Assembly: GCA_963812945.1 (NCBI GenBank)
Contig: CAWEXD010000010.1
Coordinates: 124,001 to 188,000, forward strand
Source of the DNA: DASRDR01 sp963812945 [NCBI: uncultured Candidatus Rokubacteria bacterium]
GTDB lineage: Bacteria > Methylomirabilota > Methylomirabilia > Rokubacteriales
Direction of reading: 5' to 3'
DNA: 64,000 nt
Each line of letters begins with the position of its first letter. Within the stretch, counting starts at the first letter, position 1. Both the position numbers and the translations under genes were made by a program. This document shows, one piece after another, positions 1-64,000 of this stretch. The notes below the pieces were generated by a model. That model saw only the letters and a list, made by a program, of their open reading frames with translations. It did no database searches and was not told where the DNA came from.

Positions 1-1
1 G

Positions 2-766
2 AGCCCATCGGCGCGGCCGACCGCGGCCGTCGCCGCGCTGGAGGGGCTGCGGGCCGCCGACGGGGAGCGGCTCGGCCTCGCCGAGCTGGCGCCCCTCCTG
101 ATCGCGTACGACATCCCGATCCTGACACCGCGACTGGCTCGCAGTCCCGAGGAGGCGGCCGCCCTCGCCGCGCAGCTCGCGTGTCCGGTAGCCCTCAAGA
201 TCGCGTCGGCCGACATCAGCCACAAGACCGACGTCGGCGGCGTCACGCTCGGCCTGACGTCACCCGCCGACGTCGCCGACGCGGCCGTCGTGATGCTCGC
301 ACGTGCCCGGGTGCGGCGCCCCGACGCGACGATTCGCGGGCTCCTGGTCCAGCCGATGGCCCCGCCGGGCAAGGAGTTGCTGCTGGGCGCCATCCGCGAC
401 CCGCAGTTCGGACCCCTGGTGGTGGTCGGTCTTGGCGGGATCTACGTCGAGGTGCTGCGAGACACCGTGACGCGCCTCGCGCCCGTCTCCCCCGCCGAGG
501 CGCTCCGGATGCTCGACGAGCTGAAGGCGGCCGCGCTGCTCCGGGGCGTGCGCGGCGAGCCGCCGGTGAACCGGACGGCCCTGGCGGCGACCGTCTCGCG
601 CTTCAGCCAGCTCGCCGCCGACTGCCCGGACCTCCTGGAAGTCGAGCTGAACCCGCTCGTGGCGACCACCACGGGCGTCGTCGCGGTGGATGCGCGGGCG
701 ACGCTCGCCCGACCCGCGGGGGCCAGCGCACCCGATACCACACCCGGCGCGGGCGCCGACCGCTGA
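2..766 (+). CDS. Acyl-CoA synthetase (ADP/NDP-forming), C-terminal ATP-grasp part, 5'-truncated by the window
   Basis: The open frame runs in from the window edge and ends in TGA at 764-766. The visible 254 residues are the ATP-grasp_5 domain of acetate/acyl-CoA ligases (ADP-forming), which make acyl-CoA from acid, ATP and CoA through a phospho-enzyme. The family signature KIASADISHKTDVGGV lies near 201-248, and the VELNPL motif of the succinyl-CoA-synthetase-beta fold lies near 649. The CoA-binding and central domains would be upstream of the window. A full-length paralogue lies at 37200-39332. Downstream, a universal stress protein relict follows after 7 nt; USP genes often neighbour such ligases (general knowledge). 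Substrate cannot be told from sequence. Confidence 0.9.
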   Translation, partial: SPSARPTAAVAALEGLRAADGERLGLAELAPLLIAYDIPILTPRLARSPEEAAALAAQLACPVALKIASADISHKTDVGGVTLGLTSPADVADAAVVMLARARVRRPDATIRGLLVQPMAPPGKELLLGAIRDPQFGPLVVVGLGGIYVEVLRDTVTRLAPVSPAEALRMLDELKAAALLRGVRGEPPVNRTALAATVSRFSQLAADCPDLLEVELNPLVATTTGVVAVDARATLARPAGASAPDTTPGAGADR

Positions 767-773
767 GGAGACC

Positions 774-899
774 ATGCCCGATCGAGCCCGCTTCGGCGTG
801 GTGGTCGCGACGGACGGGTCCCGCCCCGCGCAGGCCGCGGTCGCCACTGGTCGTCCGATGAAGACCACGGCCGGTGCGGGAAGAGGCGGCGTGGCGTGA
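774..899 (+). pseudogene. Universal stress protein N-terminal fragment (41 codons)
   Basis: Starting at the ATG after a GAGGAGACC ribosome-binding sequence, the frame encodes [17 protein letters not shown], the first beta strand and ATP-site loop of UspA-family proteins. After about 26 residues the similarity stops and a 15-residue unrelated tail runs to a TGA that overlaps the GTG start of the next gene (GTGA). Intact Usp domains are about 140 residues, so most of the gene is missing, most simply by an internal deletion that joined its head to the DNA before nrfH. The remaining ORF may still be translated and couple to nrfH. Identification rests on one motif and context. Confidence 0.6.
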
Positions 900-1351
900 G
901 ACCGCGTGGGGCCTTTCTGGTCGCTGCGCTCCTGGGCGCCCTCGTCGGGCTGGGCGCCTACACGTTTCGGTACGCCGAGGGGCTCTCGTACTTCAGCACC
1001 GACCCGCGCGCCTGCGTGAACTGTCACATCATGCGCGAGCCCTACGACTCCTGGCAGAAGGCGAGCCATCACGCGGCCGCCACGTGCGTGGAGTGCCATC
1101 TGCCGACCGCGTTCGTCGCCAAGTACCTGGCCAAGGCCGAGAACGGCTTCTGGCACTCGAAGGGGTTCACGCTCCAGGACTTCCCCGAGCCGATCCGGGT
1201 CAAGCCCAGGGACCGGAGGCTCCTCCAGGAGAACTGCGTGCGCTGCCACGGAGAGCTCGTCAGCGAGATCGCGGCGCCCCACGAGCGCGAGGCCGCGGCG
1301 GTCCGCTGCGTCACCTGTCACCTCCAGGTGGGCCACGGGCCCGCGCGCTGA
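896..1351 (+). CDS. nrfH: Cytochrome c nitrite reductase small subunit, NapC/NirT-type quinol dehydrogenase
   Basis: A 151-residue protein with one N-terminal membrane anchor (about residues 5-24) and four c-type haem motifs: CVNCH 40-44, CVECH 64-68, CVRCH 114-118 and CVTCH 138-142. The first reads CVNCHIM, the CxxCHxM arrangement typical of NrfH, where the methionine ligates haem 1. NrfH takes electrons from menaquinol at the membrane and passes them to periplasmic NrfA. The length matches the family. The GTG start overlaps the preceding stop by 4 bp; nrfA follows after 12 nt, so the two form one transcription unit. No FNR- or NarL-type site was seen immediately upstream. Confidence 0.92.
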
Positions 1352-1363
1352 GAGAGGTCCCCG

Positions 1364-2674
1364 ATGAAGCTCCGCCTGCTCGCAGTCGCCGTGCTTGCCG
1401 CCGCCGGCATTGTCGGCGTCACCGCGCTCCTCCTCAACATCGCCGAGCGGAAGCGGGAGGCCAAGGAGCACTACCTGGAGCTGGTCAAGCTGACGGAGGA
1501 CACGATCGATCCGGCCGAGTGGGGCAAGAACTTCCCCCGCCAGTACGACGGCTATCGCCGGACGGTGGACACCGCACGCACGCGGCACGGCGGGAGCGAG
1601 GCCTTCCAGAGGCTCGACGAGGATCCCCGCTGGCGGCGGATCTTCAAGGGCTACGCCTTCGGGCTCGACTACCGCGAGGAGCGCGGTCACGCCTACATGC
1701 TCTCGGACCAGGACGAGACGCGGCGCACACAGGAACGGCCCCAGCCGGGCACGTGCCTGCACTGCCACTCCGCGGTCATGCCTGCCTACCGGAAGCTCGG
1801 GAACGGCGATGTGATGAAGGGCTTCGACCTCCTGAACGCGATGTCCTGGAAGGAGGCGCGCCAGCACGTCTCGCATCCCATCTCGTGCGGCGACTGTCAC
1901 GACCCGGCGAGCATGCAGCTGCGCGTGACGCGCCCGGGATTCCTCGCGGGCATCGCCGCCTACAAGGCCAGCCAGCGCGTGACGGGCTACGACGTGAACA
2001 AGGACGCGACGCGCCAGGAGATGCGGACCTACGTCTGCGCCCAGTGCCACGTCGAGTACTACTTCAAGGGCCCCGGCAAGACCCTGGTCTACCCGTGGGC
2101 GAAGGGCATCGGCGTCGAGCAGATCGAGGCCTATTACGACGAGGTCCAGTGGAAGGACTGGGACCACCCGGACACCGGGGCGCCCGTCCTCAAGGCCCAG
2201 CATCCCGAGTTCGAGCTGTGGAGCCAGGGGATCCACGCCCGGAGCGGGGTCGCGTGCGCCGACTGCCACATGCCCTACAAGCGCGAGGGCGCGATCAAGG
2301 TCTCGGACCATCACGTCCGGAGCCCGCTGCTCAACATCGCCCGGGCCTGCCAGACGTGTCACCGATACCCGGAGCAGGAGATCCTCGCCCGCGCCGAGGC
2401 CATCCAGGACCGGACCGAGCGGCTCATGGGCCTTGCGGAGAATGCCGTGCTGGCGCTCATGGACGCCGTGCAGGCGGCGACCGCGCGCGGCGTCCGTCCC
2501 GAGGCGCTCGGCGACGCGCGCGTCTTCCACCGGAAGGCGCAGTGGCGGCTCGACTTCGTGGCAGCCGAGAACTCGAAGGGCTTCCACGCGCCCCAGGAGG
2601 CCGCGCGCATCCTCGGTGAGGCGATCGACTTCGCCCGGCAAGGCCAGGCGGCCGCCCTCACCGCGGGACGCTAG
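1364..2674 (+). CDS. nrfA: Ammonia-forming cytochrome c nitrite reductase, catalytic subunit, with CXXCH at haem 1
   Basis: A 436-residue pentahaem enzyme that reduces nitrite to ammonium with six electrons in the periplasm. An uncleaved or signal-type hydrophobic segment spans about 4-26. Haem motifs are CLHCH 131-135, CGDCH 175-179, CAQCH 225-229, CADCH 298-302 and CQTCH 329-333. Most NrfA proteins carry CxxCK at the first, catalytic haem; here it is CxxCH, a variant known from Campylobacter-type enzymes. Other hallmarks are kept: HVEYYF at 229-234 (Ca-site Glu-Tyr and active-site Tyr region), KAQH at 277-280 (Ca-site Lys/Gln and catalytic His) and GFHAPQEA at 406-413 (distal His region). 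The RBS is weak (AGAGAGG). It forms an operon with nrfH. Confidence 0.93.
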   Translation: MKLRLLAVAVLAAAGIVGVTALLLNIAERKREAKEHYLELVKLTEDTIDPAEWGKNFPRQYDGYRRTVDTARTRHGGSEAFQRLDEDPRWRRIFKGYAFGLDYREERGHAYMLSDQDETRRTQERPQPGTCLHCHSAVMPAYRKLGNGDVMKGFDLLNAMSWKEARQHVSHPISCGDCHDPASMQLRVTRPGFLAGIAAYKASQRVTGYDVNKDATRQEMRTYVCAQCHVEYYFKGPGKTLVYPWAKGIGVEQIEAYYDEVQWKDWDHPDTGAPVLKAQHPEFELWSQGIHARSGVACADCHMPYKREGAIKVSDHHVRSPLLNIARACQTCHRYPEQEILARAEAIQDRTERLMGLAENAVLALMDAVQAATARGVRPEALGDARVFHRKAQWRLDFVAAENSKGFHAPQEAARILGEAIDFARQGQAAALTAGR

Positions 2675-2698
2675 GGCACCGGCCCTCGAGGAGACTCG

Positions 2699-3394
2699 AT
2701 GAACTCAGGACGGGGGCGGCGCACGGCCCAGGGCTTGGTTGCCGCCGGCGTGGCGGTCGCGACGTATGCGGTCGTCGCCCGCCCCTGGTATCTCCGTTGG
2801 GGAGCCACGGACGAGGAAGTCACGAGCAGCCTGCCCGGCGACGACCTCGGGAAGGACTCGACCGTCGGGTCGACTCGCGCCGTCACGATCGAAGCGCCGG
2901 CCGAGGACGTGTGGCCGTGGCTGGCCCAGATCGGCTACGGCCGGGGCGGCTTCTACAGCTACGACTGGCTCGAGAACCTGTTCGTGTGGTCGCTCGGTGG
3001 CACCCCGGGGTACCGGTCGGCGGAGACGATCCTCCCGACGCGTCAGCAGCTACGCGCGGGCGACTTCATCCCGGCGGCTCCCCCCGACGTGCTGGGCGGC
3101 CGCCTCGCCCACAAGACCGGCTGGAAGGTGCTGGCGGTCGAGCCCAACCGGCTGCTGGTGCTCGACGGATGGGGCGCGTTCGTGCTGGAGCCACTCGGCG
3201 ACCGGGCGACGCGTCTCATCGTCCGAAGCCGGGGCGCCGGCGCCTGGGGACGGCTCGCACACTACCTCTTCTGGGAGCCCGCTCACTTCGTCATGGAACG
3301 CCGCATGCTCCTCGGGATCAAGGAGCGTGCCGAGCGCTTGGCCCAGCGCACGGGGCGGCCGGACGGCACGTTCCGGGTTCGAGCGCGCGCCTGA
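2699..3394 (+). CDS. SRPBCC (START/Bet v1-like) domain protein with N-terminal membrane segment
   Basis: 231 residues. A single hydrophobic helix (about 10-27) is followed by the family pattern PWYLRWGATDEEV and LPGDDL, then an SRPBCC-like ligand-binding fold (VTIEAPAEDVWPWLAQIG, about 62-79). Proteins of this type are widespread and have no assigned reaction; a hydrophobic ligand pocket is the usual inference. A clear GAGGAG lies 5 nt before the ATG. It sits 24 nt after nrfA and 12 nt before a ferritin-like/receiver gene, so co-transcription with nrf is likely, but a role in nitrite reduction is only guessed from position. Confidence 0.7.
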   Translation: MNSGRGRRTAQGLVAAGVAVATYAVVARPWYLRWGATDEEVTSSLPGDDLGKDSTVGSTRAVTIEAPAEDVWPWLAQIGYGRGGFYSYDWLENLFVWSLGGTPGYRSAETILPTRQQLRAGDFIPAAPPDVLGGRLAHKTGWKVLAVEPNRLLVLDGWGAFVLEPLGDRATRLIVRSRGAGAWGRLAHYLFWEPAHFVMERRMLLGIKERAERLAQRTGRPDGTFRVRARA

Positions 3395-3406
3395 CGGGAT
3401 CGTTGG

Positions 3407-4348
3407 ATGATGCCCGAGTGCGAGCGGCTGATCGAGCTCCTGCTCGAGATCGAGACCGAGACCGCAGAATTCTACGAGGGGCTCGCCCGCCGCGCCGGCG
3501 AACCGCCAGAGCTGCATGCCCTGTGGCTCAGCCTGGCCGAGGAGGAGCGCCAGCACGCGAGTTGGGTGCGTCGCCTCCAGGGATCCCGGCTCGCCGAGGG
3601 AGTCCTCGCGAGCCTCCCGGCGCCGCCGGCCGCGCCCCTGGAGGCCGCCCTCCAGGTGATCAGACGAGAGCGCGAACGGATCGAGGGCGGGAGCGGCTCG
3701 AGCGTGGACGCCCTCGCGGCGGCGATTGCGATCGAGACGTCGGAGGCGGGCCGAGCGTTGGTGGATCTCGTCGCCGCGATCTCTCACGACCACGATCCCG
3801 GGCCGTTCCTCCCCGCTCCGCCCGCGCATCTCGGGCGACTCCTGCTGGCGGCGGAGCGGCTGGGAGTCGGCGAGCTCGCCGCGACCATCCGGGGGCTGGC
3901 GTCGCGGACGGAGTCGGGGCGGTCCGGCCGACGCACGATCCTGGTCGTGGACGACGATCGGGACATGCTGGAGACCTACGCCAGGATCCTCCAGCAGGGG
4001 GGGTACGATTGCCTGGCGGCGACGGGCGGCCCCGAAGCCCTCGACCTGCTCCACAGCCGCCGCCTCGATCTGGTCCTCGCCGACCTCCGGATGCCCGGGA
4101 TGGACGGGCTGACCCTCCTCGCCCATGCCCGGCGGCTCGCGCCCGGGGTCCCCACCATCATCGTCACCGCGTACGCATCCGCCGACTCGGCGCGGCGGGC
4201 TCGCGAGGCGGGCGCCGCGGCGTACCTCGCCAAGCCGTTCGGTGTGGGAGAGCTCCGGGACGTCGTCGCGCGGACCCTGGCCAGCCCGCCCGCTCGCGAA
4301 GGGTCCCCGGGCGCGTCGGACGACCCCGGCCCAACTGAATCCAGCTAA
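3407..4348 (+). CDS. Ferritin-like domain fused to a response-regulator receiver domain
   Basis: 313 residues with two parts. Residues 1-165 look like a rubrerythrin/ferritin-like four-helix bundle: EIETETAEFYEGLA at 14-27 and EEERQH at 45-50, giving a first-helix Glu and an ExxH pair that would bind metal. The second half (about 105-130, IETSEAGRALVDL and HDHD) is more degenerate, so a complete diiron site is uncertain. Residues 176-292 are a canonical CheY-like receiver: acidic pocket VVDDDRD at 180-186, phospho-acceptor D226 in LADLRMPGMDG, T254 and K276 in LAKPF. There is no DNA-binding output domain. The architecture suggests a metal- or redox-responsive bundle coupled to phosphorylation. 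It ends the nrf-side gene run. Confidence 0.72.
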   Translation: MMPECERLIELLLEIETETAEFYEGLARRAGEPPELHALWLSLAEEERQHASWVRRLQGSRLAEGVLASLPAPPAAPLEAALQVIRRERERIEGGSGSSVDALAAAIAIETSEAGRALVDLVAAISHDHDPGPFLPAPPAHLGRLLLAAERLGVGELAATIRGLASRTESGRSGRRTILVVDDDRDMLETYARILQQGGYDCLAATGGPEALDLLHSRRLDLVLADLRMPGMDGLTLLAHARRLAPGVPTIIVTAYASADSARRAREAGAAAYLAKPFGVGELRDVVARTLASPPAREGSPGASDDPGPTESS

Positions 4349-4375
4349 GTAGATCCGCCCTACCGGAGAGGCCGA

Positions 4376-4397
4376 GGCGGAACGGCCGCGGTCCGCC
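4376..4397. terminator. Possible bidirectional hairpin between convergent genes
   Basis: GGCGGA (4376-4381) pairs with TCCGCC (4392-4397) across a 10-nt loop, in the 57-nt gap between two converging stop codons. There is no T-tract, so an intrinsic terminator is only a possibility. Confidence 0.3.
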
Positions 4398-4405
4398 CAG
4401 CGCGC

Positions 4406-5818
4406 TCAGGAGGCGGCGATGCGCGCCGGCGTCCAGGGCGGGTCGAACGTCAGAGACACGTCGACGTGCTCGACGCCGGGCACTCCGAGGACTGCCCGCC
4501 GCACCCAGTCCGTCATCACGTCGTGGAGCGGGCAGCCCGGCGCCGTGAGCGTCATGGTGATGCGGACGGCGCGGCCCTCGATCGCGACCCCGTAGATCAG
4601 GCCCAAGTCGACGACCGAGAGCGAGAGCTCCGGGTCGAGGACTGACCGCAGCGCGTCGGTGACCTGCTCAGAGGTCACGGGGGTCGCCGGGACGTCGGAG
4701 CCGCCCGCGATCCCGGCCAGGCCCGGCGACGCCGGGCTCGGCTGGTAGATGCATCCCGGGTCCTCGGCCAGCGGGTCTCCCGTCGCGGCGTAGGCCCGGG
4801 CTCGGCTGCCGCCGCAGTGGGCGCGGTATTCGCAACGGCCGCAGCGGCCGCCGAGCCGCGCCGGGTCACGGAGCGCGCGGAAGAGCGGGTCCTCCCGGTA
4901 GACGGTGACGAGGTCCTGGTCCCGCACGTTCCCCACCGGGAGCGGCAGGAACCCGCTCGGGCAGATCTGGCCGACGTGGTCGATGAAGACGAAGCCGTTG
5001 CCGTCGGTCACCGCGCGGCGGGTACGCCCGATGGCGTCGGGCCGGGCGTGGATCACCGTGATGGCGCCATCCGCCGCCGGCGACGCCAGCCGCGCGGCTT
5101 GGCGGCGCGTCGCGACGACGCGAAGGTAGTGCGGGGCCTCGGTGGTCTTCACCCCGAATGAGGCGTGCTCGGCGAGGGCCGCCGCCCAGTGGAGTACGCC
5201 CTCGATCTCCTCCGCCGAGAGCGTCTGGCTCATCTGTCCGCGCCCCACCGGGATCAGGAAGAAGAGCGCCCAGAGCGTCGGCTGGGTGGCCTCGAGCTGC
5301 GGGACGAGGTCGGAGAGCTCGTCCACCGTCAGCCGGCACACCGTGGTGTTGACCTGAAGCGGGATGCCCAGCTTCTTCGCGCGCTCGAGGATCCGCATCG
5401 TGAATCGGTGCGAGCCCCGTACGCCCCGGAAGGCGTCGTGGGTCTCGGGTGTGGCTCCGTCGAGACTCACCGCCAGTCGCGCGAGTCCAACGTCGCGCAG
5501 CGCGCGCAACCGCTCCTCGGTCACCGCCGCGGTCCCGCTCGGAGTCACGGAGACCGACACGCCGTGCCGCGTCCCGTAGGCCACGACGTGCTCGAGGTCG
5601 GGGCGCCGGAAGGGATCACCACCCGTGAGGACCAGGATGGGCGGGGGGGTACCGAATGCCGCCACGCGGTCGATCAGGCGGTGGCCCTCCTCGGTCGTCA
5701 GCTCGCCGGGGTCACGATGGGGCGCCGCCTCGGCCCGGCAGTGGACGCAGGCGAGCGCGCAGGCCCGGGTCGTCTCCCAGATGACGATGAAGGGAGCCTG
5801 CTCGAACGGACCGGTCAT
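4406..5818 (-). CDS. Radical SAM/SPASM protein fused to a C-terminal MIP18 (DUF59) domain
   Basis: 470 residues from the ATG at 5818, which overlaps the upstream stop (ATGA). The N-terminus has the radical SAM cluster motif CALACVHC (CxxxCxxC) about 20 residues in. The GGDPF and SLDGA motifs follow, and a C-terminal SPASM-like cysteine cluster (CGRCEYRAHCGG, then DPGC) would hold an auxiliary Fe-S cluster. The overall pattern resembles the NirJ/AhbD-like branch acting on haem precursors or peptides; the substrate is unknown. The last ~100 residues are a MIP18/SufT-type domain (DPELSLSVVDLGLIYG, LTAPGCPLHD), usually a separate Fe-S assembly factor. The linker between them is Pro/Gly-rich with no stop. 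It is the last gene of the putative NO-stress operon. Confidence 0.85.
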   Translation of the reverse strand: MTGPFEQAPFIVIWETTRACALACVHCRAEAAPHRDPGELTTEEGHRLIDRVAAFGTPPPILVLTGGDPFRRPDLEHVVAYGTRHGVSVSVTPSGTAAVTEERLRALRDVGLARLAVSLDGATPETHDAFRGVRGSHRFTMRILERAKKLGIPLQVNTTVCRLTVDELSDLVPQLEATQPTLWALFFLIPVGRGQMSQTLSAEEIEGVLHWAAALAEHASFGVKTTEAPHYLRVVATRRQAARLASPAADGAITVIHARPDAIGRTRRAVTDGNGFVFIDHVGQICPSGFLPLPVGNVRDQDLVTVYREDPLFRALRDPARLGGRCGRCEYRAHCGGSRARAYAATGDPLAEDPGCIYQPSPASPGLAGIAGGSDVPATPVTSEQVTDALRSVLDPELSLSVVDLGLIYGVAIEGRAVRITMTLTAPGCPLHDVMTDWVRRAVLGVPGVEHVDVSLTFDPPWTPARIAAS

Positions 5819-7680
5819 GGCCGTGCCGGGAGCGCGGGGGCGTGACGGCCCGCGCCGGAGGGACGCAGGTGCCACAGCGTGCGCCCGAGGGTCGCGGCGA
5901 ACACCAGCGCGCCGATGCCCACGATCGTCCCGGCCACCGCGATGGCCGCGGGCGCGCCGGCGGCCACGGTGGCGGCGAGGCCGAGGGTCCCGGCGGTGAG
6001 CAGCCCGTAGGCGAGCCGCTCGCCGGCCGGCCACGAGAGCTGGGCAAGCGTGGGGACCGGCTCACGCCCGGCCCGCGGCGCGTAGACCCGATACCAGACC
6101 AGGAACGGCACGATCTTGAGCATCATGCCGACGATGGTCAGCGAGACCCAGCCGCCGAGGGCCAGGACGGCGTACGCCAGCGCCGCGCGCGGCCCGGACC
6201 CGAGGCCGAGGGCGAGCGCCAGGCCCAGGGCCCCGGACGGCACGAGACACGCCGTGCCGGTGAGGACGAACCGCAGTCCCCAGTCGAGGGTCGGCCGCTT
6301 CCGCCGTCGGGCGATGCCCGCGACCCACGCCACGTGGACCCCGAGGGCCACCGCGACCCCGACGGCGCCCGGCACCACGAGCGCGGGCCGGCCGAGCGCG
6401 AGCCCCGTGGCGACGGCGGGGGCGCCGAGGCCGAGTCCCCAGAGCTGGATGGAGGCGCCCCACCCACCCGACTCCGGCGCGAGGAGGAACATCGGGTACA
6501 CGCGGGCCCCGACGGCCACGATCATGGGGGCGATCCAGCCAAACAGCGCCAGGTGGAAGTGGGCGTGCACGGCTCCGAGCAGCCCGCCCGGGAAGACGGG
6601 CGCGCCGTGGGTGATCGCCAGCGTGACCCCGAACGCGACCGTGAGCGCGAGCCCCCCGAGCGCGAGCGCGACCCCGCGGGCGGTGAAGGACCAGCGGGCC
6701 AGCCCTCGCACGCTCAGAGCCACGTTGATCACATGGGCGAGGATCCCGCCCCCCACCAGCGCGGCCGCCCACGAGAGGCCATCCCAGCGACCGAGCCAGA
6801 AGTGGCTGACCATCCCGAGGATCCCGGCCGCGAGCCCCGGGAGCTGCCAGAGCGCGAGGCGCTCGCTGTAAAGCGGCCGCTCGATCGCGACGGGGATCAG
6901 CTGGTAGCTCGCGCCCATGATGGCCAGCGTGATCCAGCCCAGGGTGACGACATGCGTGAGGGCCAGGAGGCGCGGCTGGTAGTAGTGCCCGGCCAGCGCC
7001 GCGCCCAGCCCGGGGAGCGCGAGGGCAGCCAGGACGAAGGCGGTCGCCGCAGTCGCCAGGTAGGCGAGCGGCAGCGTCACCGACGGGGTGCGGCCCGGAT
7101 GCCCGCCCGCCGGGATCATGCGGCGGGAGCCGCCGCGCCAGATGGCGATGCGGACGAGCCCGGGCTCGGGCTCGTCGGTCTCGTGCCGACAGCCGCGCTC
7201 CTCGAGCTGCGGGTACAGGAAGATCGGCCGCCGGTGGTGCAGGACCTCGAGGCGCTGGCCCGGCGCCAGGACCTCGATCGCCTCGAGGACGCGCACCATC
7301 GGCAGCGGCGGCTCGAGGCCCCGGACATCCAGCCGGACGATCGAGTCGGCCGGCGGAGCGGCCCCGGCCGAGCCTACCGGCGTCGCGCGGGACGGGAGCG
7401 CCGCCGCCGGGTCCGCCGTCGCGTCCTCGCGATAGAACCACACGCGCCAGTCCCCGGCCTCGCCGGATTCCGTCCAGTGGGCGAAGCCCTGCCGGGCGAG
7501 GACCCGGTAGAGCGGCACCGGCTCAAAGGGCGCCCGCAGCGCCAGGGCGCCGTCGGGCGGGAGCGCGTCCACCGCCGCCATGATCCGGGCGAACGGCTCG
7601 CGACCCTCGCGAAGGTCCTCGCGGACGTCGAGGTAGACGCGCGCGGTTTCGGAGAGGCGATCGAGGGCCGGGGGTCTCAT
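5815..7680 (-). CDS. Two DUF2249 domains fused to a polytopic haem-copper-oxidase/NnrS-like membrane protein
   Basis: 621 residues from the ATG at 7680 (overlapping the preceding stop as ATGA). Residues ~12-90 (LDVREDLREG, PFEPVPLYRVL) and ~115-190 (VRLDVRGLEPPLPM, HHRRPIFLYPQL) are two DUF2249 domains. These are small soluble modules found beside RIC/YtfE and denitrification genes. From about residue 205 onward there are ~12 hydrophobic helices with conserved-looking histidines in LTHVVTLGWI and VHAHFHLALFGWIAP and an ARVYPMFLLAP segment. These recall NnrS or oxidase subunit I-like proteins. Neighbours (ScdA_N domain, Crp/Fnr regulator) point to nitric-oxide or nitrosative-stress handling. 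Catalysis has not been shown for such fusions to my knowledge. Confidence 0.75.
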   Translation of the reverse strand: MRPPALDRLSETARVYLDVREDLREGREPFARIMAAVDALPPDGALALRAPFEPVPLYRVLARQGFAHWTESGEAGDWRVWFYREDATADPAAALPSRATPVGSAGAAPPADSIVRLDVRGLEPPLPMVRVLEAIEVLAPGQRLEVLHHRRPIFLYPQLEERGCRHETDEPEPGLVRIAIWRGGSRRMIPAGGHPGRTPSVTLPLAYLATAATAFVLAALALPGLGAALAGHYYQPRLLALTHVVTLGWITLAIMGASYQLIPVAIERPLYSERLALWQLPGLAAGILGMVSHFWLGRWDGLSWAAALVGGGILAHVINVALSVRGLARWSFTARGVALALGGLALTVAFGVTLAITHGAPVFPGGLLGAVHAHFHLALFGWIAPMIVAVGARVYPMFLLAPESGGWGASIQLWGLGLGAPAVATGLALGRPALVVPGAVGVAVALGVHVAWVAGIARRRKRPTLDWGLRFVLTGTACLVPSGALGLALALGLGSGPRAALAYAVLALGGWVSLTIVGMMLKIVPFLVWYRVYAPRAGREPVPTLAQLSWPAGERLAYGLLTAGTLGLAATVAAGAPAAIAVAGTIVGIGALVFAATLGRTLWHLRPSGAGRHAPALPARP

Positions 7681-7952
7681 GTCGTCGGCGGCGCCACGGC
7701 GGGTTCCAGCGCCAGCAGCAGCGTCTCCGCCGGGACGCCGGCCAAGGCCGCGGCCTGCGCGAGGGTCAGGGGCCCGCCGCAACAGCCGTCGATGCCGAAG
7801 CGCTGCAGGACCAGAAGGGCGAAGGGCGTCCGAAGCGCGGCGGCCGCCACGGTGTCCTCGGGCGTCAGGGCGGGGGGGCGCGCCGCGTGCCCCACCGGCG
7901 CGGAGCTCGGCGACGTACCGTGACGGCATCCACATTCGCAGGTCTGGGCCAT
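7677..7952 (-). CDS. Stand-alone ScdA/RIC N-terminal domain (DUF542) protein
   Basis: 91 residues. The segment FGIDGCCGG followed by LTLAQAAALAGV is the DUF542 signature at the start of RIC (repair of iron centres, YtfE/ScdA) proteins, which repair nitrosatively damaged Fe-S clusters. The haemerythrin-like diiron domain of full RIC is absent, as in many short homologues. The N-terminus is Cys/His-rich (CECGCRH). It heads the three-gene overlapping unit with the DUF2249 membrane protein and the radical SAM gene. A 16-bp palindrome is centred 56 bp upstream of its start. A GAGGA-type RBS precedes the ATG. Confidence 0.82.
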   Translation of the reverse strand: MAQTCECGCRHGTSPSSAPVGHAARPPALTPEDTVAAAALRTPFALLVLQRFGIDGCCGGPLTLAQAAALAGVPAETLLLALEPAVAPPTT

Positions 7953-7976
7953 CGGCTGGTCCTCCTCGATTCCAGC

Positions 7977-8335
7977 CTAGGGCGGGCGGGCGCCCGCATG
8001 TATGACCCACGTCATAGAGCCGCCTGCCATGACGACGAGGACGCTCGCTCCCAGGCAGGCCAGTGCGATCCACACCAGCACCCCTGAGAGCGGCTCGAGC
8101 GGTAGGACGGCCCTTAGGCCGTCGTCGGCTGGAACCTCCGCCGTCCGGATGATGACGCCCCCCAGAAGCATCCAGAACGCCACACCGCGCAGCCGCTCTT
8201 CTGCTTGAGGCGCATCCGGAGCCGCTCATCGCCGAGCGCGCGAGCGGTGGGGACGAGGACCAGCGCGATGAACAGCATGCCGCCCACCCAGCTGATCGCC
8301 GAGAGGACATGGACCCAAGGGATGAACAGGGCCAC
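7977..8335 (-). pseudogene. CopD-like small membrane protein, apparently frameshifted
   Basis: From a GTG at 8335 that overlaps the crp-type stop by 1 bp, the first frame gives IPWVHVLSAISWVGGMLF and ALVLVPTARALG. This is the first helix pair of CopD/cytochrome-b561-like membrane proteins, but it then loses sense after about residue 47. A second frame, shifted by one base near 8195-8210, picks up hydrophobic sequence (RLRGVAFWMLLGGVIIR, then VLVWIALACLGASVLVV) and runs to a stop at 7977. Read together the two frames make one plausible 3-TM protein. So this is either a real one-base frameshift or a sequencing/assembly error. The 3' end carries a palindrome that likely serves the next gene. Confidence 0.55.
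8001..8016. promoter_or_regulatory. Perfect palindrome of Crp/Fnr architecture upstream of the ScdA_N operon
   Basis: TATGAC-CCAC-GTCATA is a perfect 6+4+6 inverted repeat. Its inner 14 bp have the same half-site length and 4-bp spacer as FNR/FixK/DNR boxes (TTGAT/C-N4-G/ATCAA). The centre lies 56 bp before the ATG at 7952, and the neighbouring gene at 8335-9042 encodes a Crp/Fnr regulator. Function is inferred, not shown. Confidence 0.5.
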
Positions 8336-9042
8336 TATCCGGCGTCTCCCTCGGTGAGCCCGCGCAGGGCGTCCCGGTCCAGCAGGGCCAGCCGGCCACC
8401 CCGGTCCTCGACGACCTCGTCCCGCAGCCAGCGGCTCACTACGCGGATCGCGGTCTCCACGGTGGTGCCGGACATGTCGGCCAGGCTCTGCCGCGTCAGG
8501 TGGAACGGCAGCTCGACCGCGTCCTTGGTGCGGACCCCCTCCCGGTCAGCCAGACGCAGGAGCGTGGCCGCGAGGCGCGCCTCCACGGGCTCGACCGATC
8601 GGGTGACCGAGTCGTGGGCCGCCCGGAGCCGGCGCCCGATCAAGAGCGCCATCTCGCGCACGACCGGCGGGTGCCGCTCCGCAAGCCCCACGACGACGTC
8701 CGCCGGGATCTTCACCACGACGCTCGGCTCCGTGGCCTGGGCCGCCGCGGGGTATGGCCGTCGCTCGATGACCGCGACCCCGCCGAAGATCGCGCCGGGA
8801 CCGAGGAGCTCCAGGACGACGTCCTTGCCCACGCGGGAGTGCCGGACGATTCGCACGTGGCCGGTCTTGACGAGATACAGCCAGAGCGCCGGGTCGCCCT
8901 CGTGGAAGAGGTACTCCCGGGCTCGACACGATTCCTCGCGGACCGTCACCGCCAGTGACTCGAGCTCTCGCGCCGGAAGGCCGGCGAAGACGGGGCTGGC
9001 CTGCAGAAAGTCGAGGACTTCCCTGGAGCCGGAACGGGACAT
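8335..9042 (-). CDS. Crp/Fnr-family transcriptional regulator, no Fe-S cysteines
   Basis: 235 residues from the ATG at 9042; longer in-frame extensions have no family similarity. Residues ~10-120 form the cyclic-nucleotide-type sensor fold (SPVFAGLPARELESLA, LFHEGDPALWLYLVKTGHV, GPGAIFGG). A long dimer helix follows, then a winged helix-turn-helix (LTRQSLADMSGTTVETAIRVV, about 175-195). It lacks the N-terminal cysteine cluster of FNR, so it is closer to DNR/NnrR-like or haem/effector-binding members. The adjacent RIC-domain/DUF2249 genes favour NO or redox sensing (inference). The stop overlaps the GTG of the CopD-like relict, and the likely target palindrome lies at 8001-8016. Confidence 0.88.
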   Translation of the reverse strand: MSRSGSREVLDFLQASPVFAGLPARELESLAVTVREESCRAREYLFHEGDPALWLYLVKTGHVRIVRHSRVGKDVVLELLGPGAIFGGVAVIERRPYPAAAQATEPSVVVKIPADVVVGLAERHPPVVREMALLIGRRLRAAHDSVTRSVEPVEARLAATLLRLADREGVRTKDAVELPFHLTRQSLADMSGTTVETAIRVVSRWLRDEVVEDRGGRLALLDRDALRGLTEGDAG

Positions 9043-9073
9043 CGCCGGCCAGGATAGCACGCAACGATGCGGG

Positions 9074-9147
9074 GTTAAGTCGGAGCCGGCACGCGGATGG
9101 GCGCCCGCCTTCCGTCCGCAGGCCGTCGGCTCGATCGAAGGGTTCGG
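9074..9147. repeat. Long imperfect hairpin (REP/attC-like) upstream of the Crp/Fnr gene
   Basis: Arms TCGGAGCCG (9080-9088) and CGGCTCGA (9126-9133) pair with a one-base bulge; an inner pair GCGGA (9093-9097)/TCCGC (9115-9119) continues the stem. GTTAAGT at 9074-9080 fits the GTTRRRY core of integron attC sites, but the partner box at the far end is imperfect. Translated on the minus strand it reads NPSIEPT, a motif I recall from many spurious ORFs over interspersed palindromic elements in GC-rich proteobacterial genomes. Class assignment is tentative. Confidence 0.35.
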
Positions 9148-9157
9148 CGTCGCTCCG

Positions 9158-9523
9158 CTACAACGCCGTCGGTATGTCCTCGAACGAACGATAGACAGCC
9201 TTGCCGTGCTGCCCGGCCAGGGCAACCATCTCGTCGGCCCCCGCGGACGCGCCGCCGATGCGCAGGCAGCCGTCGCACCTGGCCACGAGGCGGCGCGAGA
9301 TGGGATGGAAGATCTCGTCGAACACCGGATCGCCGATGCCCGTCGAGCCCGCGTGCGCGATGAGCGGCAGGACGAACCATTCGCCCATGACCGGGAGATG
9401 GCCCGCGCGGAACAGCCGCAGCGAGGCCTCGGTCATCGCCGCCACGTTCCTGGCGATGAGCTCGGGATCGTCGTTCGTGCCGGAGCGGTACGGACCCGCC
9501 ACCAGGATCATCAGCGGAGGCAC
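9158..9523 (-). CDS. Nucleoside 2-deoxyribosyltransferase-like (DUF4406-type) protein
   Basis: 121 residues from the GTG at 9523, with GAGGAG 7 nt upstream. It shows ILVAGPYRSGTNDDPELIARN at the N-terminus, GEWFVLPLI mid-way and RCDGCLRIGGASAGADEMV near residue 85-100. This Rossmann-like pattern belongs to the small nucleoside deoxyribosyltransferase/DUF4406 superfamily, whose members cleave N-glycosidic bonds of nucleosides or NAD-like molecules. No clear catalytic Glu can be assigned by eye beyond GADEM. It lies between the oxidase-like membrane protein gene and the Crp/Fnr gene on the same strand; a 115-nt gap with a hairpin separates it from the latter. Confidence 0.6.
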   Translation of the reverse strand: MPPLMILVAGPYRSGTNDDPELIARNVAAMTEASLRLFRAGHLPVMGEWFVLPLIAHAGSTGIGDPVFDEIFHPISRRLVARCDGCLRIGGASAGADEMVALAGQHGKAVYRSFEDIPTAL

Positions 9524-9566
9524 GCGGCAACTCCTCGAGTGACGCGGCCGCTCGACGTTCGATCAC

Positions 9567-10007
9567 TCATGCCGAGGGCGTCGTGGCCCCGCCGGGCATG
9601 CGCACCCGGGTCCACATGTTGGTGACGAAGACGACGGCAGCGGCGAGCTGACCGAGCCCCCCGACCGCCGCCAGGGCCGAGCCCCGCGCGCCCGACGCGG
9701 CCGCCGTCAACTCGCCCAGGGCGCGCACGACCGTCGATGCGGTCAGGAGCCAGTAGACCAGCCAGGCCAGTCCGGGCCGGTACCGCCCGTCGTCCCGGCC
9801 CGGCCGTGGAAACATCCACGTCGCCACCCCGAACACGAGCATCACCATGAACCCCACCAGGACCAGGTGAGCGTGGGCGGTCATGAGGGGCCACGGGACC
9901 GCCCGGCCGAACAGATTGACCTGCACCGTGATGTAGCCGCCCAGCAGCAACCCGAGCAGCAGGAAGGCGAAGCTGGTCTTCACGTACAGCCGAATCACCG
10001 GCGTCAT
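9567..10007 (-). CDS. Short haem-copper-oxidase subunit I-like membrane protein (4 TM)
   Basis: 146 residues, nearly all hydrophobic, with about four helices (10-31, 42-66, 80-95, 112-133). The second helix reads WPLMTAHAHLVLVGFMVM followed by FGVATWMFPR. This resembles a two-histidine helix of cbb3/NorB-type subunit I and the NnrS superfamily, but the protein is far too short for an oxidase. Homologues of this size are found near NO-related genes in denitrifiers (general knowledge); the function is unassigned. It is the first gene of the minus-strand run that continues with the deoxyribosyltransferase-like gene 43 nt later. Confidence 0.6.
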   Translation of the reverse strand: MTPVIRLYVKTSFAFLLLGLLLGGYITVQVNLFGRAVPWPLMTAHAHLVLVGFMVMLVFGVATWMFPRPGRDDGRYRPGLAWLVYWLLTASTVVRALGELTAAASGARGSALAAVGGLGQLAAAVVFVTNMWTRVRMPGGATTPSA

Positions 10008-10158
10008 CGTGCCCTCATGGTCCGGGTCCTCCCGCGGGGCGGTCGGTCAGCGCGAGGCCATTCCTCCCGCGTCGCCCTCGCCTCGCCACGCGAGCGACGC
10101 CAACGTCGTAGTCTAGCGTGCCAGCTCGCCGATCCGAGGGATCCGATCGTCCATGCGC

Positions 10159-10317
10159 TCAGGCTGGCTCGATGCTCTGGTTCATGCGGAAGAGGTTGTC
10201 CGGGTCGTACTCGCGCTTCAGCCGCACGAGGCGATCGTAGTTCGGGCCATAGGCGGCGCGGACACGCTCGCCTTCGTCGGCCCCGAGGAAGTTCACGTAG
10301 ACCCCGCCGCTGGCGAA
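10159..10317 (-). pseudogene. C-terminal relict of a berberine-bridge-type FAD-linked oxidase
   Basis: The last 52 codons of a minus-strand frame ending at 10159 read GGVYVNFLGADEGERVRAAY, then NYDRLVRLKREYDPDNLFRM. This is the BBE domain that ends FAD-linked (S)-reticuline-oxidase-like enzymes, whose normal length is about 450 residues. Upstream the frame turns into unrelated sequence within ~10 residues and meets the DinB gene, so the FAD-binding bulk has been lost by deletion. No start codon or RBS is placed to express it. Confidence 0.7.
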
Positions 10318-10417
10318 GGGCGCCGCGGCGCCGAAGAAGGTGGGCGTGGCCCCGGGGGCGTGGCGGGCCGGCCGGCGGCCCGCCGGTGCGGCCGACGGGG
10401 CGTCGCCGTGAACCCGG

Positions 10418-10912
10418 TCAGCCCGCGAGCGCGGCCCGCACCTGCCGGAGGTGCTCCTCGGCATGGCCGACGATGAACGATTCGAGGACGTCGGCCACGC
10501 TCATCTCGCCCCGTCCCGGGTAGACGCCCCGCTTGCCGCGGTCGGCCTCGGAGAGCCGCCGCATCGTGTCCGCGGCCGATCGCACTGCGCCCCGCAGCTC
10601 GGTCAGCAGCGCGTCGGGGCCGGCGGCCGCCCCGTGCGCGACCCCCGCGAGCCGCTCGGGGGACCCCGGCGCGCGGCCGAGCGTGGGCAGCTCCCCCGTC
10701 GCCGCCATCAGGACCCGACAATGGCTCAGCCAGTACGGGATCATCTCCGTCATGTGGCCCAGGGTCTCCATCGCCGACCACTCGTGGTCGCCCGGCGCCG
10801 TGCGCAGACGTGACGCCACGCCGGGATCGCGCAGGAGCCGAGCGACCTCGTCGTAGACGCGCTCGAGCCGCGCGGCCTGCGCGTCGCCCGGCTCCGTCGC
10901 GGCGTGGCTCAC
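10418..10912 (-). CDS. DinB/YfiT-superfamily metal-binding protein
   Basis: 164 residues from a GTG with GGAGACGGAG upstream. It is a four-helix DinB_2-type bundle: WSAMETLGHMTEM (about 45-57) supplies the first His, and FIVGHAEEHLRQV near the C-terminus supplies the HxxxH pair of the usual three-His metal site. Members include bacillithiol/mycothiol-type S-transferases and many unassigned proteins. The gene begins 12 nt after the stop of the dienelactone-hydrolase gene, so the two form an operon. No regulator is evident. Confidence 0.8.
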   Translation of the reverse strand: MSHAATEPGDAQAARLERVYDEVARLLRDPGVASRLRTAPGDHEWSAMETLGHMTEMIPYWLSHCRVLMAATGELPTLGRAPGSPERLAGVAHGAAAGPDALLTELRGAVRSAADTMRRLSEADRGKRGVYPGRGEMSVADVLESFIVGHAEEHLRQVRAALAG

Positions 10913-10924
10913 GATCTCCGTCTC

Positions 10925-11812
10925 CTAGCGAAGCGACCGGTTGAAGAAGTCGACCGTGCGCTGCCACGCGAGCTTCGCGGCGTTCTCGTCGTAGCGCGGC
11001 GTCGTGTCGTTGTGGAACCCGTGCTGCGTCCCCTCGTAGACGTGGAGGGTGTAGGCCTTCCCGTTGGCCTTGAGCGCCGCTTCGTAGGCCGGGATCCCGG
11101 CGTTGATGCCCTGGTCGTTGCCGGCGTAGTGGAGCAGGAGCGCCGCCTTGATCTTCGGCACGTCGTCGGCGCCCGGCTGCCGGCCGTAGAACGGCACCCC
11201 CGCGTCGAGCTCGGGCAGCCGCACCGCCAGCTGGTTCACGATCCCGCCGCCGAAGCAGAAGCCGACGGCGCCGAGCTTGCCGCTGGACTCCGGGCGCGCC
11301 TTCAGCCACTTCGCCGAGGCGACGAAGTCCTCGGCCATCTTCGGGCCGTTCACCGTCCGGAACGCCGCCGCCCCCTTCTCGTCGTCACCCGGATAGCCGC
11401 CGACCGAGGTGAGGCCGTCCGGCGCGTAGGCGACGAAGTCGAGCACCGCCAGCCGGCGCGCCACGTCCTCGATGTAGGGGTTGAGCCCGCGGTTCTCGTG
11501 GATCACGAGCACGGCCGGCAGCTTGCCGGCGGCGCGGGCCGGACGCGCGAAGTAGCCCTTGATCGAGCCGTTGCCGTCCGGCGACGGGACCGTCTCGTAG
11601 CCGGTCGCGATCCGCGGGTCGTCCTTGGGCACCTGCTGGGCCCACGCGTAGTTGGGCCGGAGGCTCTCCCAGATCGCCGTCACGGTCAGGCCGCCGACGG
11701 CGAACTTCGCGGCGCCGTCGAAGAAGTCGCGCCGGGTGATCTCGCCATGCTGGTACTCGTGGAACAGGTCCAGCAGCTCCTGCGGGTACTCCGACGCCTG
11801 CTTCCTCTCCAT
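10925..11812 (-). CDS. Exported dienelactone-hydrolase family protein (Tat signal)
   Basis: 295 residues from the ATG at 11812, preceded by GGAGGAGCCTCC. The N-terminus carries a twin-arginine-type segment, [17 protein letters not shown] (about 25-41), so export in folded form is likely. The alpha/beta-hydrolase core shows [20 protein letters not shown], the nucleophile elbow [10 protein letters not shown] (Cys nucleophile), the Asp in [12 protein letters not shown] and the His in TQHGFHNDT: the Cys-Asp-His triad of dienelactone hydrolases. These act on lactones or related esters. It is followed by the DinB gene. Substrate is unknown. Confidence 0.88.
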
Positions 11813-12127
11813 GGAGGCTCCTCCTGCCGGCCGATGCCGGCGCGTACGTGCGGATGTGCGCCGGCGCATCCCGCGCCGGAGTCCTGCCGACTCCTCAGCG
11901 TCGCGATGCCGCGCGATCGCTGGGCGTCTCACCCGATGATACCGCCCCGCCGGTCGGCACGCACCCGCGCGGTCCGCGCTCCGGCGATCCCCGTGGAGGT
12001 GACGCGGGGCCCACCCGCCCCGGACGCTTGACGGCGCCCCCGCCATTGGCGACGATGGTCGTGTCGGCGGGCGACGGCTGCCATGCGCGGCAGAGTGCGG
12101 TGAGCCGGCCGTCCCCCGGCGCTGGAC
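11813..12127. other. Divergent intergenic region between hydrolase and FecR-domain genes
   Basis: This 315-nt gap separates two divergent starts. The only clear element is the RBS of the hydrolase at its left edge. Open frames that cross it are GC-driven and lack family similarity. I see no tRNA, riboswitch or convincing -35/-10 pair. Confidence 0.5.
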
Positions 12128-13237
12128 ATGCGGAGCGGCGTGCCGGTCGTCGGCCGTTCGGCGGGGCGTCTCCCCCGGTGGGGCACACCGCTCACCGTGG
12201 CCTGCCTGCTGCTCGCCCACGCCTTCGGCTTCGCCCAGACACGATTCCCCACCGTCTCGACGGCCGCGACGCTGACCCTGCTCGGCGGCGCGGTCGATCT
12301 CGTGCGCGCCGACGGCGCTCGCGCCGCGGTCGCCAGCGGCACGAGCCTGTCCGTGGGCGACCGCATTCTCACGGGGCCCGAGGGCCGCGCCCTCATCACC
12401 TTCCTCGACGGCACCACGGTGACCGTCGAGCCGCGCTCCGAGGTCGCCGTGCGGCACATGGACGTGGGCGACCGCGAGCGCTCGAACATCCAGGTCCTCA
12501 TCACGGCCGGCACCGTGTGGGCCCGGATCGCCAACCTCTTGGGCGGCCGCGGGACCGTGTCGCTGGCGTCCAACACGCGCGCCGCCATCGCCCACGACGG
12601 GCTGATCGGCGCCGAGCAGCGGCGGGACGGGACCTTCGTGTGCTGGACGCGGGCCGGGACCGTGCAGCTCGTCGACGCGGGCGGGGCGGCCCAGGGCCAC
12701 CTCGAGCCGGGACACAAGGCGACGGTGCCCGCGGGAAGCCCCCCGGTGACGGACACCTTCTCGGTCCACAGGAGCGTCGTCGAGATCACCGCGCGCGGAC
12801 CCGTGTGGCCGCTCGTCGTCATGCCGGACGGCGTCCGCCTGGCGGGCTTCGTGGCCCCCGGGATCGAGGTGAACCAGGTGTTCGGCTCCCTGACCGCGCG
12901 GGGCCCGGCGGAGACGTGGACGGTGGAGGTGCCCGGCGGCTTCTCGGGCCCCTATCAGGTCATCCTGAGCGGCATCACCGACGGCGCGTTCGCGGTCACC
13001 GTCACCGGCCGTGTCCGCGGCCGGGCGGTCTACCAGCGGACGTGGGCCGGCACCATCGCGCGAGGGCAGCGGCTCGCCGGTGGGGTGATCCAGGACTTCG
13101 ACGTGCGGCAGGCCGTTCCGGCCAACGAGGCGGAGACGCTCAGCGGCACCACCTCGCGGTTACGGCCGGCCGGAGAGGCGACACCCGGCTTCGTCCTCCT
13201 CTCACCCCTCGAGGTTTCGGCGGCGGAGCGTCGGTAG
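12128..13237 (+). CDS. Secreted FecR-domain protein
   Basis: 369 residues with a signal peptide (hydrophobic [17 protein letters not shown], cleavage near residue 37). Residues ~50-150 match the FecR pattern seen in stand-alone bacterial FecR-domain proteins: [44 protein letters not shown] and VEPRSEVAV. The C-terminal 200 residues look like a beta-rich domain with no assignment. It is not next to a TonB receptor or FecI-type sigma factor, so iron-dicitrate signalling is unlikely. In many genomes such proteins accompany CHASE2-cyclases, and here one lies convergently 3 nt away. The start is not firmly fixed because no good RBS precedes the ATG. Confidence 0.75.
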
Positions 13238-13240
13238 CGC

Positions 13241-15421
13241 CTACTTCGTCTTGGCCACCCAGACTCCGTCCCAGTCGCTCGCCGGCGGCGCGGCGAGGAG
13301 CTCTCGGGCTCGGCGGCGGTACAAGAGGATGGGCCCATCGTCGGGCGCCGCGACCGCCAGCGCCTCGAAGAGCTCCGTGGCCTCCGCCCACCGGCGCCCT
13401 CGGTACAGCGCGACCCCCTCTTCGTAACGCCGGACAACGTCTCGCCGCGCAGGCGTGACGTCGCCCGCACGCCCCACGAGCTCGTAGACCTGGAGCGGCT
13501 CGGCGCGGCCCTTCACGGCCACCAGGTCGAGGAAGCGGTACTCGAAGGCGTCGCCCGCCGCCTGCCGCGTGGCCTCGCCGATCACGATGTGGACCCCGTA
13601 CTCCTTGCTCAGCCCCTCGATGCGGGACGCCACGTTGACCGCATCCCCCACCGCCGTGTAGGCCAGGCGATCCCGGGACCCCAGGTTCCCGACGATCGTG
13701 GTCCCGGTATTGACGCCGATCCCCATGTCGAGCTGCCCCCAGCCGTGCGCCGCGAACTCGACCCGGAGGGGGCCGAGCGCCTCGATCATCGCCAGCGCCG
13801 TTGCGCACGCCCGGCGCGCGTGATCCGGCTGGGCCATGGGGGCGTTCCAGAACGCCTCCAGTCCGTCCCCGGCGTAGTGGGCCAGGACCCCGTCGTGCCG
13901 GAACACGATCGCCGTCATCTCGGTCATGTGGTCGTTCAGGAGGCCGACGAGCGTCTCGGGCGGCAGCGCGTGGGCGTGCGTCGTGAAGTTCCGCAGATCG
14001 CTGAAGAGCACGGTCATCTCGCGCAGCTCGCCCCCGAGGCGCAGCCGGCTCGGGTCGGCCAGCACCCAGCGGCTGACCGAGGGCGAGAGGTACCGGCCCA
14101 TCGCCTCGCGAACCCGGCGCTGCTCGGCCTGCTCGAAGACGACCCGGTCCACGAGAGCGACGGCGTAGGCGACGAGGAGCGCGCTCAGCGGGAGCACCAG
14201 GTCGAGGATGACGCCGCCCTCGAGCAGCATGGTCGCCACGATCAGGTAGAGGCCGAGGACGGCGAGGACGAGCAGCCCCATGCCGAGCGGGCGTCCGGCG
14301 GCCGCGAAGAGGCCCCCCAGCAACGCCAGGGCGACGATCAGCGCGACGACGGCCGGCCGGGGGGCGGGCCGGAGGAAGCGCTGGTGCAGGATCGTCTCGA
14401 TCGCGCTGCCGAGAATCTCGACCCCCCACATCCGCCGATCGCCCGTCGTCGGGGTGGGATGCTCGTCGATCCCCGGCGTCGTGGACCCGACCAGGACGAT
14501 CTTGTCCCGCACCGATTCTGGGTCGAAGGTGCCCTCGAGGACGTCGACGAGCGGGATGATGCGGAACGGCCCGCCGCCGCCGGGCTCGGACGGGGGGCCG
14601 AGGAAGTTGATGAGCATCGAATCGCGCTCGGCGACGGGGATCGTCCGGCCTGCGGCGTGGAGGAGCCCGCCCGACGGCGCCGCATCGATCACGCTCTGGC
14701 GCCGGGTGAACCGAGCCACGACGACCACGGCGAAGCTCGGAACCTGCTCCTCGCCGACGCGGAGGAGAAGCGGCAGGCCGCGCACCACGCCGTCCCGGGC
14801 CGCGGTCACGTTCACGATTCCCTCGTCGAGGCGCGCGTCCCGGACCGCCCGGGTCGGACGGGCAAACCGCTCGAACTCCTGCGCGACGCCGGGGCGCGGG
14901 TCGAAGGCCCCCGCCCCCTGGGCAACCACCGGCGTGATCACGCTGGCGGCGCGCCGGAGCGCCGCCGACAGCTCCTCGTCATCGGCGCGCGGAGCGTCGA
15001 AGAGCACGGCCAGGCCGATCAGCCTCGGGGAGGCGGCCTGGAGCGCGTCGAGGGCGCGCGCGTAGAGCGACCGCGGCCACGCCGCCACCGGGCCGTAGCG
15101 GGGCCTCAGGCGGCGCGCGCTCCGCTCGTCCACGCCCACGATCACGGTCGAGGTCGCCGCCCGAACCGGGCGGGCCAACAGGAGAAGATCGACGGCGCGC
15201 GCGCGCGTGGCCGCCACCGTGTCGAGAAGGAAGGCCGCGGCCAGCAGGACGGCGACCGCCAGCGCCAGGAGCCCGGTCCGGATCAGGCGGCGCCGCGCGG
15301 GGCGGCCCGGGGCCGCGCCGGGCGCGTGGGGGTCCGCCGCCGATGTGGCTCGCCCCGTGGAACCCGATGAGGACAGCAGGGATGTCACCAGTGCCGGCCC
15401 TCGCGTGAACGCCCCCATCAC
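13241..15421 (-). CDS. CHASE2-sensor class III adenylate/guanylate cyclase
   Basis: 726 residues (GTG 15421 or ATG 15418). One N-terminal helix (~47-66) precedes an extracytoplasmic CHASE2 domain (~80-330; VIVGVDERSARRL, DKIVLVGSTTPGIDEH). Three helices (~355-430) lead to a cytoplasmic class III cyclase domain (~450-640). Metal-binding aspartates sit in VLFSDLRNFT and HYAGDGLEAFWN, and the substrate/transition-state segment YTAVGDAVNVASRIE is canonical, so cyclic-nucleotide synthesis is likely. The C-terminal ~70 residues resemble a TPR-like helical tail. It likely signals extracellular conditions and converges with the FecR-domain gene. Confidence 0.88.
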   Translation of the reverse strand: MMGAFTRGPALVTSLLSSSGSTGRATSAADPHAPGAAPGRPARRRLIRTGLLALAVAVLLAAAFLLDTVAATRARAVDLLLLARPVRAATSTVIVGVDERSARRLRPRYGPVAAWPRSLYARALDALQAASPRLIGLAVLFDAPRADDEELSAALRRAASVITPVVAQGAGAFDPRPGVAQEFERFARPTRAVRDARLDEGIVNVTAARDGVVRGLPLLLRVGEEQVPSFAVVVVARFTRRQSVIDAAPSGGLLHAAGRTIPVAERDSMLINFLGPPSEPGGGGPFRIIPLVDVLEGTFDPESVRDKIVLVGSTTPGIDEHPTPTTGDRRMWGVEILGSAIETILHQRFLRPAPRPAVVALIVALALLGGLFAAAGRPLGMGLLVLAVLGLYLIVATMLLEGGVILDLVLPLSALLVAYAVALVDRVVFEQAEQRRVREAMGRYLSPSVSRWVLADPSRLRLGGELREMTVLFSDLRNFTTHAHALPPETLVGLLNDHMTEMTAIVFRHDGVLAHYAGDGLEAFWNAPMAQPDHARRACATALAMIEALGPLRVEFAAHGWGQLDMGIGVNTGTTIVGNLGSRDRLAYTAVGDAVNVASRIEGLSKEYGVHIVIGEATRQAAGDAFEYRFLDLVAVKGRAEPLQVYELVGRAGDVTPARRDVVRRYEEGVALYRGRRWAEATELFEALAVAAPDDGPILLYRRRARELLAAPPASDWDGVWVAKTK

Positions 15422-15510
15422 TCACTATACGCGGACGGCACCTGGGGGGTTGCGCACCCGACCCGGTGCACGGGGCGGCCGCGCGGATCGGTCGTGACGG
15501 AGTGGGAAAG

Positions 15511-15921
15511 CTAGCGGGCCGACGGGAACGACGCCGGGGGGGCCGGCGCGTGATGCGGCGCCCGCCGCCAGCGGCCGTAGGCGACGAACGCGGCGAGGAT
15601 TCCCACCGCGAACGGGATCAGCGTCGCCGCGGGGTCGCCCATCAAGAGCCCGAGCCCCGTCGCCCCGGCCATGATGATCACCAGCCCGAGAGCGGCCAGC
15701 GGCGTCAGGCCCGGCCGGACACGCAGGAGCCCCGGCAGAACCAGGCCGAGCCCTCCGAGGAGCTCGACCACCCCGATGAATCGCAGAAACGCGCCCGCGC
15801 CCGGGATCGCCACCGGCATCTGCTTGGTCATCTCCTCGACCGGCATGACCAGCTTCATGCCCCCGGCGAACACGAAGAGGGCCGCCAGCACGCCCTGGAC
15901 GATCCACAGCGCGAGGTTCAT
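15511..15921 (-). CDS. DoxX-family membrane protein
   Basis: 136 residues with four predicted helices. It begins ALWIVQGVLAALFVFAGGMKL and has the FLRFIGVVELLGGLGLVLPG motif of the DoxX/DoxD-like family in the second helix pair. DoxX proteins are small quinone-linked or unassigned membrane proteins. A GGGAGA RBS lies before the ATG. It is the last gene of a four-gene minus-strand run (propeller, MoaD, SRPBCC, DoxX) with gaps of -4, 11 and 25 nt, behind an ECF42-type promoter at 18052-18077. A second DoxX gene is at 55353-55790. Confidence 0.82.
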   Translation of the reverse strand: MNLALWIVQGVLAALFVFAGGMKLVMPVEEMTKQMPVAIPGAGAFLRFIGVVELLGGLGLVLPGLLRVRPGLTPLAALGLVIIMAGATGLGLLMGDPAATLIPFAVGILAAFVAYGRWRRAPHHAPAPPASFPSAR

Positions 15922-15946
15922 GGTCGATCTCCCGCGCGCCGCTCCC

Positions 15947-16489
15947 TCATGGTCGGGCCGCCGCGGTCTCCGCCACCGCTTTCATCTGCGCCAAGCCCTG
16001 CTCGAAGTCCCCGCCGATCATCCGGTCCATGTTCATGAAGAGGCACATCACCTTCATCATGAAGTTGTGCCGGCCGGTCAGGCTCCACGTCACGGCGGTC
16101 CGACTGCCGGCGGGCTCGAACGCGAACTCCGCGGTGCTGGTGGCCTTGAAGGGCTTCTCGAACTCCAGCCGGATTCGGATCAGGTCGTTCGGCTGGCTTT
16201 CGGTGATCGTCGTGCGCCCTTCGCCGACCTCCTTGTTGCCGGACCACGCATAGACGGCGCCGACGCCCGTCGGCGCTCCCTCGTACGTCTTCCGCATCGC
16301 GGGATCGCGCTTTTCGTACGGGGACCACGCGGCCCACTTCCGGAAGTCGTTCACCTGCGTGAACACCAGGGGCGGGGGCGCGGCGATCGTGATCGTCCGC
16401 GACACGCGGAACTCGGACGGCCGCCGGGCCACGACGATGCCCAAGCCGGCCACGACCGCCCCGATGGCGGCAAGAATCCCCGTCAGCAT
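15947..16489 (-). CDS. SRPBCC family protein (polyketide-cyclase-like) with N-terminal membrane helix
   Basis: 180 residues. An N-terminal hydrophobic helix (2-21) is followed by an SRPBCC fold: FRVSRTITIAAPPPLVFTQV, then WAAWSPYEKRDPAMRKTYEG, which is the W-x-x-WSP-hallmark of the polyketide cyclase 2/START-like group found beside DGPF and sigma-factor genes. Function is unassigned. It sits 11 nt after the MoaD-like gene and 25 nt before doxX, in the operon under the ECF42-type promoter. Confidence 0.82.
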   Translation of the reverse strand: MLTGILAAIGAVVAGLGIVVARRPSEFRVSRTITIAAPPPLVFTQVNDFRKWAAWSPYEKRDPAMRKTYEGAPTGVGAVYAWSGNKEVGEGRTTITESQPNDLIRIRLEFEKPFKATSTAEFAFEPAGSRTAVTWSLTGRHNFMMKVMCLFMNMDRMIGGDFEQGLAQMKAVAETAAARP

Positions 16490-16500
16490 TCCCGATTCTC

Positions 16501-16797
16501 CTAGCCGCCCGCGATGGCGCCCACGACCAGGAAGGGCTCGGCCCCTCGCGCGACCGCGTCGGGCAGCGGCGTATCGGGCGACTCGTGCGACAGATCCCCC
16601 TCGCAGGCGAAAAATCGCACGAACGCCCGGCGCTCGTGGGTGACATGGTCGCGGACCGTCCCGCGCAGCATCGGATACTTGGCCTCCAGCGCGTCGAGGA
16701 CCCCGCGCAGCGTCACCGGACCCTCGACGTGAAGCGTCACCTCCCCTTCGACGCGCGCGAGCGTCCGCAGATGCGCGGGAAGCACGACTCGGATCAT
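16501..16797 (-). CDS. MoaD/ThiS-type ubiquitin-like protein
   Basis: 98 residues starting at the ATG that overlaps the propeller gene stop (ATGA). It has a beta-grasp pattern ([31 protein letters not shown]) and ends in the exposed Gly-Gly tail (VVGAIAGG) that such proteins need for adenylation and thiocarboxylation. Canonical MoaD donates sulfur for molybdopterin. Here no MoaE, E1 enzyme or cofactor gene is near; the partner is instead the BNR-propeller gene. A role as sulfur carrier or protein modifier is possible but unproven. Confidence 0.82.
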
Positions 16798-17981
16798 CGC
16801 AGGGTCTGGACCTCCACCGACACGACGCTCGGCAGGTCCCGGACGATCGGCGTCCAGCGGTCCCCGGCGTCGGCCGAGGCGTACACCTGCCCGCCGGTGG
16901 TGCCGAAGTACACGCCGCACGGGTCGAACGAATCCACGGCCATCGCGTCGCGCAGCACGTTGACGTAGCAGTTGCGCTGCGGCAGGCCGTTCGTGAGGGC
17001 CTCCCACTCGCCGCCGCCCGTCCGGCTGCGGTACACGCGCAGCTTGCCGTCCGGCGGATAGTGCAGCGAGTCGCTCGTGATCGGGACGACGTAGACGGTC
17101 TCCGGCTCGTGCGCGTGCACCTCGATGGGAAAGCCGAAGTCGGTCGGCAGGTTCCCGCTGATCTCTCGCCACGACTCCCCGGCGTCGTCGCTGCGCATGA
17201 CGTCCCAGTGCTTCTGCATGAACAGGACGTCCGGGCGCGACGGGTTCATCGCGATGCGGTGCACGCAGTGGCCGACCTCGGCCGTCGGGTTCGGGATGTA
17301 CAGCGAATGAAGGCCCCGATTGATCGGCCGCCAGGTCTTTCCCGCGTCGTCGGTGCGGAACGTGCCCGCCGCCGAGATGGCGACGAAGATCCGCCCGGGA
17401 TGGCGCGGATCGAGGAGGATCGTGTGCAGACACATCCCCCCGGCGCCCGGCTGCCAGGAGGGCCCCGAGCCGTGGCCGCGCAGTCCGGCGAGCTCCCGCC
17501 ACGTCGTGCCCCCGTCGGTCGAGCGGAACAGGGCGGCGTCCTCGACCCCGGCGTAGACGGTGTCCGGATCGGTGAGCGACGGCTCCAGATGCCAGACGCG
17601 CTTGAACTCCCAGGGATGCGGCGTGCCGTCGTACCACTGGTGCGTGGTGAGTGGCTTGCCGGTCCCGGGCGAGGTGTCGTAGAGGAAGTTGTTGCTCTCG
17701 CCCTTGGGCATGCCCTCCGGGGTGGTGGTCGGCTCGCCAGGGGGCGTTCCGGGTTGGAACCAGGTCTTGCCGCCGTCGTCCGAGCGCTGAATGATCTGCC
17801 CGAACCAGCCGCTGGACTGGGACGCATACAGCCGATTCGGATCCGCGGGCGATCCCTTGAGGTGGTAGATCTCCCAGCCGGCGAAGTGGGGCCCGCTGAC
17901 GTCCCACACCTCGCGCTTGGCGTCCGACGTCAGGACGAACGCCCCCTTGCGCGTTCCCACCAGAACCCGTACCTCACTCAT
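16794..17981 (-). CDS. BNR/Asp-box beta-propeller protein (sialidase-like fold)
   Basis: 395 residues built of repeated Asp-boxes: [32 protein letters not shown] and SADAGDRW, one per propeller blade, with blade starts such as [14 protein letters not shown]. Sialidase catalytic Arg/Tyr residues cannot be recognised, so a binding or scaffolding role is as likely as hydrolysis. There is no signal peptide, which suggests a cytoplasmic protein. It is translationally coupled to the MoaD-like gene, a pairing I recall from other genomes. An ECF42-type promoter (TGTCGA-N16-CGAC) ends 70 nt upstream, making this the head of the propeller-MoaD-SRPBCC-DoxX operon. Confidence 0.82.
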
Positions 17982-18051
17982 CCTTGGTCCTCCCGACCTT
18001 TCGCGATCGTTTCACTCGGCCGGCGTTCCGCCCGCCTTCACCCACTGTATA

Positions 18052-18077
18052 GTCGAACGAGCGGCCCGTGATCGACA
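18052..18077 (-). promoter_or_regulatory. ECF42-type promoter P1 (propeller operon)
   Basis: Minus strand: TGTCGA (18077-18072), 16-nt spacer, CGACTA beginning at 18055. It lies 70 nt before the GTG/ATG region of the propeller gene. The elements match the TGTCGA / CGA(T/C) promoter described for ECF42 sigma factors and three other copies in this window. Confidence 0.7.
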
Positions 18078-18204
18078 AGCGGCCGGCCCGCCCGGATCGG
18101 GTGGCCCGCGCGCCCGTTCGGGGCGCGGCGCGACAGAATGGCGCTTGCGCCTCCTCGCTCGTAGGCCGGCCGCGGCGGCCCGCCGCGGCTTCGGTCTGGC
18201 CCGC

Positions 18205-18231
18205 TGTCGATTCCGGGCGTGCCCGAGCGAC
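18205..18231 (+). promoter_or_regulatory. ECF42-type promoter P2 (DGPF protein 1 operon)
   Basis: TGTCGA (18205-18210), 17-nt spacer, CGAC (18228-18231), 40 nt before the ATG at 18272. Same elements as P1, P3 and P4. Confidence 0.72.
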
Positions 18232-18271
18232 AAGCTGGTGGGCCCGGCCTGGCGCCGACGAGGAGGGAACG

Positions 18272-18628
18272 ATGAAGTACCTGTGCCTGGTCTATTTCGA
18301 CGAGAAGAACCTGGACGCCCTGTCCACGAGCGAGTGGACCGCGCTCACCGGCGAGTGCCTCGCCTACGGCGAGGGGATTCGACAGAACGGCCACTACCTC
18401 GCCGCCGAGGCCCTCCAGCCGGTTCGCACGGCCACGACCCTCCGCGTCCGGGACGGCAAGCTGTCGACGACCGACGGCCCCTTCGCCGAGACGAAGGAGC
18501 AGCTGGGCGGGTTCTACCTCATCGACGCCCGGGATCTGAACGAGGCCATCCAGGTGGCCTCGGGGATCCCGCCGGCGCGCCTGGGGAGCATCGAGGTCCG
18601 GCCGATCCGAGAGCTCACACAGCGGTAG
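18272..18628 (+). CDS. YCII-related DGPF-motif protein 1
   Basis: 118 residues from the ATG at 18272, with GAGGAGG 6 nt upstream. It has the MKYLCLVYFDE start and the defining STTDGPFAETKEQLGGFYLI segment (about 67-86) of the DGPF/YCII family, small dimeric alpha+beta proteins. Family members neighbour ECF42 sigma factors across many phyla; their biochemical role is unknown. It sits behind promoter P2, followed 15 nt later by a DUF1428 gene. It is about 70% identical by eye to DGPF protein 2 at 20208, a likely local duplication. Confidence 0.92.
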   Translation: MKYLCLVYFDEKNLDALSTSEWTALTGECLAYGEGIRQNGHYLAAEALQPVRTATTLRVRDGKLSTTDGPFAETKEQLGGFYLIDARDLNEAIQVASGIPPARLGSIEVRPIRELTQR

Positions 18629-18643
18629 CCCGAGGAGGAACCG

Positions 18644-19003
18644 ATGCTCTACGTCGATGGTTTCCTGGTGCCGGTACCGAGGAAGAACCTGGAAGCGTAT
18701 CTCCGGATGTCCCGGAAGGCGGGCCGGATCTGGCGGGAGCACGGCGCCCTCGAGTACCGGGAGTCCGCGGGCGACGACCTCAGGGTCAAGTGGGGGGCCC
18801 GCTTCCCGCGAGTGGCCAAGGCCAAGCCGGGCGAGACGGTGTTCTTCTCGTGGATCGTCTACCGGTCCCGCGCGCACCGTGATCGGGTCAATGCCCGGGT
18901 CATGAAGGACCCCCGGCTGGCCAGCATGATGGATCCGAAGTCGATGCCCTTCGACATGAAGCGCATGTCCTACGGCGGGTTCAAGGTCCTGGTCGACGTC
19001 TAG
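18644..19003 (+). CDS. DUF1428 (YbaA-like) family protein
   Basis: 119 residues: MLYVDGFLVPVPRKNLEAY at the start, WREHGALEYRES, and KDPRLASMMDPKSMPFDMKRM near 87-107 are typical of DUF1428, a small dimeric alpha/beta-barrel (ABM-like) family without known reaction. GAGGAG precedes the ATG. It shares a transcript with DGPF protein 1 (15-nt gap) and so probably belongs to the ECF42 regulon. ABM-like and YCII folds are related ferredoxin-like barrels. Confidence 0.88.
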   Translation: MLYVDGFLVPVPRKNLEAYLRMSRKAGRIWREHGALEYRESAGDDLRVKWGARFPRVAKAKPGETVFFSWIVYRSRAHRDRVNARVMKDPRLASMMDPKSMPFDMKRMSYGGFKVLVDV

Positions 19004-19040
19004 GCTAAATGCAACTGAGCCCAGAGGGGGTTGGCTAAGG

Positions 19041-19538
19041 ATGCAACCACAGGATGTCACCCGAGTGCTTAGCGATCCGCTGGCACAAGAGCTAATGCAA
19101 TCCAGTATTCCGGCGCGGTTGGCATACCTGGGACCCGACGGATTTCCGCGCGCGATCCCGATTGGTTTCCACTGGAACGGTGTTCAGTTTGTGCTTTGTA
19201 CGGTTCCGCACGCGCCCAAAGTGTCGGCACTGAAAGCAAACCCGAAGGTGGCATTTACCGTTGATACGAACGCTTTCCCGCCGCATGTCTTGCTCGTGCG
19301 AGGTACCGTCGCCATCGATATCGTGGATGGCGTACCGCCCGAATACCTCGCTGCATCTAGAAAGGTTGTCGGATCCGACCAATGGGATGCTTTTGAGGCG
19401 CAGGTGCGCGCGATGTACAAGCGGATGGCTCGTATTGAGATCACGCCGCTTTGGGCCAAGTTGTTGGACTTTCAGACGCGATTTCCAACTCCAATCGAGA
19501 AGTTGATCCGCGGGGCGAGCCAATTGAATCCCGGCTAG
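19041..19538 (+). CDS. Pyridoxamine-5'-phosphate-oxidase-like flavin/F420-type protein, atypical base composition
   Basis: 165 residues with a split-barrel pattern: PARLAYLGPDGFPRAIPIGF and HAPKVSALKANPKVAFTVDT match PPOX-class FMN- or F420-binding proteins, which reduce or bind small molecules. The gene is visibly AT-richer than the rest: three hand-counted 60-nt lines (19081, 19201, 19381) give 55-60% GC against roughly 70% around it. Codons such as GCA, TTG, AAG and GAT are also commoner. The low-GC stretch begins right after the DUF1428 stop. This points to acquisition from another genome, inserted inside the ECF42 cluster. No ECF42 promoter precedes it. Confidence 0.82.
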   Translation: MQPQDVTRVLSDPLAQELMQSSIPARLAYLGPDGFPRAIPIGFHWNGVQFVLCTVPHAPKVSALKANPKVAFTVDTNAFPPHVLLVRGTVAIDIVDGVPPEYLAASRKVVGSDQWDAFEAQVRAMYKRMARIEITPLWAKLLDFQTRFPTPIEKLIRGASQLNPG

Positions 19539-19597
19539 GAACCCCGAACGAGGGGGCGGCGCCCACCCGGGCGGCCGGCGCCCCCATCGTGGCGCGG

Positions 19598-19993
19598 TCA
19601 GGCGGCCTTCTCGTCGGTCTCCCAGATCGCGAAGACGTTCCCCTCGGTGTCCGTCAGGTAGGCGAACCAGCCCATGCCCTTCACCGGCGTCTTCGGCATG
19701 TACTCCTTCGCCCCCAGGCGCTTGGCCTTCCGGACGTATTCGTCCACGCTCTCGACGCCGACGTAGTTGACGGGTGGATGCTCGGGGTGCTGTCGGCGCA
19801 TCAGCCCGCCGTTCACGCCGGGCCGGGCGGGGTGGCCCTTCGCGTCCCTCGGGACGGTGGAGATCAGCCAGTACTCGGGGCCCCCTTCGGACTCGAACTT
19901 CTGGATGTCCCACCCGAACAGCTCGCGGTAGAACTGCGTCGCGCGCTCGGGGTTGTCCGCCGGGATCTCGAAGTGCACGATCGTGTGATCCAT
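19598..19993 (-). CDS. VOC (glyoxalase/bleomycin-resistance) family protein
   Basis: 131 residues from the ATG at 19993, after GAGGAGGGGATC. It begins DHTIVHFEIPADNPERATQFY and ends in YLTDTEGNVFAIWE, the paired beta-alpha-beta pattern of VOC proteins. His and Glu positions compatible with one metal site are present (H in VHFE, E in AIWE). Substrate is unknown. The gene points away from DGPF protein 2 and has its own minus-strand TGTCGA-N17-CGAC element (20077-20103), making it a probable ECF42 regulon member. VOC genes are among the frequent neighbours of DGPF genes. Confidence 0.87.
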   Translation of the reverse strand: MDHTIVHFEIPADNPERATQFYRELFGWDIQKFESEGGPEYWLISTVPRDAKGHPARPGVNGGLMRRQHPEHPPVNYVGVESVDEYVRKAKRLGAKEYMPKTPVKGMGWFAYLTDTEGNVFAIWETDEKAA

Positions 19994-20076
19994 GATCCCC
20001 TCCTCTGGGCAGCCATTCGCCGTCCTGCCATGGCCCGCCATGGCCGTCCGGGCCCGGGTGGCTCCGTCACTCCATG

Positions 20077-20103
20077 GTCGAGCGGGGGCCCGCGGATTCG
20101 ACA
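20077..20103 (-). promoter_or_regulatory. ECF42-type promoter P3 (VOC gene)
   Basis: Minus strand: TGTCGA (20103-20098), 17-nt spacer, CGAC (20080-20077), 83 nt before the ATG at 19993. It lies back-to-back with P4, 35 bp apart. Confidence 0.65.
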
Positions 20104-20138
20104 CACCCCGCCAGGTCCCCCTTCCCCCGCGGCCCCGC

Positions 20139-20164
20139 TGTCGATCTCGGCTCCACGCAACGAC
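20139..20164 (+). promoter_or_regulatory. ECF42-type promoter P4 (DGPF protein 2 and sigma gene)
   Basis: TGTCGA (20139-20144), 16-nt spacer, CGACTA from 20161, 43 nt before the ATG at 20208. It implies that the sigma factor drives its own operon. Confidence 0.72.
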
Positions 20165-20207
20165 TATTGGGCGGCGATCGCCATTCCCCCGCGACGAGGA
20201 GGGAGCC

Positions 20208-20585
20208 ATGAAGTACATGTGCCTGGTCTACTATGACGAGAAGCAGCTGGAGGCCCTGTCGACGAGCGAGTACGACGCTCTCGTGGACGAGGTCCTCGCC
20301 TACCGCGACGTGCTCCGGAAGAGCGGCCACTACATCACCTCGGACGGCCTCGAGCCCGTCGAGACGGCCACGACGATCCGGATCCGGAACGGCCGGGTGT
20401 CCACCACCGACGGACCCTTCGCCGAGACGAAGGAGCAGCTCGGGGGGTTCATGCTCATCGAGGCCCGCGATCTGAACGACGCCATCCGCGTGGCCGCCCG
20501 GCTCCCGCCGATCCGGCTGGGCTGCGTCGAGGTGCGGCCCCTCCGGGAGCATGCCGTCCGCGCCGGGATGACCCGGCGCCCGTGA
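20208..20585 (+). CDS. YCII-related DGPF-motif protein 2
   Basis: 125 residues from the ATG at 20208 (GAGGAGGGAGCC upstream). MKYMCLVYYDEKQ and STTDGPFAETKEQLGGF mark it as a DGPF protein, close to protein 1. Its TGA overlaps the GTG of the ECF42 sigma gene (GTGA), so the two are translationally coupled, the standard arrangement for this sigma group. Promoter P4 lies 43 nt upstream. Biochemical role unknown. Confidence 0.93.
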   Translation: MKYMCLVYYDEKQLEALSTSEYDALVDEVLAYRDVLRKSGHYITSDGLEPVETATTIRIRNGRVSTTDGPFAETKEQLGGFMLIEARDLNDAIRVAARLPPIRLGCVEVRPLREHAVRAGMTRRP

Positions 20586-21871
20586 GCCACGACGCGGCCG
20601 GACGCGTGCACGAGCAGGTGGAGGCGGTCTACCGGACCGACTCGCGCCGCGTCCTGGCTACCCTGATCCGTCTGCTCGGTGACTTCGATCTCGCCGAGGA
20701 CGCTCTCCACGAGGCCTTCGCCGCCGCGGTGGAGCAATGGCCGCGGGATGGCACGCCGGCCAACCCCCGCGCCTGGCTCGTGTCGGCGGGCCGCTTCAAG
20801 GCCATCGACGCCTTGCGCCGGCGCGCCCGGTTCGACGCGTCGCTGACCGAGCTCGCCGAGCGGCTCGACGCCGACACGCCTGACCCCGGCGTCACCGGGG
20901 GCGACGACGCGGAGCTGGAGGACGACCGGCTGCGGCTGATCTTCACCTGCTGCCATCCGGCCCTGGCGCCGGACGCCCAGGTCGCCCTGACCCTCCGCGA
21001 GGTCTGCGGCCTCACGACCGAGGAGATCGCGCGGGCGTTCCTGGTCGCGGCGCCCACGGTGGCGCAGCGCATCGTGCGGGCAAAGGCGAAGATCCGCGAC
21101 GCGCGCATTCCCTATCAGGTGCCGTCCCGGACCGACCTGCCGGACCGGCTGGACAGCGTTCTCCACGTCATCTACCTCGTGTTCAACGAGGGGTACTTCG
21201 CGTCATCCGGCGCGTCGCTGACGCGCCACGACCTCTCCGGCGAGGCGATCCGCCTGGGCCGGCTCTTGACCGAGTGGCTCCCGGAGCCGGAAGCGGTGGG
21301 GCTCCTCGCCCTGATGCTGCTGCACGAGTCGCGGCGGCCCGCGCGCACCTCGCCGGAGGGGGACGTGGTCCTGCTGGAGGCCCAGGACCGCTCGCGCTGG
21401 AACCGGGATCAGATCGCGGAAGGATCCGCCCTGGTGGAGCGCGCGATGTCGTCGCGCCGGATCGGCCCGTACACGCTCCAGGCCGCGATCGCGGCGGTGC
21501 ACGCGCGGGCGCCCAGCGCGGCCGCCACGGACTGGGCCGAGATCGTCGGCTTCTACGACGTGCTCGTGCGCGCGGATCCGTCCCCCGTCGTCGAGCTCAA
21601 CCGCGCCGCGGCGGTGGCGATGCGCGACGGCCCCGGGGCGGGGATCGCGCTCATCGACGCCATCCTGGCGCGGGGCGACCTGGAGGACTACCAGCTGGCG
21701 CACTCGGCCCGGGCGGACCTGTGCCGGCGGCTCGGCCGGAACGCGGAGGCCCGCGCCTCCTACCAGCGGGCACTGAGCCTCACGCGCCAGGAGCCCGAGC
21801 GGCGGCTCCTCGAGCGACGGCTGCGCGAGCTGGGGAGCTCAGACATCGGGGGGGGCCCCGGCTCTGGCTAG
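20582..21871 (+). CDS. ECF42-group RNA polymerase sigma factor with C-terminal TPR-like extension
   Basis: 429 residues, twice the length of an ordinary ECF sigma. Region sigma2 (about 10-85: LLGDFDLAEDALHEAFAAAV, PRAWLVSAGRFKAID) and sigma4 (about 125-175: DRLRLIFTCCHPAL, LTTEEIARAFLVAAPTVAQR) are followed by ~230 helical residues (DUF6596 and TPR-like: YLVFNEGYFASSG, EIVGFYDVLVR, NRAAAVAM). That long extension and the coupled DGPF gene define group ECF42. No anti-sigma gene is present, as is usual for the group, and the extension is thought to regulate activity. Four matching promoters lie within 4 kb. Confidence 0.94.
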   Translation: MSHDAAGRVHEQVEAVYRTDSRRVLATLIRLLGDFDLAEDALHEAFAAAVEQWPRDGTPANPRAWLVSAGRFKAIDALRRRARFDASLTELAERLDADTPDPGVTGGDDAELEDDRLRLIFTCCHPALAPDAQVALTLREVCGLTTEEIARAFLVAAPTVAQRIVRAKAKIRDARIPYQVPSRTDLPDRLDSVLHVIYLVFNEGYFASSGASLTRHDLSGEAIRLGRLLTEWLPEPEAVGLLALMLLHESRRPARTSPEGDVVLLEAQDRSRWNRDQIAEGSALVERAMSSRRIGPYTLQAAIAAVHARAPSAAATDWAEIVGFYDVLVRADPSPVVELNRAAAVAMRDGPGAGIALIDAILARGDLEDYQLAHSARADLCRRLGRNAEARASYQRALSLTRQEPERRLLERRLRELGSSDIGGGPGSG

Positions 21872-21916
21872 ACATCCCGAGGCTGGCCTGTGCTGGCCTG
21901 GGGCCAGGAGGACGCG

Positions 21917-22258
21917 ATGAAATACCTCTGCTTGATCTGCGCCGAGACCGTGATGGAGCAGATGTCCGCGGCCGTCGCGAAACAGCATTACGAGGACTAC
22001 ACACGCTTCACCGCGGCCATTCGAAAGAGCCGCCACCTCGTCGCGGTCAACCGCCTGAAGCCGCCCCACGCCGCGACCACCATCCGCGTCCGGCATGGCA
22101 AGATCTCGACCACCGACGGGCCGTTCGTCGAGACCAAGGAGCAGCTGGGCGGCTACTACGTCATCGAGGCCAGGAATCGGCGCGAGGCGATCCGGGTGGC
22201 GCGCATCGGAGGCGGTCGTCAGGCCCGGCGGGCAGGACGTTCTCGCCGGCGCTCCTGA
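21917..22258 (+). CDS. YCII-related DGPF-motif protein 3, atypical C-terminus
   Basis: 113 residues from the ATG at 21917 (CAGGAGGACGCG upstream). It has MKYLCLICAETV and STTDGPFVETKEQLGGYYVI. After EAIRVA the usual ending (a hydrophobic strand such as VEVRPL) is replaced by an Arg/Gly-rich tail, GGGRQARRAGRSRRRS, so the 3' end may have been disrupted by a frameshift or replaced. It is more diverged than proteins 1 and 2 and lies 45 nt after the sigma gene without its own TGTCGA element, so it probably belongs to the P4 transcript. Confidence 0.78.
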   Translation: MKYLCLICAETVMEQMSAAVAKQHYEDYTRFTAAIRKSRHLVAVNRLKPPHAATTIRVRHGKISTTDGPFVETKEQLGGYYVIEARNRREAIRVARIGGGRQARRAGRSRRRS

Positions 22259-22399
22259 AGCGGGCCGGTCTCGATTCCGGCGTCGCGCCCATGCGGCGCC
22301 GGAATCGGCAGTGGCACGAGCGCCGGCCGTGAGGCACTTCCCGAGCGGCGTGGCCCCGCGCTACCCTTGCCTCCGCCAACGTGACGGCTGGAGGAAACC

Positions 22400-22534
22400 A
22401 TGCGCGCGGGGCGGCTCGGCGGGATCTCGAGAATCGGCATCGGGCGCGACGGGGCGGCCGCGGGGAGCGATCCCCACGGGCTTCGGCTGACCTGCCGTCA
22501 GGCTCCCCGGGAAGGCGCGGGCCAGGGAGCGTGA
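22400..22534 (+). CDS. Small ORF (44 aa) coupled to the cysteine-synthase homologue
   Basis: An ATG preceded by GGAGGAAACC opens a 44-codon frame, MRAGRLGGISRIGIGRDG onward, that ends in TGA overlapping the GTG start of the next gene (GTGA). The good RBS and the overlap suggest real translation, perhaps as a leader that couples expression of the downstream gene, whose own start has a weaker RBS. There is no recognisable domain, so it could be chance in GC-rich DNA. The 140 nt before it, back to 22259, hold nothing I can assign. Confidence 0.35.
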   Translation: MRAGRLGGISRIGIGRDGAAAGSDPHGLRLTCRQAPREGAGQGA

Positions 22535-23532
22535 GCGACCGCGTCGACGCCCGCCTCCTGGACCAGGTGGCGCCCTCGATCGTCGAGGTCATCGGCCGCA
22601 CGCCGGTCATCGAGCTCGCGCGACTGACCCGCGGGCGGCGGGGGCGGATCGTCGCGAAGCTCGACTACCTGAACCCGGGCTTCTCGAAGAAGGATCGGAT
22701 CGCCCGCGAGATCGTCGCCGAGGCGACCGCGTCGGGTGAGCTCCGGCCGGGCCAGAGCGTCGTCGAGCTGACCAGCGGCAACACCGGGACCGGGCTGGCC
22801 ATCGTCTGCGCCGTCCGTGGCCATCCGTTCGTGGCCGTGATGTCCGAGGGCAACAGCCGGGAGCGCGCCCGCATGATGCGGGCGCTCGGCGCCGAGGTGG
22901 TCCTGGTGCCCCAGGCGGCGGGCTCGCGGCCGGGGCAGGTGACCGGCGAGGATCTCGCGCTGGTCGACGTGCGGGCCCGGGCCCTCACCCGGGAGCGGGA
23001 CGCGTTCCGGGCCGACCAGTTCGTCCGCCGGGCGGGCCGGCTGGCCCACGAGCGCCACACGGGGCCCGAGCTGTGGGCCCAGACCGCGGGGCAGATCGAC
23101 GCCTTCTGCGACTTCGTCGGGACGGGCGGCACCTACGCGGGGGTCGCCGCCGCGCTGAAGGCCCGGCGGCCCTCGGTCCGCTGCTACGTGGTCGAGCCGG
23201 AGGGCGCGGCCACGCTCGCCCGTCACCCCGTCACCGATCCGCACCACCGCATCCAGGGCGGCGGCTATGCGATGCCGGAGCTCGAGCTGCTCCGCGACGT
23301 CCCCGTCGACGGCTATCTGCGCGTCGGCGACCTTGGCGCGATCGCCGTCGCCCGGCGGCTTGCGCGCGAGGAGGGAGTCTTCGCCGGCTTCTCGTCGGGG
23401 GCGGTCGTCGCCGCGGCGCTCGCGCTGCTCGACGGGCAGCATGCCGGCGGCACGGTCGCGGTCGTGCTGGCCGACTCCGGTCTGAAGTATCTGAGCACGG
23501 ATCTCTGGCCGGCCGACGACAACGAGCCATGA
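22531..23532 (+). CDS. PLP-dependent cysteine synthase family protein
   Basis: 333 residues from a GTG. It is a fold-type II PLP enzyme: VEVIGRTPVIELARL at the start and the lysine Schiff-base motif NPGFSKKDR near residue 45-53. ELTSGNTGTGLAIVCAVRG is the substrate loop, VGTGGTYAGVAAALK the phosphate-binding glycine loop, and GFSSGAVVAAAL the C-terminal serine motif. These are the hallmarks of O-acetylserine sulfhydrylase/cystathionine-beta-synthase-type enzymes. Whether the nucleophile is sulfide or another thiol or amine cannot be read. It overlaps the small ORF before it and the nucleotidyltransferase after it (ATGA). Confidence 0.9.
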   Translation: MSDRVDARLLDQVAPSIVEVIGRTPVIELARLTRGRRGRIVAKLDYLNPGFSKKDRIAREIVAEATASGELRPGQSVVELTSGNTGTGLAIVCAVRGHPFVAVMSEGNSRERARMMRALGAEVVLVPQAAGSRPGQVTGEDLALVDVRARALTRERDAFRADQFVRRAGRLAHERHTGPELWAQTAGQIDAFCDFVGTGGTYAGVAAALKARRPSVRCYVVEPEGAATLARHPVTDPHHRIQGGGYAMPELELLRDVPVDGYLRVGDLGAIAVARRLAREEGVFAGFSSGAVVAAALALLDGQHAGGTVAVVLADSGLKYLSTDLWPADDNEP

Positions 23533-24659
23533 CCTCGGGGCGGCTCTGGCCGGATCGGCAGCAGGAGCTCCTGCTCCAGGCGGGCCTCTTGCCAGGTCCC
23601 GGCGCCGTCGACGCCTGGAGGCGCCTCGGCCCCGGCCTCGACCTCCAGAGCCTCGATCGCGGCTCGGAGCGGCTGCTCCCGCTCGTCTGGTGGAATCTCC
23701 GGCAGCACGGTCTCGAGAGTCCCCTCATCGGGCGGCTCGAGGAGCACTACCGGGCGACGCAGGAGAAGAACGCAGCCCTGCTCCGCCAGATGCGCCCGCT
23801 CCTCGAGGCCTTCCGCGGGGCCGGCATCCCGACGCTCGTGCTCAAGGGCGGGGCTCTCCTGGGAAGCGCCTACGCCGACCTCGGGTTGAGACCGATGAGC
23901 GACATCGATCTGCTCGTGCCCGTCGAGCGGGTCGCGCACGCGAGCCGGACGCTCGAGGAGCTCGGGTGGGCGGCGGAGGCGCCGGTGACCCCGTCGATGA
24001 CGCGCATGGTCCACGCCCTGCAGTTCACGCGACCGTCCAAGGTCCCGGTGGACCTGCATTGGCACGTCTTCGAGGAGTGCTGCCGGCCCGGAGACGACGA
24101 CGATCTGTGGGCGGCCTCCGTTCCCGTCGCGATCGAGGGCGCCCCTACCCGCGTCCCCGCCCCCGAGGACCAGCTGATCCACGCGTGCGTGCACGGCGAG
24201 AAGTGGGTGCAGGTCCCGGGGGTGCGCTGGGTCGCCGACGCCGTCGTGGTCATCCGCGGCGGCCAGGTCCGGTGGGAGCGGCTCGTGGAGCAGGCGGTGC
24301 GCCGCCGCTTCGTCCTGCGGCTCCGCGCCCAGCTGGGCTATCTCCGCTCGACGTTCGACGCCCCGATCCCCCCGGAAGCGCTGGCGATGCTGGCGGCCGC
24401 CCCGGTCTCGCGGCTCGAGCGCTTCGAAGAGCGCTGGGGCGTGCGCGACCGGCGGCGGCCGTGGGTCCTGGTGTACTGGTGCAATCATCTCCGGTCCTCG
24501 CCCGGGGGGCTCGCGACGACCCTCGTCACGTTTCCGCGCTACCTTCAGGCGACCTGGCGCCTGACGTCCCTGGCCCGGGTACCGGGCGCGACCGTCGAGC
24601 GCCTGCTCCGATCGATGTCCGCCCCGCGGCCGGGATCGCGGGGGGCGAGACCGGGGTGA
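23529..24659 (+). CDS. Nucleotidyltransferase family protein (NTP_transf_5)
   Basis: 376 residues. The core motif LVLKGGALLGSAYADLGLRP followed by MSDIDLLVP (about 98-128) is the GG-x-DxD signature of minimal nucleotidyltransferases of the NTP_transf_5 type, often found in polysaccharide or antibiotic loci. The helical N-terminus and the C-terminal half carry VDLHWHVFE and a His-rich IHACVHGEKW stretch. The partner of AMP/NMP transfer is unknown. It overlaps the cysteine-synthase homologue by 4 bp, which suggests they share a pathway. It is followed 82 nt later by the secreted Hcp-like gene. Confidence 0.85.
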   Translation: MTSGRLWPDRQQELLLQAGLLPGPGAVDAWRRLGPGLDLQSLDRGSERLLPLVWWNLRQHGLESPLIGRLEEHYRATQEKNAALLRQMRPLLEAFRGAGIPTLVLKGGALLGSAYADLGLRPMSDIDLLVPVERVAHASRTLEELGWAAEAPVTPSMTRMVHALQFTRPSKVPVDLHWHVFEECCRPGDDDDLWAASVPVAIEGAPTRVPAPEDQLIHACVHGEKWVQVPGVRWVADAVVVIRGGQVRWERLVEQAVRRRFVLRLRAQLGYLRSTFDAPIPPEALAMLAAAPVSRLERFEERWGVRDRRRPWVLVYWCNHLRSSPGGLATTLVTFPRYLQATWRLTSLARVPGATVERLLRSMSAPRPGSRGARPG

Positions 24660-24741
24660 GCGCGGCGGCGAGGCTGACCACCCGGACCCACCGGTGGCCG
24701 CGGATCCTGGACCCCATCCGGACCGGCTCGAGGAGGAAGAC

Positions 24742-25311
24742 ATGGGCGACCTGACTCGGAAGCGCGTGGGGCACGGCCTGTGGACGCTCGTGGCGCTCAT
24801 CGCCGTCCTGGTGGCGACGCCGGTGGCCGCGGCGACACCCGAGTGCTTCCTGAAGATGGACAACATCGCGGGGGAGAGCGCGGATGCGCGCCATCGGGGC
24901 GAGATCGAGCTCACCGGCTGGGCGCTCGGCGTGGCGAACGCCGGGTCGGTCGTGGCGGGCGGCGGGGTCGGCGCCGGACGCGCCGAGTTTCAGCCCCTCA
25001 AGGTGACCCAGCGGGTCGACCGGGCGATCCCCCCGCTCGTCGGGCTCGTCGCGGCCGGGCAGCACGTCGCCACCGCGACCCTGACGTGCCGCCGCCCTGG
25101 GCGCGAGGCCGCCGACTACCTCAAGATCGCGCTCTCGGACGTCCTGGTGACCGGCGTGCGCCTGGCCGAGACGGCCGACGCGCCGCCCTCGGCGGAGGTC
25201 GTGCTGGTCTACGGCCGGATCGTCATCGAGTACCGGCCCCAGATGCCCGACGGCAGCATGGGCCCGCCGGTCGTCACCGGCTGGGACGTCCGGACGAACC
25301 GGCGGCTGTAG
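24742..25311 (+). CDS. Secreted Hcp-like protein (type VI tube-protein fold) 1
   Basis: 189 residues from the ATG at 24742 (GAGGAGG 5 nt before). A signal peptide (LVALIAVLVATPVAAA, cleavage near 30) precedes a complete Hcp domain: CFLKMDNIAGESADARHRGE, IELTGWALGV, FQPLKVTQRVDRAIPPL and YLKIALSDVLVTGV. True T6SS Hcp is a cytoplasmic hexamer without a signal peptide, and no other T6SS gene (TssB/C, TssM, ClpV, VgrG) is in the window. This is a Sec-exported Hcp-fold protein of unknown role. A diverged second copy lies at 48391-48900. Confidence 0.83.
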   Translation: MGDLTRKRVGHGLWTLVALIAVLVATPVAAATPECFLKMDNIAGESADARHRGEIELTGWALGVANAGSVVAGGGVGAGRAEFQPLKVTQRVDRAIPPLVGLVAAGQHVATATLTCRRPGREAADYLKIALSDVLVTGVRLAETADAPPSAEVVLVYGRIVIEYRPQMPDGSMGPPVVTGWDVRTNRRL

Positions 25312-25355
25312 CACCCCTCTGCGCCGCCCGTCGGGAAAGGGACGCCGGCGCCGCG

Positions 25356-25844
25356 CTACAGGAGTCGCCGGACCCCGGCGAGCGCGTCGAACACGGCGAA
25401 CACGCGAAGATTGTTGCTGCGCGGATCGAGCGGCACGAAGAACAGCCCCGCGCGATGCCGGTCGAGCTGCCTCGTGTATCCGACGAGCTCCTCGCCGTCC
25501 TGGAATCGTACGCTCACCTTGCGGGTGTCCGGCGGCCGCGACTGATAGAGATCCTTCGATTCGGCGTGCTCGGGGTTCCCGTCGAAGGTTCGAACGAAGA
25601 AGAGCGCCTTCAGGTCCGCCACCTGGACCTCGATGCCCTCGGCGCCCGGTTCATCGTGGGGAACGAAGCGCAAGGATGGCTGCTCCGGGTCGAAATCGGC
25701 GTACCCCTTCAGGACCCGCCCGTCCAGATACCGGACGACCACGCGGCCAGGACTTCGGCTGGCCCAGAGCCGACGCCGGGACGTCGTCTGCGCGCGGCGG
25801 GCGCCGTGCACCAGGCCTTCGGCTCGGTCACCCGGAGCCGTCAT
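25356..25844 (-). CDS. Conserved protein with paired DUF6982-like beta domains
   Basis: 162 residues from the ATG at 25844; an alternative start 15 codons upstream (25889) is also open. It contains two similar beta-rich halves: VVVRYLDGRVLKGYADFD with LKALFFVRTFDGN, then VSVRFQDGEELVGYTRQLD with GLFFVPLDPRSNN. I recall this pattern as DUF6982 (PilZ-like, in Myxococcota, Acidobacteriota and Rokubacteria). Function unknown. Four ~11-bp tandem repeats span the stretch between the two candidate starts. It converges with the Hcp-like gene. Confidence 0.65.
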   Translation of the reverse strand: MTAPGDRAEGLVHGARRAQTTSRRRLWASRSPGRVVVRYLDGRVLKGYADFDPEQPSLRFVPHDEPGAEGIEVQVADLKALFFVRTFDGNPEHAESKDLYQSRPPDTRKVSVRFQDGEELVGYTRQLDRHRAGLFFVPLDPRSNNLRVFAVFDALAGVRRLL

Positions 25845-25889
25845 GCGTGTTCCCCGCGTGTCCCCTGCGCGTTCCCCAGCGTGTTCCAT
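25845..25889. repeat. Four ~11-bp tandem repeats at the gene start
   Basis: GCGTGTTCCCC, GCGTGTCCCCT, GCGCGTTCCCCA and GCGTGTTCCAT follow one another from 25845 to 25889, one helical turn per unit. They lie exactly between the two possible start codons of the minus-strand gene. They could be leader codons (EHAGERAGDTRGTR), or a phased binding site. Confidence 0.6.
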
Positions 25890-26045
25890 CGTAGCAGCCA
25901 GGCGCGGCGGACCCGGCGGGAATAGGCGATCCGGGGGGAGGGCGTCCCGGCCTCGACGGCCTCCCGCCGCCGATGCTACGATCGGATCGACGCGGGCGGC
26001 GGACCCATCGCGGGCTCGCCACCGCGTTTCGGAGGAGGACGCTCC

Positions 26046-26927
26046 ATGCCACTCCAGTTCCGGCGGCTGCACCCCCACTTCGTCGCCGAGGTCAGCCCGG
26101 TCGACCTCCGCCGCGTTCACGACGCCGCGACGCTCGCCGAGATCCGCGCCGGGATGGACGAGTACGCGATCCTCGTGTTCCGCGACCAGCCGTTCACCGA
26201 CGAGGAGCAGCTCGCCTTCGCCGAGCGCCTGGACGGCCACCTCCACACGAAGACCGGGACCGCTGCCCTGGGCCTGAACCGCCTGGGGCACGACGCCCTC
26301 GTCGACATCTCGAACCTCGACGAGGCCGGCGACATCGCGAGCCCCGATGACCGCCGACGGGCGTACGGGCTCGGCAACCGTCTCTGGCACACCGACGCGT
26401 CGTTCCAGGATCCGGCCGGGCGCTACTCGATGCTGTCCGCCAAGGTGGTCCCGCCCGCCGGCGCCGACACCGAGTACGCGGACATGCGCAGCGCCTACGA
26501 CGCCCTGCCCGCGGAGCGGAAGGCTCGCCTCGAGGGCCTCCGCGTGCACCATTCGATCGCGCACTCGCGGCGGACGCTCGGCTTCGAGTTCTCGCCGGAG
26601 GAGGAAGAGCGGCTGCGGGGCGCGGTCCATCCGCTCGTGCGCACCATCCCCCGCTCGGGCCGCCGGTCGCTCTACCTCGCGTCTCACGCCTCGCGGGTCG
26701 TCGGCTGGGCCCTCCCCGAGGGTCGGCTCCTTCTCCGTGACCTCACCGAGCACGCGACCCAGCCGGAGTTCGTCTATCGGCACGCCTGGCGCGTGGGCGA
26801 CCTCGTCATCTGGGACAACCGCGCCACGATGCATCGAGCGCGGCCCTTCGACGACCTCACGCATCGCCGGGAGCTCCGGCGCGTCACCACCCTCGACATC
26901 GAGCCGAGCGCGCTCCCGACCTCCTGA
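26046..26927 (+). CDS. TauD/TfdA-family Fe(II)/2-oxoglutarate dioxygenase
   Basis: 293 residues from the ATG after GGAGGACGCTCC. The iron-binding facial triad is visible: H115 and D117 in LWHTDASF and the distal H263 in NRATMHRARPF. The 2-oxoglutarate-binding Arg lies in the RRELRRVTT segment near 274-280. Other family marks are EYAILVFRDQPF and IWDNRATMH. The length fits TfdA/TauD (about 280-300). Such enzymes hydroxylate taurine, 2,4-D, alkyl sulfates or similar acids; the substrate here is unknown. It converges on the LarA-like gene. Confidence 0.92.
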   Translation: MPLQFRRLHPHFVAEVSPVDLRRVHDAATLAEIRAGMDEYAILVFRDQPFTDEEQLAFAERLDGHLHTKTGTAALGLNRLGHDALVDISNLDEAGDIASPDDRRRAYGLGNRLWHTDASFQDPAGRYSMLSAKVVPPAGADTEYADMRSAYDALPAERKARLEGLRVHHSIAHSRRTLGFEFSPEEEERLRGAVHPLVRTIPRSGRRSLYLASHASRVVGWALPEGRLLLRDLTEHATQPEFVYRHAWRVGDLVIWDNRATMHRARPFDDLTHRRELRRVTTLDIEPSALPTS

Positions 26928-26954
26928 ACGCGCGCGCCTCGTGACGGAACGGGG

Positions 26955-28223
26955 CTAGCCGGACAGGTAGGGAATCGTCATCGGCCCTTCGGGCAGCACC
27001 GCCACCGGCGCCTCCCGGCCGATTCGATCCAGCTCCTCCGCAAGACGCGCGGTCACGTCCGGGACCGCCTCCACGTGGGCCTGGCGGAGCTCGCCGGCGG
27101 GGATCTCGCTGTGGAGCCCGGCTCGCGCGCGGACGAGGATCATCGCCAGCACCTGGGCCTCCCACTGGTCGTACACGGAGAAGCCCGGGGTCATCACCGT
27201 GTCCAGGATCGCCTGGGGCGTCCGGTGCTCGACCAGGAGCCGCCGGAAGTTGCCGTGGGCGGGGAAGCCGTCGTTGCAGCGCGCGGCCGTCAGGATGTAC
27301 CCGCCGTCCTCGATGATCTGCGCGGCCGCCGACATGCCCTTGACCGTCTGGTAGAGGTTCTGGTCGAGCGGATACCCCCCATTCGTCGTGACGACGATCG
27401 GGAAAGGCCGCTCACAGGCGACCATGGCGGTCGCCTTCGCCGCGATGGCGCCCCGCCGGTGAGCCTCGAGCACGTCGCCGCAGTAGAAGGCCGTGATCTC
27501 GCGCTCCCGATTGAGCGTGACGTTGAGGCAGAAGTGCAGCGGCAGGAGCGCCCCGTTCGCCCGGATCTGCGCCTGCGTCGGGTTGCCCTCGAGCACGCCC
27601 CACGTCGACCGCGGGTCGGCGATCACCGCCGCCCGGTGGTAGTGCATGATCGAGTCGATGTCGGCGATGGCCGGGAAGATTCCCTTGTAGCCCCCGGAGA
27701 ACCCCGCCATGAAATGGGGCTCGATGAAGCCGAGCACGATCCGCCGGTCGGCCTCGACGTACGCCCGGTTCATGAAGACCGAGCGGCCGTCCGCGCTCGT
27801 CCCCGCCAGCGCCAGCCCCGACGGGTCCTGGGCGGCATGGTTGACGATGCGGTAGGTCGCCGCCACGGCCCGGCCGACCATGCGCTCGAGCTCGGCAGGC
27901 GTGTTCGGGCGATGGGAGCCCGTGCCGTTGATGATCGTGACGTTGCCCGCCGGGACGTGGGCGATCTCCTCGAAGAGCCACGGCAGCAGCCGCTCGGACG
28001 GCAACGACCGCGTGATGTCCGGGATCACCACCGCGACGCGGTCGCGCGCCCGGACCAGCTCCCGGAGCGGCGCGGCGTCGATCGGCGCCCGCACGGCGTC
28101 GCGGAACGCCCCCGCCTCGTCCGGCAACCCAGGGAGGAAGCGGGGTGCGATCACCGTGACGTCGGGCGCATCCGTCGAGAGCTCGAGGCCCTCGGTCCCG
28201 TACTGCAGGCGAATGCGCTTCAT
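26955..28223 (-). CDS. LarA-like nickel-pincer racemase family protein (DUF2088)
   Basis: 422 residues from the ATG at 28223. Residues corresponding to the nickel-pincer-nucleotide site of lactate racemase are kept: H104 in NGTGSHRPNT, H170 and K180 in EPHFMAGFSGGYKGIFP, and H194/H196 in IMHYHRA. LarA-type enzymes racemise or epimerise 2-hydroxyacids by hydride transfer. The family is now known to have many substrates, so lactate is not assured. LarB, LarC and LarE, which make the cofactor, are not in the window. It is divergent from the multihaem cytochrome gene and its neighbour TauD gene is convergent. Confidence 0.88.
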   Translation of the reverse strand: MKRIRLQYGTEGLELSTDAPDVTVIAPRFLPGLPDEAGAFRDAVRAPIDAAPLRELVRARDRVAVVIPDITRSLPSERLLPWLFEEIAHVPAGNVTIINGTGSHRPNTPAELERMVGRAVAATYRIVNHAAQDPSGLALAGTSADGRSVFMNRAYVEADRRIVLGFIEPHFMAGFSGGYKGIFPAIADIDSIMHYHRAAVIADPRSTWGVLEGNPTQAQIRANGALLPLHFCLNVTLNREREITAFYCGDVLEAHRRGAIAAKATAMVACERPFPIVVTTNGGYPLDQNLYQTVKGMSAAAQIIEDGGYILTAARCNDGFPAHGNFRRLLVEHRTPQAILDTVMTPGFSVYDQWEAQVLAMILVRARAGLHSEIPAGELRQAHVEAVPDVTARLAEELDRIGREAPVAVLPEGPMTIPYLSG

Positions 28224-28320
28224 GAGCCCCCATGATAGCGTGGGGCCGGCCGGGCCCGAAGGGCGACCGTCTCGTCCCGACGCGAGTGCCTGGACCACGG
28301 CGAAGGAGTCGAACCCGGGC

Positions 28321-30711
28321 GTGACGGCGAAGACCAGTCCACTCGCGGGGCCGGCGCCTGGAGCGCGGAACGGGCGCGCAGGCCGCGAGGGCCGGCCCAC
28401 CCGCCAATTGCCCCGGGCGCTGGGGCTGGCGGGCCTCCTGTGGGTCCTCGGCTGCCAGCAGGCCGACCCGCCGAAGGGGACGGCGACTACGCCTCCTGCT
28501 TCGGCGCCGACCTTCGTCGGCAGCGCGCGGTGCGCTACCTGCCACCCCAAGGAGATGGAGGCCTACCGGGCCTCCGACCACGCGCGGGCGATGCAGCCCG
28601 CGACCGCGGAAACCGTGCTCGGTCGCTTCGATCAGGCGACCGTCACCCACAAGGGCGTCGTCTCGACGTTCTTCCGCCGAGACGGGAAGTTCGTCGTCCG
28701 GACCGACGGGCCGGACGGGAAACCGGCCGAGTTCGAGATCGCCTACACCTTCGGGGCCGATCCGCTCCAGCAGTACCTCATTCGGTTCCCGGACGGCCGG
28801 CTCCAGGCGCTCGGTCTGGCGTGGGACACCCGGCCCCCCGCGGCCGGGGGGCAGCGCTGGTTCCACCTGTATCCCGGCGCGACGCTCCGGCCCCCGGACC
28901 CGCTCCACTGGACCGGCCGCGAGCAGACCTGGAACTTCCAGTGCGCCGAGTGCCACTCGACCGATCTCCGGAAGGGGTACGACGTCGCCGCGAACCGCTA
29001 CGCGACGACCTGGGCGGAGCTCACCGTGTCCTGCGAGGAGTGTCATGGGCCCGGCTCCGCGCACGTCACCTGGGCCGAGGGTCGCCCGCCGGGCGCGGCC
29101 CGGCCGCCGCCCGGCGCGACCGGGCTCGTCGTCCGCCTCGGCCGGGGGGAGGGCGCGTGGGCGATCAGGGACACCGAGCGGGGCATCGCCGAGTGGACCG
29201 GACCGCCGCGCGCCTCGATGGAGCTCGACGTCTGCGCGCGGTGCCACGCGCGGCGGCGGCCGATCGTCGACCCGCACGTCTATGGACGGCCGTTCCTCGA
29301 CACCCACGTGCCCGCGCTGCTCGAGCCCGGGCTCTACCACGCGGACGGGCAGGTGCTCGGCGAGGTCTACGAGTGGGGATCCTTCGTCCAGAGCCGGATG
29401 CAGCGCGCGGGCGTGATCTGCTCGGACTGCCACGAGCCCCATCGGACCGCCCTCCGCGCGCCGGGCAACGCGGTGTGCGCCCAGTGCCACCTCCCCGCGC
29501 GGTTCGACACGCCGGCCCACCACCACCATCGCGTCGCGACGGACGCCGCCCGCTGCGTGAGCTGCCACATGGCGGCGCGCACCCACATGGTGGTGGACCC
29601 TCGCCGGGATCACAGCTTCCGGGTGCCCCGGCCCGATCTCTCCGTCTCCCTCGGAACGCCGAACGCGTGCACGGGCTGCCACCGCGATCGTCCGCCCCAG
29701 TGGGCCGCCGACCGTGTCGCGGCGTGGCGGGCGCCGGCCCGCCCGGCCGCGCCGCACTTCGCGGGAGCCCTGGACGCCGCGCGACGCGGCCGTCCCGAGG
29801 CGGGCCCGGCGCTGGCGGCCCTGGCCACGGATCGGAGCCAGCCCGCGATCGCGCGGGCCACGGCGCTCGCGCACCTGTCGGACTTCTTGCGTGGGTCGAC
29901 GGCGCCCGCGGTGGAGAGCGCGCTCCGGGATCCGGACGCCCTCGTCCGCATGGGCGCGCTCCGGGCGGCCGAGGCGCTCCCGCCCGAGCGCCGCGCGACG
30001 CTGGCAGCGCCTCTCCTCCAGGATCCGGTCCGCGCGGTGCGGTTGGCCGCCGCCCACGCGCTCGCCGACGTGGCCCTGCCCGAGGCGCAGAAGGGCGACT
30101 TCGAGCGCGCGCTGGCCGAATGGATCCGGTCGGAGCAGGTCAACGCCGATCGCCCCGAGGCCCACCTGAACCTCGCGACGCTCTACGGCCGCCGCGGGCG
30201 GCCCGCCGACGCGGAGTCGGCGCTCCGGGCTGCTCTGCTGCTCGACCCCCGCTTCGTCCCGGCGCTCGTCAACCTGGCCGACCTCCTCAGAATGCAGGGC
30301 CGCGATGCCGACGGCGAGCGCTTTCTCGGGGACGCCCTTCGCGTCGACCCCGACCATCCCGAGGCGCTCCACGCGCTCGGGCTCCTCCGCGTGCGCCAGA
30401 ACCGTCTGCCCGAGGCGGTCGACCTCCTGCGGCGCGCCGCCGCGGGACGGCCCGAGTCCCCGCGCTTCGCCTACGTGTACGCCGTGGCGCTCCACGACAC
30501 GGGGCGGGCCGCCGAGGCCATCACCGTCCTCGCGGCCGCCCACCGTCGGCGGCCCGCGAACCGCGACACGCTGGCGGCGCTGGCCACGTATGTCGCCGAG
30601 CGAGGCGACCTCAAGCAGGCCGTCGAGTACGCCGAGCGGCTCGCCGCGCTCGACCCGGACGACCCCGGGGCCCGGACGCTCGTCGAGACCCTGCGGCGCC
30701 GGATGCCCTAG
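28321..30711 (+). CDS. Octahaem cytochrome c lipoprotein with HEAT-like and TPR repeats
   Basis: About 796 residues from the GTG at 28321 (AAGGAG 12 nt upstream); a TTG at 28408 would give a shorter signal, so the start is uncertain. A lipobox (GLLWVLGC) suggests a lipid-anchored periplasmic or outer-membrane protein. Eight haem motifs follow: CATCH, CAECH, CEECH, CARCH, CSDCH, CAQCH, CVSCH and CTGCH. Next comes a HEAT-like helical stretch (about 480-590, ALVRMGALRAAEAL), then at least four TPRs (AHLNLATLYGRRGRPADAES, ALVNLADLLRMQGRDADGER). The haem part resembles cytochrome c554-type electron carriers. An electron-transfer protein with a docking module is likely. Confidence 0.87.
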   Translation: MTAKTSPLAGPAPGARNGRAGREGRPTRQLPRALGLAGLLWVLGCQQADPPKGTATTPPASAPTFVGSARCATCHPKEMEAYRASDHARAMQPATAETVLGRFDQATVTHKGVVSTFFRRDGKFVVRTDGPDGKPAEFEIAYTFGADPLQQYLIRFPDGRLQALGLAWDTRPPAAGGQRWFHLYPGATLRPPDPLHWTGREQTWNFQCAECHSTDLRKGYDVAANRYATTWAELTVSCEECHGPGSAHVTWAEGRPPGAARPPPGATGLVVRLGRGEGAWAIRDTERGIAEWTGPPRASMELDVCARCHARRRPIVDPHVYGRPFLDTHVPALLEPGLYHADGQVLGEVYEWGSFVQSRMQRAGVICSDCHEPHRTALRAPGNAVCAQCHLPARFDTPAHHHHRVATDAARCVSCHMAARTHMVVDPRRDHSFRVPRPDLSVSLGTPNACTGCHRDRPPQWAADRVAAWRAPARPAAPHFAGALDAARRGRPEAGPALAALATDRSQPAIARATALAHLSDFLRGSTAPAVESALRDPDALVRMGALRAAEALPPERRATLAAPLLQDPVRAVRLAAAHALADVALPEAQKGDFERALAEWIRSEQVNADRPEAHLNLATLYGRRGRPADAESALRAALLLDPRFVPALVNLADLLRMQGRDADGERFLGDALRVDPDHPEALHALGLLRVRQNRLPEAVDLLRRAAAGRPESPRFAYVYAVALHDTGRAAEAITVLAAAHRRRPANRDTLAALATYVAERGDLKQAVEYAERLAALDPDDPGARTLVETLRRRMP

Positions 30712-30720
30712 GATTCCCGC

Positions 30721-31551
30721 GTGATGAGCGGGGCGTCCCCGGAGGTCTCCGCCGGCGACATCGCGCGGTACCACACGGCGGCCCTCGAGCTGGCGGACGA
30801 GGCGCGCGCGATCGTGACGGCCGCCCTCGAACGGGGCTTCAGCGTCGAGACGAAGCTCGACCGCTCTCTGGTCACCGACGCCGACAAGGGAGTCGAGCGC
30901 CGGCTGCGCGAGCTGATCGGCCGCTGGTTCCCCGAGCACGGCGTCCTCGGCGAGGAGTACCCGCCCACCCGTCCCGACAGCGCGTTCCAGTGGATCCTGG
31001 ATCCGATCGACGGGACCGAGGAGTTCGTCCACGGCATCCCGACGTTCGGCACGATGCTCGCCCTCCATCATCGCGGGACGCCGCTGGTCGGCGTCATCGA
31101 CCACGCGGCGCTGGACCTCCGCGTGACCGCGGGGCGGGGGCTGGGCACGTTCCGCAACGGCCGCCGGATCCGGCTCCCCGCGCCGCCGGTCGACCCGCGC
31201 CCCGAGGCGGTGCGGCTCGTGCTGAGCGCCCGGGTGAACTTCACGCACCACGTCGACGAGGGGCATCTCTTCGAGGCCCTGACGCGCGCCTTCCCGAACC
31301 ACCGGATCTATCGGGCGGCCTACGCGCACACCGCGGTCGTCATCGGCGCGGCCGACGCCATGGTCGACATGCACAACCACCTCTGGGACCAGGCCCCGAG
31401 CGCCGTCCTGATCGAGGAGGCGGGCGGCCGCTACGCGGTCGTGCGGGACTTCCCGGGGCCCGACGGCGAGCGCATCCTGAGCGCCGTCTTCGGCCAGCCA
31501 GCCGTGGTCGATCGCCTGGTCCGGCTCTTCCAGGACGGGCGCCGCGGCTAG
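30721..31551 (+). CDS. Inositol-monophosphatase family phosphatase (possibly histidinol-phosphatase-like)
   Basis: 276 residues (GTG 30721 or ATG 30724). The Mg-binding signatures of the IMPase superfamily are present: LVTDADKGVERRL near 48-60, GEEYPP (about 78-83) with the metal Glu, WILDPIDGTEEFVHGIP near 91-107, and the C-terminal WDQAPSAVLIEEAGG near 222-236. These hydrolyse small phosphate monoesters such as inositol-1-phosphate, histidinol phosphate or PAP. The sequence alone does not choose. It starts 10 nt after the cytochrome gene, probably on the same transcript. Confidence 0.9.
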   Translation: MMSGASPEVSAGDIARYHTAALELADEARAIVTAALERGFSVETKLDRSLVTDADKGVERRLRELIGRWFPEHGVLGEEYPPTRPDSAFQWILDPIDGTEEFVHGIPTFGTMLALHHRGTPLVGVIDHAALDLRVTAGRGLGTFRNGRRIRLPAPPVDPRPEAVRLVLSARVNFTHHVDEGHLFEALTRAFPNHRIYRAAYAHTAVVIGAADAMVDMHNHLWDQAPSAVLIEEAGGRYAVVRDFPGPDGERILSAVFGQPAVVDRLVRLFQDGRRG

Positions 31552-31575
31552 TTGCGACGGGCGTCTCACCGGCGG

Positions 31576-31601
31576 CTGACGCGGCCCGCTGGGCCCGTCA
31601 G
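31576..31601. terminator. Hairpin between converging imp-type and dctM genes
   Basis: CTGACG (31576-31581) pairs with CGTCAG (31596-31601), and the inner GGCCC pairs with GGGCC around a GCT loop. It sits 25 nt after the phosphatase stop and overlaps the dctM stop. There is no clear T-tract. Confidence 0.4.
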
Positions 31602-32878
31602 TCGAAGAAGAGCCGCGGCACGATCGTCGTCACCGACGGGAAGAGGATCAGCGCTACGTTCACGAGGACGAGCGCCAGCACGAACGGCCAGATCGCGCGC
31701 GAGGCCTCGGTCAGGCCGATCCGGCCGATGCTGCAGGCGACGAAGAGCAGGCTCCCGACTGGCGGCGTGATGCCCCCGATCGTGGCGGCGAGGGTGAAGA
31801 CGACCCCGAAGTGAATCGGGTCGTACCCGTAGTGCGCCGCCACCTGGGCGAAGGGGTACGCCAGCATGATGATGAGCACCATCACGTCGATCACGAAGCC
31901 CGCCGCGATGACGAACCCGATCATGAGGAACATCGACGCGGTCCCGCTGCTGGTGAGGGCGCCCAGCGCGGCCAGGATCTTGTCGGGGAAGTGGTCGCGG
32001 ATCAGCAACGACCCGAACACCGTGGCTGGCCCGAGGATGAGCATGACGATGGCCGTCATCATCGCCGACTCGACGAAGATCCGGGGCACGTCTCGGAGTC
32101 GCACCGTGCGGAGGACCAGCATCGACACCAGGAGGGCGTAGACGACCGCGATGACGCCCGCCTCGGTCGGCGTGAACCAGCCTCCGACGATACCTCCGAT
32201 GATGATCACCGGAACGAGCAGCGCCCAGCCGGCGCCGGCCAGGGCTTCGGCCGCGCGCCGGACCACGAAGCGGGCATGCGACGGCGCGTACCCCCGCCGC
32301 CGCACGATGACGGCGGCGAAGCCCATGAGCATCAGCGCCATCAGCACGCCGGGCAGGAAGCCGGCCAGGAACAGCTGGCCGACCGACACCTGGACCAGCG
32401 ACCCGTAGACGATGAACAGGATGCTCGGCGGAATGATCGGGCCCATGGTGCAAGCCGAGGCGACGACGCAGACGGCGAAGTCCGAGGCGTAGCGCTCCCG
32501 TTTCATGGCCGGGATCATGATCGACCCGATCGCCGCCGTGTCGGCCGCCGCCGACCCGGACACGCCCGAGAAGATGGCCGCCGACATGATCGACACGTGG
32601 GCCAGGCCCCCGCGCACGTGGCCGACGAGCGCGTTGGCGAAATTGACGATCTTCTGCGTCAGGCCCCCCTCCGTCATCAGGTTGCCCGCCAGGATGTAGA
32701 AGGGAATCGCCATCAGGGGGAAGGAGTCCAGGCCCGCGAAGATCTTCGAGACGATGAAGGTCGGCGGGAGCCGCTCGCTCAGGAGCACCGCCACGCTGGA
32801 CGACACGCCGATGGCGAAGGCGACCGGCAGCTCGAGCAGCAGCAGGGCGAAGAACAGCCCGAACAGGAAGAGGGTCAC
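31598..32878 (-). CDS. dctM: TRAP transporter large permease (DctM family)
   Basis: 426 residues, about 12 hydrophobic helices, matching the DctM size. Family features include LPPTFIVSKIFAGLDSFPLM, IPFYILAGNLMTEGGL near residue 55-75, SVSGSAAADTAAIGSIMIP-type sequence near 108-125 and the C-terminal ITPPVGSLLFVACSIG. It forms the Na+-driven channel of a TRAP importer for carboxylates. The ATG overlaps the dctQ stop (ATGA). Operon order is dctP-dctQ-dctM; the ligand is not predictable. Confidence 0.95.
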   Translation of the reverse strand: MTLFLFGLFFALLLLELPVAFAIGVSSSVAVLLSERLPPTFIVSKIFAGLDSFPLMAIPFYILAGNLMTEGGLTQKIVNFANALVGHVRGGLAHVSIMSAAIFSGVSGSAAADTAAIGSIMIPAMKRERYASDFAVCVVASACTMGPIIPPSILFIVYGSLVQVSVGQLFLAGFLPGVLMALMLMGFAAVIVRRRGYAPSHARFVVRRAAEALAGAGWALLVPVIIIGGIVGGWFTPTEAGVIAVVYALLVSMLVLRTVRLRDVPRIFVESAMMTAIVMLILGPATVFGSLLIRDHFPDKILAALGALTSSGTASMFLMIGFVIAAGFVIDVMVLIIMLAYPFAQVAAHYGYDPIHFGVVFTLAATIGGITPPVGSLLFVACSIGRIGLTEASRAIWPFVLALVLVNVALILFPSVTTIVPRLFFD

Positions 32879-33372
32879 TCAGCGACCCGCAAGACTGGCG
32901 TCGGCGCCGGCGGATCGCCCCGGGCCAGGCGTCGCATCACCCCGATGATCTCGACGACCATGAGGACGGCACCGATCGGGACGCACAGATAGACGATCCC
33001 CATCGACCACTCGAGCGCGGGGGAGTACTGGGTCATGTTCTCCGCCGCCAGCCGGAGCCCGTAGACAAGGAGGAGGCTCGAGAAGGCCAGGATGAGCCCG
33101 CCGTTCAGGAGAGCGACGCGGCGGCGCGCCCGCGGCGAGAACCGCGTCGTGAGGAAGTCCACGCCGAGGTGGGCGCCGTGACGAATCGTGAGCCCGGCGA
33201 CGAGGAACACCGACCAAATTCCGGCGAAGCGCGTCACCTCCTCGCCCCACGAGATGATGGGCAGGAAGGTGAAGTAGCGCGACACCGTGCCGATGAGGGC
33301 CGCGCCGAGCATCACGCTGACCGCCACGACGACCAGCGTCGTGACGACCTGGTCATACCAGCGCCTCACCAC
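32875..33372 (-). CDS. dctQ: TRAP transporter small permease (DctQ family)
   Basis: 165 residues with four helices (about 10-30, 48-65, 85-108, 128-150). It has the DctQ hallmarks SRYFTFLPIISWGEEVTRF and GLTIRHGAHLGVDFL. It is the small membrane subunit needed with DctM for transport. It is followed by dctM with a 4-bp overlap and preceded by dctP 33 nt upstream. Confidence 0.92.
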   Translation of the reverse strand: MVRRWYDQVVTTLVVVAVSVMLGAALIGTVSRYFTFLPIISWGEEVTRFAGIWSVFLVAGLTIRHGAHLGVDFLTTRFSPRARRRVALLNGGLILAFSSLLLVYGLRLAAENMTQYSPALEWSMGIVYLCVPIGAVLMVVEIIGVMRRLARGDPPAPTPVLRVAE

Positions 33373-33405
33373 CGGACCCTTGCGGAGCCGAGCCGGGCGG
33401 ACCGC

Positions 33406-34440
33406 TCAGCTCTTGGTCACGGCTTTGACCGCGTCGTAGATCTCCTGGCCTCGCGCGCCGAGGCCGGCCGCGTAGCGCTCCCGCATCGGCCCGACCGCCG
33501 CGCGGAAGGGCGCGCGGTCCGGCGTGGTGACCTTGACGCCGCCGGCGGCCAGGCGGGCGAAGTCTTCCTGGACCGCCGGCTTGGCGATCTCCAGGTTGTA
33601 GGCGCTCGCCTCCCGGCCGGCCGCGCGGATCGCGTCCTGCTTGTCGGGCGACAGCTTGGCGAGGAGCCCGGCGTTCATCGCGATGTACGCCACGAAGAAG
33701 ATGTGGTCGGTCCGCGCGAGGTTTTTCGCCACCTCGTGGTACTTCTGCACGTAGAGCGAGGTCGGCGTCCCCTCAAGCCCCTCCACGATCCTCGACTGGA
33801 GCGCCGTGTACACCTCCGGGAGGGCCACCGGGGTCGGCGTGGCGCCGAAGGCCTGCGCCATCTGCACGTAGAGCGGGATCTGCGGCACGCGGAGCTTCAG
33901 GCCTCTGAAATCGTCGATGGAGTCGAGCGGGCGGGTCGAGAGCGTGACCCGCGGGCCATCGTAGAGATACCCGAGCAGCGCCAGGCCCACCGATGCCATC
34001 CGCGCCTCGAGCTGCGGCGAGATCTTGTCGACGACGCTCTTCACTTGGTCGAGCGTGTCGTAGAGGAACGGCATCTCCAGGACGCCGAACTCCGGGACGT
34101 AGCTGCCGAACCCGGTGAGGCCCGAGTACGCCATGTCGATACTGCCCGACTTGACGCCCTCGGCCGCCTCGCGCTCGCTGCCGAGCGCGGCGTTGTGAAA
34201 GAGATCGACCTTGACCTTGCCGCCCGTCTTCGCGGCGACCAGCTCGGCGAGGCGGATGGCGGTCCGGGAAGCCGAATGGGCCGGCGGATACAGGCTCGCG
34301 AAGCGCAGCGTGATCTCCGGCGCCTGGGCCAGCCCGCGCCGAGGGACGGCGAGCCCGGCCGCTGCGGCGGTGCCCATCGTCCTCAGGAACGACCGGCGGT
34401 CGATCAGCGAGCGTGACGTGCGGTCGGGCGTGGGCGTCAT
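33406..34440 (-). CDS. dctP: TRAP transporter solute-binding protein (DctP family), Tat signal
   Basis: 344 residues from the ATG at 34440 (GGGAGGAAGCG before it). A twin-arginine signal, DRRSFLRTMGTAAAAGLAV, is followed by the mature DctP fold: LRFASLYPPAHSASRTA, LFHNAALGSEREAAEGVKSG, GLKLRVPQIPLYVQMAQAFG (the conserved Arg that clamps the ligand carboxylate) and TALQSRIVEGLEG. It captures a carboxylate-type ligand in the periplasm and delivers it to DctQM. It diverges from the tctC gene, sharing a 244-nt spacer in which no sensor or regulator gene is present. Confidence 0.95.
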   Translation of the reverse strand: MTPTPDRTSRSLIDRRSFLRTMGTAAAAGLAVPRRGLAQAPEITLRFASLYPPAHSASRTAIRLAELVAAKTGGKVKVDLFHNAALGSEREAAEGVKSGSIDMAYSGLTGFGSYVPEFGVLEMPFLYDTLDQVKSVVDKISPQLEARMASVGLALLGYLYDGPRVTLSTRPLDSIDDFRGLKLRVPQIPLYVQMAQAFGATPTPVALPEVYTALQSRIVEGLEGTPTSLYVQKYHEVAKNLARTDHIFFVAYIAMNAGLLAKLSPDKQDAIRAAGREASAYNLEIAKPAVQEDFARLAAGGVKVTTPDRAPFRAAVGPMRERYAAGLGARGQEIYDAVKAVTKS

Positions 34441-34684
34441 TCGCTTCCTCCCTCGGCTAGCGTTCTCGTCGCGGAACGTGTCCAAGGATTTGCCCAAAGG
34501 GACGCTGCGTCAAGGGCGCCCCCGATCACGGCCGCCAGGCGACCGCGCCGCCGCACGGCCCGGTGGATTGCGCGGTCGCGGCCGATGGCCTAGATTGACG
34601 GCGTTCGATGCCCGGTCGTCGGCACCACGGGCACGGTGGTCCCGGGCCAGCCGCCGACGGGCAAACCCCGCGGGAGGGAAACCG

Positions 34685-35650
34685 ATGATGCTCCGGTTGG
34701 TCCTGGCGAGCTTGTGCGCGCTGAGCCTGTTCGTGCCGGGGGTGACCGCCGCGCAGGACTATCCGACCCGGCCCATCCGGCTGATCGTGGGCTACGGGGC
34801 CGGGGGGGCCACCGACCTGGCCGCGCGGATCGTCGCCGAGCACATGGAGAAGACGCTCCGGCAGCCGATCACGGTCGAGAACCGGCCCGGGGGCAACGGC
34901 ACGGTCGGCACGCGGGCCGCGTTCCAGGCGGCGCCCGACGGGTACACGCTCGCCATGACCTCGGGCTCGATCCTGACGGTCCTCCCGTGGACCATGGACA
35001 TCGGATTCGACCCGCTCAAGCTCTCGTTCATCGGTTCCACCCACGAGTCCTTCTACGCGATCTTCGTCAAGGGCGACAGCCCGTGGAAAACCGTGCAGGA
35101 CCTCGTGGCGCACGCGAAGGCGAACCCGAACCAGCTCATCACCGCGAACTCCGGCGGTTTCGGGCTGCCGGACATCGCCATGGCCCAGCTGGCCAAGGCG
35201 GTCGGCGGAATGCAGTACCGGACCGTCCCGACCTCGGGCGGCGCCGAGCAGGTCCTGAAGCTCCTGTCCGGCGACGTCCAGGCCCAGGCGAACTCCGCCG
35301 CGGCCACCATGTCGCACGTGAAGTCGGGGGCCATCCGCGCGCTCCTCGTCGTCAGCACGTCCTGGCCCGAGCTCGAGAAGATGGGCGTCCCGCTCAGCTC
35401 GAAGGTCTACGGCTTCAGCGCCCGCAACCTCTCCGCGGTCGTCGGGCCGCCCGGGCTGCCCGAGCCCATCCACAAGAAGCTCGAGGACGCCCTCGCCAAG
35501 GCCATGGGTGACCCGGACACACTCGCCAAGCTGGAGAGGATCGGCGAGTTCATCGAGTACAAGACGGGACAGCAGATCCGGGAGACTGCCGCGCGCGTGC
35601 AGGCCGAGCAACTGGAAATCGGCAAGGTGCTGGACAAGGTCAAGAAGTAG
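34685..35650 (+). CDS. tctC: Tripartite tricarboxylate transporter substrate-binding protein (Bug/TctC family)
   Basis: 321 residues from the ATG at 34685 (GAGGGAAACCG upstream). The Sec signal (LVLASLCALSLFVPGVTAA) is followed by DYPTRPIRLIVGYGAGGATD, the family's first strand and ligand loop, then VENRPGGNGTVGTRAAF and AQANSAAATMSHVKSGAIRA. It binds carboxylic or aromatic acids in the periplasm and hands them to TctAB. tctA follows after 36 nt; the small subunit tctB is not here but at 39357-39833 on the other strand. Confidence 0.94.
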   Translation: MMLRLVLASLCALSLFVPGVTAAQDYPTRPIRLIVGYGAGGATDLAARIVAEHMEKTLRQPITVENRPGGNGTVGTRAAFQAAPDGYTLAMTSGSILTVLPWTMDIGFDPLKLSFIGSTHESFYAIFVKGDSPWKTVQDLVAHAKANPNQLITANSGGFGLPDIAMAQLAKAVGGMQYRTVPTSGGAEQVLKLLSGDVQAQANSAAATMSHVKSGAIRALLVVSTSWPELEKMGVPLSSKVYGFSARNLSAVVGPPGLPEPIHKKLEDALAKAMGDPDTLAKLERIGEFIEYKTGQQIRETAARVQAEQLEIGKVLDKVKK

Positions 35651-35686
35651 CCCGCGCGGGGAGCCGCGGGCCGCGCGGCAGCGGCG

Positions 35687-37186
35687 ATGGACGCCTTCTG
35701 GAGCCTGGTCGGGGGGTTCGGCGTGGCCCTCCGGCCGGCGAACCTCCTGTTCGCGCTCGTCGGCAGCGTCATCGGCACCGCCGTCGGCGTCTTGCCCGGC
35801 ATCGGCCCGATCGCCGGGATCGCGATCCTCCTGCCCCTGTCCTTCAACCTCGACGCGACCGGCGCCATCATCATGCTCTCGGCGATCTACTACGGCGCCA
35901 TGTACGGCGGCACGATCACCACCGTGCTGATGCGCGTCCCCGGCGAGGCCGCGTCGGCCGTGACGGCGATCGACGGTTACGAGATGGCCAAGCAGGGCCG
36001 GGCCGGAGCCGCGCTGGCGATCGCGGCGGTCGGCTCGTTCATCGGGGGCACCGTCGCCACCCTGGTGCTGGTCGTCGCGGCCCCGCCGCTCGCCCGGGTC
36101 GCGCTCTCCTTCGGGCCGCCGGAGTTCTTCGGCCTGATGGTCCTGGGCCTCGTGCTGGTGGTGGGCCTCGGGGGCGGCTCGCTCGTGACCGGCCTCCTCA
36201 GCGCCTTGCTCGGCCTTGCCCTGTCGGTACCCGGCGCGGACCTGGTCGAGGGCACGCCCCGGCTCACATTCGGCTCCGCCGACCTGCTCGACGGGGTGAG
36301 CTTCGTGCCGGTCATCATGGGCCTCTACGGGATCGGTGAGATCCTCGCCAACCTGGACGCCAAGACACTCCCGGTCCCGACGGTGGGGATCCACGCCACC
36401 ACGCTCACCCGGCAGGAGGCGCGGGATTCCGCGATGCCGATCGCGCGGGGCACCGTGATCGGCGTCCTCCTCGGGCTCATCCCCGGCATCGGCACGATCC
36501 TGCCCACGATCGTCTCGTACGCCGTCGAGAAGCGCGTGTCCCGGCACCCCGAGCGGTTCGGCCGCGGGGCCATCGAGGGCGTGGCCGGCCCGGAGGCGAC
36601 CAACAACGCCTACGCGAACGGCGCGCTCATCCCGCTCTTCACGCTGGGCGTGCCCGCCTCGCCGACGATCGCGGTGCTCCTCGGCGCCTTCATGATGAAC
36701 GGCCTCACGCCCGGGCCCTTCCTCTTCAAGGAGCGGCCCGACTTCGTCTGGGCGGTCATCGCCAGCCTCTACGTGGGCAACGCGATGCTGCTCGTCCTCA
36801 ACCTGCCCCTCGTCGGCCTCTGGGTCCGGCTGCTCCGCGTCCCCTACTCGATCCTCTTCCCGCTCGTCCTGGCCTTCACCGCGGTGGGCGCCTACGTGAC
36901 CCGGAACAGTCTCTTCGACGTGGGCGTGCTGATCGTCTTCGGGTTCGTGGGCTACGTCGCGAAGAAGATCGACTTCCCGGTGGCGCCGATGGCCTTCACG
37001 CTGATCCTGGGCCCGCTGACCGAGAAGGCGCTCCGCCAGGCGCTGTCGATGTCCGGCGGGAGCCTCGCGATCCTCACCCGGAGCTATCTCGCCACCGGCC
37101 TGCTCGTGACCTCGCTCCTCGTGCTGCTCACCCCGCTCGTGTCGCTCCTCCGGCGCCGCCTGGGACGGGCGCCGGCGGGCGCGTGA
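35687..37186 (+). CDS. tctA: Tripartite tricarboxylate transporter large permease (TctA family)
   Basis: 499 residues with about 12 helices. Canonical TctA motifs are present: [20 protein letters not shown] (about 29-48), [20 protein letters not shown] (68-87), [14 protein letters not shown], and a second [19 protein letters not shown] in the repeat half with [19 protein letters not shown]. It forms the transport channel with a TctB small subunit. It converges with the acyl-CoA ligase gene at 37200 (13-nt gap). The uptake of an organic acid next to a CoA ligase suggests import followed by activation. Confidence 0.95.
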
Positions 37187-37199
37187 GCCCGACCCGGCG

Positions 37200-39332
37200 T
37201 CAGTCCGAGTCGACGATCAGGAGGCCGTCCACCGCCACCGCGGCCTCCCGCGTCCACTTGAGGGGGTTCACCTCGAAGACGAAACGGGGCCAGGGCGCGG
37301 TCGCCGCCAGCTCGGAGAAGCGCGCGACGAACGCGGCCGCGATCTCGACATCGAGGGGTCCACGGGGGTCGGCCGCGTAGCGCCGGATGCGGAGCCGGTC
37401 CAGCATGTGGGTCGCGAGGCGGGCGTCCACCGGCGCGCGCTCCGTCACGACGTCGTCGATCAGCTCGGTGAGACCCCCGCCGCTGCCGCAGGACACCATG
37501 ACGCCGAACATGGGGTCCCGGAAAGCGGCGAGCAGGAGCTCCGTGCCACCCCCGTGCATCTTCTGGACGTAGACGCCGTCGAGCTCCACCGCGATCTCGC
37601 GGGCGCGCGCCCAGAGCCGGCCACAGGCACTCGAGACTTCCGCCTCCGTGCGGAGGTCCACGGCGAGAAGGCCGGCGGCCGCCCGGTGCGCCACGCTCGG
37701 GCTGATGCCCTTCAGGACCACCGGAAAGCCGATGCTCAGGGCCGCCTCGATGGCCGCCGCCGCGTCCCGGACCAGCCGGCCAGCGGCCACGGGAAGTCCG
37801 GCCGCCGCGAGAATCCGGTGGCACCGATCCTCCGGAACGATACGCTGCCCGGCCCCGTCCGGGACGTGGGCCGTCCAGTCGAACACTGGAAGGCTGACCG
37901 CCGCCGGGCGCGGCGGCCGCGACGACGCCGCGGCCCCGGTGGCCATGCGGGCGATGGCCTGCACTCCGCGGACGGGGTCGAGGAACGAATAGATTCCCCC
38001 GCGGGCCAACCGCTCCGGGATGCCGAGAGGCGGCGAGGGCCAGCTGACGCACACCGTCTTCGTGGCCCGGGTGGCAAACCCCTCCATCACGTTCGCGATC
38101 TCCGCACCCCGAGCGGCCATCGACCCGGCGATGACGAGGACCGTGTGGATCTTCGGCTCGGCCGCGACCGCGTCGAGGGCCTGGGGCAGGAGCGCGAGGG
38201 CCTCGGCGCGAAAGGCGGTGGTCGGGGTGAGATCGAGCGGGTTCGCGGCCGTCGCGACCGAGATGAGCAGGGCCCGGAGGCGTTCGACGCACGCGGCGTT
38301 CAGCGGCGGGGTGGTCAGCCCGAACTGGGCGCACTGGTCGGTCGCCAGGACCCCGTTGCCGCCGCCGAACGTGACGACGCCCACGCCCCGCCCGACGGGC
38401 GTCCGGTTCCGGTTGCCGACCAGGAGGAGCGAGACGTCGACGAGCTCCTCGATCGAGTACACGCGGATGACGCCCAGCTCGCGCAGGACGGCGTCGACCA
38501 CGCGGTTCTCGCCGACCAGCGCGCCCGTGTGCGCCTGGGCGGCCCGCGCACTCGCGCCCGTCGCGCCCGCCTTGATCAGGACGATCGGCTTCTGGCGGCG
38601 CTGGGCCTCCTCGAGGGCGCGGACCAGCTTCTCGTTGTCGGCGGTGCCCTCGAGGTACCCGGCGATGACCTCGGTGCCCTCGTCCCGGGCGAGCGCGTAG
38701 AGGTAGTCGGGAAACCCGACGACCGCCTCGTTCCCGCTGCTGATCATGTGGCGGCATCCGAAGCCCGCCTGCTGAACGAGGGAGAACGCGCTCGTCGCGA
38801 TGCCGCCGCTCTGGGCGACGATCGAGATGCCGCCGGGCCGGAGCGCGTCGACCTCGAGGAGGGCGGTGGAGAACGTGGGCGTCGCGGGCATGGTGGCGTT
38901 GATGACTCCGACGCAGTTGGGCCCGCACAGGGTGAACCCGCTCTCGCGGCAGAGCGCGACGAGGGCCCGCTGGAGATCGGCCCCGGCCCCGCCCGCTTCG
39001 CCGAGGCCGCCCGCGTAGGCGATGCCGAAGCGCACACCGGCGGCCACGCAGTCCCGCACCGCGTCGAGGAGCGCCTCCGCCGGGACGGCCAGGACGGCGA
39101 GATCCGGGACGCCGGGCACCGCGGACATCGACGGAAAGCTCCGCACGCCGGCCACGGGCTCGGCGGACCGGTTGACGGGCCAGACCGGACCGGGAAAGCC
39201 GAATTTGACCAGCCGGCGCACCGTATCGCCGCCCAGGTTCCCCGGCCGCTCGGAGGCGCCGATCACGGCGACCGATGCCGGCTCCAGGATCCCCGAGACG
39301 TCGGCAAACGCGCTGGCCGAGCGGGGCCGCAT
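37200..39332 (-). CDS. Acyl-CoA synthetase (ADP/NDP-forming), full length
   Basis: 710 residues with the full domain order. CoA-binding Rossmann fold (about 12-135, EPASVAVIGASERPGNLGG); succinyl-CoA-ligase-like domains (about 150-440, IVAQSGGIATSAF). The phospho-transfer His is probably the one in AQAHTGALVG (about 265-274). The ATP-grasp domain (about 490-705) shows FPVVLKGISPSVAHRAAAG and FEVNPLKW. The lysine-rich KTDVGGV motif of the partial copy at position 2-766 is replaced here by AHRAAAG, a less typical active-site loop. It makes acyl-CoA from an unknown acid with ATP to ADP+Pi. It is the last gene of the MaoC-TctB-ligase operon. Confidence 0.9.
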   Translation of the reverse strand: MRPRSASAFADVSGILEPASVAVIGASERPGNLGGDTVRRLVKFGFPGPVWPVNRSAEPVAGVRSFPSMSAVPGVPDLAVLAVPAEALLDAVRDCVAAGVRFGIAYAGGLGEAGGAGADLQRALVALCRESGFTLCGPNCVGVINATMPATPTFSTALLEVDALRPGGISIVAQSGGIATSAFSLVQQAGFGCRHMISSGNEAVVGFPDYLYALARDEGTEVIAGYLEGTADNEKLVRALEEAQRRQKPIVLIKAGATGASARAAQAHTGALVGENRVVDAVLRELGVIRVYSIEELVDVSLLLVGNRNRTPVGRGVGVVTFGGGNGVLATDQCAQFGLTTPPLNAACVERLRALLISVATAANPLDLTPTTAFRAEALALLPQALDAVAAEPKIHTVLVIAGSMAARGAEIANVMEGFATRATKTVCVSWPSPPLGIPERLARGGIYSFLDPVRGVQAIARMATGAAASSRPPRPAAVSLPVFDWTAHVPDGAGQRIVPEDRCHRILAAAGLPVAAGRLVRDAAAAIEAALSIGFPVVLKGISPSVAHRAAAGLLAVDLRTEAEVSSACGRLWARAREIAVELDGVYVQKMHGGGTELLLAAFRDPMFGVMVSCGSGGGLTELIDDVVTERAPVDARLATHMLDRLRIRRYAADPRGPLDVEIAAAFVARFSELAATAPWPRFVFEVNPLKWTREAAVAVDGLLIVDSD

Positions 39333-39356
39333 CGAGCCCTCCCCCCCGCGCGGTCC

Positions 39357-39833
39357 CTAGAACCCGAGCGACCGGAGCGTGGGCAGGGACGCGGACGGCA
39401 GCGGAACCCGGAGGAGGCGCTCGAACGCGTACTGGGTGCCCGCGCTGCCGGCGAAGGCCACGACGAGCTTCGCGACCACGTGCGTCCGGTCGAAGGCGAA
39501 GAAGAGAAACAGCAGGAGCCCGAGCATGCTCAGGGTGAACCCCAGCGGCGTCAGCAGGAACGCGAAGGCGACCAGGGCCGCCAGGATCGACGCCACGCGC
39601 GTCCCCCCGCTCGGCCCGGACCCCGCCACGAGCGGCGCCGCGTCGGCGCGTGCGAGGGACGTCTGGCCGAGCCAGACCACGCTCAGGATCGTGAGCGGCA
39701 CGCCCACCCAGAAGGGCAGGAACCCCGGCCCGGGTCCGTACTGGCCCTCGAGCCGAAGCCGTATCCCCGCGAGCACGAGGAGCACTCCCGTGCCGGCCAG
39801 CACCAGGCTCGCCAACTGGCGGACGCGCTTCAC
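39357..39833 (-). CDS. tctB: Tripartite tricarboxylate transporter small permease (TctB family)
   Basis: 158 residues from a GTG. Four helices and the TctB pattern GQYGPGPGFLPFWVGVPLTIL (about 29-50) with LAALVAFAFLLTPLGFTLS later. It is the small membrane subunit of a TctABC importer. Unusually it is not between tctC and tctA but lies on the opposite strand, 25 nt after a MaoC-type hydratase gene and 24 nt before the acyl-CoA ligase. It is the only TctB in view, so it probably serves the nearby TctCA. Confidence 0.87.
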   Translation of the reverse strand: MKRVRQLASLVLAGTGVLLVLAGIRLRLEGQYGPGPGFLPFWVGVPLTILSVVWLGQTSLARADAAPLVAGSGPSGGTRVASILAALVAFAFLLTPLGFTLSMLGLLLFLFFAFDRTHVVAKLVVAFAGSAGTQYAFERLLRVPLPSASLPTLRSLGF

Positions 39834-39858
39834 CGGGGGCCGGAGGGCGCCGCCCGCC

Positions 39859-40857
39859 TCACGCCGGCACCTCCACCCGCGCGCCGCCGTCGACGACCTT
39901 CAGACCGTGCTCGTCCTCGCACCAGACGTCCAGCCGGCAGGCGGTCCCGCCGGCGGCGAGCGGCTCGACCGCGAGCACGCGGCCGCGGCAGACCACCGTC
40001 ATGCCGAGGGGCACAGGCTTGATGAACTTCGTGCGAAGCTCGCCGCGCTCCACGTAGCCCATCCCGAAGTGCTCGACCAGCATGCTCGAGGCCCAGTTCG
40101 TCATGATCATGCCGTCGGCGATGATCGCCGAGAGACCCTGCGACCGGGCGTACGCCTCGTCGGTGTGGATGTTGGAGCCGACCTGCGCGAGCTCGCCTTT
40201 CGCCGCCGACAGCATGGCGCTGTCGTACCACTCGATGCGCTCGGTCGTCATCAGCCGGGCCGGGCCCCAGATCTCCGAGCCGACCTTGAGGTCGCGCGCG
40301 GCGGCACGCGTGTCCTTCGCGCCCGCCGCCGAGTGACGGCCGCCGGCGGGCGTGCGCGCGAGATCCCCCGCCGAGGGACGGTCGGACGGCTTCTGGCGTG
40401 TGCCGCCCTCCGGCTCGTAGCGGAGGAGCGTCTTGTCCTCGTAGGTCGTGACCAGCCGACCATCGGACGTCCGCACTTCGAGGTAGTAGTCGATGTATTC
40501 CCGGCCGCGCTTGGTGTACTTGTCGGTGATCCGACCGCCGACGACCAGCCGCTCTCCGACGTACGCCGGGCTGTGATGACGTGCGAAGTACTCGTAGTGG
40601 ATCCGGGCATGGGGCCCCTTGGCCCCGCCAACCCGACGCTCCTTCAGGCAATTCTTCTCGAGGATCCGCATCTTGTCGACGTGGATCATGGTCGGCGTCC
40701 GTATCTGCCGGCCCCCGGGCGCGCGGGACGACTGGAATCCCTCCCAGCCCTCCTCGACGCCGTGCGCGTACTCGCTGGCCATGAACGCCGTCAGGACGTA
40801 CTCGACCGGCTCGAACACGTCCCCCGCCTCCAGGTCACTGATGTATCCGCCGAGCAT
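39859..40857 (-). CDS. MaoC-like double-hotdog dehydratase/acyl dehydratase
   Basis: 332 residues from the ATG at 40857 (AGAGGGAGAC before it). Two hotdog halves: the N-terminal half contains HYEYFARHHSPAYVGERLVV and YYLEVRTSDGRLV; the C-terminal half has SNIHTDEAYARSQGLSAIIADGM, the Asp-x4-His-like hydratase segment of MaoC enzymes (H in NIHTDEAYA), then LVEHFGMGYVERGEL. Such proteins hydrate enoyl-CoA thioesters. The co-transcribed acyl-CoA ligase and TctB suggest a small pathway: import, CoA activation, hydration. The Asp before the His is shifted relative to classical MaoC, so activity is not certain. Confidence 0.82.
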   Translation of the reverse strand: MLGGYISDLEAGDVFEPVEYVLTAFMASEYAHGVEEGWEGFQSSRAPGGRQIRTPTMIHVDKMRILEKNCLKERRVGGAKGPHARIHYEYFARHHSPAYVGERLVVGGRITDKYTKRGREYIDYYLEVRTSDGRLVTTYEDKTLLRYEPEGGTRQKPSDRPSAGDLARTPAGGRHSAAGAKDTRAAARDLKVGSEIWGPARLMTTERIEWYDSAMLSAAKGELAQVGSNIHTDEAYARSQGLSAIIADGMIMTNWASSMLVEHFGMGYVERGELRTKFIKPVPLGMTVVCRGRVLAVEPLAAGGTACRLDVWCEDEHGLKVVDGGARVEVPA

Positions 40858-41073
40858 GTCTCCCTCTTCTCGCGGGCGCCCGCTGAGTCACGCGCCGAGC
40901 GGAACGGACCCGGTCGGCACGGAGGAAATGATGAGGTTCGGGCGCAGAAGGTGTCAAGGGCGCGCACCGACGACGCGGGCGCCGGCCCGCCGCCCGCCCC
41001 GCCTCGCCGCGCAGCGCCCCGTGCCCGGGTGCCGGGCGGGGGTAGAATCGCCCCGTCGAGAAGGAGGACGCGG

Positions 41074-41583
41074 ATGCGAGTCGACCGCAGCGGGACGGTG
41101 GTGCGCCGAGAAGACGTCACGCCCCCGCGGCACGACGGCCGGCGCCGCGCGCTCGCCCGGCTCGCCGGTCTGGGCGCGCTGCTGGCGGCCGGGCCCGGCG
41201 CCGCGGCGAGCGAGACGCTGGGGGAGATCGCGCAGCCCGCTCAGCCGGGGCCCGAGGCCTTCATGCAGCGGGCGTTCGAGCTCCGCCGGCTCGCCCAGGA
41301 CCGCGGCGACCAAGCCTTCGGCGCCGTGATCGTCCGGGCGGGGCGCATCGTCGGCGAGGGCGTGAGCGCGGTGATCACGACCCCCGATCCGACGGCGCAC
41401 GCGGAGCTCCTAGCGATCCGCGACGCCGCTCGCCGGCTCCGCACCCCCGATCTGTCGGGCTGCGAGCTCTACGGCACGTCGCGGGCCTGCCCGATGTGCC
41501 AGGCCGGCGCCTACTGGGCGCGCCTCGCCCGGCTCTGGCACGGCACGGCGATCGTGGACGGCGGCGCGCCGGGGCTGCCCTAG
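41074..41583 (+). CDS. Nucleoside/cytosine-deaminase-fold protein with an apparent export signal
   Basis: 169 residues from the ATG at 41074 (AAGGAGG 6 nt before). The first ~48 residues hold [19 protein letters not shown] and AAASE, which looks like a twin-arginine-type signal with an Ala-x-Ala cleavage site. The rest is a CMP/dCMP-deaminase fold: AHAELLAIRDAA supplies the zinc His and catalytic Glu (HAE), and TSRACPMCQAGAY supplies the CxxC zinc ligands (usual form PCxxC). Guanine- or cytosine-type deamination is the family activity. An exported version is unusual, since nucleoside deaminases are normally cytoplasmic. It is followed 1 nt later by an SDR gene. Confidence 0.8.
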   Translation: MRVDRSGTVVRREDVTPPRHDGRRRALARLAGLGALLAAGPGAAASETLGEIAQPAQPGPEAFMQRAFELRRLAQDRGDQAFGAVIVRAGRIVGEGVSAVITTPDPTAHAELLAIRDAARRLRTPDLSGCELYGTSRACPMCQAGAYWARLARLWHGTAIVDGGAPGLP

Positions 41584-41584
41584 C

Positions 41585-42352
41585 GTGCGACGGCTCGAGG
41601 GCCGCGTGGCCATCGTCACCGGCGGCGCGAAGGGCATCGGCCGCCACTACGCGCGGGCGCTCGCCCAGGAGGGCGCCCGGGTGGTGGTCGCCGACATCGC
41701 CGACGGCACCGAGGTCGTCGAGGCGATCGCCGCCGAGCACGGCCCCGAGACCGTCGTGGGGGCCGTCTTCGACGTCAGCGACGAGGCGTCCGTGAAGAGG
41801 CTCGTCACGCGGACGGTCGAGCGCTTCGGTCAGGTCGACGTCCTCGTGAACAACGCGGCGCTCTTCGCGCCGCTCCGGCAGACGGCCTGCACGGAGATCG
41901 ACGCCAGCCTCTGGGATCGGGTCATGGCCGTCAACCTGCGCGGCCCCTTCCTGATGGTGAAGCACGTGGCGCCGCACATGATCGCGCGGGGGTACGGCAA
42001 GATCATCAACATCGGGTCGGGCACCGCCTACCGCGGGATCCCGTGGATGCTCCACTACGTCACGTCGAAGGGCGGCATCCTGGCCTTCACCCGGGCGCTC
42101 TCGCGGGAGCTCGGGGAGCACGGGATCCGGGTCAACACGCTGTCGCCGGGCCTCATCCTGAGTGACAGCCTCGTCGCGGAGAATCCGGAGCACGTCGAGA
42201 CGGCACGGCCGTCCGTGCTGCAGTTCCGGGCGCTCAAGCGCGATGCCTATCCGCAGGACCTCCTCGGCGCGCTCGTCTTCCTCGCCGGGAGCGACAGCGA
42301 CTTCATCACCGGCCAGACCCTCGCCGTCGATGGCGGATCGGTGAACACGTGA
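41585..42352 (+). CDS. Short-chain dehydrogenase/reductase (SDR), FabG-like
   Basis: 255 residues from a GTG directly after the deaminase stop. All classical SDR marks are present: TGGAKGIG nucleotide loop (about 12-19), NNA (about 89-91), catalytic Ser in INIGSGTAYRG, Tyr and Lys in YVTSKGG, and the C-terminal GQTLAVDGGS. It uses NAD(P)H to oxidise or reduce an alcohol/ketone. Substrate unknown. It probably shares a transcript with the deaminase and may be metabolically linked to the binding-protein-like and cupin genes downstream (100-nt gap). Confidence 0.93.
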   Translation: MRRLEGRVAIVTGGAKGIGRHYARALAQEGARVVVADIADGTEVVEAIAAEHGPETVVGAVFDVSDEASVKRLVTRTVERFGQVDVLVNNAALFAPLRQTACTEIDASLWDRVMAVNLRGPFLMVKHVAPHMIARGYGKIINIGSGTAYRGIPWMLHYVTSKGGILAFTRALSRELGEHGIRVNTLSPGLILSDSLVAENPEHVETARPSVLQFRALKRDAYPQDLLGALVFLAGSDSDFITGQTLAVDGGSVNT

Positions 42353-42451
42353 GGAGCCCCCGGGGGACCCGACCCCGGGCGGCGGTAGAATGGGCGCACG
42401 ACCGCCGCGGCGCCGGCGGGCCCCGGCGGGAACGCCACCGAGGAGAATGAC

Positions 42452-43327
42452 ATGCCCGCGTTCGTCATCGAGCCGCACTTCCGGCTCCAGGAGTGGGTCG
42501 CGCACGAGAAGGCGTACTTCACGCAGGAAGGGCTCGACTACGTCTTCCGCGAGCTGGTGCAGTCAACCGACGGCCGGATCCATGACAAGGGCGACCGGGT
42601 CGGCGCCTACCAGTCGCTCGAAGCCGGCCGTGCGGCCGACGTGAGCTGCGCGTGTCACTGGACGGTGGGCGTGGCGGCGGCGGCCGGACACGGGAAGCTC
42701 TATCCCGACGCCTACTCCGTCGCGCCGGCCGGGATCTTCGTCCCGGCCGGCTCGCCCGTCCGGGCGCCGGAAGATCTCGCCGGCGTGCCGATCGCGGTCG
42801 GCTACCAGTCCGGTAGCCATTACTCGACGATCCAGACGCTCGAGCAGTACATGCCCGCCGATCGGATCAACCTGTCCTTCAACGACGGCATGCTCTTCCG
42901 TCGCATGGAGCTCCTGATCGAGGGCGCGATCCCGGCGGCGGCGCTCTTCAGCGGCCCGTACTACTTCGCCGAGCAGCTCGGCTTCCGCAAGATTCTCGAC
43001 ACCGCCTTCATGATCACGACGATGATCCACGGCGCCCCGGATCCCGAGGATCTGGGCAAGTTCTTCCGCGCCCTCCGGCGGGCGCAGCGCGACATCGATC
43101 TCCGGCCCGACCTCTACACCCACTACTACCGGAACGAGTTCCCGGTCCGCTTCCATCCCTTCATGGACACGCGGCGCTGGGGACCGGGCGAGCGCCTCGT
43201 GTTCGAGCCCTACACGAAGGAGATCTTCGACCAGACCGTCGAGTGGATCGCCGCCCACGGCATCTTCGCCGATGGCGGCCTGGGCGCCTGCCGCTACGAG
43301 CAGGCGGTCCTCACGCCGTCGCCGTAG
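42452..43327 (+). CDS. Periplasmic-binding-protein-fold protein without signal peptide (NMT1/ABC-SBP-like)
   Basis: 291 residues from the ATG at 42452 (GAGGAGAATG area). It reads like a type 2 substrate-binding protein: FRLQEWVAHEKAYFTQEGL, APAGIFVPAGSPVRAPEDL, GVPIAVGYQSGSHYSTIQTL and MELLIEGAIPAAALFSGPYY. It lacks any hydrophobic signal, beginning directly in mature-like sequence, and no ABC permease or ATPase gene is nearby. A cytoplasmic ligand-binding or enzymatic role (THI5- or decarboxylase-like relatives exist in this fold) is possible. A cupin gene follows after 9 nt, so the pair is probably co-expressed. Confidence 0.72.
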   Translation: MPAFVIEPHFRLQEWVAHEKAYFTQEGLDYVFRELVQSTDGRIHDKGDRVGAYQSLEAGRAADVSCACHWTVGVAAAAGHGKLYPDAYSVAPAGIFVPAGSPVRAPEDLAGVPIAVGYQSGSHYSTIQTLEQYMPADRINLSFNDGMLFRRMELLIEGAIPAAALFSGPYYFAEQLGFRKILDTAFMITTMIHGAPDPEDLGKFFRALRRAQRDIDLRPDLYTHYYRNEFPVRFHPFMDTRRWGPGERLVFEPYTKEIFDQTVEWIAAHGIFADGGLGACRYEQAVLTPSP

Positions 43328-43336
43328 GAGGCTCCC

Positions 43337-43726
43337 ATGGAAGCGGTGACCGACGCGAGCCACCTCTACGAGGCCGAGCGCCGGGCCCGCCACGCCGAGC
43401 GCCCCGGCTTCCGCATCACGGAGCTGCAGATCGGCCCGACCCAGCAGGTGCCCTGGCACTACCACACGCGGATCCAGGACACCTTCTACGTCCTCGAGGG
43501 GCGGCTCCGCCTGTTCCTGCAGGATCCCAAGGAGGACGTCCGGCTCGGACCCGGGGAGACCTACGCGGTGAGACCCGGCCGCCCGCATCTGGTCACCAAT
43601 GCCGGAGACACGTCGGCCGTCTTCTTGGTTCTCCAGGGCATCGGCGAGTACGACTACGTGCCGCTCACCAGTGGGTCCGGGAGGGGCGGGCGCGCGGATC
43701 CACTGGCCGGTCTCGCCTCACCGTAG
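43337..43726 (+). CDS. Single-domain cupin
   Basis: 129 residues, ATG after GGAGGCTCCC. The first cupin motif is complete: PWHYHTRIQDTFYVLEGRLR (about 42-61), with two His and one Glu metal ligands. The second is PGRPHLVTNAGDTSAVFLVL (about 83-102), with its His. Small metal-binding cupins act as isomerases, dioxygenases or binding proteins; the sequence does not choose. It follows the binding-protein-like gene by 9 nt, in an apparent deaminase-SDR-binding protein-cupin run. Confidence 0.87.
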   Translation: MEAVTDASHLYEAERRARHAERPGFRITELQIGPTQQVPWHYHTRIQDTFYVLEGRLRLFLQDPKEDVRLGPGETYAVRPGRPHLVTNAGDTSAVFLVLQGIGEYDYVPLTSGSGRGGRADPLAGLASP

Positions 43727-43792
43727 CACGCGCCGGATCTCCGCGCCGTCCTTCCCGAGTCCCGGGGACTCGGCGTATAACTGTAGGCGCCC

Positions 43793-46765
43793 TTGTCCCC
43801 ACGAGGGTCCGGAGGCCAGCCTCGATTGCCGGCGACCGATCCGACGGAAGCGGGCCAGACTCATGCCAGCGCCCCCCTCGAGCCTCCTCGTCCGGGGCGG
43901 TGGCGGTTCCCTCTTCGCGTGCACATCGCGACGCTGTTCGTCGCCCTCATCGCCGCGGCCGGCCTCGCCATCGCCGGATACGGCTACCGCGCCACCTCGA
44001 ATCTCCTGCTCTCGGCGGGTGACGAGGAGTTCCGCCACGTCGCGGACCGCACGGCGGGACAGGTTCGAAACCTGCTCGCGCCGGCGCGCCTTCTGGTCGA
44101 ACTCCTCACGCGACACTCGCTCACGCGGACCGGCACTCTCACCGCGCGCCTCGAGGCTCTCCCTCTCCTCACCGCGGCGCTGGTTCGCCATCCCGAGATC
44201 TCGGCAGTCTACGTCGGCTTCGGCAGCGGCGATTTCTTTCTCGTCCGCTCCTTGAGCACCGCGGTCCGACGGGGCCTCGACGCGCCGGCGGACGCGGCGT
44301 TCCTGGTCCAGAGCGTGGCCGCGGCCGACGCGCCCGCGCCGGGGCGCTATCTCTTCCTGGATCCGCAGCTCCGCATCGTCCGGAACGACCCGCGGCCCGA
44401 CTACCGCTTCGACCCCCGGACGCGGGGCTGGTACCGCCAGGCCCTCGAGACCGCCACACTCGTGCGCACCATCCCGTACGTGTTCTTCACCACGCGCGAG
44501 GTCGGCACGACCCTCGCCCAGCGGAGCGACGGCAGCGCGAACGTCGTCGGCGCCGACATCACGCTCCAGGAGCTCTCTCGTCATCTCGCCCAGTCCCGTG
44601 TGACCCCCACGGCCCGAATCGCGCTCATCGGTCGGCAGGAATTCGTGATCGCCCATCCCGATGCCGCGCGTCTGGTCCGCCCGGGGCCGGGTGGCGAGCC
44701 CGGCCTGACGCGGCTCGGCGACCTCGGGGATCCCGTTCTGGAGCGCCTCCACACCACCTCGGGCGGCGCCGGGCGGGACCACGCCGAGTTCTCGCTCGAC
44801 GGACGGGCGTGGGTCGGGCTGGCTCGCCCGATCGACGTCGAGGCGGGGGACCCGTTGACGCTGCTGCTGGCGGCTCCGCGCGACGAGCTCGTCGCCGGCG
44901 CGCGGGGCCTGGCCCAGCGGCAGCTCGTGATCGGCCTCGCCGTGCTCGGGCTCGCCGTGGGCCTCGTGTGGCTCTCGGCCCGCCGCATCTCCCGGCCGCT
45001 CGAAACGCTCGCCCGCTCGGTGGAGCGGATCGGCCATGGAGACCTCGACACGCCCCTGCCGGAGGTCTGGAACCCGCTGGAGGTCGGCGCGCTCCGGGAC
45101 GTGACGGATCGGATGCGCGGGACGATCCGGGGACACATCGAGGAGCGGGCCGCCCGGCTCGTGGAGGAGCAGCGCCGCGCGCGGGAGCTCGACATCGCGC
45201 GGCAGATCCAGCAGTCGATGCTCCCCCAGGCGCCATCGGAGCCCTTGGAGGGCCGGTACGCGATCGCCGCAGCGCTCCAGCCGGCCCGCGAGGTGGGCGG
45301 TGACCTGTACGACTTCTTCATGCTGGACGGCCGCCGGCTCGTATTCGCGATCGCCGACGTCGCGGACAAGGGCATGCCCGCCGCTCTGCTCATGGCGCGG
45401 GTGACCGGGCTCCTGCGCGCGATCGGCCGGGGCGAGGCCGGCCCCGGCGAGATTCTCCGGGAGATGGACACCCGCCTGTCCCAGGGCAACGAGATGTGCA
45501 TGTTCGTCACGATGGCGTGCGCCGTGCTCGACGGCGAGAGCGGCGAGCTCCACTACGCCAGCGCGGGCCATGAGCGGCCGCTACTCCGGAGGGTCGGCGG
45601 CGCGACCACCGTGCTCGTCCTCGAGGGCGGCCCTGCCCTCGGGCTCGGGGCGGAGGGCGGGTTTCCGGTGTGGATCGGGCACCTCGCTCCCGGTGACGCC
45701 CTCGTCCTCTGTACGGACGGGGTGACCGAGGCCTTCGACGCGGAGGGCGTCGCCTTCGGCCTGGAGCGGTTCCGGCAGGTGGTGGCCGAGACACCGGCGG
45801 GGGCCCTGGGCACGCTCCCGGATCGGCTGGTGGAGGCCGTCGAGCGCTTCTCGGCCGGGGGCGGCCCGCGAGACGACCTGGCGCTGCTGGCCATCCAGTA
45901 CCTCCCGCCGGAGGTCGAGGTAGACGTGCAGGAGCCCGAGTCGTGGCGGCTCTCGGTGACGAGCGAGCCCGAGGCCGTCGGGCGGGCGCGGCATTGGATC
46001 GAGACGATCCTGCGCACGCGCGAGGTGCCGGGCTCGCTGATCCACGACTGCGCGCTGGCCACCGAGGAGCTACTCGCCAACGTCGTCATGCACGCGTACG
46101 GCGGGCAGCCTGGCGGCCAGGCTTTCGTCGGCGTCCGCATGCCCCCGGAGGAGATCCGGATCCGGTTCGAGGATGTCGGCCCGCCCTTCAACCCGCTGGA
46201 GCGGGCCGCGCCCGACCTCGACGCGCCCATCGCCGAGCGGCCGGTGGGGGGACTCGGCCTCGTCCTGGTCAGGCACCTCGTCGACCGCTGGGAATACGCC
46301 CGCGTGGGCACGACCAACGTCGTCACGCTCTACTGGCGGAGACCGGCTGCGCCTCCGGCGGGCGCGCTGCTCGAGCCCGCGGCACCGCCCAGCCCCGACG
46401 AATCCGCGGAGCTCGACATCGACGTCAACCGGCCAGGGCCGGCGGAGCGCCGGGTGACACTTCGCGGGCGCCTCGACAGCGTCACCGCGCCGAGGCTCGA
46501 GGCGGAGCTCGCCCCCGGGCTCGAGCCGCCGACCGTCACGTCGCTAGTGTTCCGGCTGGAAGGCCTCCGGTACATGAGCAGCGCCGGGATCCGGTGCATC
46601 GTCCGGGCGCGCAAGCTGATCGAGGGCCGCGGGGGGCGGGTGGCGATCGTCGACGCGCAGCCCTCGGTGCGGCGGGTGCTCGAGATGGTCAGGGCCGTCC
46701 GCGCCGATCAGGTCTTCGCCACCCAGGCAGAGCTCGACACCTACCGCGAGACCGGGCAGCGGTGA
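43793..46765 (+). CDS. Membrane sensor with RsbU-type phosphatase, RsbW-type kinase and STAS domains in one chain
   Basis: About 990 residues if started at the TTG 43793; a GTG at 43919 would remove the first 42 residues. TM1 is about 43-64, then a Cache-like extracytoplasmic sensor (~70-370), TM2 (~379-396) and HAMP (~397-450). The SpoIIE/PP2C domain (~465-702) shows LDIARQIQQSMLPQ, REVGGDLYDFF and GPRDDLALLA. The HATPase_c anti-sigma-kinase domain (~715-850) shows CALATEELLANVVMHAYGG. The C-terminal STAS domain (~870-989) has YMSSAGIR, with S929/S930 at the phosphorylation site. This packs the whole RsbU/RsbW/RsbV partner-switch into one polypeptide. No sigma-B-like gene is adjacent. Confidence 0.9.
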   Translation: MSPRGSGGQPRLPATDPTEAGQTHASAPLEPPRPGRWRFPLRVHIATLFVALIAAAGLAIAGYGYRATSNLLLSAGDEEFRHVADRTAGQVRNLLAPARLLVELLTRHSLTRTGTLTARLEALPLLTAALVRHPEISAVYVGFGSGDFFLVRSLSTAVRRGLDAPADAAFLVQSVAAADAPAPGRYLFLDPQLRIVRNDPRPDYRFDPRTRGWYRQALETATLVRTIPYVFFTTREVGTTLAQRSDGSANVVGADITLQELSRHLAQSRVTPTARIALIGRQEFVIAHPDAARLVRPGPGGEPGLTRLGDLGDPVLERLHTTSGGAGRDHAEFSLDGRAWVGLARPIDVEAGDPLTLLLAAPRDELVAGARGLAQRQLVIGLAVLGLAVGLVWLSARRISRPLETLARSVERIGHGDLDTPLPEVWNPLEVGALRDVTDRMRGTIRGHIEERAARLVEEQRRARELDIARQIQQSMLPQAPSEPLEGRYAIAAALQPAREVGGDLYDFFMLDGRRLVFAIADVADKGMPAALLMARVTGLLRAIGRGEAGPGEILREMDTRLSQGNEMCMFVTMACAVLDGESGELHYASAGHERPLLRRVGGATTVLVLEGGPALGLGAEGGFPVWIGHLAPGDALVLCTDGVTEAFDAEGVAFGLERFRQVVAETPAGALGTLPDRLVEAVERFSAGGGPRDDLALLAIQYLPPEVEVDVQEPESWRLSVTSEPEAVGRARHWIETILRTREVPGSLIHDCALATEELLANVVMHAYGGQPGGQAFVGVRMPPEEIRIRFEDVGPPFNPLERAAPDLDAPIAERPVGGLGLVLVRHLVDRWEYARVGTTNVVTLYWRRPAAPPAGALLEPAAPPSPDESAELDIDVNRPGPAERRVTLRGRLDSVTAPRLEAELAPGLEPPTVTSLVFRLEGLRYMSSAGIRCIVRARKLIEGRGGRVAIVDAQPSVRRVLEMVRAVRADQVFATQAELDTYRETGQR

Positions 46766-46830
46766 GCGCGCGGCGACGCTGACCGTCGTCGCCCGGCAGG
46801 CAGCGCGGCGCCGCCGGGCTCGCGGCTAGC

Positions 46831-47208
46831 CTAGTCGCTGCCGCGCGCCCGGCGCTGCATGGCGTCCAGGTATGCGTCCAGCTCCTCGGTGCTCGTGAAG
46901 ACGTCGGCCGCCGGCAAGGCGCGCACGATGTCGAAGACCTTCTGGACGGCCGGCTGAAGATGGGCCAGGGTCACGCGGCCCCCGCGCCCGTCCAGCACCT
47001 TCCGGGCCCGCACGACGGAGCGGATTCCCGCGCTGCTGATGTACTCCAGGGCGGCCAGGTCGAAGAGGAGGGCGGTCACGTGCGGCGCCGTCAGCACTCG
47101 GGCGACGCACGCGTCGAGCAGCGGCGCCGTATCCGTGTCGAGACGACCAGTGAGAACGACGCGACGACCCTCGGCTCCGTGCTCCGTGATCGCGATGTCC
47201 AGCGCCAT
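46831..47208 (-). CDS. STAS-domain anti-sigma-factor antagonist (RsbV/SpoIIAA-like)
   Basis: 125 residues, GGAGGAGAC before the ATG. STAS pattern: VVLTGRLDTDTAPLLDACV, ALLFDLAALEYISSAGIRSV with the Ser phospho-acceptor in YISSAG, and VRALPAADVFTSTEELDAYL. It is clearly related to the C-terminal STAS domain of the neighbouring convergent RsbU-type protein (YMSSAGIRCIV, then a similar AELDTY ending), suggesting duplication or fission. It is a likely soluble output or competitor of that switch. It is 45 nt downstream of the AI-2E family permease gene. Confidence 0.9.
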   Translation of the reverse strand: MALDIAITEHGAEGRRVVLTGRLDTDTAPLLDACVARVLTAPHVTALLFDLAALEYISSAGIRSVVRARKVLDGRGGRVTLAHLQPAVQKVFDIVRALPAADVFTSTEELDAYLDAMQRRARGSD

Positions 47209-47253
47209 GTCTCCTCCTTGCCGGGCCGCGCGGCGGTCCGGGCCCCGGGCCGC

Positions 47254-48366
47254 TCAGGCCCCGGCGATTGGCGGCGAATCCTCGGCCGGCCGCGATTCCT
47301 CCGCGTACCGGAGCAGCGCGATCACCAGGGCCACGATGACGGGCCCGAGGACCATCCCAATGGCGCCGAACGCCGAGAGGCCGCCCATCAGGCCCAGGAA
47401 GACCGGCAGCGTCGCGATCTGGGCTCGGCCCGACACGACCAGCGGCCGCAGGACGTTGTCCGCCATGCCCACGAGGACGATGGACCAGATCACCAGGAAG
47501 ATCGCCGCGCCCGGTCGCCCCTGCGCGAAGAGGACCGCGGCGGCGGGAACCCAGACGAGCGCCGTCCCCACCAGGGGCACGAGCGACACGATCGCGGTCA
47601 GCACGCCGAACACGACCGGAGACGGCAGCCGGACGATCGCGAAGCCGACCCCCATCAGCACACCCTGCGCCACCGCGGTCAAGAGCGTCCCCAGGACGAC
47701 CGCGTAAGTCACCGCGGCGAGGTGGCCCATCAGCGTCGTCTTCCGGCTCGGGTCCATCGGGATCAGGCGCACCACCCGCCGGACGAGGTCTTCCCCGTCG
47801 CGCAGGAAGAAGAAGAGCAGGAAGAGCGTGAGCAGGAACTGGACCACCGCGCCGAGGGCGCCGGCGAAGACGGCGCCGCTCGCCAGGACGAGCGTCCGCA
47901 GCACCCCTTGCCCGCCCTCGACCAGCCAGGACTGGATCCGGCCGGCGCTGATCGGGACGTAGGCGCCGAGGTCCTCGATCGCCTTGTCGAGCACCGGCAG
48001 CCGGAACAGGTCGCTCAGGCGCGAGATGCGGTGACGCTCGGCGAGCTCCTGGAGCAGGCCGACCAGCTCGCCGGCCTGGTTCGCGAACGCCACGCCGACC
48101 AGCACGGCCGGCAGCAGGATGAGGAGCGTGCTCGCGATGGTGAGCAGGAGCGCGGCCAAGCCAGCGCGACCGCCGAGGGTTCGAGTCAGCGCCTCGTTGA
48201 GGGGAGCCAGCATCAAGGCCAAGAGGAGGGCCCAGAGGAGCGCGCTCGCGAAGGGCTGGACCATCCGGACGAGCGCCAGACAGAGCAGGCCGCCGGTGAT
48301 GAGGGCGAAGACCCGAGGGTAAAAGGTGCCCTCGAACCGGTTCAGTGAGTCGGGCACGTCCGGCAT
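47254..48366 (-). CDS. AI-2E family transporter (PerM/YdiK-like permease)
   Basis: 370 residues with about eight helices. N-terminal ALITGGLLCLALVRMVQPFAS and C-terminal SLVPLVGTALVWVPAAAVLF, RPGAAIFLVIWSIVLVGMADN and LRPLVVSG are typical of the family. Members export AI-2-like signals, act in Na+/H+ exchange or have unknown cargo; the cargo here is not predictable. It lies between the Hcp-like gene (24-nt gap) and the STAS gene (45-nt gap) on the same strand. Confidence 0.92.
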   Translation of the reverse strand: MPDVPDSLNRFEGTFYPRVFALITGGLLCLALVRMVQPFASALLWALLLALMLAPLNEALTRTLGGRAGLAALLLTIASTLLILLPAVLVGVAFANQAGELVGLLQELAERHRISRLSDLFRLPVLDKAIEDLGAYVPISAGRIQSWLVEGGQGVLRTLVLASGAVFAGALGAVVQFLLTLFLLFFFLRDGEDLVRRVVRLIPMDPSRKTTLMGHLAAVTYAVVLGTLLTAVAQGVLMGVGFAIVRLPSPVVFGVLTAIVSLVPLVGTALVWVPAAAVLFAQGRPGAAIFLVIWSIVLVGMADNVLRPLVVSGRAQIATLPVFLGLMGGLSAFGAIGMVLGPVIVALVIALLRYAEESRPAEDSPPIAGA

Positions 48367-48390
48367 CGCTCCGGCGGCACGCGCTCGCCG

Positions 48391-48900
48391 TCAGCCTGCG
48401 AAGTGGTGGGACGCGCTCGCGCCGCTTCGCTCGTCCACGAGCTGGATCGCCCGATACAGGAAGGCGACCTCCTCGTGGAGACCGTGGGATCGCACGGCCC
48501 GCGAGATGCGCGTCACGAAGGCGTCCTCGAGGCGGATGGTGAAGAAATGCACCCCCTGCCGGTCGAACAGCCGGATCTCGACCAGGCTGATCTTCTCCCG
48601 GTTCACGAGCGCCCGGAACAGGGGGGGCGAGCACCGGTCGAGCTCCTTGAGCATGACGAGCGGGCGGACCTGGAGCGCGCCGCCCGGTTCCACGCCCCCC
48701 TCGGCCACCGGAAGGGAGATCTCGTCCGAGATGCCGAGGAGCACCTGCGTCCCCTCCAGGCCGCGGGCGGTGTTCCCGCAGGTCAAGGGGCCTTGCGCCT
48801 GAGTTTCGATGACCGCCACCATCGAGTACGCCGCCGCGGGGGCCGGGAGGGCGGCGAGGGCGAGGAGAACGAACCCGATCGCTCCGATCACGACACTCAT
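48391..48900 (-). CDS. Secreted Hcp-like protein 2
   Basis: 169 residues from the ATG at 48900 (GGAGGTGTCCC upstream). The signal peptide (GAIGFVLLALAALPAPAAA, cleavage near 24) leads into a diverged Hcp-type barrel: LQVRPLVMLKELDRCSPPLF corresponds to the KxxD-SPxLF strand of Hcp, followed by FFTIRLEDAFVTRISRAV, corresponding to the LxDVxVxS strand. No other type VI genes are near. It is the first gene of the Hcp-AI-2E-STAS run. It shares the fold and the export signal with 24742-25311, but the two copies are only distantly similar. Confidence 0.7.
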   Translation of the reverse strand: MSVVIGAIGFVLLALAALPAPAAAYSMVAVIETQAQGPLTCGNTARGLEGTQVLLGISDEISLPVAEGGVEPGGALQVRPLVMLKELDRCSPPLFRALVNREKISLVEIRLFDRQGVHFFTIRLEDAFVTRISRAVRSHGLHEEVAFLYRAIQLVDERSGASASHHFAG

Positions 48901-49234
48901 GGGACACCTCCGGCGCCAGAGCCCGTGCTCAGCCCCTCCCCGGGACCGCGCCCGAACCCTTTCACCATCGAGCGGTGGCGAGCGGTGGCTGGCGGTGGAT
49001 ACACATGCCAAGGGGGAGGGGCACTCGTTCCACGCGGGAGTGAACAGCGACACGCCGATGTCACGGTGCCGCGACGGACCCGCAGGGCGCGCGCGGTCGC
49101 GGCGGAGCCCGAACACGGACCGAGTGTCGGCCAGCGCCGAGATCGTGTCAAGGCGTCGCCGGCAGTGGCGCGGCGCCTCGCGACTTGACCGGCCCCGGCG
49201 TCACGGGCACCGTGAGGCACGGGAGGAGCGTCGC
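48901..49234. other. Divergent intergenic region
   Basis: A 334-nt spacer between the divergent Hcp-like and small hypothetical genes. RBS-like GGAGGTG and GGGAGGAG lie at its two edges. Open frames through it show no family similarity, and I could not identify a promoter pair or structured RNA with confidence. Confidence 0.5.
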
Positions 49235-49483
49235 ATGCGCTTCGTCGAAGAGCGGGACTTCACCTTGAGACTGGATCTTCGCTGCACGTTCGAGGACGGC
49301 TACGAGGGAGAGCTCGACGGCTACGCGTGGCTCCGCGAGTTCCAGGACCGCGTCCTCCCCGGGGTCGTGGACGCCGCCGTCCGCGCGATCCGCGCGCATC
49401 CGGGCTGGGCGGTGCGTCCGGGCAACCGTGGCCGGGCGATCGAGGACGAGGTCTCCCTGGTGGTGGAACGGGAGCTCGGCTGA
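49235..49483 (+). CDS. Small conserved-looking hypothetical protein (82 aa)
   Basis: 82 residues from the ATG at 49235 with GGGAGGAG 6 nt before. Acidic, soluble, mixed alpha/beta: MRFVEERDFTLRLDLRC, GYEGELDGYAWLREF and IRAHPGWAVRPGNRGRA. I do not recognise a family. Coding is supported by the RBS, balanced amino-acid content and a normal third-position GC pattern. It converges with the lipoprotein gene downstream (88-nt gap), so it is monocistronic. Confidence 0.65.
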   Translation: MRFVEERDFTLRLDLRCTFEDGYEGELDGYAWLREFQDRVLPGVVDAAVRAIRAHPGWAVRPGNRGRAIEDEVSLVVERELG

Positions 49484-49571
49484 CGCGGCGTGAGCGTGAC
49501 GGCCGCGCCACGATCGACCACGGCCGGCCAGGCTCCGAAAGAAGGCCCGGCCGGCCGCGGCGTGGAACTCG

Positions 49572-50180
49572 CTAGGGCTTCTTGGCGGGAGCGGGCGCCT
49601 TCGCCGCGGGCGCCTTCGCCGCCGCGGGCGCGGCCGCAAGATCCTTCGTCCACTTCTCGATCGTGTTCAGGGCCGTGGCCAACTGGGCCTTGGCGTCAGC
49701 CGGGGCGGTGGCCACCGTGGCCTTCGCGGACTTGAGCGCCGCCTGGGCGGCCTTCGCGTCGTCCTCCCACGCCTTCTTGACCTCGGGCTTCATCTTCTTG
49801 GCCGCGGCCGTGGCCTGCTTCTCGAGTCCCGCCCACGCGGCTTCCGCCGCGGCGATCCCCTTCTCCACCTCGGCCTTCATCGCGATCTTGCCGGCGGCGG
49901 CCGCCTTCGCCGCATCGTCGCCGAGACCCTTGGTCCGCTCGTAGGCGGCCTTGGCCTCCTTGTACTTTTTGTCCGTCATCAGGCCGTCGGCCTGCTTCTG
50001 GAGGTCGGTCACCGCCTTGTAGGCAGGGGCCGCGTACTTGTCAGCTTCCGCTGACTTCGCCGCCGCGACCGCCGTCGCGGCCGCCTTCTGCTCGGCCTCC
50101 GGCGGCGAATCGCAACCCGCCACCAGCAAGGCAACGCCCGCAACCACGGGGACTGCCCACCGCAACCTGGACCCTGTCAT
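49572..50180 (-). CDS. Ala/Lys-rich coiled-coil lipoprotein
   Basis: 202 residues from the ATG at 50180. The lipobox LLVAGC (about 18-23) marks a lipoprotein. The mature part is a long, highly charged Ala/Lys helix (KSAEADKYAAPAYKAVTDLQ, then EAKAAYERTKGLGDDAAKAA), probably a coiled coil, ending in a Pro/Ala/Lys low-complexity tail (KAPAAKAPAPAKKP). This matches DUF4398/Lpp-like periplasmic spacer proteins with no enzymatic role. It diverges from the UroD-family gene with a 118-nt spacer. Confidence 0.82.
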   Translation of the reverse strand: MTGSRLRWAVPVVAGVALLVAGCDSPPEAEQKAAATAVAAAKSAEADKYAAPAYKAVTDLQKQADGLMTDKKYKEAKAAYERTKGLGDDAAKAAAAGKIAMKAEVEKGIAAAEAAWAGLEKQATAAAKKMKPEVKKAWEDDAKAAQAALKSAKATVATAPADAKAQLATALNTIEKWTKDLAAAPAAAKAPAAKAPAPAKKP

Positions 50181-50298
50181 GTCAGGAACCCCTCTCGTCC
50201 CTCGGACGCCGTGATGTGGATGGATGGAACCGGACTCCGTCGAAAGAGAATACGCCAACTCCGCCGGCCGGTCGACCTCTGTGCTAGCATCCCCGCGG

Positions 50299-51315
50299 AT
50301 GACGCCCCTCGGCCCCCTCGAGCGACTCCGCGCCACGGCCCGGCGCGAGCCAGTGGACCGGCCCCCGTACGCCTTCTGGCGCCACTTCCCGACCGCGGAT
50401 CGGTCCCCCGCCGGGCTGTCCCAGGCGACGCTCCGCTTCCACGACCGGTATGCGTCGGACTTCCTGGCCCTGGTGCCGCCGGCCGGGTACGCGGCACAGG
50501 CGTGGGGGTGCGTGGAGTCCGACACCGTCTGGCAGGACGGGAGCCGCCCCTGCGCCAGTTGCGCCGTCGCCCGACCCGAGGACTGGCGGGCCATCCGGGC
50601 CGTCGATCCCGCGGCGGCCCCCGGCTACGCCGACGTCGTCGAGACCATGGTACGGGTCGGCTTCGACCGGCGCATCGGCGGCGCGCCCGTGATCATGACC
50701 CTCCCCGCGCCCTCGACGGTGGCCGCGCGGCTGGGGGGCGGCCGACTTGCCGCCCACCTCCGAGAGTGGCCGGGGCTCGTCGGCGGAGCGCTCACGGCGC
50801 TCGCCGAGACCCAGGCTCGGTTTGGCGAGCTCTGTCTGGCCGAGGGGCTGGCCGGCGTGCTCTTCACGGTCCACGCGCCCGCCGAGGCGGCCTTCGGGGA
50901 GAGCACCTACGCCGAGTTCCTCGAGCCCCACGACCGGGCGGTCCTGGACACCCTGCGGGATCGGGCCGAGCTGGTCGTGGTCCAGGTGGCGGGGCCGGTC
51001 GCATTCGGCCGCGTGGCAACCTGGCCCGCGGACATCGTCAGCTGGACGCCGGGCCCCGACCTGCCGGCACTCGCCGACGGCCACGCGCGCCTGGCGGGCG
51101 CGGCGCTGGGGGGCCTCGAGCCGCGCGCGCTCCGGGACGATCCCCCCGCGACGGCCGTGGGGGCAGCCCGCGCCGCGCTGGCCGGCGTCGGGGGCCGAGG
51201 CCTCGTCGTGGGCGCCGGCGGCCCCGTGTGGCCGGACACGCCCGACGAGGTGCTGGCCGCGGTCATCCGGGGCCTGGGGGGGTCGACCCGGCCGATCCTC
51301 GGCCTCGCCCGCTGA
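50299..51315 (+). CDS. Uroporphyrinogen-decarboxylase family protein, non-canonical
   Basis: 338 residues from the ATG at 50299. The UroD-type TIM barrel is recognisable: PYAFWRHFPTADRSPAGL, TLRFHDRYASDFLAL, GLAGVLFTVHAPAEAAFGES and VVQVAGPVAFGRVA. The HemE signature with the PVWxMRQAGR active-site arginines is absent and the Asp of HemE is not seen, so it is not a haem-pathway decarboxylase. It is closer to the UroD-like methyltransferase/unknown group. Corrinoid or methyl-transfer partners are not nearby. Converges with mtgA. Confidence 0.83.
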   Translation: MTPLGPLERLRATARREPVDRPPYAFWRHFPTADRSPAGLSQATLRFHDRYASDFLALVPPAGYAAQAWGCVESDTVWQDGSRPCASCAVARPEDWRAIRAVDPAAAPGYADVVETMVRVGFDRRIGGAPVIMTLPAPSTVAARLGGGRLAAHLREWPGLVGGALTALAETQARFGELCLAEGLAGVLFTVHAPAEAAFGESTYAEFLEPHDRAVLDTLRDRAELVVVQVAGPVAFGRVATWPADIVSWTPGPDLPALADGHARLAGAALGGLEPRALRDDPPATAVGAARAALAGVGGRGLVVGAGGPVWPDTPDEVLAAVIRGLGGSTRPILGLAR

Positions 51316-51322
51316 CCCGCGG

Positions 51323-52057
51323 TCAGAGGAGACGATCGAGCCAGTCCACACGCTCCATCCGCCGCAGGATGCGGGCCACGTGGGCCTGGTAGGCGCGATT
51401 CGCCGACCCGGGATGCCAGCTCCGCGGGTTGGGCAGGCTCGCCGCCAGCTGGGCCGCCTCGAGGGGCCCGAGCTCCGCCGCGGACTTGCCGAAGTGCCGG
51501 CGGGCGGCCGCCTCGACCCCGTAGAGCCCCGGCCCGAACTCCGCGACGTTCAGATAGAGCTCCAGGATCCGCCGCTTGCTCAAGGTTCGCTCGAGCTGCC
51601 AGGCCAGCACGGCCTCGCGCGCTTTCCGGAGCGGGCTCCGCGAGGGTGACAGCCAGAGATTCTTCGCGAGCTGCTGCGTGATGGTCGAGGCCCCGCGCGG
51701 CAGCGCTCTCCGCTCGACCGCCTGCTCGAGCGCCTCCTCGACCTCCTCCAGATCGACGCCCTGGTGCGCGAAGAACCGGATGTCCTCGGCGACGACCACG
51801 GCCCGCTTGACGTAGCGGGAGATGGCAGCGTACGGCACCCAGATCCACTGCACGCGGTCGTCCCGGCCCAGGGCCCGCTGCTCGGCCCGGTAGCGCTCGA
51901 TGAACGCGGTCGTCCGCGCCGGGCGCGTGGCAAGCCGGGCCACCCGTGGCCACGTCCACGCCTCGTAGCCGAGCCAGGCCATCACCACGACCAGGCCGAC
52001 GAGCGCGAGCCGGCGCCACGGTCGTCCCTGCCGCCCGCGTCCCGTCCTGCGCGCCAC
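51323..52057 (-). CDS. mtgA: Monofunctional biosynthetic peptidoglycan transglycosylase
   Basis: 244 residues with one N-terminal membrane helix (about 16-32) and a GT51 domain. Catalytic Glu is in VVAEDIRFFAHQGVD (about 90-104). The family box PRGASTITQQLAKNLWL follows, then RKAREAVLAWQLERTLSKRR and ELYLNVAEFGPGLYGVEAAA. It polymerises lipid II into glycan strands without a transpeptidase domain. It diverges from an MFS gene with a 51-nt spacer. Identification is firm. Confidence 0.95.
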   Translation of the reverse strand: MARRTGRGRQGRPWRRLALVGLVVVMAWLGYEAWTWPRVARLATRPARTTAFIERYRAEQRALGRDDRVQWIWVPYAAISRYVKRAVVVAEDIRFFAHQGVDLEEVEEALEQAVERRALPRGASTITQQLAKNLWLSPSRSPLRKAREAVLAWQLERTLSKRRILELYLNVAEFGPGLYGVEAAARRHFGKSAAELGPLEAAQLAASLPNPRSWHPGSANRAYQAHVARILRRMERVDWLDRLL

Positions 52058-52108
52058 GGCGTCAGTCTAGCTCTTGCACGGGTCCATCCCAGCGGTCACC
52101 ATGGCTCG

Positions 52109-53584
52109 GTGAGCGCCAACCCGCGGGGCCGATCGCGACTCGCCTGGCTGGACCGCTTCATCCTGCCGGCGGGAACTCCGATCGCGCCGAGCCGCTGGCA
52201 CCAGCACGTCGTCCAGCGGCGTGTGAGCCGACTCGATCACCTCCGGCCCCACCGGCTCAACTGGGACGCCCTCAAGCACCCCGATCTGGCCGTCGAGCAC
52301 GACGACGAGTCCCTGACGCCGCGCCGGGTGGCGGGGATCCGGTGGTCCTGGCTGGACGGCCTCTTCACCACCGTCAGCGAGAACCTCTACCTCGGGTTCG
52401 TCGTCCTGTACGCGCTCGCCTACGGCGCGAGCACGAGCGAGCTCGGCCTGCTGGCGGCCGTCCAGAATCTCCTCGGGGCCGTGTCGCTGTTTCCAGGCGC
52501 GCGCGCCGCCGACGCGGCCGTGCACCGGAAGCCCCTCGTCGCGTGGACGGTGGGCGGCTTCGCCCGCGTCGCTCTCCTGGCGCTGGCGCTCGTGCCCTGG
52601 CTGACGGGCGCGCCACGCACCGCCATCTGGCTGATCATCGGCCTCAACGGTCTCCGCTCCTTCATGTCGAACTTCGGCAACCCGGCCTGGACCGTGCTCG
52701 TCGGCGACCTCGTCCCGCCACGCCTTCGCGCGCAGTACTTCGGCAACCGCAACCTCATGATCATGCTCGCGGCCCTGGTGGTGGCGCCGCTGGCGGGCTG
52801 GCTCATCAAGGCCGGCAACGGGTGGCTCGGCCAGCCGCACCTCGGGTACCAGGCCGTGCTCACCCTGGCCTTCCTGACCGGCGTGGCGGGCACTCTGTGC
52901 TTCCTCCTGGTCCCGGAGCCGCATCGCCGACTCCGGGAGCGGCCGGCCGCCAGCGGCGGGACCGGGCTCATGAGCGCGGTCCTCGGCAACCGCGCCTTCG
53001 TGGGGCTGGTCGTGAGCGGGTTCGTCTGGAACCTCGCGCTCCAGGTCGCCGCGCCGTTCTTCAACGTCTACCTGGTCCGGGACCTCGGCGCCAGCGTCGC
53101 CACGGTGGGCGCCCTTGCGGGGGTCAACACGCTCTTCGGCCTCCTCGGGAGCGGGCTCTTCGGTCGCGTGATGGACCGCCTCGGGGCGCTCCGGACGCAG
53201 GCGCTCACCGGGCTTCTCATCCCGATCATCCCCACGGCCTGGATCTGGGTGACCGCGCCCTGGCAGGTCGGCGTCCTCGAGGCCTACGCCGGGCTCGTCT
53301 GGGCCGGCTACAACCTGGCCAACTTCGCGCTCTTGCTGGAGCTCACGCCCGCGTCGCACCGCCCCCAGGCCGTGGCGCTCTACCAGACGGTGGTGTTCTC
53401 GAGCGCCGTGGCGGGCCCGCTCCTCGGAGGATGGCTCGCCGACACGTACGGGTTCCACGTCATCTTCGGCGCGAGTGGCGCGGGCCGGCTCCTCGGGATC
53501 CTGCTCTTCGTGTGGCTGGCGGTCCGGCCGGCCCTGGGCGCGCGCGGCGGGCGGCCGGCGGGCGCGCCGGCCAGCGCCGCATAG
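52109..53584 (+). CDS. MFS transporter with a ~90-residue N-terminal extension
   Basis: 491 residues from a GTG. An unusual polar N-terminal extension (about 1-85, with WHQHVVQRRVSRLDHLRPHR) precedes 12 hydrophobic helices of the major facilitator superfamily. Features include ENLYLGFVVLYALAYGASTS, GLLAAVQNLLGAVSLFPGAR, FMSNFGNPAWTVLVGDLVPP and SGLFGRVMDRLGALRT. The substrate is unknown. The extension looks like a soluble cap rather than a signal. An amidohydrolase gene starts 11 nt later, so the pair may import and hydrolyse the same compound. Confidence 0.87.
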   Translation: MSANPRGRSRLAWLDRFILPAGTPIAPSRWHQHVVQRRVSRLDHLRPHRLNWDALKHPDLAVEHDDESLTPRRVAGIRWSWLDGLFTTVSENLYLGFVVLYALAYGASTSELGLLAAVQNLLGAVSLFPGARAADAAVHRKPLVAWTVGGFARVALLALALVPWLTGAPRTAIWLIIGLNGLRSFMSNFGNPAWTVLVGDLVPPRLRAQYFGNRNLMIMLAALVVAPLAGWLIKAGNGWLGQPHLGYQAVLTLAFLTGVAGTLCFLLVPEPHRRLRERPAASGGTGLMSAVLGNRAFVGLVVSGFVWNLALQVAAPFFNVYLVRDLGASVATVGALAGVNTLFGLLGSGLFGRVMDRLGALRTQALTGLLIPIIPTAWIWVTAPWQVGVLEAYAGLVWAGYNLANFALLLELTPASHRPQAVALYQTVVFSSAVAGPLLGGWLADTYGFHVIFGASGAGRLLGILLFVWLAVRPALGARGGRPAGAPASAA

Positions 53585-53595
53585 GCCGGCCCCCC

Positions 53596-55218
53596 GTGCT
53601 GCTGACCAACGGTCGCATCTACACCCTCGACGCCGGGAACCGCGTCGTCGACACGCTGGTCGTCCGGGCGGGCCGCGTCGTCTTCGCCGGCCGGCGGGCC
53701 GACGTGAACCCGCCGGCGGGGGAGCCCACGATCGACCTCGGCGGCCGGGCGGTCCTGCCGGGCCTCGTCGACGCCCACGGCCACCTCATGTTCCTCGCTC
53801 GCCTCCGCCTGGCGCTCGACGTCGCGGGGGTGCGCTCGGAGACGGCGAGCGCGGAGCGCGTCGCCGCCCGGGCCGCCCTGGCTCGACCCGGCGAGTGGAT
53901 CTCCGGGCGCGGCTGGGACCAGAACCTCTGGCCGGGCGCGGGATTCCCGACGCGCGTGTCCCTCGACCGGGCCGCGCCGGCTCACCCCGTCGCGCTCGGC
54001 CGCGTCGACGGCCACGCGATCTGGGCCAGCTCGCTCGCGCTCCGGATCGCCGGGGTCGATCGGCACACGGCCGATCCGCCCGGCGGGTGGCTCGTGCGTG
54101 ACGCGACCGGCGAGCCCACAGGCGTCCTCATCGACACCGCCCAGGAGCTCATCCGGCGAGTCGAGCCGCGCCCGAGTCCCGCCCAGTTCGAGGACGCCGT
54201 GCGGGCCGCGGTCGCCGGCTGTCTCGCGGTGGGGCTCACCGGCGTCCACGAGATGGGCGCGGACCTCGACGCCGTCGGCGCCTACCGCCGGCTCGCCGCC
54301 GCGGGGGCGTTCCCGTTCCGGAACCACGTCGCGCTCCGGGGCGCCGACGAAGCCACATGGCGGGCGGCGCTCGACGAGGGTCCCAGGCGTGACGCCGGCG
54401 AGCGCGTCGTGGTGGCGGCGGTCAAGCTCATGGCGGACGGCGCGCTCGGCTCCCGCGGCGCCGCGCTCCACGCGCCGTACTGCGACGACCCGGGGAACAC
54501 CGGGCTCCTCCTGCTCCCGCCGGACGAGCTCGAGGCCCGGGCGCGCGCCGGAGCGGAGCGGGGGTTCCAGGTCTGCGTCCACGCGATCGGCGACCGGGCG
54601 AACACGCTCGTCCTCGACACGCTCGAGGCCGTGATGCGCGGGCGCCCGAGCGGCGCGGGAGGCCGGCTCGCGGCGGTGCCGGGCGTCGATCCTCGCCACC
54701 GGGTCGAGCACGCCCAGATCCTGGCGGAGCGCGACATTCCCCGGTTCCGCGCGCTCGGCGTGCTCCCGAGCATGCAGCCGACCCACTGCACCTCGGACAT
54801 GCCCTGGGCCCCGGGCCGGCTCGGGCCCGAGCGGCTTCCGGGCGCCTACGCCTGGCGCTCGCTCCTCGCGACGGGAACCATCATCGCCGGTGGCTCCGAC
54901 TTCCCGGTGGAGCTGCCGAACCCGTTCCACGGCATCCACGCCGCGGTGACGCGGCGACCCCGGACGGGCCCCGATCCCGGCTGGCAGCCCGAGCAGCGGA
55001 TGACGCGCGCCGAGGCCGTCCGCGCGTTCACCGTCTGGAACGCCCACGCCGCGCACCAGGAAGGGGAGCTCGGCACGCTGGAGCCGGGCAAGTGGGCCGA
55101 CCTCGTCGCGTGCTCGGCGGACGTGTTCACGTGTCCCGAGGCCGAGATCCCGAGCATCGAGCCCGTGCTCACGCTCGTCGCGGGCGAGATCGTGCTCGAC
55201 CGGCGGCCGGCGCGCTGA
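53596..55218 (+). CDS. Amidohydrolase family protein (YtcJ-like)
   Basis: 540 residues from a GTG. Metal-dependent amidohydrolase with LPGLVDAHGHLMFLARLRL (HxH, about 55-73), VKLMADGALGSRGAAL, VCVHAIGDRAN (third His), HRVEHAQI (fourth His) and IIAGGSDFPVE (Asp). The layout fits the YtcJ-like/Amidohydrolase_3 group that cleaves N-acyl or related amide bonds. It contains an N-terminal beta strand (LLTNGRIYTLDAGNRVV) typical of the composite beta domain. Linked to the preceding MFS gene by an 11-nt gap. Confidence 0.92.
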   Translation: MLLTNGRIYTLDAGNRVVDTLVVRAGRVVFAGRRADVNPPAGEPTIDLGGRAVLPGLVDAHGHLMFLARLRLALDVAGVRSETASAERVAARAALARPGEWISGRGWDQNLWPGAGFPTRVSLDRAAPAHPVALGRVDGHAIWASSLALRIAGVDRHTADPPGGWLVRDATGEPTGVLIDTAQELIRRVEPRPSPAQFEDAVRAAVAGCLAVGLTGVHEMGADLDAVGAYRRLAAAGAFPFRNHVALRGADEATWRAALDEGPRRDAGERVVVAAVKLMADGALGSRGAALHAPYCDDPGNTGLLLLPPDELEARARAGAERGFQVCVHAIGDRANTLVLDTLEAVMRGRPSGAGGRLAAVPGVDPRHRVEHAQILAERDIPRFRALGVLPSMQPTHCTSDMPWAPGRLGPERLPGAYAWRSLLATGTIIAGGSDFPVELPNPFHGIHAAVTRRPRTGPDPGWQPEQRMTRAEAVRAFTVWNAHAAHQEGELGTLEPGKWADLVACSADVFTCPEAEIPSIEPVLTLVAGEIVLDRRPAR

Positions 55219-55352
55219 CGGCGGCCGCCGATTCCGCCCTCCCCGAGAACGGCCGCCGGCGAGCACCCCCCGGAGTATCCTGGGCCCGGCGCCCGGGGGC
55301 CCGGTTGACCGGCGGCTCAGGAGAGGTCCCCGGCCCGAGGAGAATGCCCCCC

Positions 55353-55790
55353 ATGGAAGGACTCTTGGCCACCTCGCCGTCCTGGGCCATCACCGTGGTG
55401 CGGGTCGTGCTGGGCGTCATCTTCTTCGCCCACGGCGCCCAGAAGGTCCTCGGCTGGTTCGGAGGGTACGGCCTCAAGGGCACGACCGGCTACCTCCGAT
55501 CGCTCGGCCTCCCCCTCGCCGTCGCCTATCTCGTCTGTTTCTTCGAGCTCTTCGGCGGGATCGGGCTCGTGCTGGGCCTGCTCACACGCCTGTCGGCGCT
55601 CGCCGTGGGCATCGTCATGGTCGGCGCCATCGCCAAGGTGCACTGGGCCCACGGGCTCTTCATCAACTGGGGCCTGACCCCCAACAAGGGGCATGGCTAC
55701 GAGGCAAATCTCGGCTTCCTGGCGATGGCGGTGGCGTGTCTCCTGGCGGGCGGGGGGGCGCTGGCCCTCGACGCCTGGCTGCTTCGCTAG
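55353..55790 (+). CDS. DoxX-family membrane protein 2
   Basis: 145 residues from the ATG at 55353 (GAGGAG 10 nt before); an ATG at 55344 is only 1 nt from that RBS and seems less likely. Helices and motifs include VVRVVLGVIFFAHGAQKVLGWF and AYLVCFFELFGGIGLVLGLL, the DoxX signature with the conserved FELFGG. It is a four-helix inner-membrane protein, unassigned in this group (some are linked to quinone or thiosulfate metabolism). It follows the amidohydrolase gene by 134 nt and is only distantly similar to the DoxX at 15511. Confidence 0.87.
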   Translation: MEGLLATSPSWAITVVRVVLGVIFFAHGAQKVLGWFGGYGLKGTTGYLRSLGLPLAVAYLVCFFELFGGIGLVLGLLTRLSALAVGIVMVGAIAKVHWAHGLFINWGLTPNKGHGYEANLGFLAMAVACLLAGGGALALDAWLLR

Positions 55791-55862
55791 CCCGGGAGAC
55801 GTTGCGGGCCGCGCGGCGGCTCGAGCGGAGGGTCTTTGGGAGGGCCGGTGACCGGCGCGCTT

Positions 55863-56129
55863 TCAGTCCTTGAAGGGGCGTCCGGCGTCGTCGAGCTCGA
55901 TCAATCCCGCGGGCATGCGCGCCCGCTCACGCTGTTGCCGGCGCGCTTCCTCCATCGCCGCCCGCGCCTCGAGGCGCCGGGCACGCCGGCCGGGCTTCTC
56001 CTTGACCACGACCGGCTTGGCCGTCACGACGGCCGGGGCGGGGTCCTCGGTCGGGTCCGATCGGATCAGCTCCATCAAGAGGAGCGCCCCCAGCACGAGG
56101 GCGAGCCCCAGATTGACCCAGCGCACCAC
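55863..56129 (-). CDS. Small single-TM protein at the end of the minor-pilin run
   Basis: 88 residues. One N-terminal helix (VRWVNLGLALVLGALLLMEL, 2-21) is followed by a basic, charged tail (KPGRRARRLEARAAMEEARRQ) that probably forms a helix. No family recognised. It starts 18 nt after the stop of the PilX-like gene on the same strand, so it probably belongs to the pilin operon, where small accessory membrane proteins are common. Coding status is supported by the operon position only. Confidence 0.5.
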   Translation of the reverse strand: MVRWVNLGLALVLGALLLMELIRSDPTEDPAPAVVTAKPVVVKEKPGRRARRLEARAAMEEARRQQRERARMPAGLIELDDAGRPFKD

Positions 56130-56147
56130 GGCCCCGGTCCCCTCGGC

Positions 56148-58460
56148 CTAGAAGAGGCCGAGGCGCCAGGTGTAGCTGTCGATCCCGAGCGACGTCGCCG
56201 CGGTGAAGTTCGGGAATCCGGGGAACGCCGGCGGCGAGAGCGCCTTGTACCGGAAGCGCTCGTCGTACACCCAGTCCCGCGCGTAGCCCGTGTTCGACCC
56301 GGGCTGCCCGAAGGTCCCCATCGTCTTCTGCACCACGCCGCCGACGACGGTCGAGATCCCCCGGTAGGCACCGTCCGGATCGTCGAAGCTGAACTGCCCG
56401 CTCGGCTCACCGTTGCCATTGAGGTTCGCCACGAACACCATGCCGTGGGTCTGGAGGTTACCGTTCAGGGCGGCCGAGAGCCGGACGCCGCCCGCCATCC
56501 CCGCGCCCCACGAGACGATCCCGAGCACGTTCTGGACGTCCAGCTCGTCGTCGGCGCTCGTGCCGCTCGCGTCACCGGGGATCGGATCGCTGAAGAACGC
56601 GTCGGGGCCGCGGGGCTCGACCCGGTAGTTCAGCGGCCCGGCGACCCAGATGTTGCCGTCGGCGGCCACGGTCAGGCGCATGCCTCGCGTCGGGGCGGCC
56701 GTGTCCTGGTAGATCGCGTATACCGGGCTGAGGTCGATGCCGCCGTTGGCGTCGTTGCCGAGCCCCGTGGGCATGTTGAGGGGTACGAAGGTGCCGCGCC
56801 GGAGCCCACGCAGCGTGGTCGCGTCGCCGGCCGTGCCCGTGGAGCCGATGTCGGCGTTGCCGGCGGAGCCGGTGACGAAGATCACGCCCCGATCCGTCGA
56901 CATGTCCGGGCTGAAGACGCCGTTGAACACCTGCTCACGAAAGGCGAAGCCCGGCACCGCCACCGCGGCCGTGTCCGTCGCCCCGATCAGGAACCACCGG
57001 CTGCCGGCGGAGCCGGACAGAGCGCACTGGCCGTCCGGGGTGTGGTTCCCCCCTGCCGAGCTCTTCCGGCACTCCCGACGCACGCGCGTCTTGCCCACCT
57101 CCGGGCCCGTTAGACCCTGGCCCTCCTCGATGACGGTCCGCCGGTTCTCCGCCGTGTAGATCACGATGGTCTGGCCTTGGTCCGTATGGGCGAGGAGCAG
57201 ATCGCGCACGTCGCCGGTGACGAAGATCCCGCCCAGGAGGTCAGGGGTCGCGCCGCAACTGTTCGAGACGATCACCGGATGGCTGCCGCACAGGACCGGC
57301 AGGGCCCCCATGCTACCAGCCGCCGTGCACGCCGCCAACGCCACCGCCCGCGCCACGCAGGCCTGCTTGAGCCGGTCCAGCGGATTCGCCCCGCCGGGGA
57401 ACGGAATCGGGTCGATGCCCGGCGACGACGGCGCCGGATTGAAGTCGAAGGCGCGCGAGAAGCCCGAGCAGTCGGCCGTCTTGCAGAAGATGCCGGGGTT
57501 GGGCCCGAGGATCGGCCAGTCCTTGGCCGAGCTGTCCTGCTTCAGGTTCGTGGCCTTCCCGCCGTTGTTGAAGCGGGTCGAGTCCATGGTCTGGGTGGCT
57601 TCGCTCCGGAAGGTCGGGCCCTCCTGACCCTTGGTGCCGGTGTTGCCGAGGATGCTGAAGCGGGTGTTCGTGTGGACCGGGCCCGTATAGAAGTGCCGGT
57701 AGCTGATCCACGGCTCGCCGGAGCCGGCGTCCTGGAACTGATCGATGAAGTGCGCGTACTTCACGAACTCGGCGGTCACCGCGATGGTGAAGGAGCCGAC
57801 CTGGTTGTCCGGCACCGACGAGTCGTGAATGACCCACTGCTGGCGGGCCCGCCCGGACGTGCCGCTCGACTCGATCCGCCACACGTAGGTGAACAGCGCG
57901 CGGTTCTCGCCGTTCATGACCAGCGGCCCGATCGTGGGGTGGGCGCCGACGATCACGCGGGTCGTGAACGCCATCCCCGCCGGGCAGCCGGTCGCCCCCG
58001 GGCAGGTCAGCGTCAGGACGCTCTGCTGAGCGTCCGGGATCTCCTTCGGGACGAAGACGCTGTAGCTCGGCTCGGTGCAGTCGGTGCACGCGGCGAACGT
58101 GGGTCCGCTCGCGGGAATGGCGAAGTCCCGGATGAACTGGGCCGCGCCGTTCATGCTGTTGTACGTCGTCTTCAGCGCCGTGCCCATGCTTGCGCGGGGC
58201 TCGGTGACGACCTTGGTCGGCAGGTCGTTGATCAGCCGCTGGGCGAGGAGCTTCCGCCCCCAGTTGGCCCCCGCCTCCGCGGCGTAGGCGGCTTGCGCCT
58301 CATCCTTGTTCAGCTGGGCGATCAGGTTCTCGTTCCGCGCCAGAATGACGAGGGCCGCGATCATGGTGCTCAGGAGCACCATGCCCGCGATGGCGGCGAA
58401 CAGCGCCACGCCGCGGTCGTTCCGGGTCTGAACGGTGAATCGAGCCCACGTTGCACGCAT
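56148..58460 (-). CDS. PilX/DUF4900-like large pilus-assembly protein
   Basis: 770 residues from the ATG at 58460. The N-terminus (RNDRGVALFAAIAGMVLLST, helix about 18-40, with an A rather than the typical ETL/FTLIE prepilin motif after the Gly) resembles PilX-type minor pilins. The rest is a long beta-rich, Gly/Asn/Thr-rich extracellular region with six or more Cys residues (CTDCTEP, CPGATGCPAG, CGSHPVIVSNSCG) that could form disulfides. PilX proteins in other species are about 200 residues, but large versions exist in deep-branching bacteria. It is part of the FimT-PilV-PilW-PilX operon. Confidence 0.78.
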   Translation of the reverse strand: MRATWARFTVQTRNDRGVALFAAIAGMVLLSTMIAALVILARNENLIAQLNKDEAQAAYAAEAGANWGRKLLAQRLINDLPTKVVTEPRASMGTALKTTYNSMNGAAQFIRDFAIPASGPTFAACTDCTEPSYSVFVPKEIPDAQQSVLTLTCPGATGCPAGMAFTTRVIVGAHPTIGPLVMNGENRALFTYVWRIESSGTSGRARQQWVIHDSSVPDNQVGSFTIAVTAEFVKYAHFIDQFQDAGSGEPWISYRHFYTGPVHTNTRFSILGNTGTKGQEGPTFRSEATQTMDSTRFNNGGKATNLKQDSSAKDWPILGPNPGIFCKTADCSGFSRAFDFNPAPSSPGIDPIPFPGGANPLDRLKQACVARAVALAACTAAGSMGALPVLCGSHPVIVSNSCGATPDLLGGIFVTGDVRDLLLAHTDQGQTIVIYTAENRRTVIEEGQGLTGPEVGKTRVRRECRKSSAGGNHTPDGQCALSGSAGSRWFLIGATDTAAVAVPGFAFREQVFNGVFSPDMSTDRGVIFVTGSAGNADIGSTGTAGDATTLRGLRRGTFVPLNMPTGLGNDANGGIDLSPVYAIYQDTAAPTRGMRLTVAADGNIWVAGPLNYRVEPRGPDAFFSDPIPGDASGTSADDELDVQNVLGIVSWGAGMAGGVRLSAALNGNLQTHGMVFVANLNGNGEPSGQFSFDDPDGAYRGISTVVGGVVQKTMGTFGQPGSNTGYARDWVYDERFRYKALSPPAFPGFPNFTAATSLGIDSYTWRLGLF

Positions 58461-58474
58461 CGCCAGTTTCCTCC

Positions 58475-59212
58475 TCAGGGAACGTTCCGCGCTCTCGCTT
58501 CCGACAGCAGGGTCTTCGTCAACGTCTGGTTGCCGATGGTGGCGCGTCCCGTCAGGGTGATCTCCACCCGCGAGATCCGGGCCCGGTCCGTCGGCGTCAG
58601 GGACGCGCACGCGAAGCTCGTGTCGGGCGGGGGCGGCACCAGCTCCGTGCCGGGCGCTCCCTCCGGGTCGTTCGGGCCCGAGAAGTACCGGAAGATGGTG
58701 CCGCTCCCCACGAGCCCATCGGCGAGCTTCTCGGCGGCCGGGCCGGTGGCGACCCACCACGCCCCGGCGTCGGGCTGCGCCCCGTTGGTCCCGCGCTGCT
58801 CCATCAATGCCTCGCCGGCGGTCGTGGACCAGTGGAAGTAGACGTTCTCCTCGGCCTCATCGTCCCCTGCGTCGTCGACATTGAGGTCCTGGTCCCCGTT
58901 CAGGTCGGCGTAGAGGCGGATGCAGTTCCGGCCGGCCTCGCGGAACGCGGTGAATGCCGGATCGTTGGCCGTCGCCCCGCCCCATGTCTCATTCCGGGGA
59001 TTGACCCCGGCCGCCTGGATGAGGCGCGTCACGCGGTCCATGCCCACGCGCACGTTCTGCTGGAGGTCGGCGGCCTCCGAGCTGTGCATGTAGGTTTTCT
59101 GCGCCTGCTCGACCAGGGTGAGGATGCCGGCCACCAGGAGGGCGCCGACCGCCAGGCCGACGACGACCTCCATGATGGTCGCCCCGGATTCGCCTTTGCC
59201 GTGTCTCAGCAT
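58475..59212 (-). CDS. PilW-like minor pilin
   Basis: 245 residues. A prepilin leader ends in GESG, followed by ATIMEVVVGLAVGALLVAGIL, a type IV prepilin helix with Glu at the +5 position, cleaved after the Gly. The globular part has several Cys and a beta-rich pattern (GGATANDPAFTAFREAGR, RISRVEITLTGRA) typical of PilW. It is preceded by the PilV-like gene with a 10-nt gap and followed by the PilX-like gene (14-nt gap). Confidence 0.82.
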   Translation of the reverse strand: MLRHGKGESGATIMEVVVGLAVGALLVAGILTLVEQAQKTYMHSSEAADLQQNVRVGMDRVTRLIQAAGVNPRNETWGGATANDPAFTAFREAGRNCIRLYADLNGDQDLNVDDAGDDEAEENVYFHWSTTAGEALMEQRGTNGAQPDAGAWWVATGPAAEKLADGLVGSGTIFRYFSGPNDPEGAPGTELVPPPPDTSFACASLTPTDRARISRVEITLTGRATIGNQTLTKTLLSEARARNVP

Positions 59213-59222
59213 CGCCGTGCCC

Positions 59223-59636
59223 CTAGTTCGCCTGTGCGAAGATCATCGAGAGCGTCACCGGCCGTTCCGTCCCGGAGTCCGTCTTGTAGAAGACGGTGAC
59301 CGTCACGGTCTTCGTCCCCGCCATCGGCGTGTCGGTGGCGATGTTGATCGTCCGGCGGAAGGTCGGGTAGCCGGCCAGATCGCCGGTGCCGAAGGCGGTG
59401 GTCGCCGGGAAGTTCGCCACCGTGATCTCGTCGGTGCCCGTGTCGTAGGCGCGGTTCCGCATGTCCTCCAGCACCCGCCGGGCCAGGAAGGTCGCCGTCG
59501 TCGACTGGTCCCCCGACTGGATCGCCACGCGGCCCGGCACGAAGGCCGCCGCCAGGCCCATCAGGGCGACGCCGAGGAGCAGCATCGCCACCATCAGCTC
59601 GACCAGGGAGATTCCCGCGTCTCGTCGCATGGTCAT
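59223..59636 (-). CDS. PilV-like minor pilin
   Basis: 137 residues from the ATG at 59636, overlapping the FimT stop (ATGA). Short leader MTMRRDAG, cleavage after G8, then ISLVELMVAMLLLGVALMGL with Glu at +5, the type IV prepilin N-terminus. The remaining ~90 residues are beta-rich (RRTINIATDTPMAGTKTVTV). Together with FimT, PilW and PilX it primes pilus assembly. Confidence 0.86.
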   Translation of the reverse strand: MTMRRDAGISLVELMVAMLLLGVALMGLAAAFVPGRVAIQSGDQSTTATFLARRVLEDMRNRAYDTGTDEITVANFPATTAFGTGDLAGYPTFRRTINIATDTPMAGTKTVTVTVFYKTDSGTERPVTLSMIFAQAN

Positions 59637-60163
59637 GAGCACGCTCCTGTCCCCAGGCACGCGCGCACCCGACCCGCCGCGTTCACGTCCACGCGCCAGG
59701 AGGGACCGCCCGGGTAGGTCACGATCACGTTGCCGGCTCCGGTGAGGGTCGCGCCCTTGGGATCGAACCTGATCTCGGTCGGGGTCGCGGCGAGCGTCGC
59801 GCCCTGGCTGACCACGTCCTCCGTCATGTCCGGGGGCCGGTTCACCGGGCAGTTGTTGAGCGGCACGGCGGGCACGCCGTCGGTGCAGATGATCTGGATG
59901 GTCGTGGCCGTGAAGATCACACGGTACACCGCGGTCGTGCCGATGGAGTTCTGCCGGGCCATCCGGAGCGACTCCACGACCTGCTCGGCCGCCCCTCGGG
60001 TTTTGAGATCCGGGATGATCGAACCCAGCCAAGGCAGGCTCGCCACCGCGAAGATCATGATGATGGACACGACCACCACCATCTCGGTCAGGGTGACGCC
60101 GGCCTGGGATCGCATGATCCCCCTGCCGCTCGTGACCGGGCTTCCAGAGTCCTTTCGCGTCAT
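59633..60163 (-). CDS. fimT: GspH/FimT-family minor pilin
   Basis: 176 residues (ATG 60163 with GAGGTGAGCC before it; an alternative start at 60115 would be shorter). Leader ends in SQAG, then VTLTEMVVVVSIIMIFAVAS with Glu at +5, followed by PWLGSIIPDLKTRGAAEQVV and ESLRMARQNSIGTT, the GspH/FimT pattern, and a beta-rich C-terminal half (ATPTEIRFDPKGATLTGAG). It is the first gene of the minor-pilin operon; the upstream region holds a 17-bp palindrome. Confidence 0.87.
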   Translation of the reverse strand: MTRKDSGSPVTSGRGIMRSQAGVTLTEMVVVVSIIMIFAVASLPWLGSIIPDLKTRGAAEQVVESLRMARQNSIGTTAVYRVIFTATTIQIICTDGVPAVPLNNCPVNRPPDMTEDVVSQGATLAATPTEIRFDPKGATLTGAGNVIVTYPGGPSWRVDVNAAGRVRACLGTGACS

Positions 60164-60551
60164 GGCTCACCTCGCCGCTGGCCGGAACAGCAATGAGCGT
60201 GCCACCGTCAGATCATGCGCAGTCGGAGAGGAGCTACAAGATAAATCGGCGTGCTCGCATGTATACCCAGGAATAATCAACCCAGTCGACCCGCCGGGTC
60301 GAAGGGGGTCGAGCGTTCCGGCCCCGGGATGACGATCCTCGTCAAGCAAGACGCGCGAAGTGGCAACCCATGTCAACCTGCCTGACTCTCCATGTGACGA
60401 GCATGGACGCTACTCGGACCCGCCCTTTCCGGGATGGGTCCGCGGTGGATCGGGCCCTGTATCCTAGGGCGATGCGCCGCCTGACCGGCCCCGGCGGCCC
60501 GAGGCTCGCGCGACCCCCGCTCGCCGGTGGTCGGCCCACCAGGGGGGCCCG
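60164..60551. other. Divergent promoter region between the minor pilins and the haem-sensor cyclase
   Basis: A 388-nt spacer, notably AT-richer between 60236 and 60285. Candidates noted are: the palindrome at 60286-60302; two CCATGTnAnC direct repeats about 22 bp apart near 60370-60400; and a TTGACA-like hexamer on the minus strand near 60375. No complete sigma-70 or sigma-54 promoter and no known riboswitch could be assigned. Confidence 0.4.
60286..60302. promoter_or_regulatory. Perfect 17-bp palindrome upstream of the pilin operon
   Basis: TCGACCCG-C-CGGGTCGA is a perfect 8+1+8 inverted repeat, 123 bp before the fimT ATG. It could be an operator for either divergent unit, or the head of a hairpin. 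No regulator gene is adjacent. Confidence 0.45.
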
Positions 60552-62150
60552 GTGGGCCTGAGCCAGCTCCTCCGCGAGCGGCTCCGGGCCAAGGTGCTCG
60601 CGCTCGTCGTCGGCATCCTCATCCTGGGGTTCGGTCTGCTCCTCCTCCTGAACCTCGGCCGCGAGCGCGGCGCGCTCGAGGCGCGCCATCGCGAGACCGC
60701 CCGCGTGCTGGCGGCTTCCATCCTGACCGCGGTCGAGAACGGGATGCTCGAGGCCCGGCCCGACATCACGCGACGCCTCGTCCAGGAGCTGCGCGCTCAG
60801 CTCGGGGACATCCGCCGGATCGACGTGTACCGGCGGAACGGCGTGGAGGCCTTCACCGACCTCGCCACCGTCGAGGAGGTGAACGCCTACGCCGGCCTCG
60901 AGCCCGACCTGATCCAGCGCATCACGCGGCTCCGCCGGGAGCCGGGCCAGCGCATCGACCATCCGCTCTTCCGCCGCGCGGTGGAGACCGTCGAGCCCCA
61001 GGAGCTCACCGAGGAGCTGGACGGGGGGCGCGTCCTGACCTTCTTCCGCCCGCTGAAGAACGGCGAGCCCTGCCAGCAGTGCCACGGGCCGGGCCACCCG
61101 GTGCGCGGGGTGGTGCGCATCAGCCTCGGGCTGGAAGCGCTCGACCAGGAAGTGGCCCGGGCCCGCAACCGGCAGCTCCTGGTCGCGGGCGTCACGATCC
61201 TCGGGCTGGGGGCGAGCATCGTCGTGTTCCTCGGGCGCGTCGTCCTGGCGCCGATCGCGCGCGTCGCCGGCGCGGCGCGCCGCATCGGCGAGGGCGACCT
61301 CGCCGCGCGCACGGGGGTCCGGAGCGCCGACGAGATCGGGCAGCTCGGCCGCACGATCGACGACATGGCCGGCCATCTCCAGGCGGCTCGCTCGGAGCTC
61401 GAGACCCGCAACGTCGAGCTGGCGACCGCGCTCGAAAGCCTCCGCGAGTCGTCCCGCAAGCTGGAGCTGCTCGAGCAGCTCAAGGGCGAGCTGTCGAAGT
61501 TCGTGCCGGAGGCGGTGACGCGACTGCTCGAACAGCATCCGGACGCCCGCGTGCTGGAGAAGCGCGAGGCCGACGTCTCCGTGCTCTTCCTCGACGTCGA
61601 GGGCTACACGCGGCTGTCCGAGCAGCTCCCGCCGCCGCGGCTGAACCGGATGATCCAGGAGTACTTCTCCGCCTTCCTCGAGATCATCCGGGCCCACCAC
61701 GGTGACGTCAACGAGACGGCGGGTGACGGGCTCATGGTGATCTTCCAGAGCGAGGGCAGTCCGACGCGCCACGCCCAGAACGCGGCAGGGGCGGCGTTCC
61801 GGCTCCTCGCCCGGGTCACGCAGCTCAACCAGGAGTTCACCGGCACCTACCCGCCGGTGGCCATCCACGTGGGCATCAACAGCGGGGCGGCGCTCGTCGG
61901 GGCGACCAAGCTCGAGGCGACCGGTGGCGGGCGCTGGACCTTCACGGCGTCGGGCCCCACCACGAACCTCGCCGCGCGGATCGCCGGGCTCACGAAGGGC
62001 GGCGAGGTCAAGGTCGGCCCGGAGACCGCGGCCCGGATCCGGGATCACTACGTCCTCGAGGACGCGGGCGAGCACCAGCTCAAGAACGTGGCGCAGCCGG
62101 TGCGGGTGTACCGGCTGGTTCCGGCCGGGATCTACGCCCGCGTGGAGTAG
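60552..62150 (+). CDS. Class III cyclase with a c-type haem sensor domain and HAMP
   Basis: 532 residues from a GTG. TM1 about 13-34; an extracytoplasmic sensor (about 40-205) contains CQQCH at 174-178, a covalent haem c site, as in Tll0287/DUF3365-like sensors; TM2 about 209-229; HAMP about 230-283 with VLAPIARVAGAARRI and DEIGQLGRTIDDM. A coiled-coil linker leads to a class III cyclase domain (about 338-525). Metal Asp residues are D348 (FLDVEGYT) and D392 (GDGLMVIF). The usual GDxVN is GPTTN (468-472), so the base-recognition residue is altered. A haem redox or gas ligand probably controls cyclic-nucleotide output. Divergent from the pilin operon. Confidence 0.87.
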   Translation: MGLSQLLRERLRAKVLALVVGILILGFGLLLLLNLGRERGALEARHRETARVLAASILTAVENGMLEARPDITRRLVQELRAQLGDIRRIDVYRRNGVEAFTDLATVEEVNAYAGLEPDLIQRITRLRREPGQRIDHPLFRRAVETVEPQELTEELDGGRVLTFFRPLKNGEPCQQCHGPGHPVRGVVRISLGLEALDQEVARARNRQLLVAGVTILGLGASIVVFLGRVVLAPIARVAGAARRIGEGDLAARTGVRSADEIGQLGRTIDDMAGHLQAARSELETRNVELATALESLRESSRKLELLEQLKGELSKFVPEAVTRLLEQHPDARVLEKREADVSVLFLDVEGYTRLSEQLPPPRLNRMIQEYFSAFLEIIRAHHGDVNETAGDGLMVIFQSEGSPTRHAQNAAGAAFRLLARVTQLNQEFTGTYPPVAIHVGINSGAALVGATKLEATGGGRWTFTASGPTTNLAARIAGLTKGGEVKVGPETAARIRDHYVLEDAGEHQLKNVAQPVRVYRLVPAGIYARVE

Positions 62151-62194
62151 CGCGGCCCGGCCGGCTCGGGGCCTCGTGCTATCCTCGGGCGGCC

Positions 62195-64000
62195 ATGGGC
62201 CCCGCCGTCGGCCAGCCGCTCAAGCGCAAGGAAGATCCGGGGTTTCTCACCGCGCGTGAGCGCTACGTCGCGGATCTCCCCCTCGCCGGAGCGCTCCACG
62301 CCGCAGTCGTCCGGAGCCCTCACGCTCACGCCGAGATCCGGCGGATCGACGTCGCCGCCGCGCGCCGGGCGCCCGGTGTCGCCGGTGTCTTCACCGGCGC
62401 CGACGTCAACGCCGAGCTCGGGGACATCCCGATGATCATCGGCCCCGAGGCCTTCGACGAGGTCCATGGACCGGGGCGGGCGCCGCTCGCGGCCGGCCGC
62501 ACGCGGTACGTGGGGGAGCCCGTCGCCGTGGTCGTCGCCGACACGCCCTACCACGCGCAGGACGCCGCCGAGCTGGTCCTGGTGGACTACGCCCCGCTCC
62601 CGGCCGTGACCGACGCGGAGGCGGCGCTCGCGCCAGCCGCGCCCCTGGTTCACGCGGATCTCGGGTCCAACCTGGGCGTCCGATGGGCCCGGGAAAAGGG
62701 GGACGTGACGCGGATCTTCCGCGAGGCGCCGGTCGTCGTCGAGGCTCGGCTCCGCAACCAGCGACTCCTGGCCGTGGCCATGGAGCCCCGGGCGGTGGCG
62801 GCGGTCTACGACTCTGCCGGCGCGACGATGACCGTCTGGGGCTCCACTCAGACCCCGCACTGGCTGCGCGACAACGTGGCGAAGCACTTGAAGATCGAGC
62901 CCGCGCGGGTGCACGTCGTCACCCCGCGCGTGGGCGGGGGCTTCGGCGCCAAGATCGCCCTCTATCCCGAGGACCTGCTCGTCCCGTGGCTCGCGCGGCA
63001 CCTCGATCGGCCCGTTCGCTGGGCGGCGGCGCGCCGGGAGGACCTCGCCGCCACCTCCCACGGCCGCGACGTGGCCGCGCACCTCCGGCTGGCGGCCGAC
63101 CGGGACGGGCGCATCCAGGCCCTCGAGGCCCGGATCGTCGGCAACCTCGGATTCTGCCTCTTCAGCGACGGGCCGATCCTCCCGGTGCTCTGTGGCCAGA
63201 TGATCACGGGCTGCTACGACGTGCCGGCGGCGCGGGTCGAGGTCCGGTGCGCGTTCACGAATACGATGGGAACCGCCGCCTACCGGGGCGCCGGGCGGCC
63301 CGAGGCCGCGTACTTCATCGAGCGGATGCTCGACCGGCTGGCCGCCCGGGTCGGGCGGGACCCGGCCGAGGTGCGCCGGCTGAACTTCGTCCCGCCCGCC
63401 CGGTTTCCGTACGAGACCGCGGTCGGCACGAGCTACGACTCGGGGGAGTATGCCCGGGCGCTCGACGCCCTCCTGGAGCGGGCGGGCTACGCGACGCTCC
63501 GGGCCGAGCAGGCTCGCGCGCGCGCCGCCGGGCGCCTCGTCGGGCTCGGGCTCGCGTCCTACGTCGAGATGTGCGGGTTCGTCGACGAGGAGACGAGTGA
63601 CGTGATCGTGAGACCGGACGGACGGGTCACGGTCGAGACCGGCTGCTCACCCCATGGCCAGGGCCACGAGACGAGCTTCGCCCAGATCGTCGCCGACGAG
63701 CTCGCCATCCCGGTCGACTGGGTCACGATCGTGCACGGCGATACCCGGGTCGTGCGCCGAGGCCAGGGCACCTACGGGAGCCGGAGCATCGCCCGGGGCG
63801 GCATGGCCGCCGTGTTGAACGCGCGGCACGTCCGGGAGCAGGCGCGCCGAGTCGCCGCCCACCTCCTGGAGGCCCGGGCCGACGACGTCGTGCTCGAGGC
63901 GGGCCGTTTTCACGTGCGCGGGGTGCCCGACCGCGCGGTGGGCTGGGTCGAGGTGGCCCGCGCGGCCCACGCGGGCCGCGTGCCCGCCGGGATGCCGCCG
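62195..64000 (+). CDS. Xanthine-dehydrogenase/CoxL-family molybdopterin-binding subunit, form II type, 3'-truncated by the window
   Basis: 602 residues visible from the ATG at 62195; the gene continues past the window (typical length about 760-790). Family motifs: FLTARERYVADLPLAGALH, RYVGEPVAVVVADT, VTPRVGGGFGAKIALYPED and the active-site-loop AYRGAGRPEAAYFIERM, then GCSPHGQGHETSFAQIVADE. The AYRGAGR loop defines form II CoxL-like proteins; true CO dehydrogenase (form I) has AYXCSFR. CO oxidation is therefore not supported; a hydroxylation of another substrate is likely. Small and medium subunits are not visible in the window. Confidence 0.93.
   Translation, partial: MGPAVGQPLKRKEDPGFLTARERYVADLPLAGALHAAVVRSPHAHAEIRRIDVAAARRAPGVAGVFTGADVNAELGDIPMIIGPEAFDEVHGPGRAPLAAGRTRYVGEPVAVVVADTPYHAQDAAELVLVDYAPLPAVTDAEAALAPAAPLVHADLGSNLGVRWAREKGDVTRIFREAPVVVEARLRNQRLLAVAMEPRAVAAVYDSAGATMTVWGSTQTPHWLRDNVAKHLKIEPARVHVVTPRVGGGFGAKIALYPEDLLVPWLARHLDRPVRWAAARREDLAATSHGRDVAAHLRLAADRDGRIQALEARIVGNLGFCLFSDGPILPVLCGQMITGCYDVPAARVEVRCAFTNTMGTAAYRGAGRPEAAYFIERMLDRLAARVGRDPAEVRRLNFVPPARFPYETAVGTSYDSGEYARALDALLERAGYATLRAEQARARAAGRLVGLGLASYVEMCGFVDEETSDVIVRPDGRVTVETGCSPHGQGHETSFAQIVADELAIPVDWVTIVHGDTRVVRRGQGTYGSRSIARGGMAAVLNARHVREQARRVAAHLLEARADDVVLEAGRFHVRGVPDRAVGWVEVARAAHAGRVPAGMPP

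What the first reader, a model, noticed from the sequence alone, without database searches (positions are those of the whole stretch)
18052..20164. Four ECF42-type promoters define a local regulon driven by the sigma factor at 20582
TGTCGA-N16/17-CGAC occurs four times within 2.1 kb, always upstream of a gene start and on the correct strand: P1 (-) for the propeller-MoaD-SRPBCC-DoxX operon, P2 (+) for DGPF 1 + DUF1428, P3 (-) for VOC, P4 (+) for DGPF 2 + the sigma gene. P3 and P4 are 35 bp apart, back-to-back. The pattern matches my recollection of published ECF42 promoters (TGTCGA / CGA(T/C)), and ECF42-DGPF coupling is established. New here is that the regulon reaches a BNR-propeller/MoaD operon, VOC, DoxX and DUF1428 genes.
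Basis: partly seen in the sequence, partly recalled or inferred. Interest (0 to 1): 0.78.

Follow-up and report, generated by a model that had tools for sequence, protein, structure and literature searches.

The report
Four-promoter regulon of ECF42 sigma factor
Four matching promoter signals around a stress-type sigma factor gene are real and recur in distant bacteria, and they put an apparently unstudied pair, a propeller protein and a ubiquitin-like protein, under that sigma factor's likely control.

Summary
TGTCGA-N16/17-CGAC occurs four times in the 64-kb window, only at the reported places, each pointing at a gene start 40-83 bp away. A matrix trained only on other species' promoters ranks these four first (25.5-28.5 bits; best non-overlapping site 10.9). 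The gene at 20582 is an ECF42-type sigma factor.

Comparative evidence supports all four. The motif precedes 57 of 100 YCII (DGPF) genes beside ECF42 homologues, controls 0-4. It also precedes VOC relatives and propeller homologues whose flanks agree near chance.

Corrections: the bare motif is not specific genome-wide, and a stricter form only about twofold over its spacer control in the window's likely phylum; proximity to ECF42 genes is the better evidence. VOC-type targets are not new (PMC6180224).

Most interesting is the propeller with a MoaD/SAMP1/CysO-like protein ending in Gly-Gly: the propeller occurs in 18 of 24 Nitrospirota genomes with an ECF42 gene, 1 of 124 without. No transcription was measured. 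Known kind of regulon, new content.

The parts
18052..18077 (-). P1, ECF42-type promoter (TGTCGA-N16-CGAC, then TAT), 70 bp before the propeller start codon
   Evidence: (25.5 bits); same motif directly before propeller homologues
18205..18231 (+). P2, ECF42-type promoter (N17; CGAC then AA), 40 bp before DGPF1
   Evidence: (26.2 bits); class support
20077..20103 (-). P3, ECF42-type promoter (N17; CGAC then CA), 83 bp before the VOC gene
   Evidence: (27.0 bits); VOC relatives with the motif
20139..20164 (+). P4, ECF42-type promoter (N16; CGAC then TAT), 43 bp before DGPF2-sigma
   Evidence: (28.5 bits); class support
16794..17981 (-). BNR/Asp-box beta-propeller protein, 395 aa, first gene behind P1
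   Evidence: Pfam BNR and Sortilin-Vps10; full-length profile match to solved 3b7f, E 9.4e-128; model
16501..16797 (-). 98-aa ubiquitin-like (MoaD/SAMP1/CysO fold) protein ending in Gly-Gly, overlapping the propeller gene by 4 bp
15947..16489 (-). SRPBCC (Polyketide_cyc2) protein
15511..15921 (-). DoxX_2 family protein, last gene behind P1
18272..18628 (+). YCII/DGPF protein 1
   Evidence: Pfam YCII 4.5e-24
18644..19003 (+). DUF1428 protein
   Evidence: Pfam 2.1e-37
19041..19538 (+). PPOX-class protein, possibly read through from P2; composition unlike its neighbours
   Evidence: Pfam PNPOx_N; GC3 0.63 against 0.86-0.95
19598..19993 (-). VOC (glyoxalase) protein behind P3
20208..20585 (+). YCII/DGPF protein 2, overlapping the sigma gene
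   Evidence: Pfam YCII 7.5e-25
20582..21871 (+). ECF42-type sigma factor: sigma2, sigma4, DUF6596, TPR extension
   Evidence: 80 homologous loci at 63-85% identity
21917..22258 (+). YCII/DGPF protein 3, 45 bp after the sigma gene, unusual C-terminus; possibly in the P4 transcript
   Evidence: Pfam YCII 1.6e-11

Best explanation
The locus is an autoregulated ECF42 regulon. The ECF42 sigma factor (20582-21871) with core RNA polymerase would start transcription at four promoters, -35 TGTCGA and -10 CGAC (often followed by TA) with 16-17 bp between. P4 drives DGPF2-sigma (a positive loop), perhaps with DGPF3. P1 drives propeller, ubiquitin-like protein, SRPBCC and DoxX. P2 drives DGPF1-DUF1428, perhaps with the PPOX gene. 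P3 drives VOC. Shown here: gene identities, sites, orientation, and recurrence of sites and gene set beside ECF42 genes. Inferred: that this sigma reads the sites, and operon extents. Inferred from literature on relatives (PMC8999054): that the TPR extension controls sigma activity by protein contact, perhaps with a YCII protein. Signal and physiological role are unknown; the small ligand-binding folds suggest a response to a toxic small molecule or oxidant (weak inference).
For: Sigma domains. P1-P4 rank 1-4 in 64 kb under a matrix from other species. Motif before 57 of 100 YCII genes in 63 ECF42 loci; reverse orientation 2/100, 151-300 bp upstream 2/99, other spacers 4/100 and 1/100, permuted hexamers 1/100, 0/100, 0/100. 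Without the 43 Pseudomonas-titled loci it is 31 of 73, reversed 2. Strict sites, Nitrospirota set: 68 in 24 ECF42+ genomes (23 with at least one) against 20 in 124 others (15 with one); pattern read backwards 9 and 26; 42 of 68 within 20 kb of the ECF42 gene. Methylomirabilota set: 38 in 39 against 8 in 56; 13 of 38 within 20 kb of an ECF42 gene, while 0 of 17 spacer-shifted control sites share a contig with one. Propeller: 33 of 39 ECF42+ genomes against 6 of 56; 18 of 24 against 1 of 124. A same-strand strict site lies within 2.5 kb upstream of the propeller in 16 of 19, opposite strand 0 of 19. Genes behind strict sites include YCII, propeller, SRPBCC/AHSA1, VOC, DoxX, DUF899, DinB/MDMPI-like and VOC, YCII. 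No sigma-70-like promoter in 15400-22600.
Against: No transcript, start site or binding was measured. The bare motif is mostly background: 1888 sites against 1758 for the spacer-shifted control in 39 ECF42+ genomes, 783 against 989 in 56 without. The strict form is only about twofold over its spacer-shifted control in the Methylomirabilota set (38 against 17 in ECF42+, 8 against 11 in the rest; Fisher p 0.054), and that control too is commoner in ECF42+ genomes, 14 of 39 against 10 of 56, so the 21 of 39 against 7 of 56 is partly composition. No spacer-shifted control was run for Nitrospirota (cap reached). 18 of 39 ECF42+ Methylomirabilota genomes have no strict site. One strict site in a genome without a DUF6596 hit (L177, G089) precedes a YCII gene. 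The motif is not directly before the propeller in any of 11 ECF42-linked loci of the first set, where other genes stand between. Genomes of one phylum are related, so Fisher values overstate independence. P2 and P3 lack the downstream TA.
Confidence: 0.85

Rival explanations
1. The promoters are ECF42-type, but mainly read by another ECF42 paralogue or another ECF sigma factor elsewhere in the genome.
For: 22 of 39 ECF42+ relatives carry two or three DUF6596 genes; the window's own genome is not held.
Against: Two of the closest relatives by sigma DNA, G110 and G062, have a single detected DUF6596 gene with sites beside it, though assemblies may be incomplete; P4 precedes this sigma gene itself.
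Confidence: 0.1
2. The sites are operators of a dimeric regulator, since TGTCGA...TCGACA is nearly an inverted repeat.
For: P1 also scores 15.2 and P2 10.8 bits on the opposite strand; TGTCGA and TCGAC are partly complementary.
Against: Orientation towards the gene: 57/100 against 2/100 reversed. The conserved surroundings are asymmetric: T-rich after -35, and CGAC or CGAT followed by TA in 43 of 57 sites.
Confidence: 0.04
3. Chance matches in a GC-rich genome.
For: The bare motif occurs about 9-11 times per Mb in such genomes, and the spacer-shifted control nearly as often.
Against: That rate gives about 0.02 in 2.1 kb; four were found, all oriented to genes, at scores that none of 12 resamples reached, with recurrence before the same gene families elsewhere.
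Confidence: 0.01

Closest known systems
ECF42 sigma factors of Streptomyces venezuelae and Pseudomonas putida ECF-10 (passages in review PMC8999054; the primary papers are not held)
   Same: C-terminal TPR extension and a conserved YCII-protein gene beside the sigma gene.
   Different: Here three YCII genes and four promoter units including propeller, ubiquitin-like, DoxX and DUF1428 genes; none of these appears in the passages seen.
Sinorhizobium meliloti RpoE10 (ECF42), PMC6180224 (passages)
   Same: YCII-sigma gene pair, no identifiable anti-sigma gene; targets with glyoxalase-like domains and a hydrophobic-ligand-binding domain; promoters that I read as TGTCGG-N17-CGTC, the same layout.
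   Different: TGTCGA/CGAC here. Six genes rose there on RpoE10 overexpression, none described in the passages as propeller, MoaD-like or DoxX; its YCII gene did not respond.
SAMP1 / CysO / MoaD ubiquitin-like sulfur carriers and modifiers
   Same: Predicted beta-grasp fold (SAMP1 Z 12.2, rmsd 1.9 over 86; T. thermophilus MoaD-related 12.1, 2.0 over 85; A. orientalis CysO 11.3, 2.0 over 87) and C-terminal Gly-Gly.
   Different: 17-25% identity to those, below the Pfam ThiS cut-off; found here through its pairing with a BNR propeller; no partner enzyme looked for.
3b7f, 'Glycosyl hydrolase, BNR repeat' (solved structure)
   Same: Propeller profile matches over 4-380 of 383 positions, E 9.4e-128.
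   Different: No tested function comes with that entry in the call; pairing with a ubiquitin-like protein and ECF42 not found in the searches made.

Membership tests
ECF42 sigma factor group | sigma2 and sigma4 domains, no sigma3 | tested here: met
   Pfam Sigma70_r2 1.2e-10, Sigma70_r4_2 5e-11, no sigma3 family listed
ECF42 sigma factor group | C-terminal extension of about 200 residues rich in TPR | tested here: met
   DUF6596 at 189-289 and TPR_12 at 373-418 of 429 aa; definition from PMC8999054
ECF42 sigma factor group | YCII/DGPF gene adjacent | tested here: met
   DGPF2 overlaps the sigma gene; DGPF1 and DGPF3 nearby
ECF42 sigma factor group | No anti-sigma gene beside it | tested here: met
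   None of the ten scanned proteins at 15.5-21.9 kb matches an anti-sigma family at E 0.01; the two genes after the sigma gene are YCII and PALP
   Four sites and recurring sites at homologous loci; S. meliloti promoters similar, not identical
ECF42 sigma factor group | Extension required for activity; sigma activates its targets | not testable with these tools
   needs expression experiments
MoaD/ThiS/SAMP ubiquitin-like sulfur carriers or modifiers | beta-grasp fold | tested here: met
   model pLDDT 82.6; top structural matches SAMP1, CysO, MoaD-related
MoaD/ThiS/SAMP ubiquitin-like sulfur carriers or modifiers | C-terminal Gly-Gly | tested here: met
   37 of 40 unique sequences (window included) end in AGG or SGG, window AGG; exceptions GGG, GGA and one run-on
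MoaD/ThiS/SAMP ubiquitin-like sulfur carriers or modifiers | Pfam ThiS sequence cut-off | tested here: not met
   16.3 bits against cut-off 22.5; so called MoaD-like by fold only
MoaD/ThiS/SAMP ubiquitin-like sulfur carriers or modifiers | activation by a MoeB/E1-like enzyme | not tested
   no partner search was made

The most novel reading that the evidence does not exclude
ECF42 sigma factors in at least Methylomirabilota, Nitrospirota and Chloroflexota-related bacteria switch on a hitherto undescribed stress module: a BNR propeller and a Gly-Gly-ending ubiquitin-like partner that work together, either as a sulfur-transfer pair or as a protein-tagging pair in which the propeller is the substrate receptor or target.
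Probability: 0.25. Interest if true: 0.78.

Novelty: new variant of a known kind. Interest (0 to 1): 0.52.

Why it matters
ECF42 is a widespread sigma group whose signal is unknown and whose targets are described in few organisms. A recurring promoter and gene set let the regulon be proposed from genomes of mostly uncultured bacteria, and tie an apparently unstudied propeller/ubiquitin-like pair to a stress-type regulator, which makes its function testable.

Tried and rejected
The first comparison was therefore rejected as a measure of regulon size. What remains is 1875 against 1647 in 38 ECF42+ genomes, G027 dropped because repeats give it 111 control hits (with G027: 1888 against 1758), and a rank correlation of excess with ECF42 number of 0.53.

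In relative G062 the bare motif has 44 matches (the 30 loci fetched there were not annotated); four match the strict form. A large genome-wide regulon was considered and not supported: strict sites number 0-5 per genome.

Strict sites in genomes without a DUF6596 hit: all 8 in Methylomirabilota and 8 of the 20 in Nitrospirota were looked at; one (L177) precedes a YCII gene, the other 15 no relative of a window gene.

In one search genes whose alignment began after query residue 3 were dropped, leaving only 2 VOC genes counted (0 of 2 with motif); the four VOC genes with the motif (L011, L019, L021, L026) were dropped that way. In one search one gene (second L207 row) carries a YCII label through a name clash in my script and is not counted. 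One search was given 36 of the 88 strict sites; those left out lie on other contigs or genomes, or farther off.

The propeller-MoaD pair in a genome without a detected ECF42 gene (L217) showed, by eye, no informative neighbours. A PLP-dependent (cysteine-synthase-like) gene 5.6 kb from the CysO-like gene was considered as a CysO-CysM pair; its strongest DNA matches lie in genomes without ECF42 or on other contigs, so no link is claimed. The profile of the ubiquitin-like protein found no meaningful solved relative by sequence.

Papers not held: Liu 2018, Wu 2019, Tettmann 2014, Casas-Pastor 2021, so statements on earlier regulons rest on passages of PMC8999054 and PMC6180224; passages of PMC8103513, PMC9205884 and PMC7730460 added nothing on targets. 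Searches behind 'not found in print': 'ECF42, DGPF' (0), 'ECF42' (11 listed), 'DGPF domain, sigma' (1), 'MoaD, BNR, propeller' (0), 'sialidase, MoaD, operon, sigma factor' (0), 'YCII, DoxX, sigma factor, regulon' (10 of 26 listed).
Full report
WHAT IS THERE. The pattern TGTCGA-N16/17-CGAC occurs exactly four times in the 64-kb window, all within 18052-20164 (expectation 0.82, 1 of 100 shuffles reached four). Each site points at a gene start: P1 to the propeller gene (70 bp), P2 to DGPF1 (40 bp), P3 to the VOC gene (83 bp), P4 to DGPF2, which overlaps the sigma gene (43 bp). Pfam confirms DoxX_2, SRPBCC, BNR propeller, YCII (DGPF) twice, DUF1428, VOC and a sigma factor with sigma2, sigma4, DUF6596 and TPR. 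The window (72% GC) most likely comes from the Methylomirabilota: its propeller is 75-86% identical to full-length homologues there, and its sigma gene is 81-82% identical in DNA to G110, G092 and G062. This placing rests on these genes alone; the window's own genome is not held.

IS IT MORE THAN CHANCE. Eighty loci with relatives of the sigma protein were fetched (best 80 of 131; 43 titled Pseudomonas). Within 150 bp upstream of their YCII genes the motif (CGAC or CGAT) stands before 57 of 100. Controls: reversed orientation 2/100; 151-300 bp upstream 2/99; spacers 12-13 4/100 and 20-21 1/100; permuted hexamers 1/100, 0/100 and 0/100. Split: Pseudomonas 26 of 27, others 31 of 73 with 2 reversed. 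The aligned sites show TGTCGA followed by T-rich bases, and TA after the -10 in 43 of 57. A matrix from 54 unique sites of other species ranks P4, P3, P2, P1 as the four best places in the window (28.5, 27.0, 26.2, 25.5 bits). Two of the next scores, 15.2 and 10.8, overlap P1 and P2 on the other strand; the best independent site scores 10.9; the top score in 12 first-order resamples was 19.4.

GENOME-WIDE TEST. The own genome being unavailable, 95 genomes of the phylum of relative G005 were used. Bare-motif counts rise with DUF6596 (ECF42) gene number, but a control with the spacer lengthened by three bases is nearly as frequent (1888 against 1758 in 39 ECF42+ genomes; 783 against 989 in 56 others). 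The strict form TGTCGAW-N15/16-CGACTA gives 38 sites in 39 ECF42+ genomes (21 with at least one) against 8 in 56 (7 with at least one). Its spacer-shifted control gives 17 (14 genomes) and 11 (10 genomes), so the gain is about twofold and of borderline significance by count (p 0.054), but 13 of 38 motif sites lie within 20 kb of an ECF42 gene and none of the 17 control sites shares a contig with one (p 0.005). In 148 Nitrospirota genomes the strict form is clearer: 68 sites in 24 ECF42+ genomes (23 with at least one) against 20 in 124 (15); read backwards 9 and 26; 42 of 68 within 20 kb of the ECF42 gene. No spacer-shifted control was run there. P1 and P4 satisfy the strict form; P2 and P3 lack the downstream TA.

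WHICH GENES. Thirty fetched loci hold 31 of the 46 strict sites of the Methylomirabilota set. Nine precede relatives of window genes by BLAST (YCII 5, propeller 2, SRPBCC 1, DoxX 1). Pfam on seven further translations adds AHSA1, VOC (2), PhnB-like (3-dmu-9_3-mt), DUF899, DinB/MDMPI-like and MFS; the remainder were not scanned. Of 32 strict sites in 30 fetched Nitrospirota loci (of 88), 8 precede VOC relatives (7 genes) and 6 YCII genes. This supports P3, as do four loci of the first set in which the motif precedes VOC, then YCII, propeller and MoaD-like genes (L011, L019, L021, L026).

P1 AND THE PROPELLER PAIR. Among 30 propeller loci of the phylum the motif stands directly before the propeller in 7 (L091, L093, L094, L096, L100, L102, L103; gaps 33-96 bp). 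In Nitrospirota a same-strand strict site lies within 2.5 kb upstream in 16 of 19 propeller genes, directly before it (92 and 96 bp) in 2, and on the opposite strand in 0. Across the window, seven Methylomirabilota and two Nitrospirota upstream regions, ungapped identity is 0.26 in the 60 bp before the site, 0.48 in the spacer and 0.31 after it (0.45 in a gapped alignment), so the sites are not merely copies of one long sequence (the core is identical because sites were chosen by it). The propeller co-occurs with ECF42: 33 of 39 against 6 of 56 (73% identity or more, partial genes included) and 18 of 24 against 1 of 124. Relatedness among genomes inflates these figures. In the first set, 11 of 80 ECF42 loci carry propeller and MoaD-like genes, in Thermomicrobiales, Chloroflexia, Methylomirabilota, Nitrospira and relatives, ANGP1 and a proteobacterial bin by record title, with other genes between motif and propeller (0 of 11 direct).

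THE UBIQUITIN-LIKE PROTEIN. The 98-aa partner lies 2-11 bp from the propeller's aligned end in 42 of 46 loci (some loci overlap in origin), 191-221 bp in four, and 37 of 40 unique sequences end in AGG or SGG. Its model (pLDDT 82.6) matches SAMP1, CysO and MoaD-related structures, at about 20% identity; it misses the Pfam ThiS cut-off. The propeller belongs with solved 3b7f.

MECHANISM. The best reading is an autoregulated ECF42 regulon: sigma made from P4, then P1-P4 active when the TPR extension permits. Steps shown: anatomy, recurrence of sites, orientation, gene-set linkage. Steps inferred: binding and initiation by this sigma, positive feedback, and control through the TPR domain with a YCII partner (proposed in PMC8999054, passages seen). 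In S. meliloti the YCII gene before rpoE10 did not respond to RpoE10 overexpression (PMC6180224, passages), so feedback is not universal. What the regulon answers to is unknown.

NOVELTY. ECF42-YCII coupling and glyoxalase-like and ligand-binding targets are in print (PMC8999054, PMC6180224). No paper found in the searches made links ECF42 to the propeller/MoaD-like pair, DoxX or DUF1428; the main ECF42 papers are not held, so this is weak. DoxX occurs in papers on other ECF sigma factors (listing only). The finding is a known kind of regulon with new, recurring content.

Noticed in passing
window 19041-19538 (+): PPOX/F420-type oxidoreductase gene with GC 0.56 and GC3 0.63 amid genes with GC3 0.86-0.95, between DUF1428 and VOC; looks recently acquired.
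   Followed up: partly
window 21917-22258 (+): Third YCII/DGPF gene after the sigma gene; its C-terminal end does not fit the YCII profile (match ends at residue 95 of 112), possible frameshift or decay.
   Followed up: partly
window 22381-23532 (+): PLP-dependent enzyme gene (Pfam PALP 7.4e-62, cysteine-synthase-like) 5.6 kb from the CysO-like gene; no conserved adjacency seen.
   Followed up: partly
genome G027, many contigs: Dispersed near-palindromic repeat that accounts for most of 111 matches of the N19/20 control pattern.
   Followed up: no
L116 1618-1804, L123 8166-8264: Divergent ECF42-type site pairs in relatives, like P3/P4, 131 and 41 bp apart.
   Followed up: no
window 13241-15421 (-): CHASE2 plus adenylate/guanylate cyclase protein just beyond the DoxX gene.
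   Followed up: no
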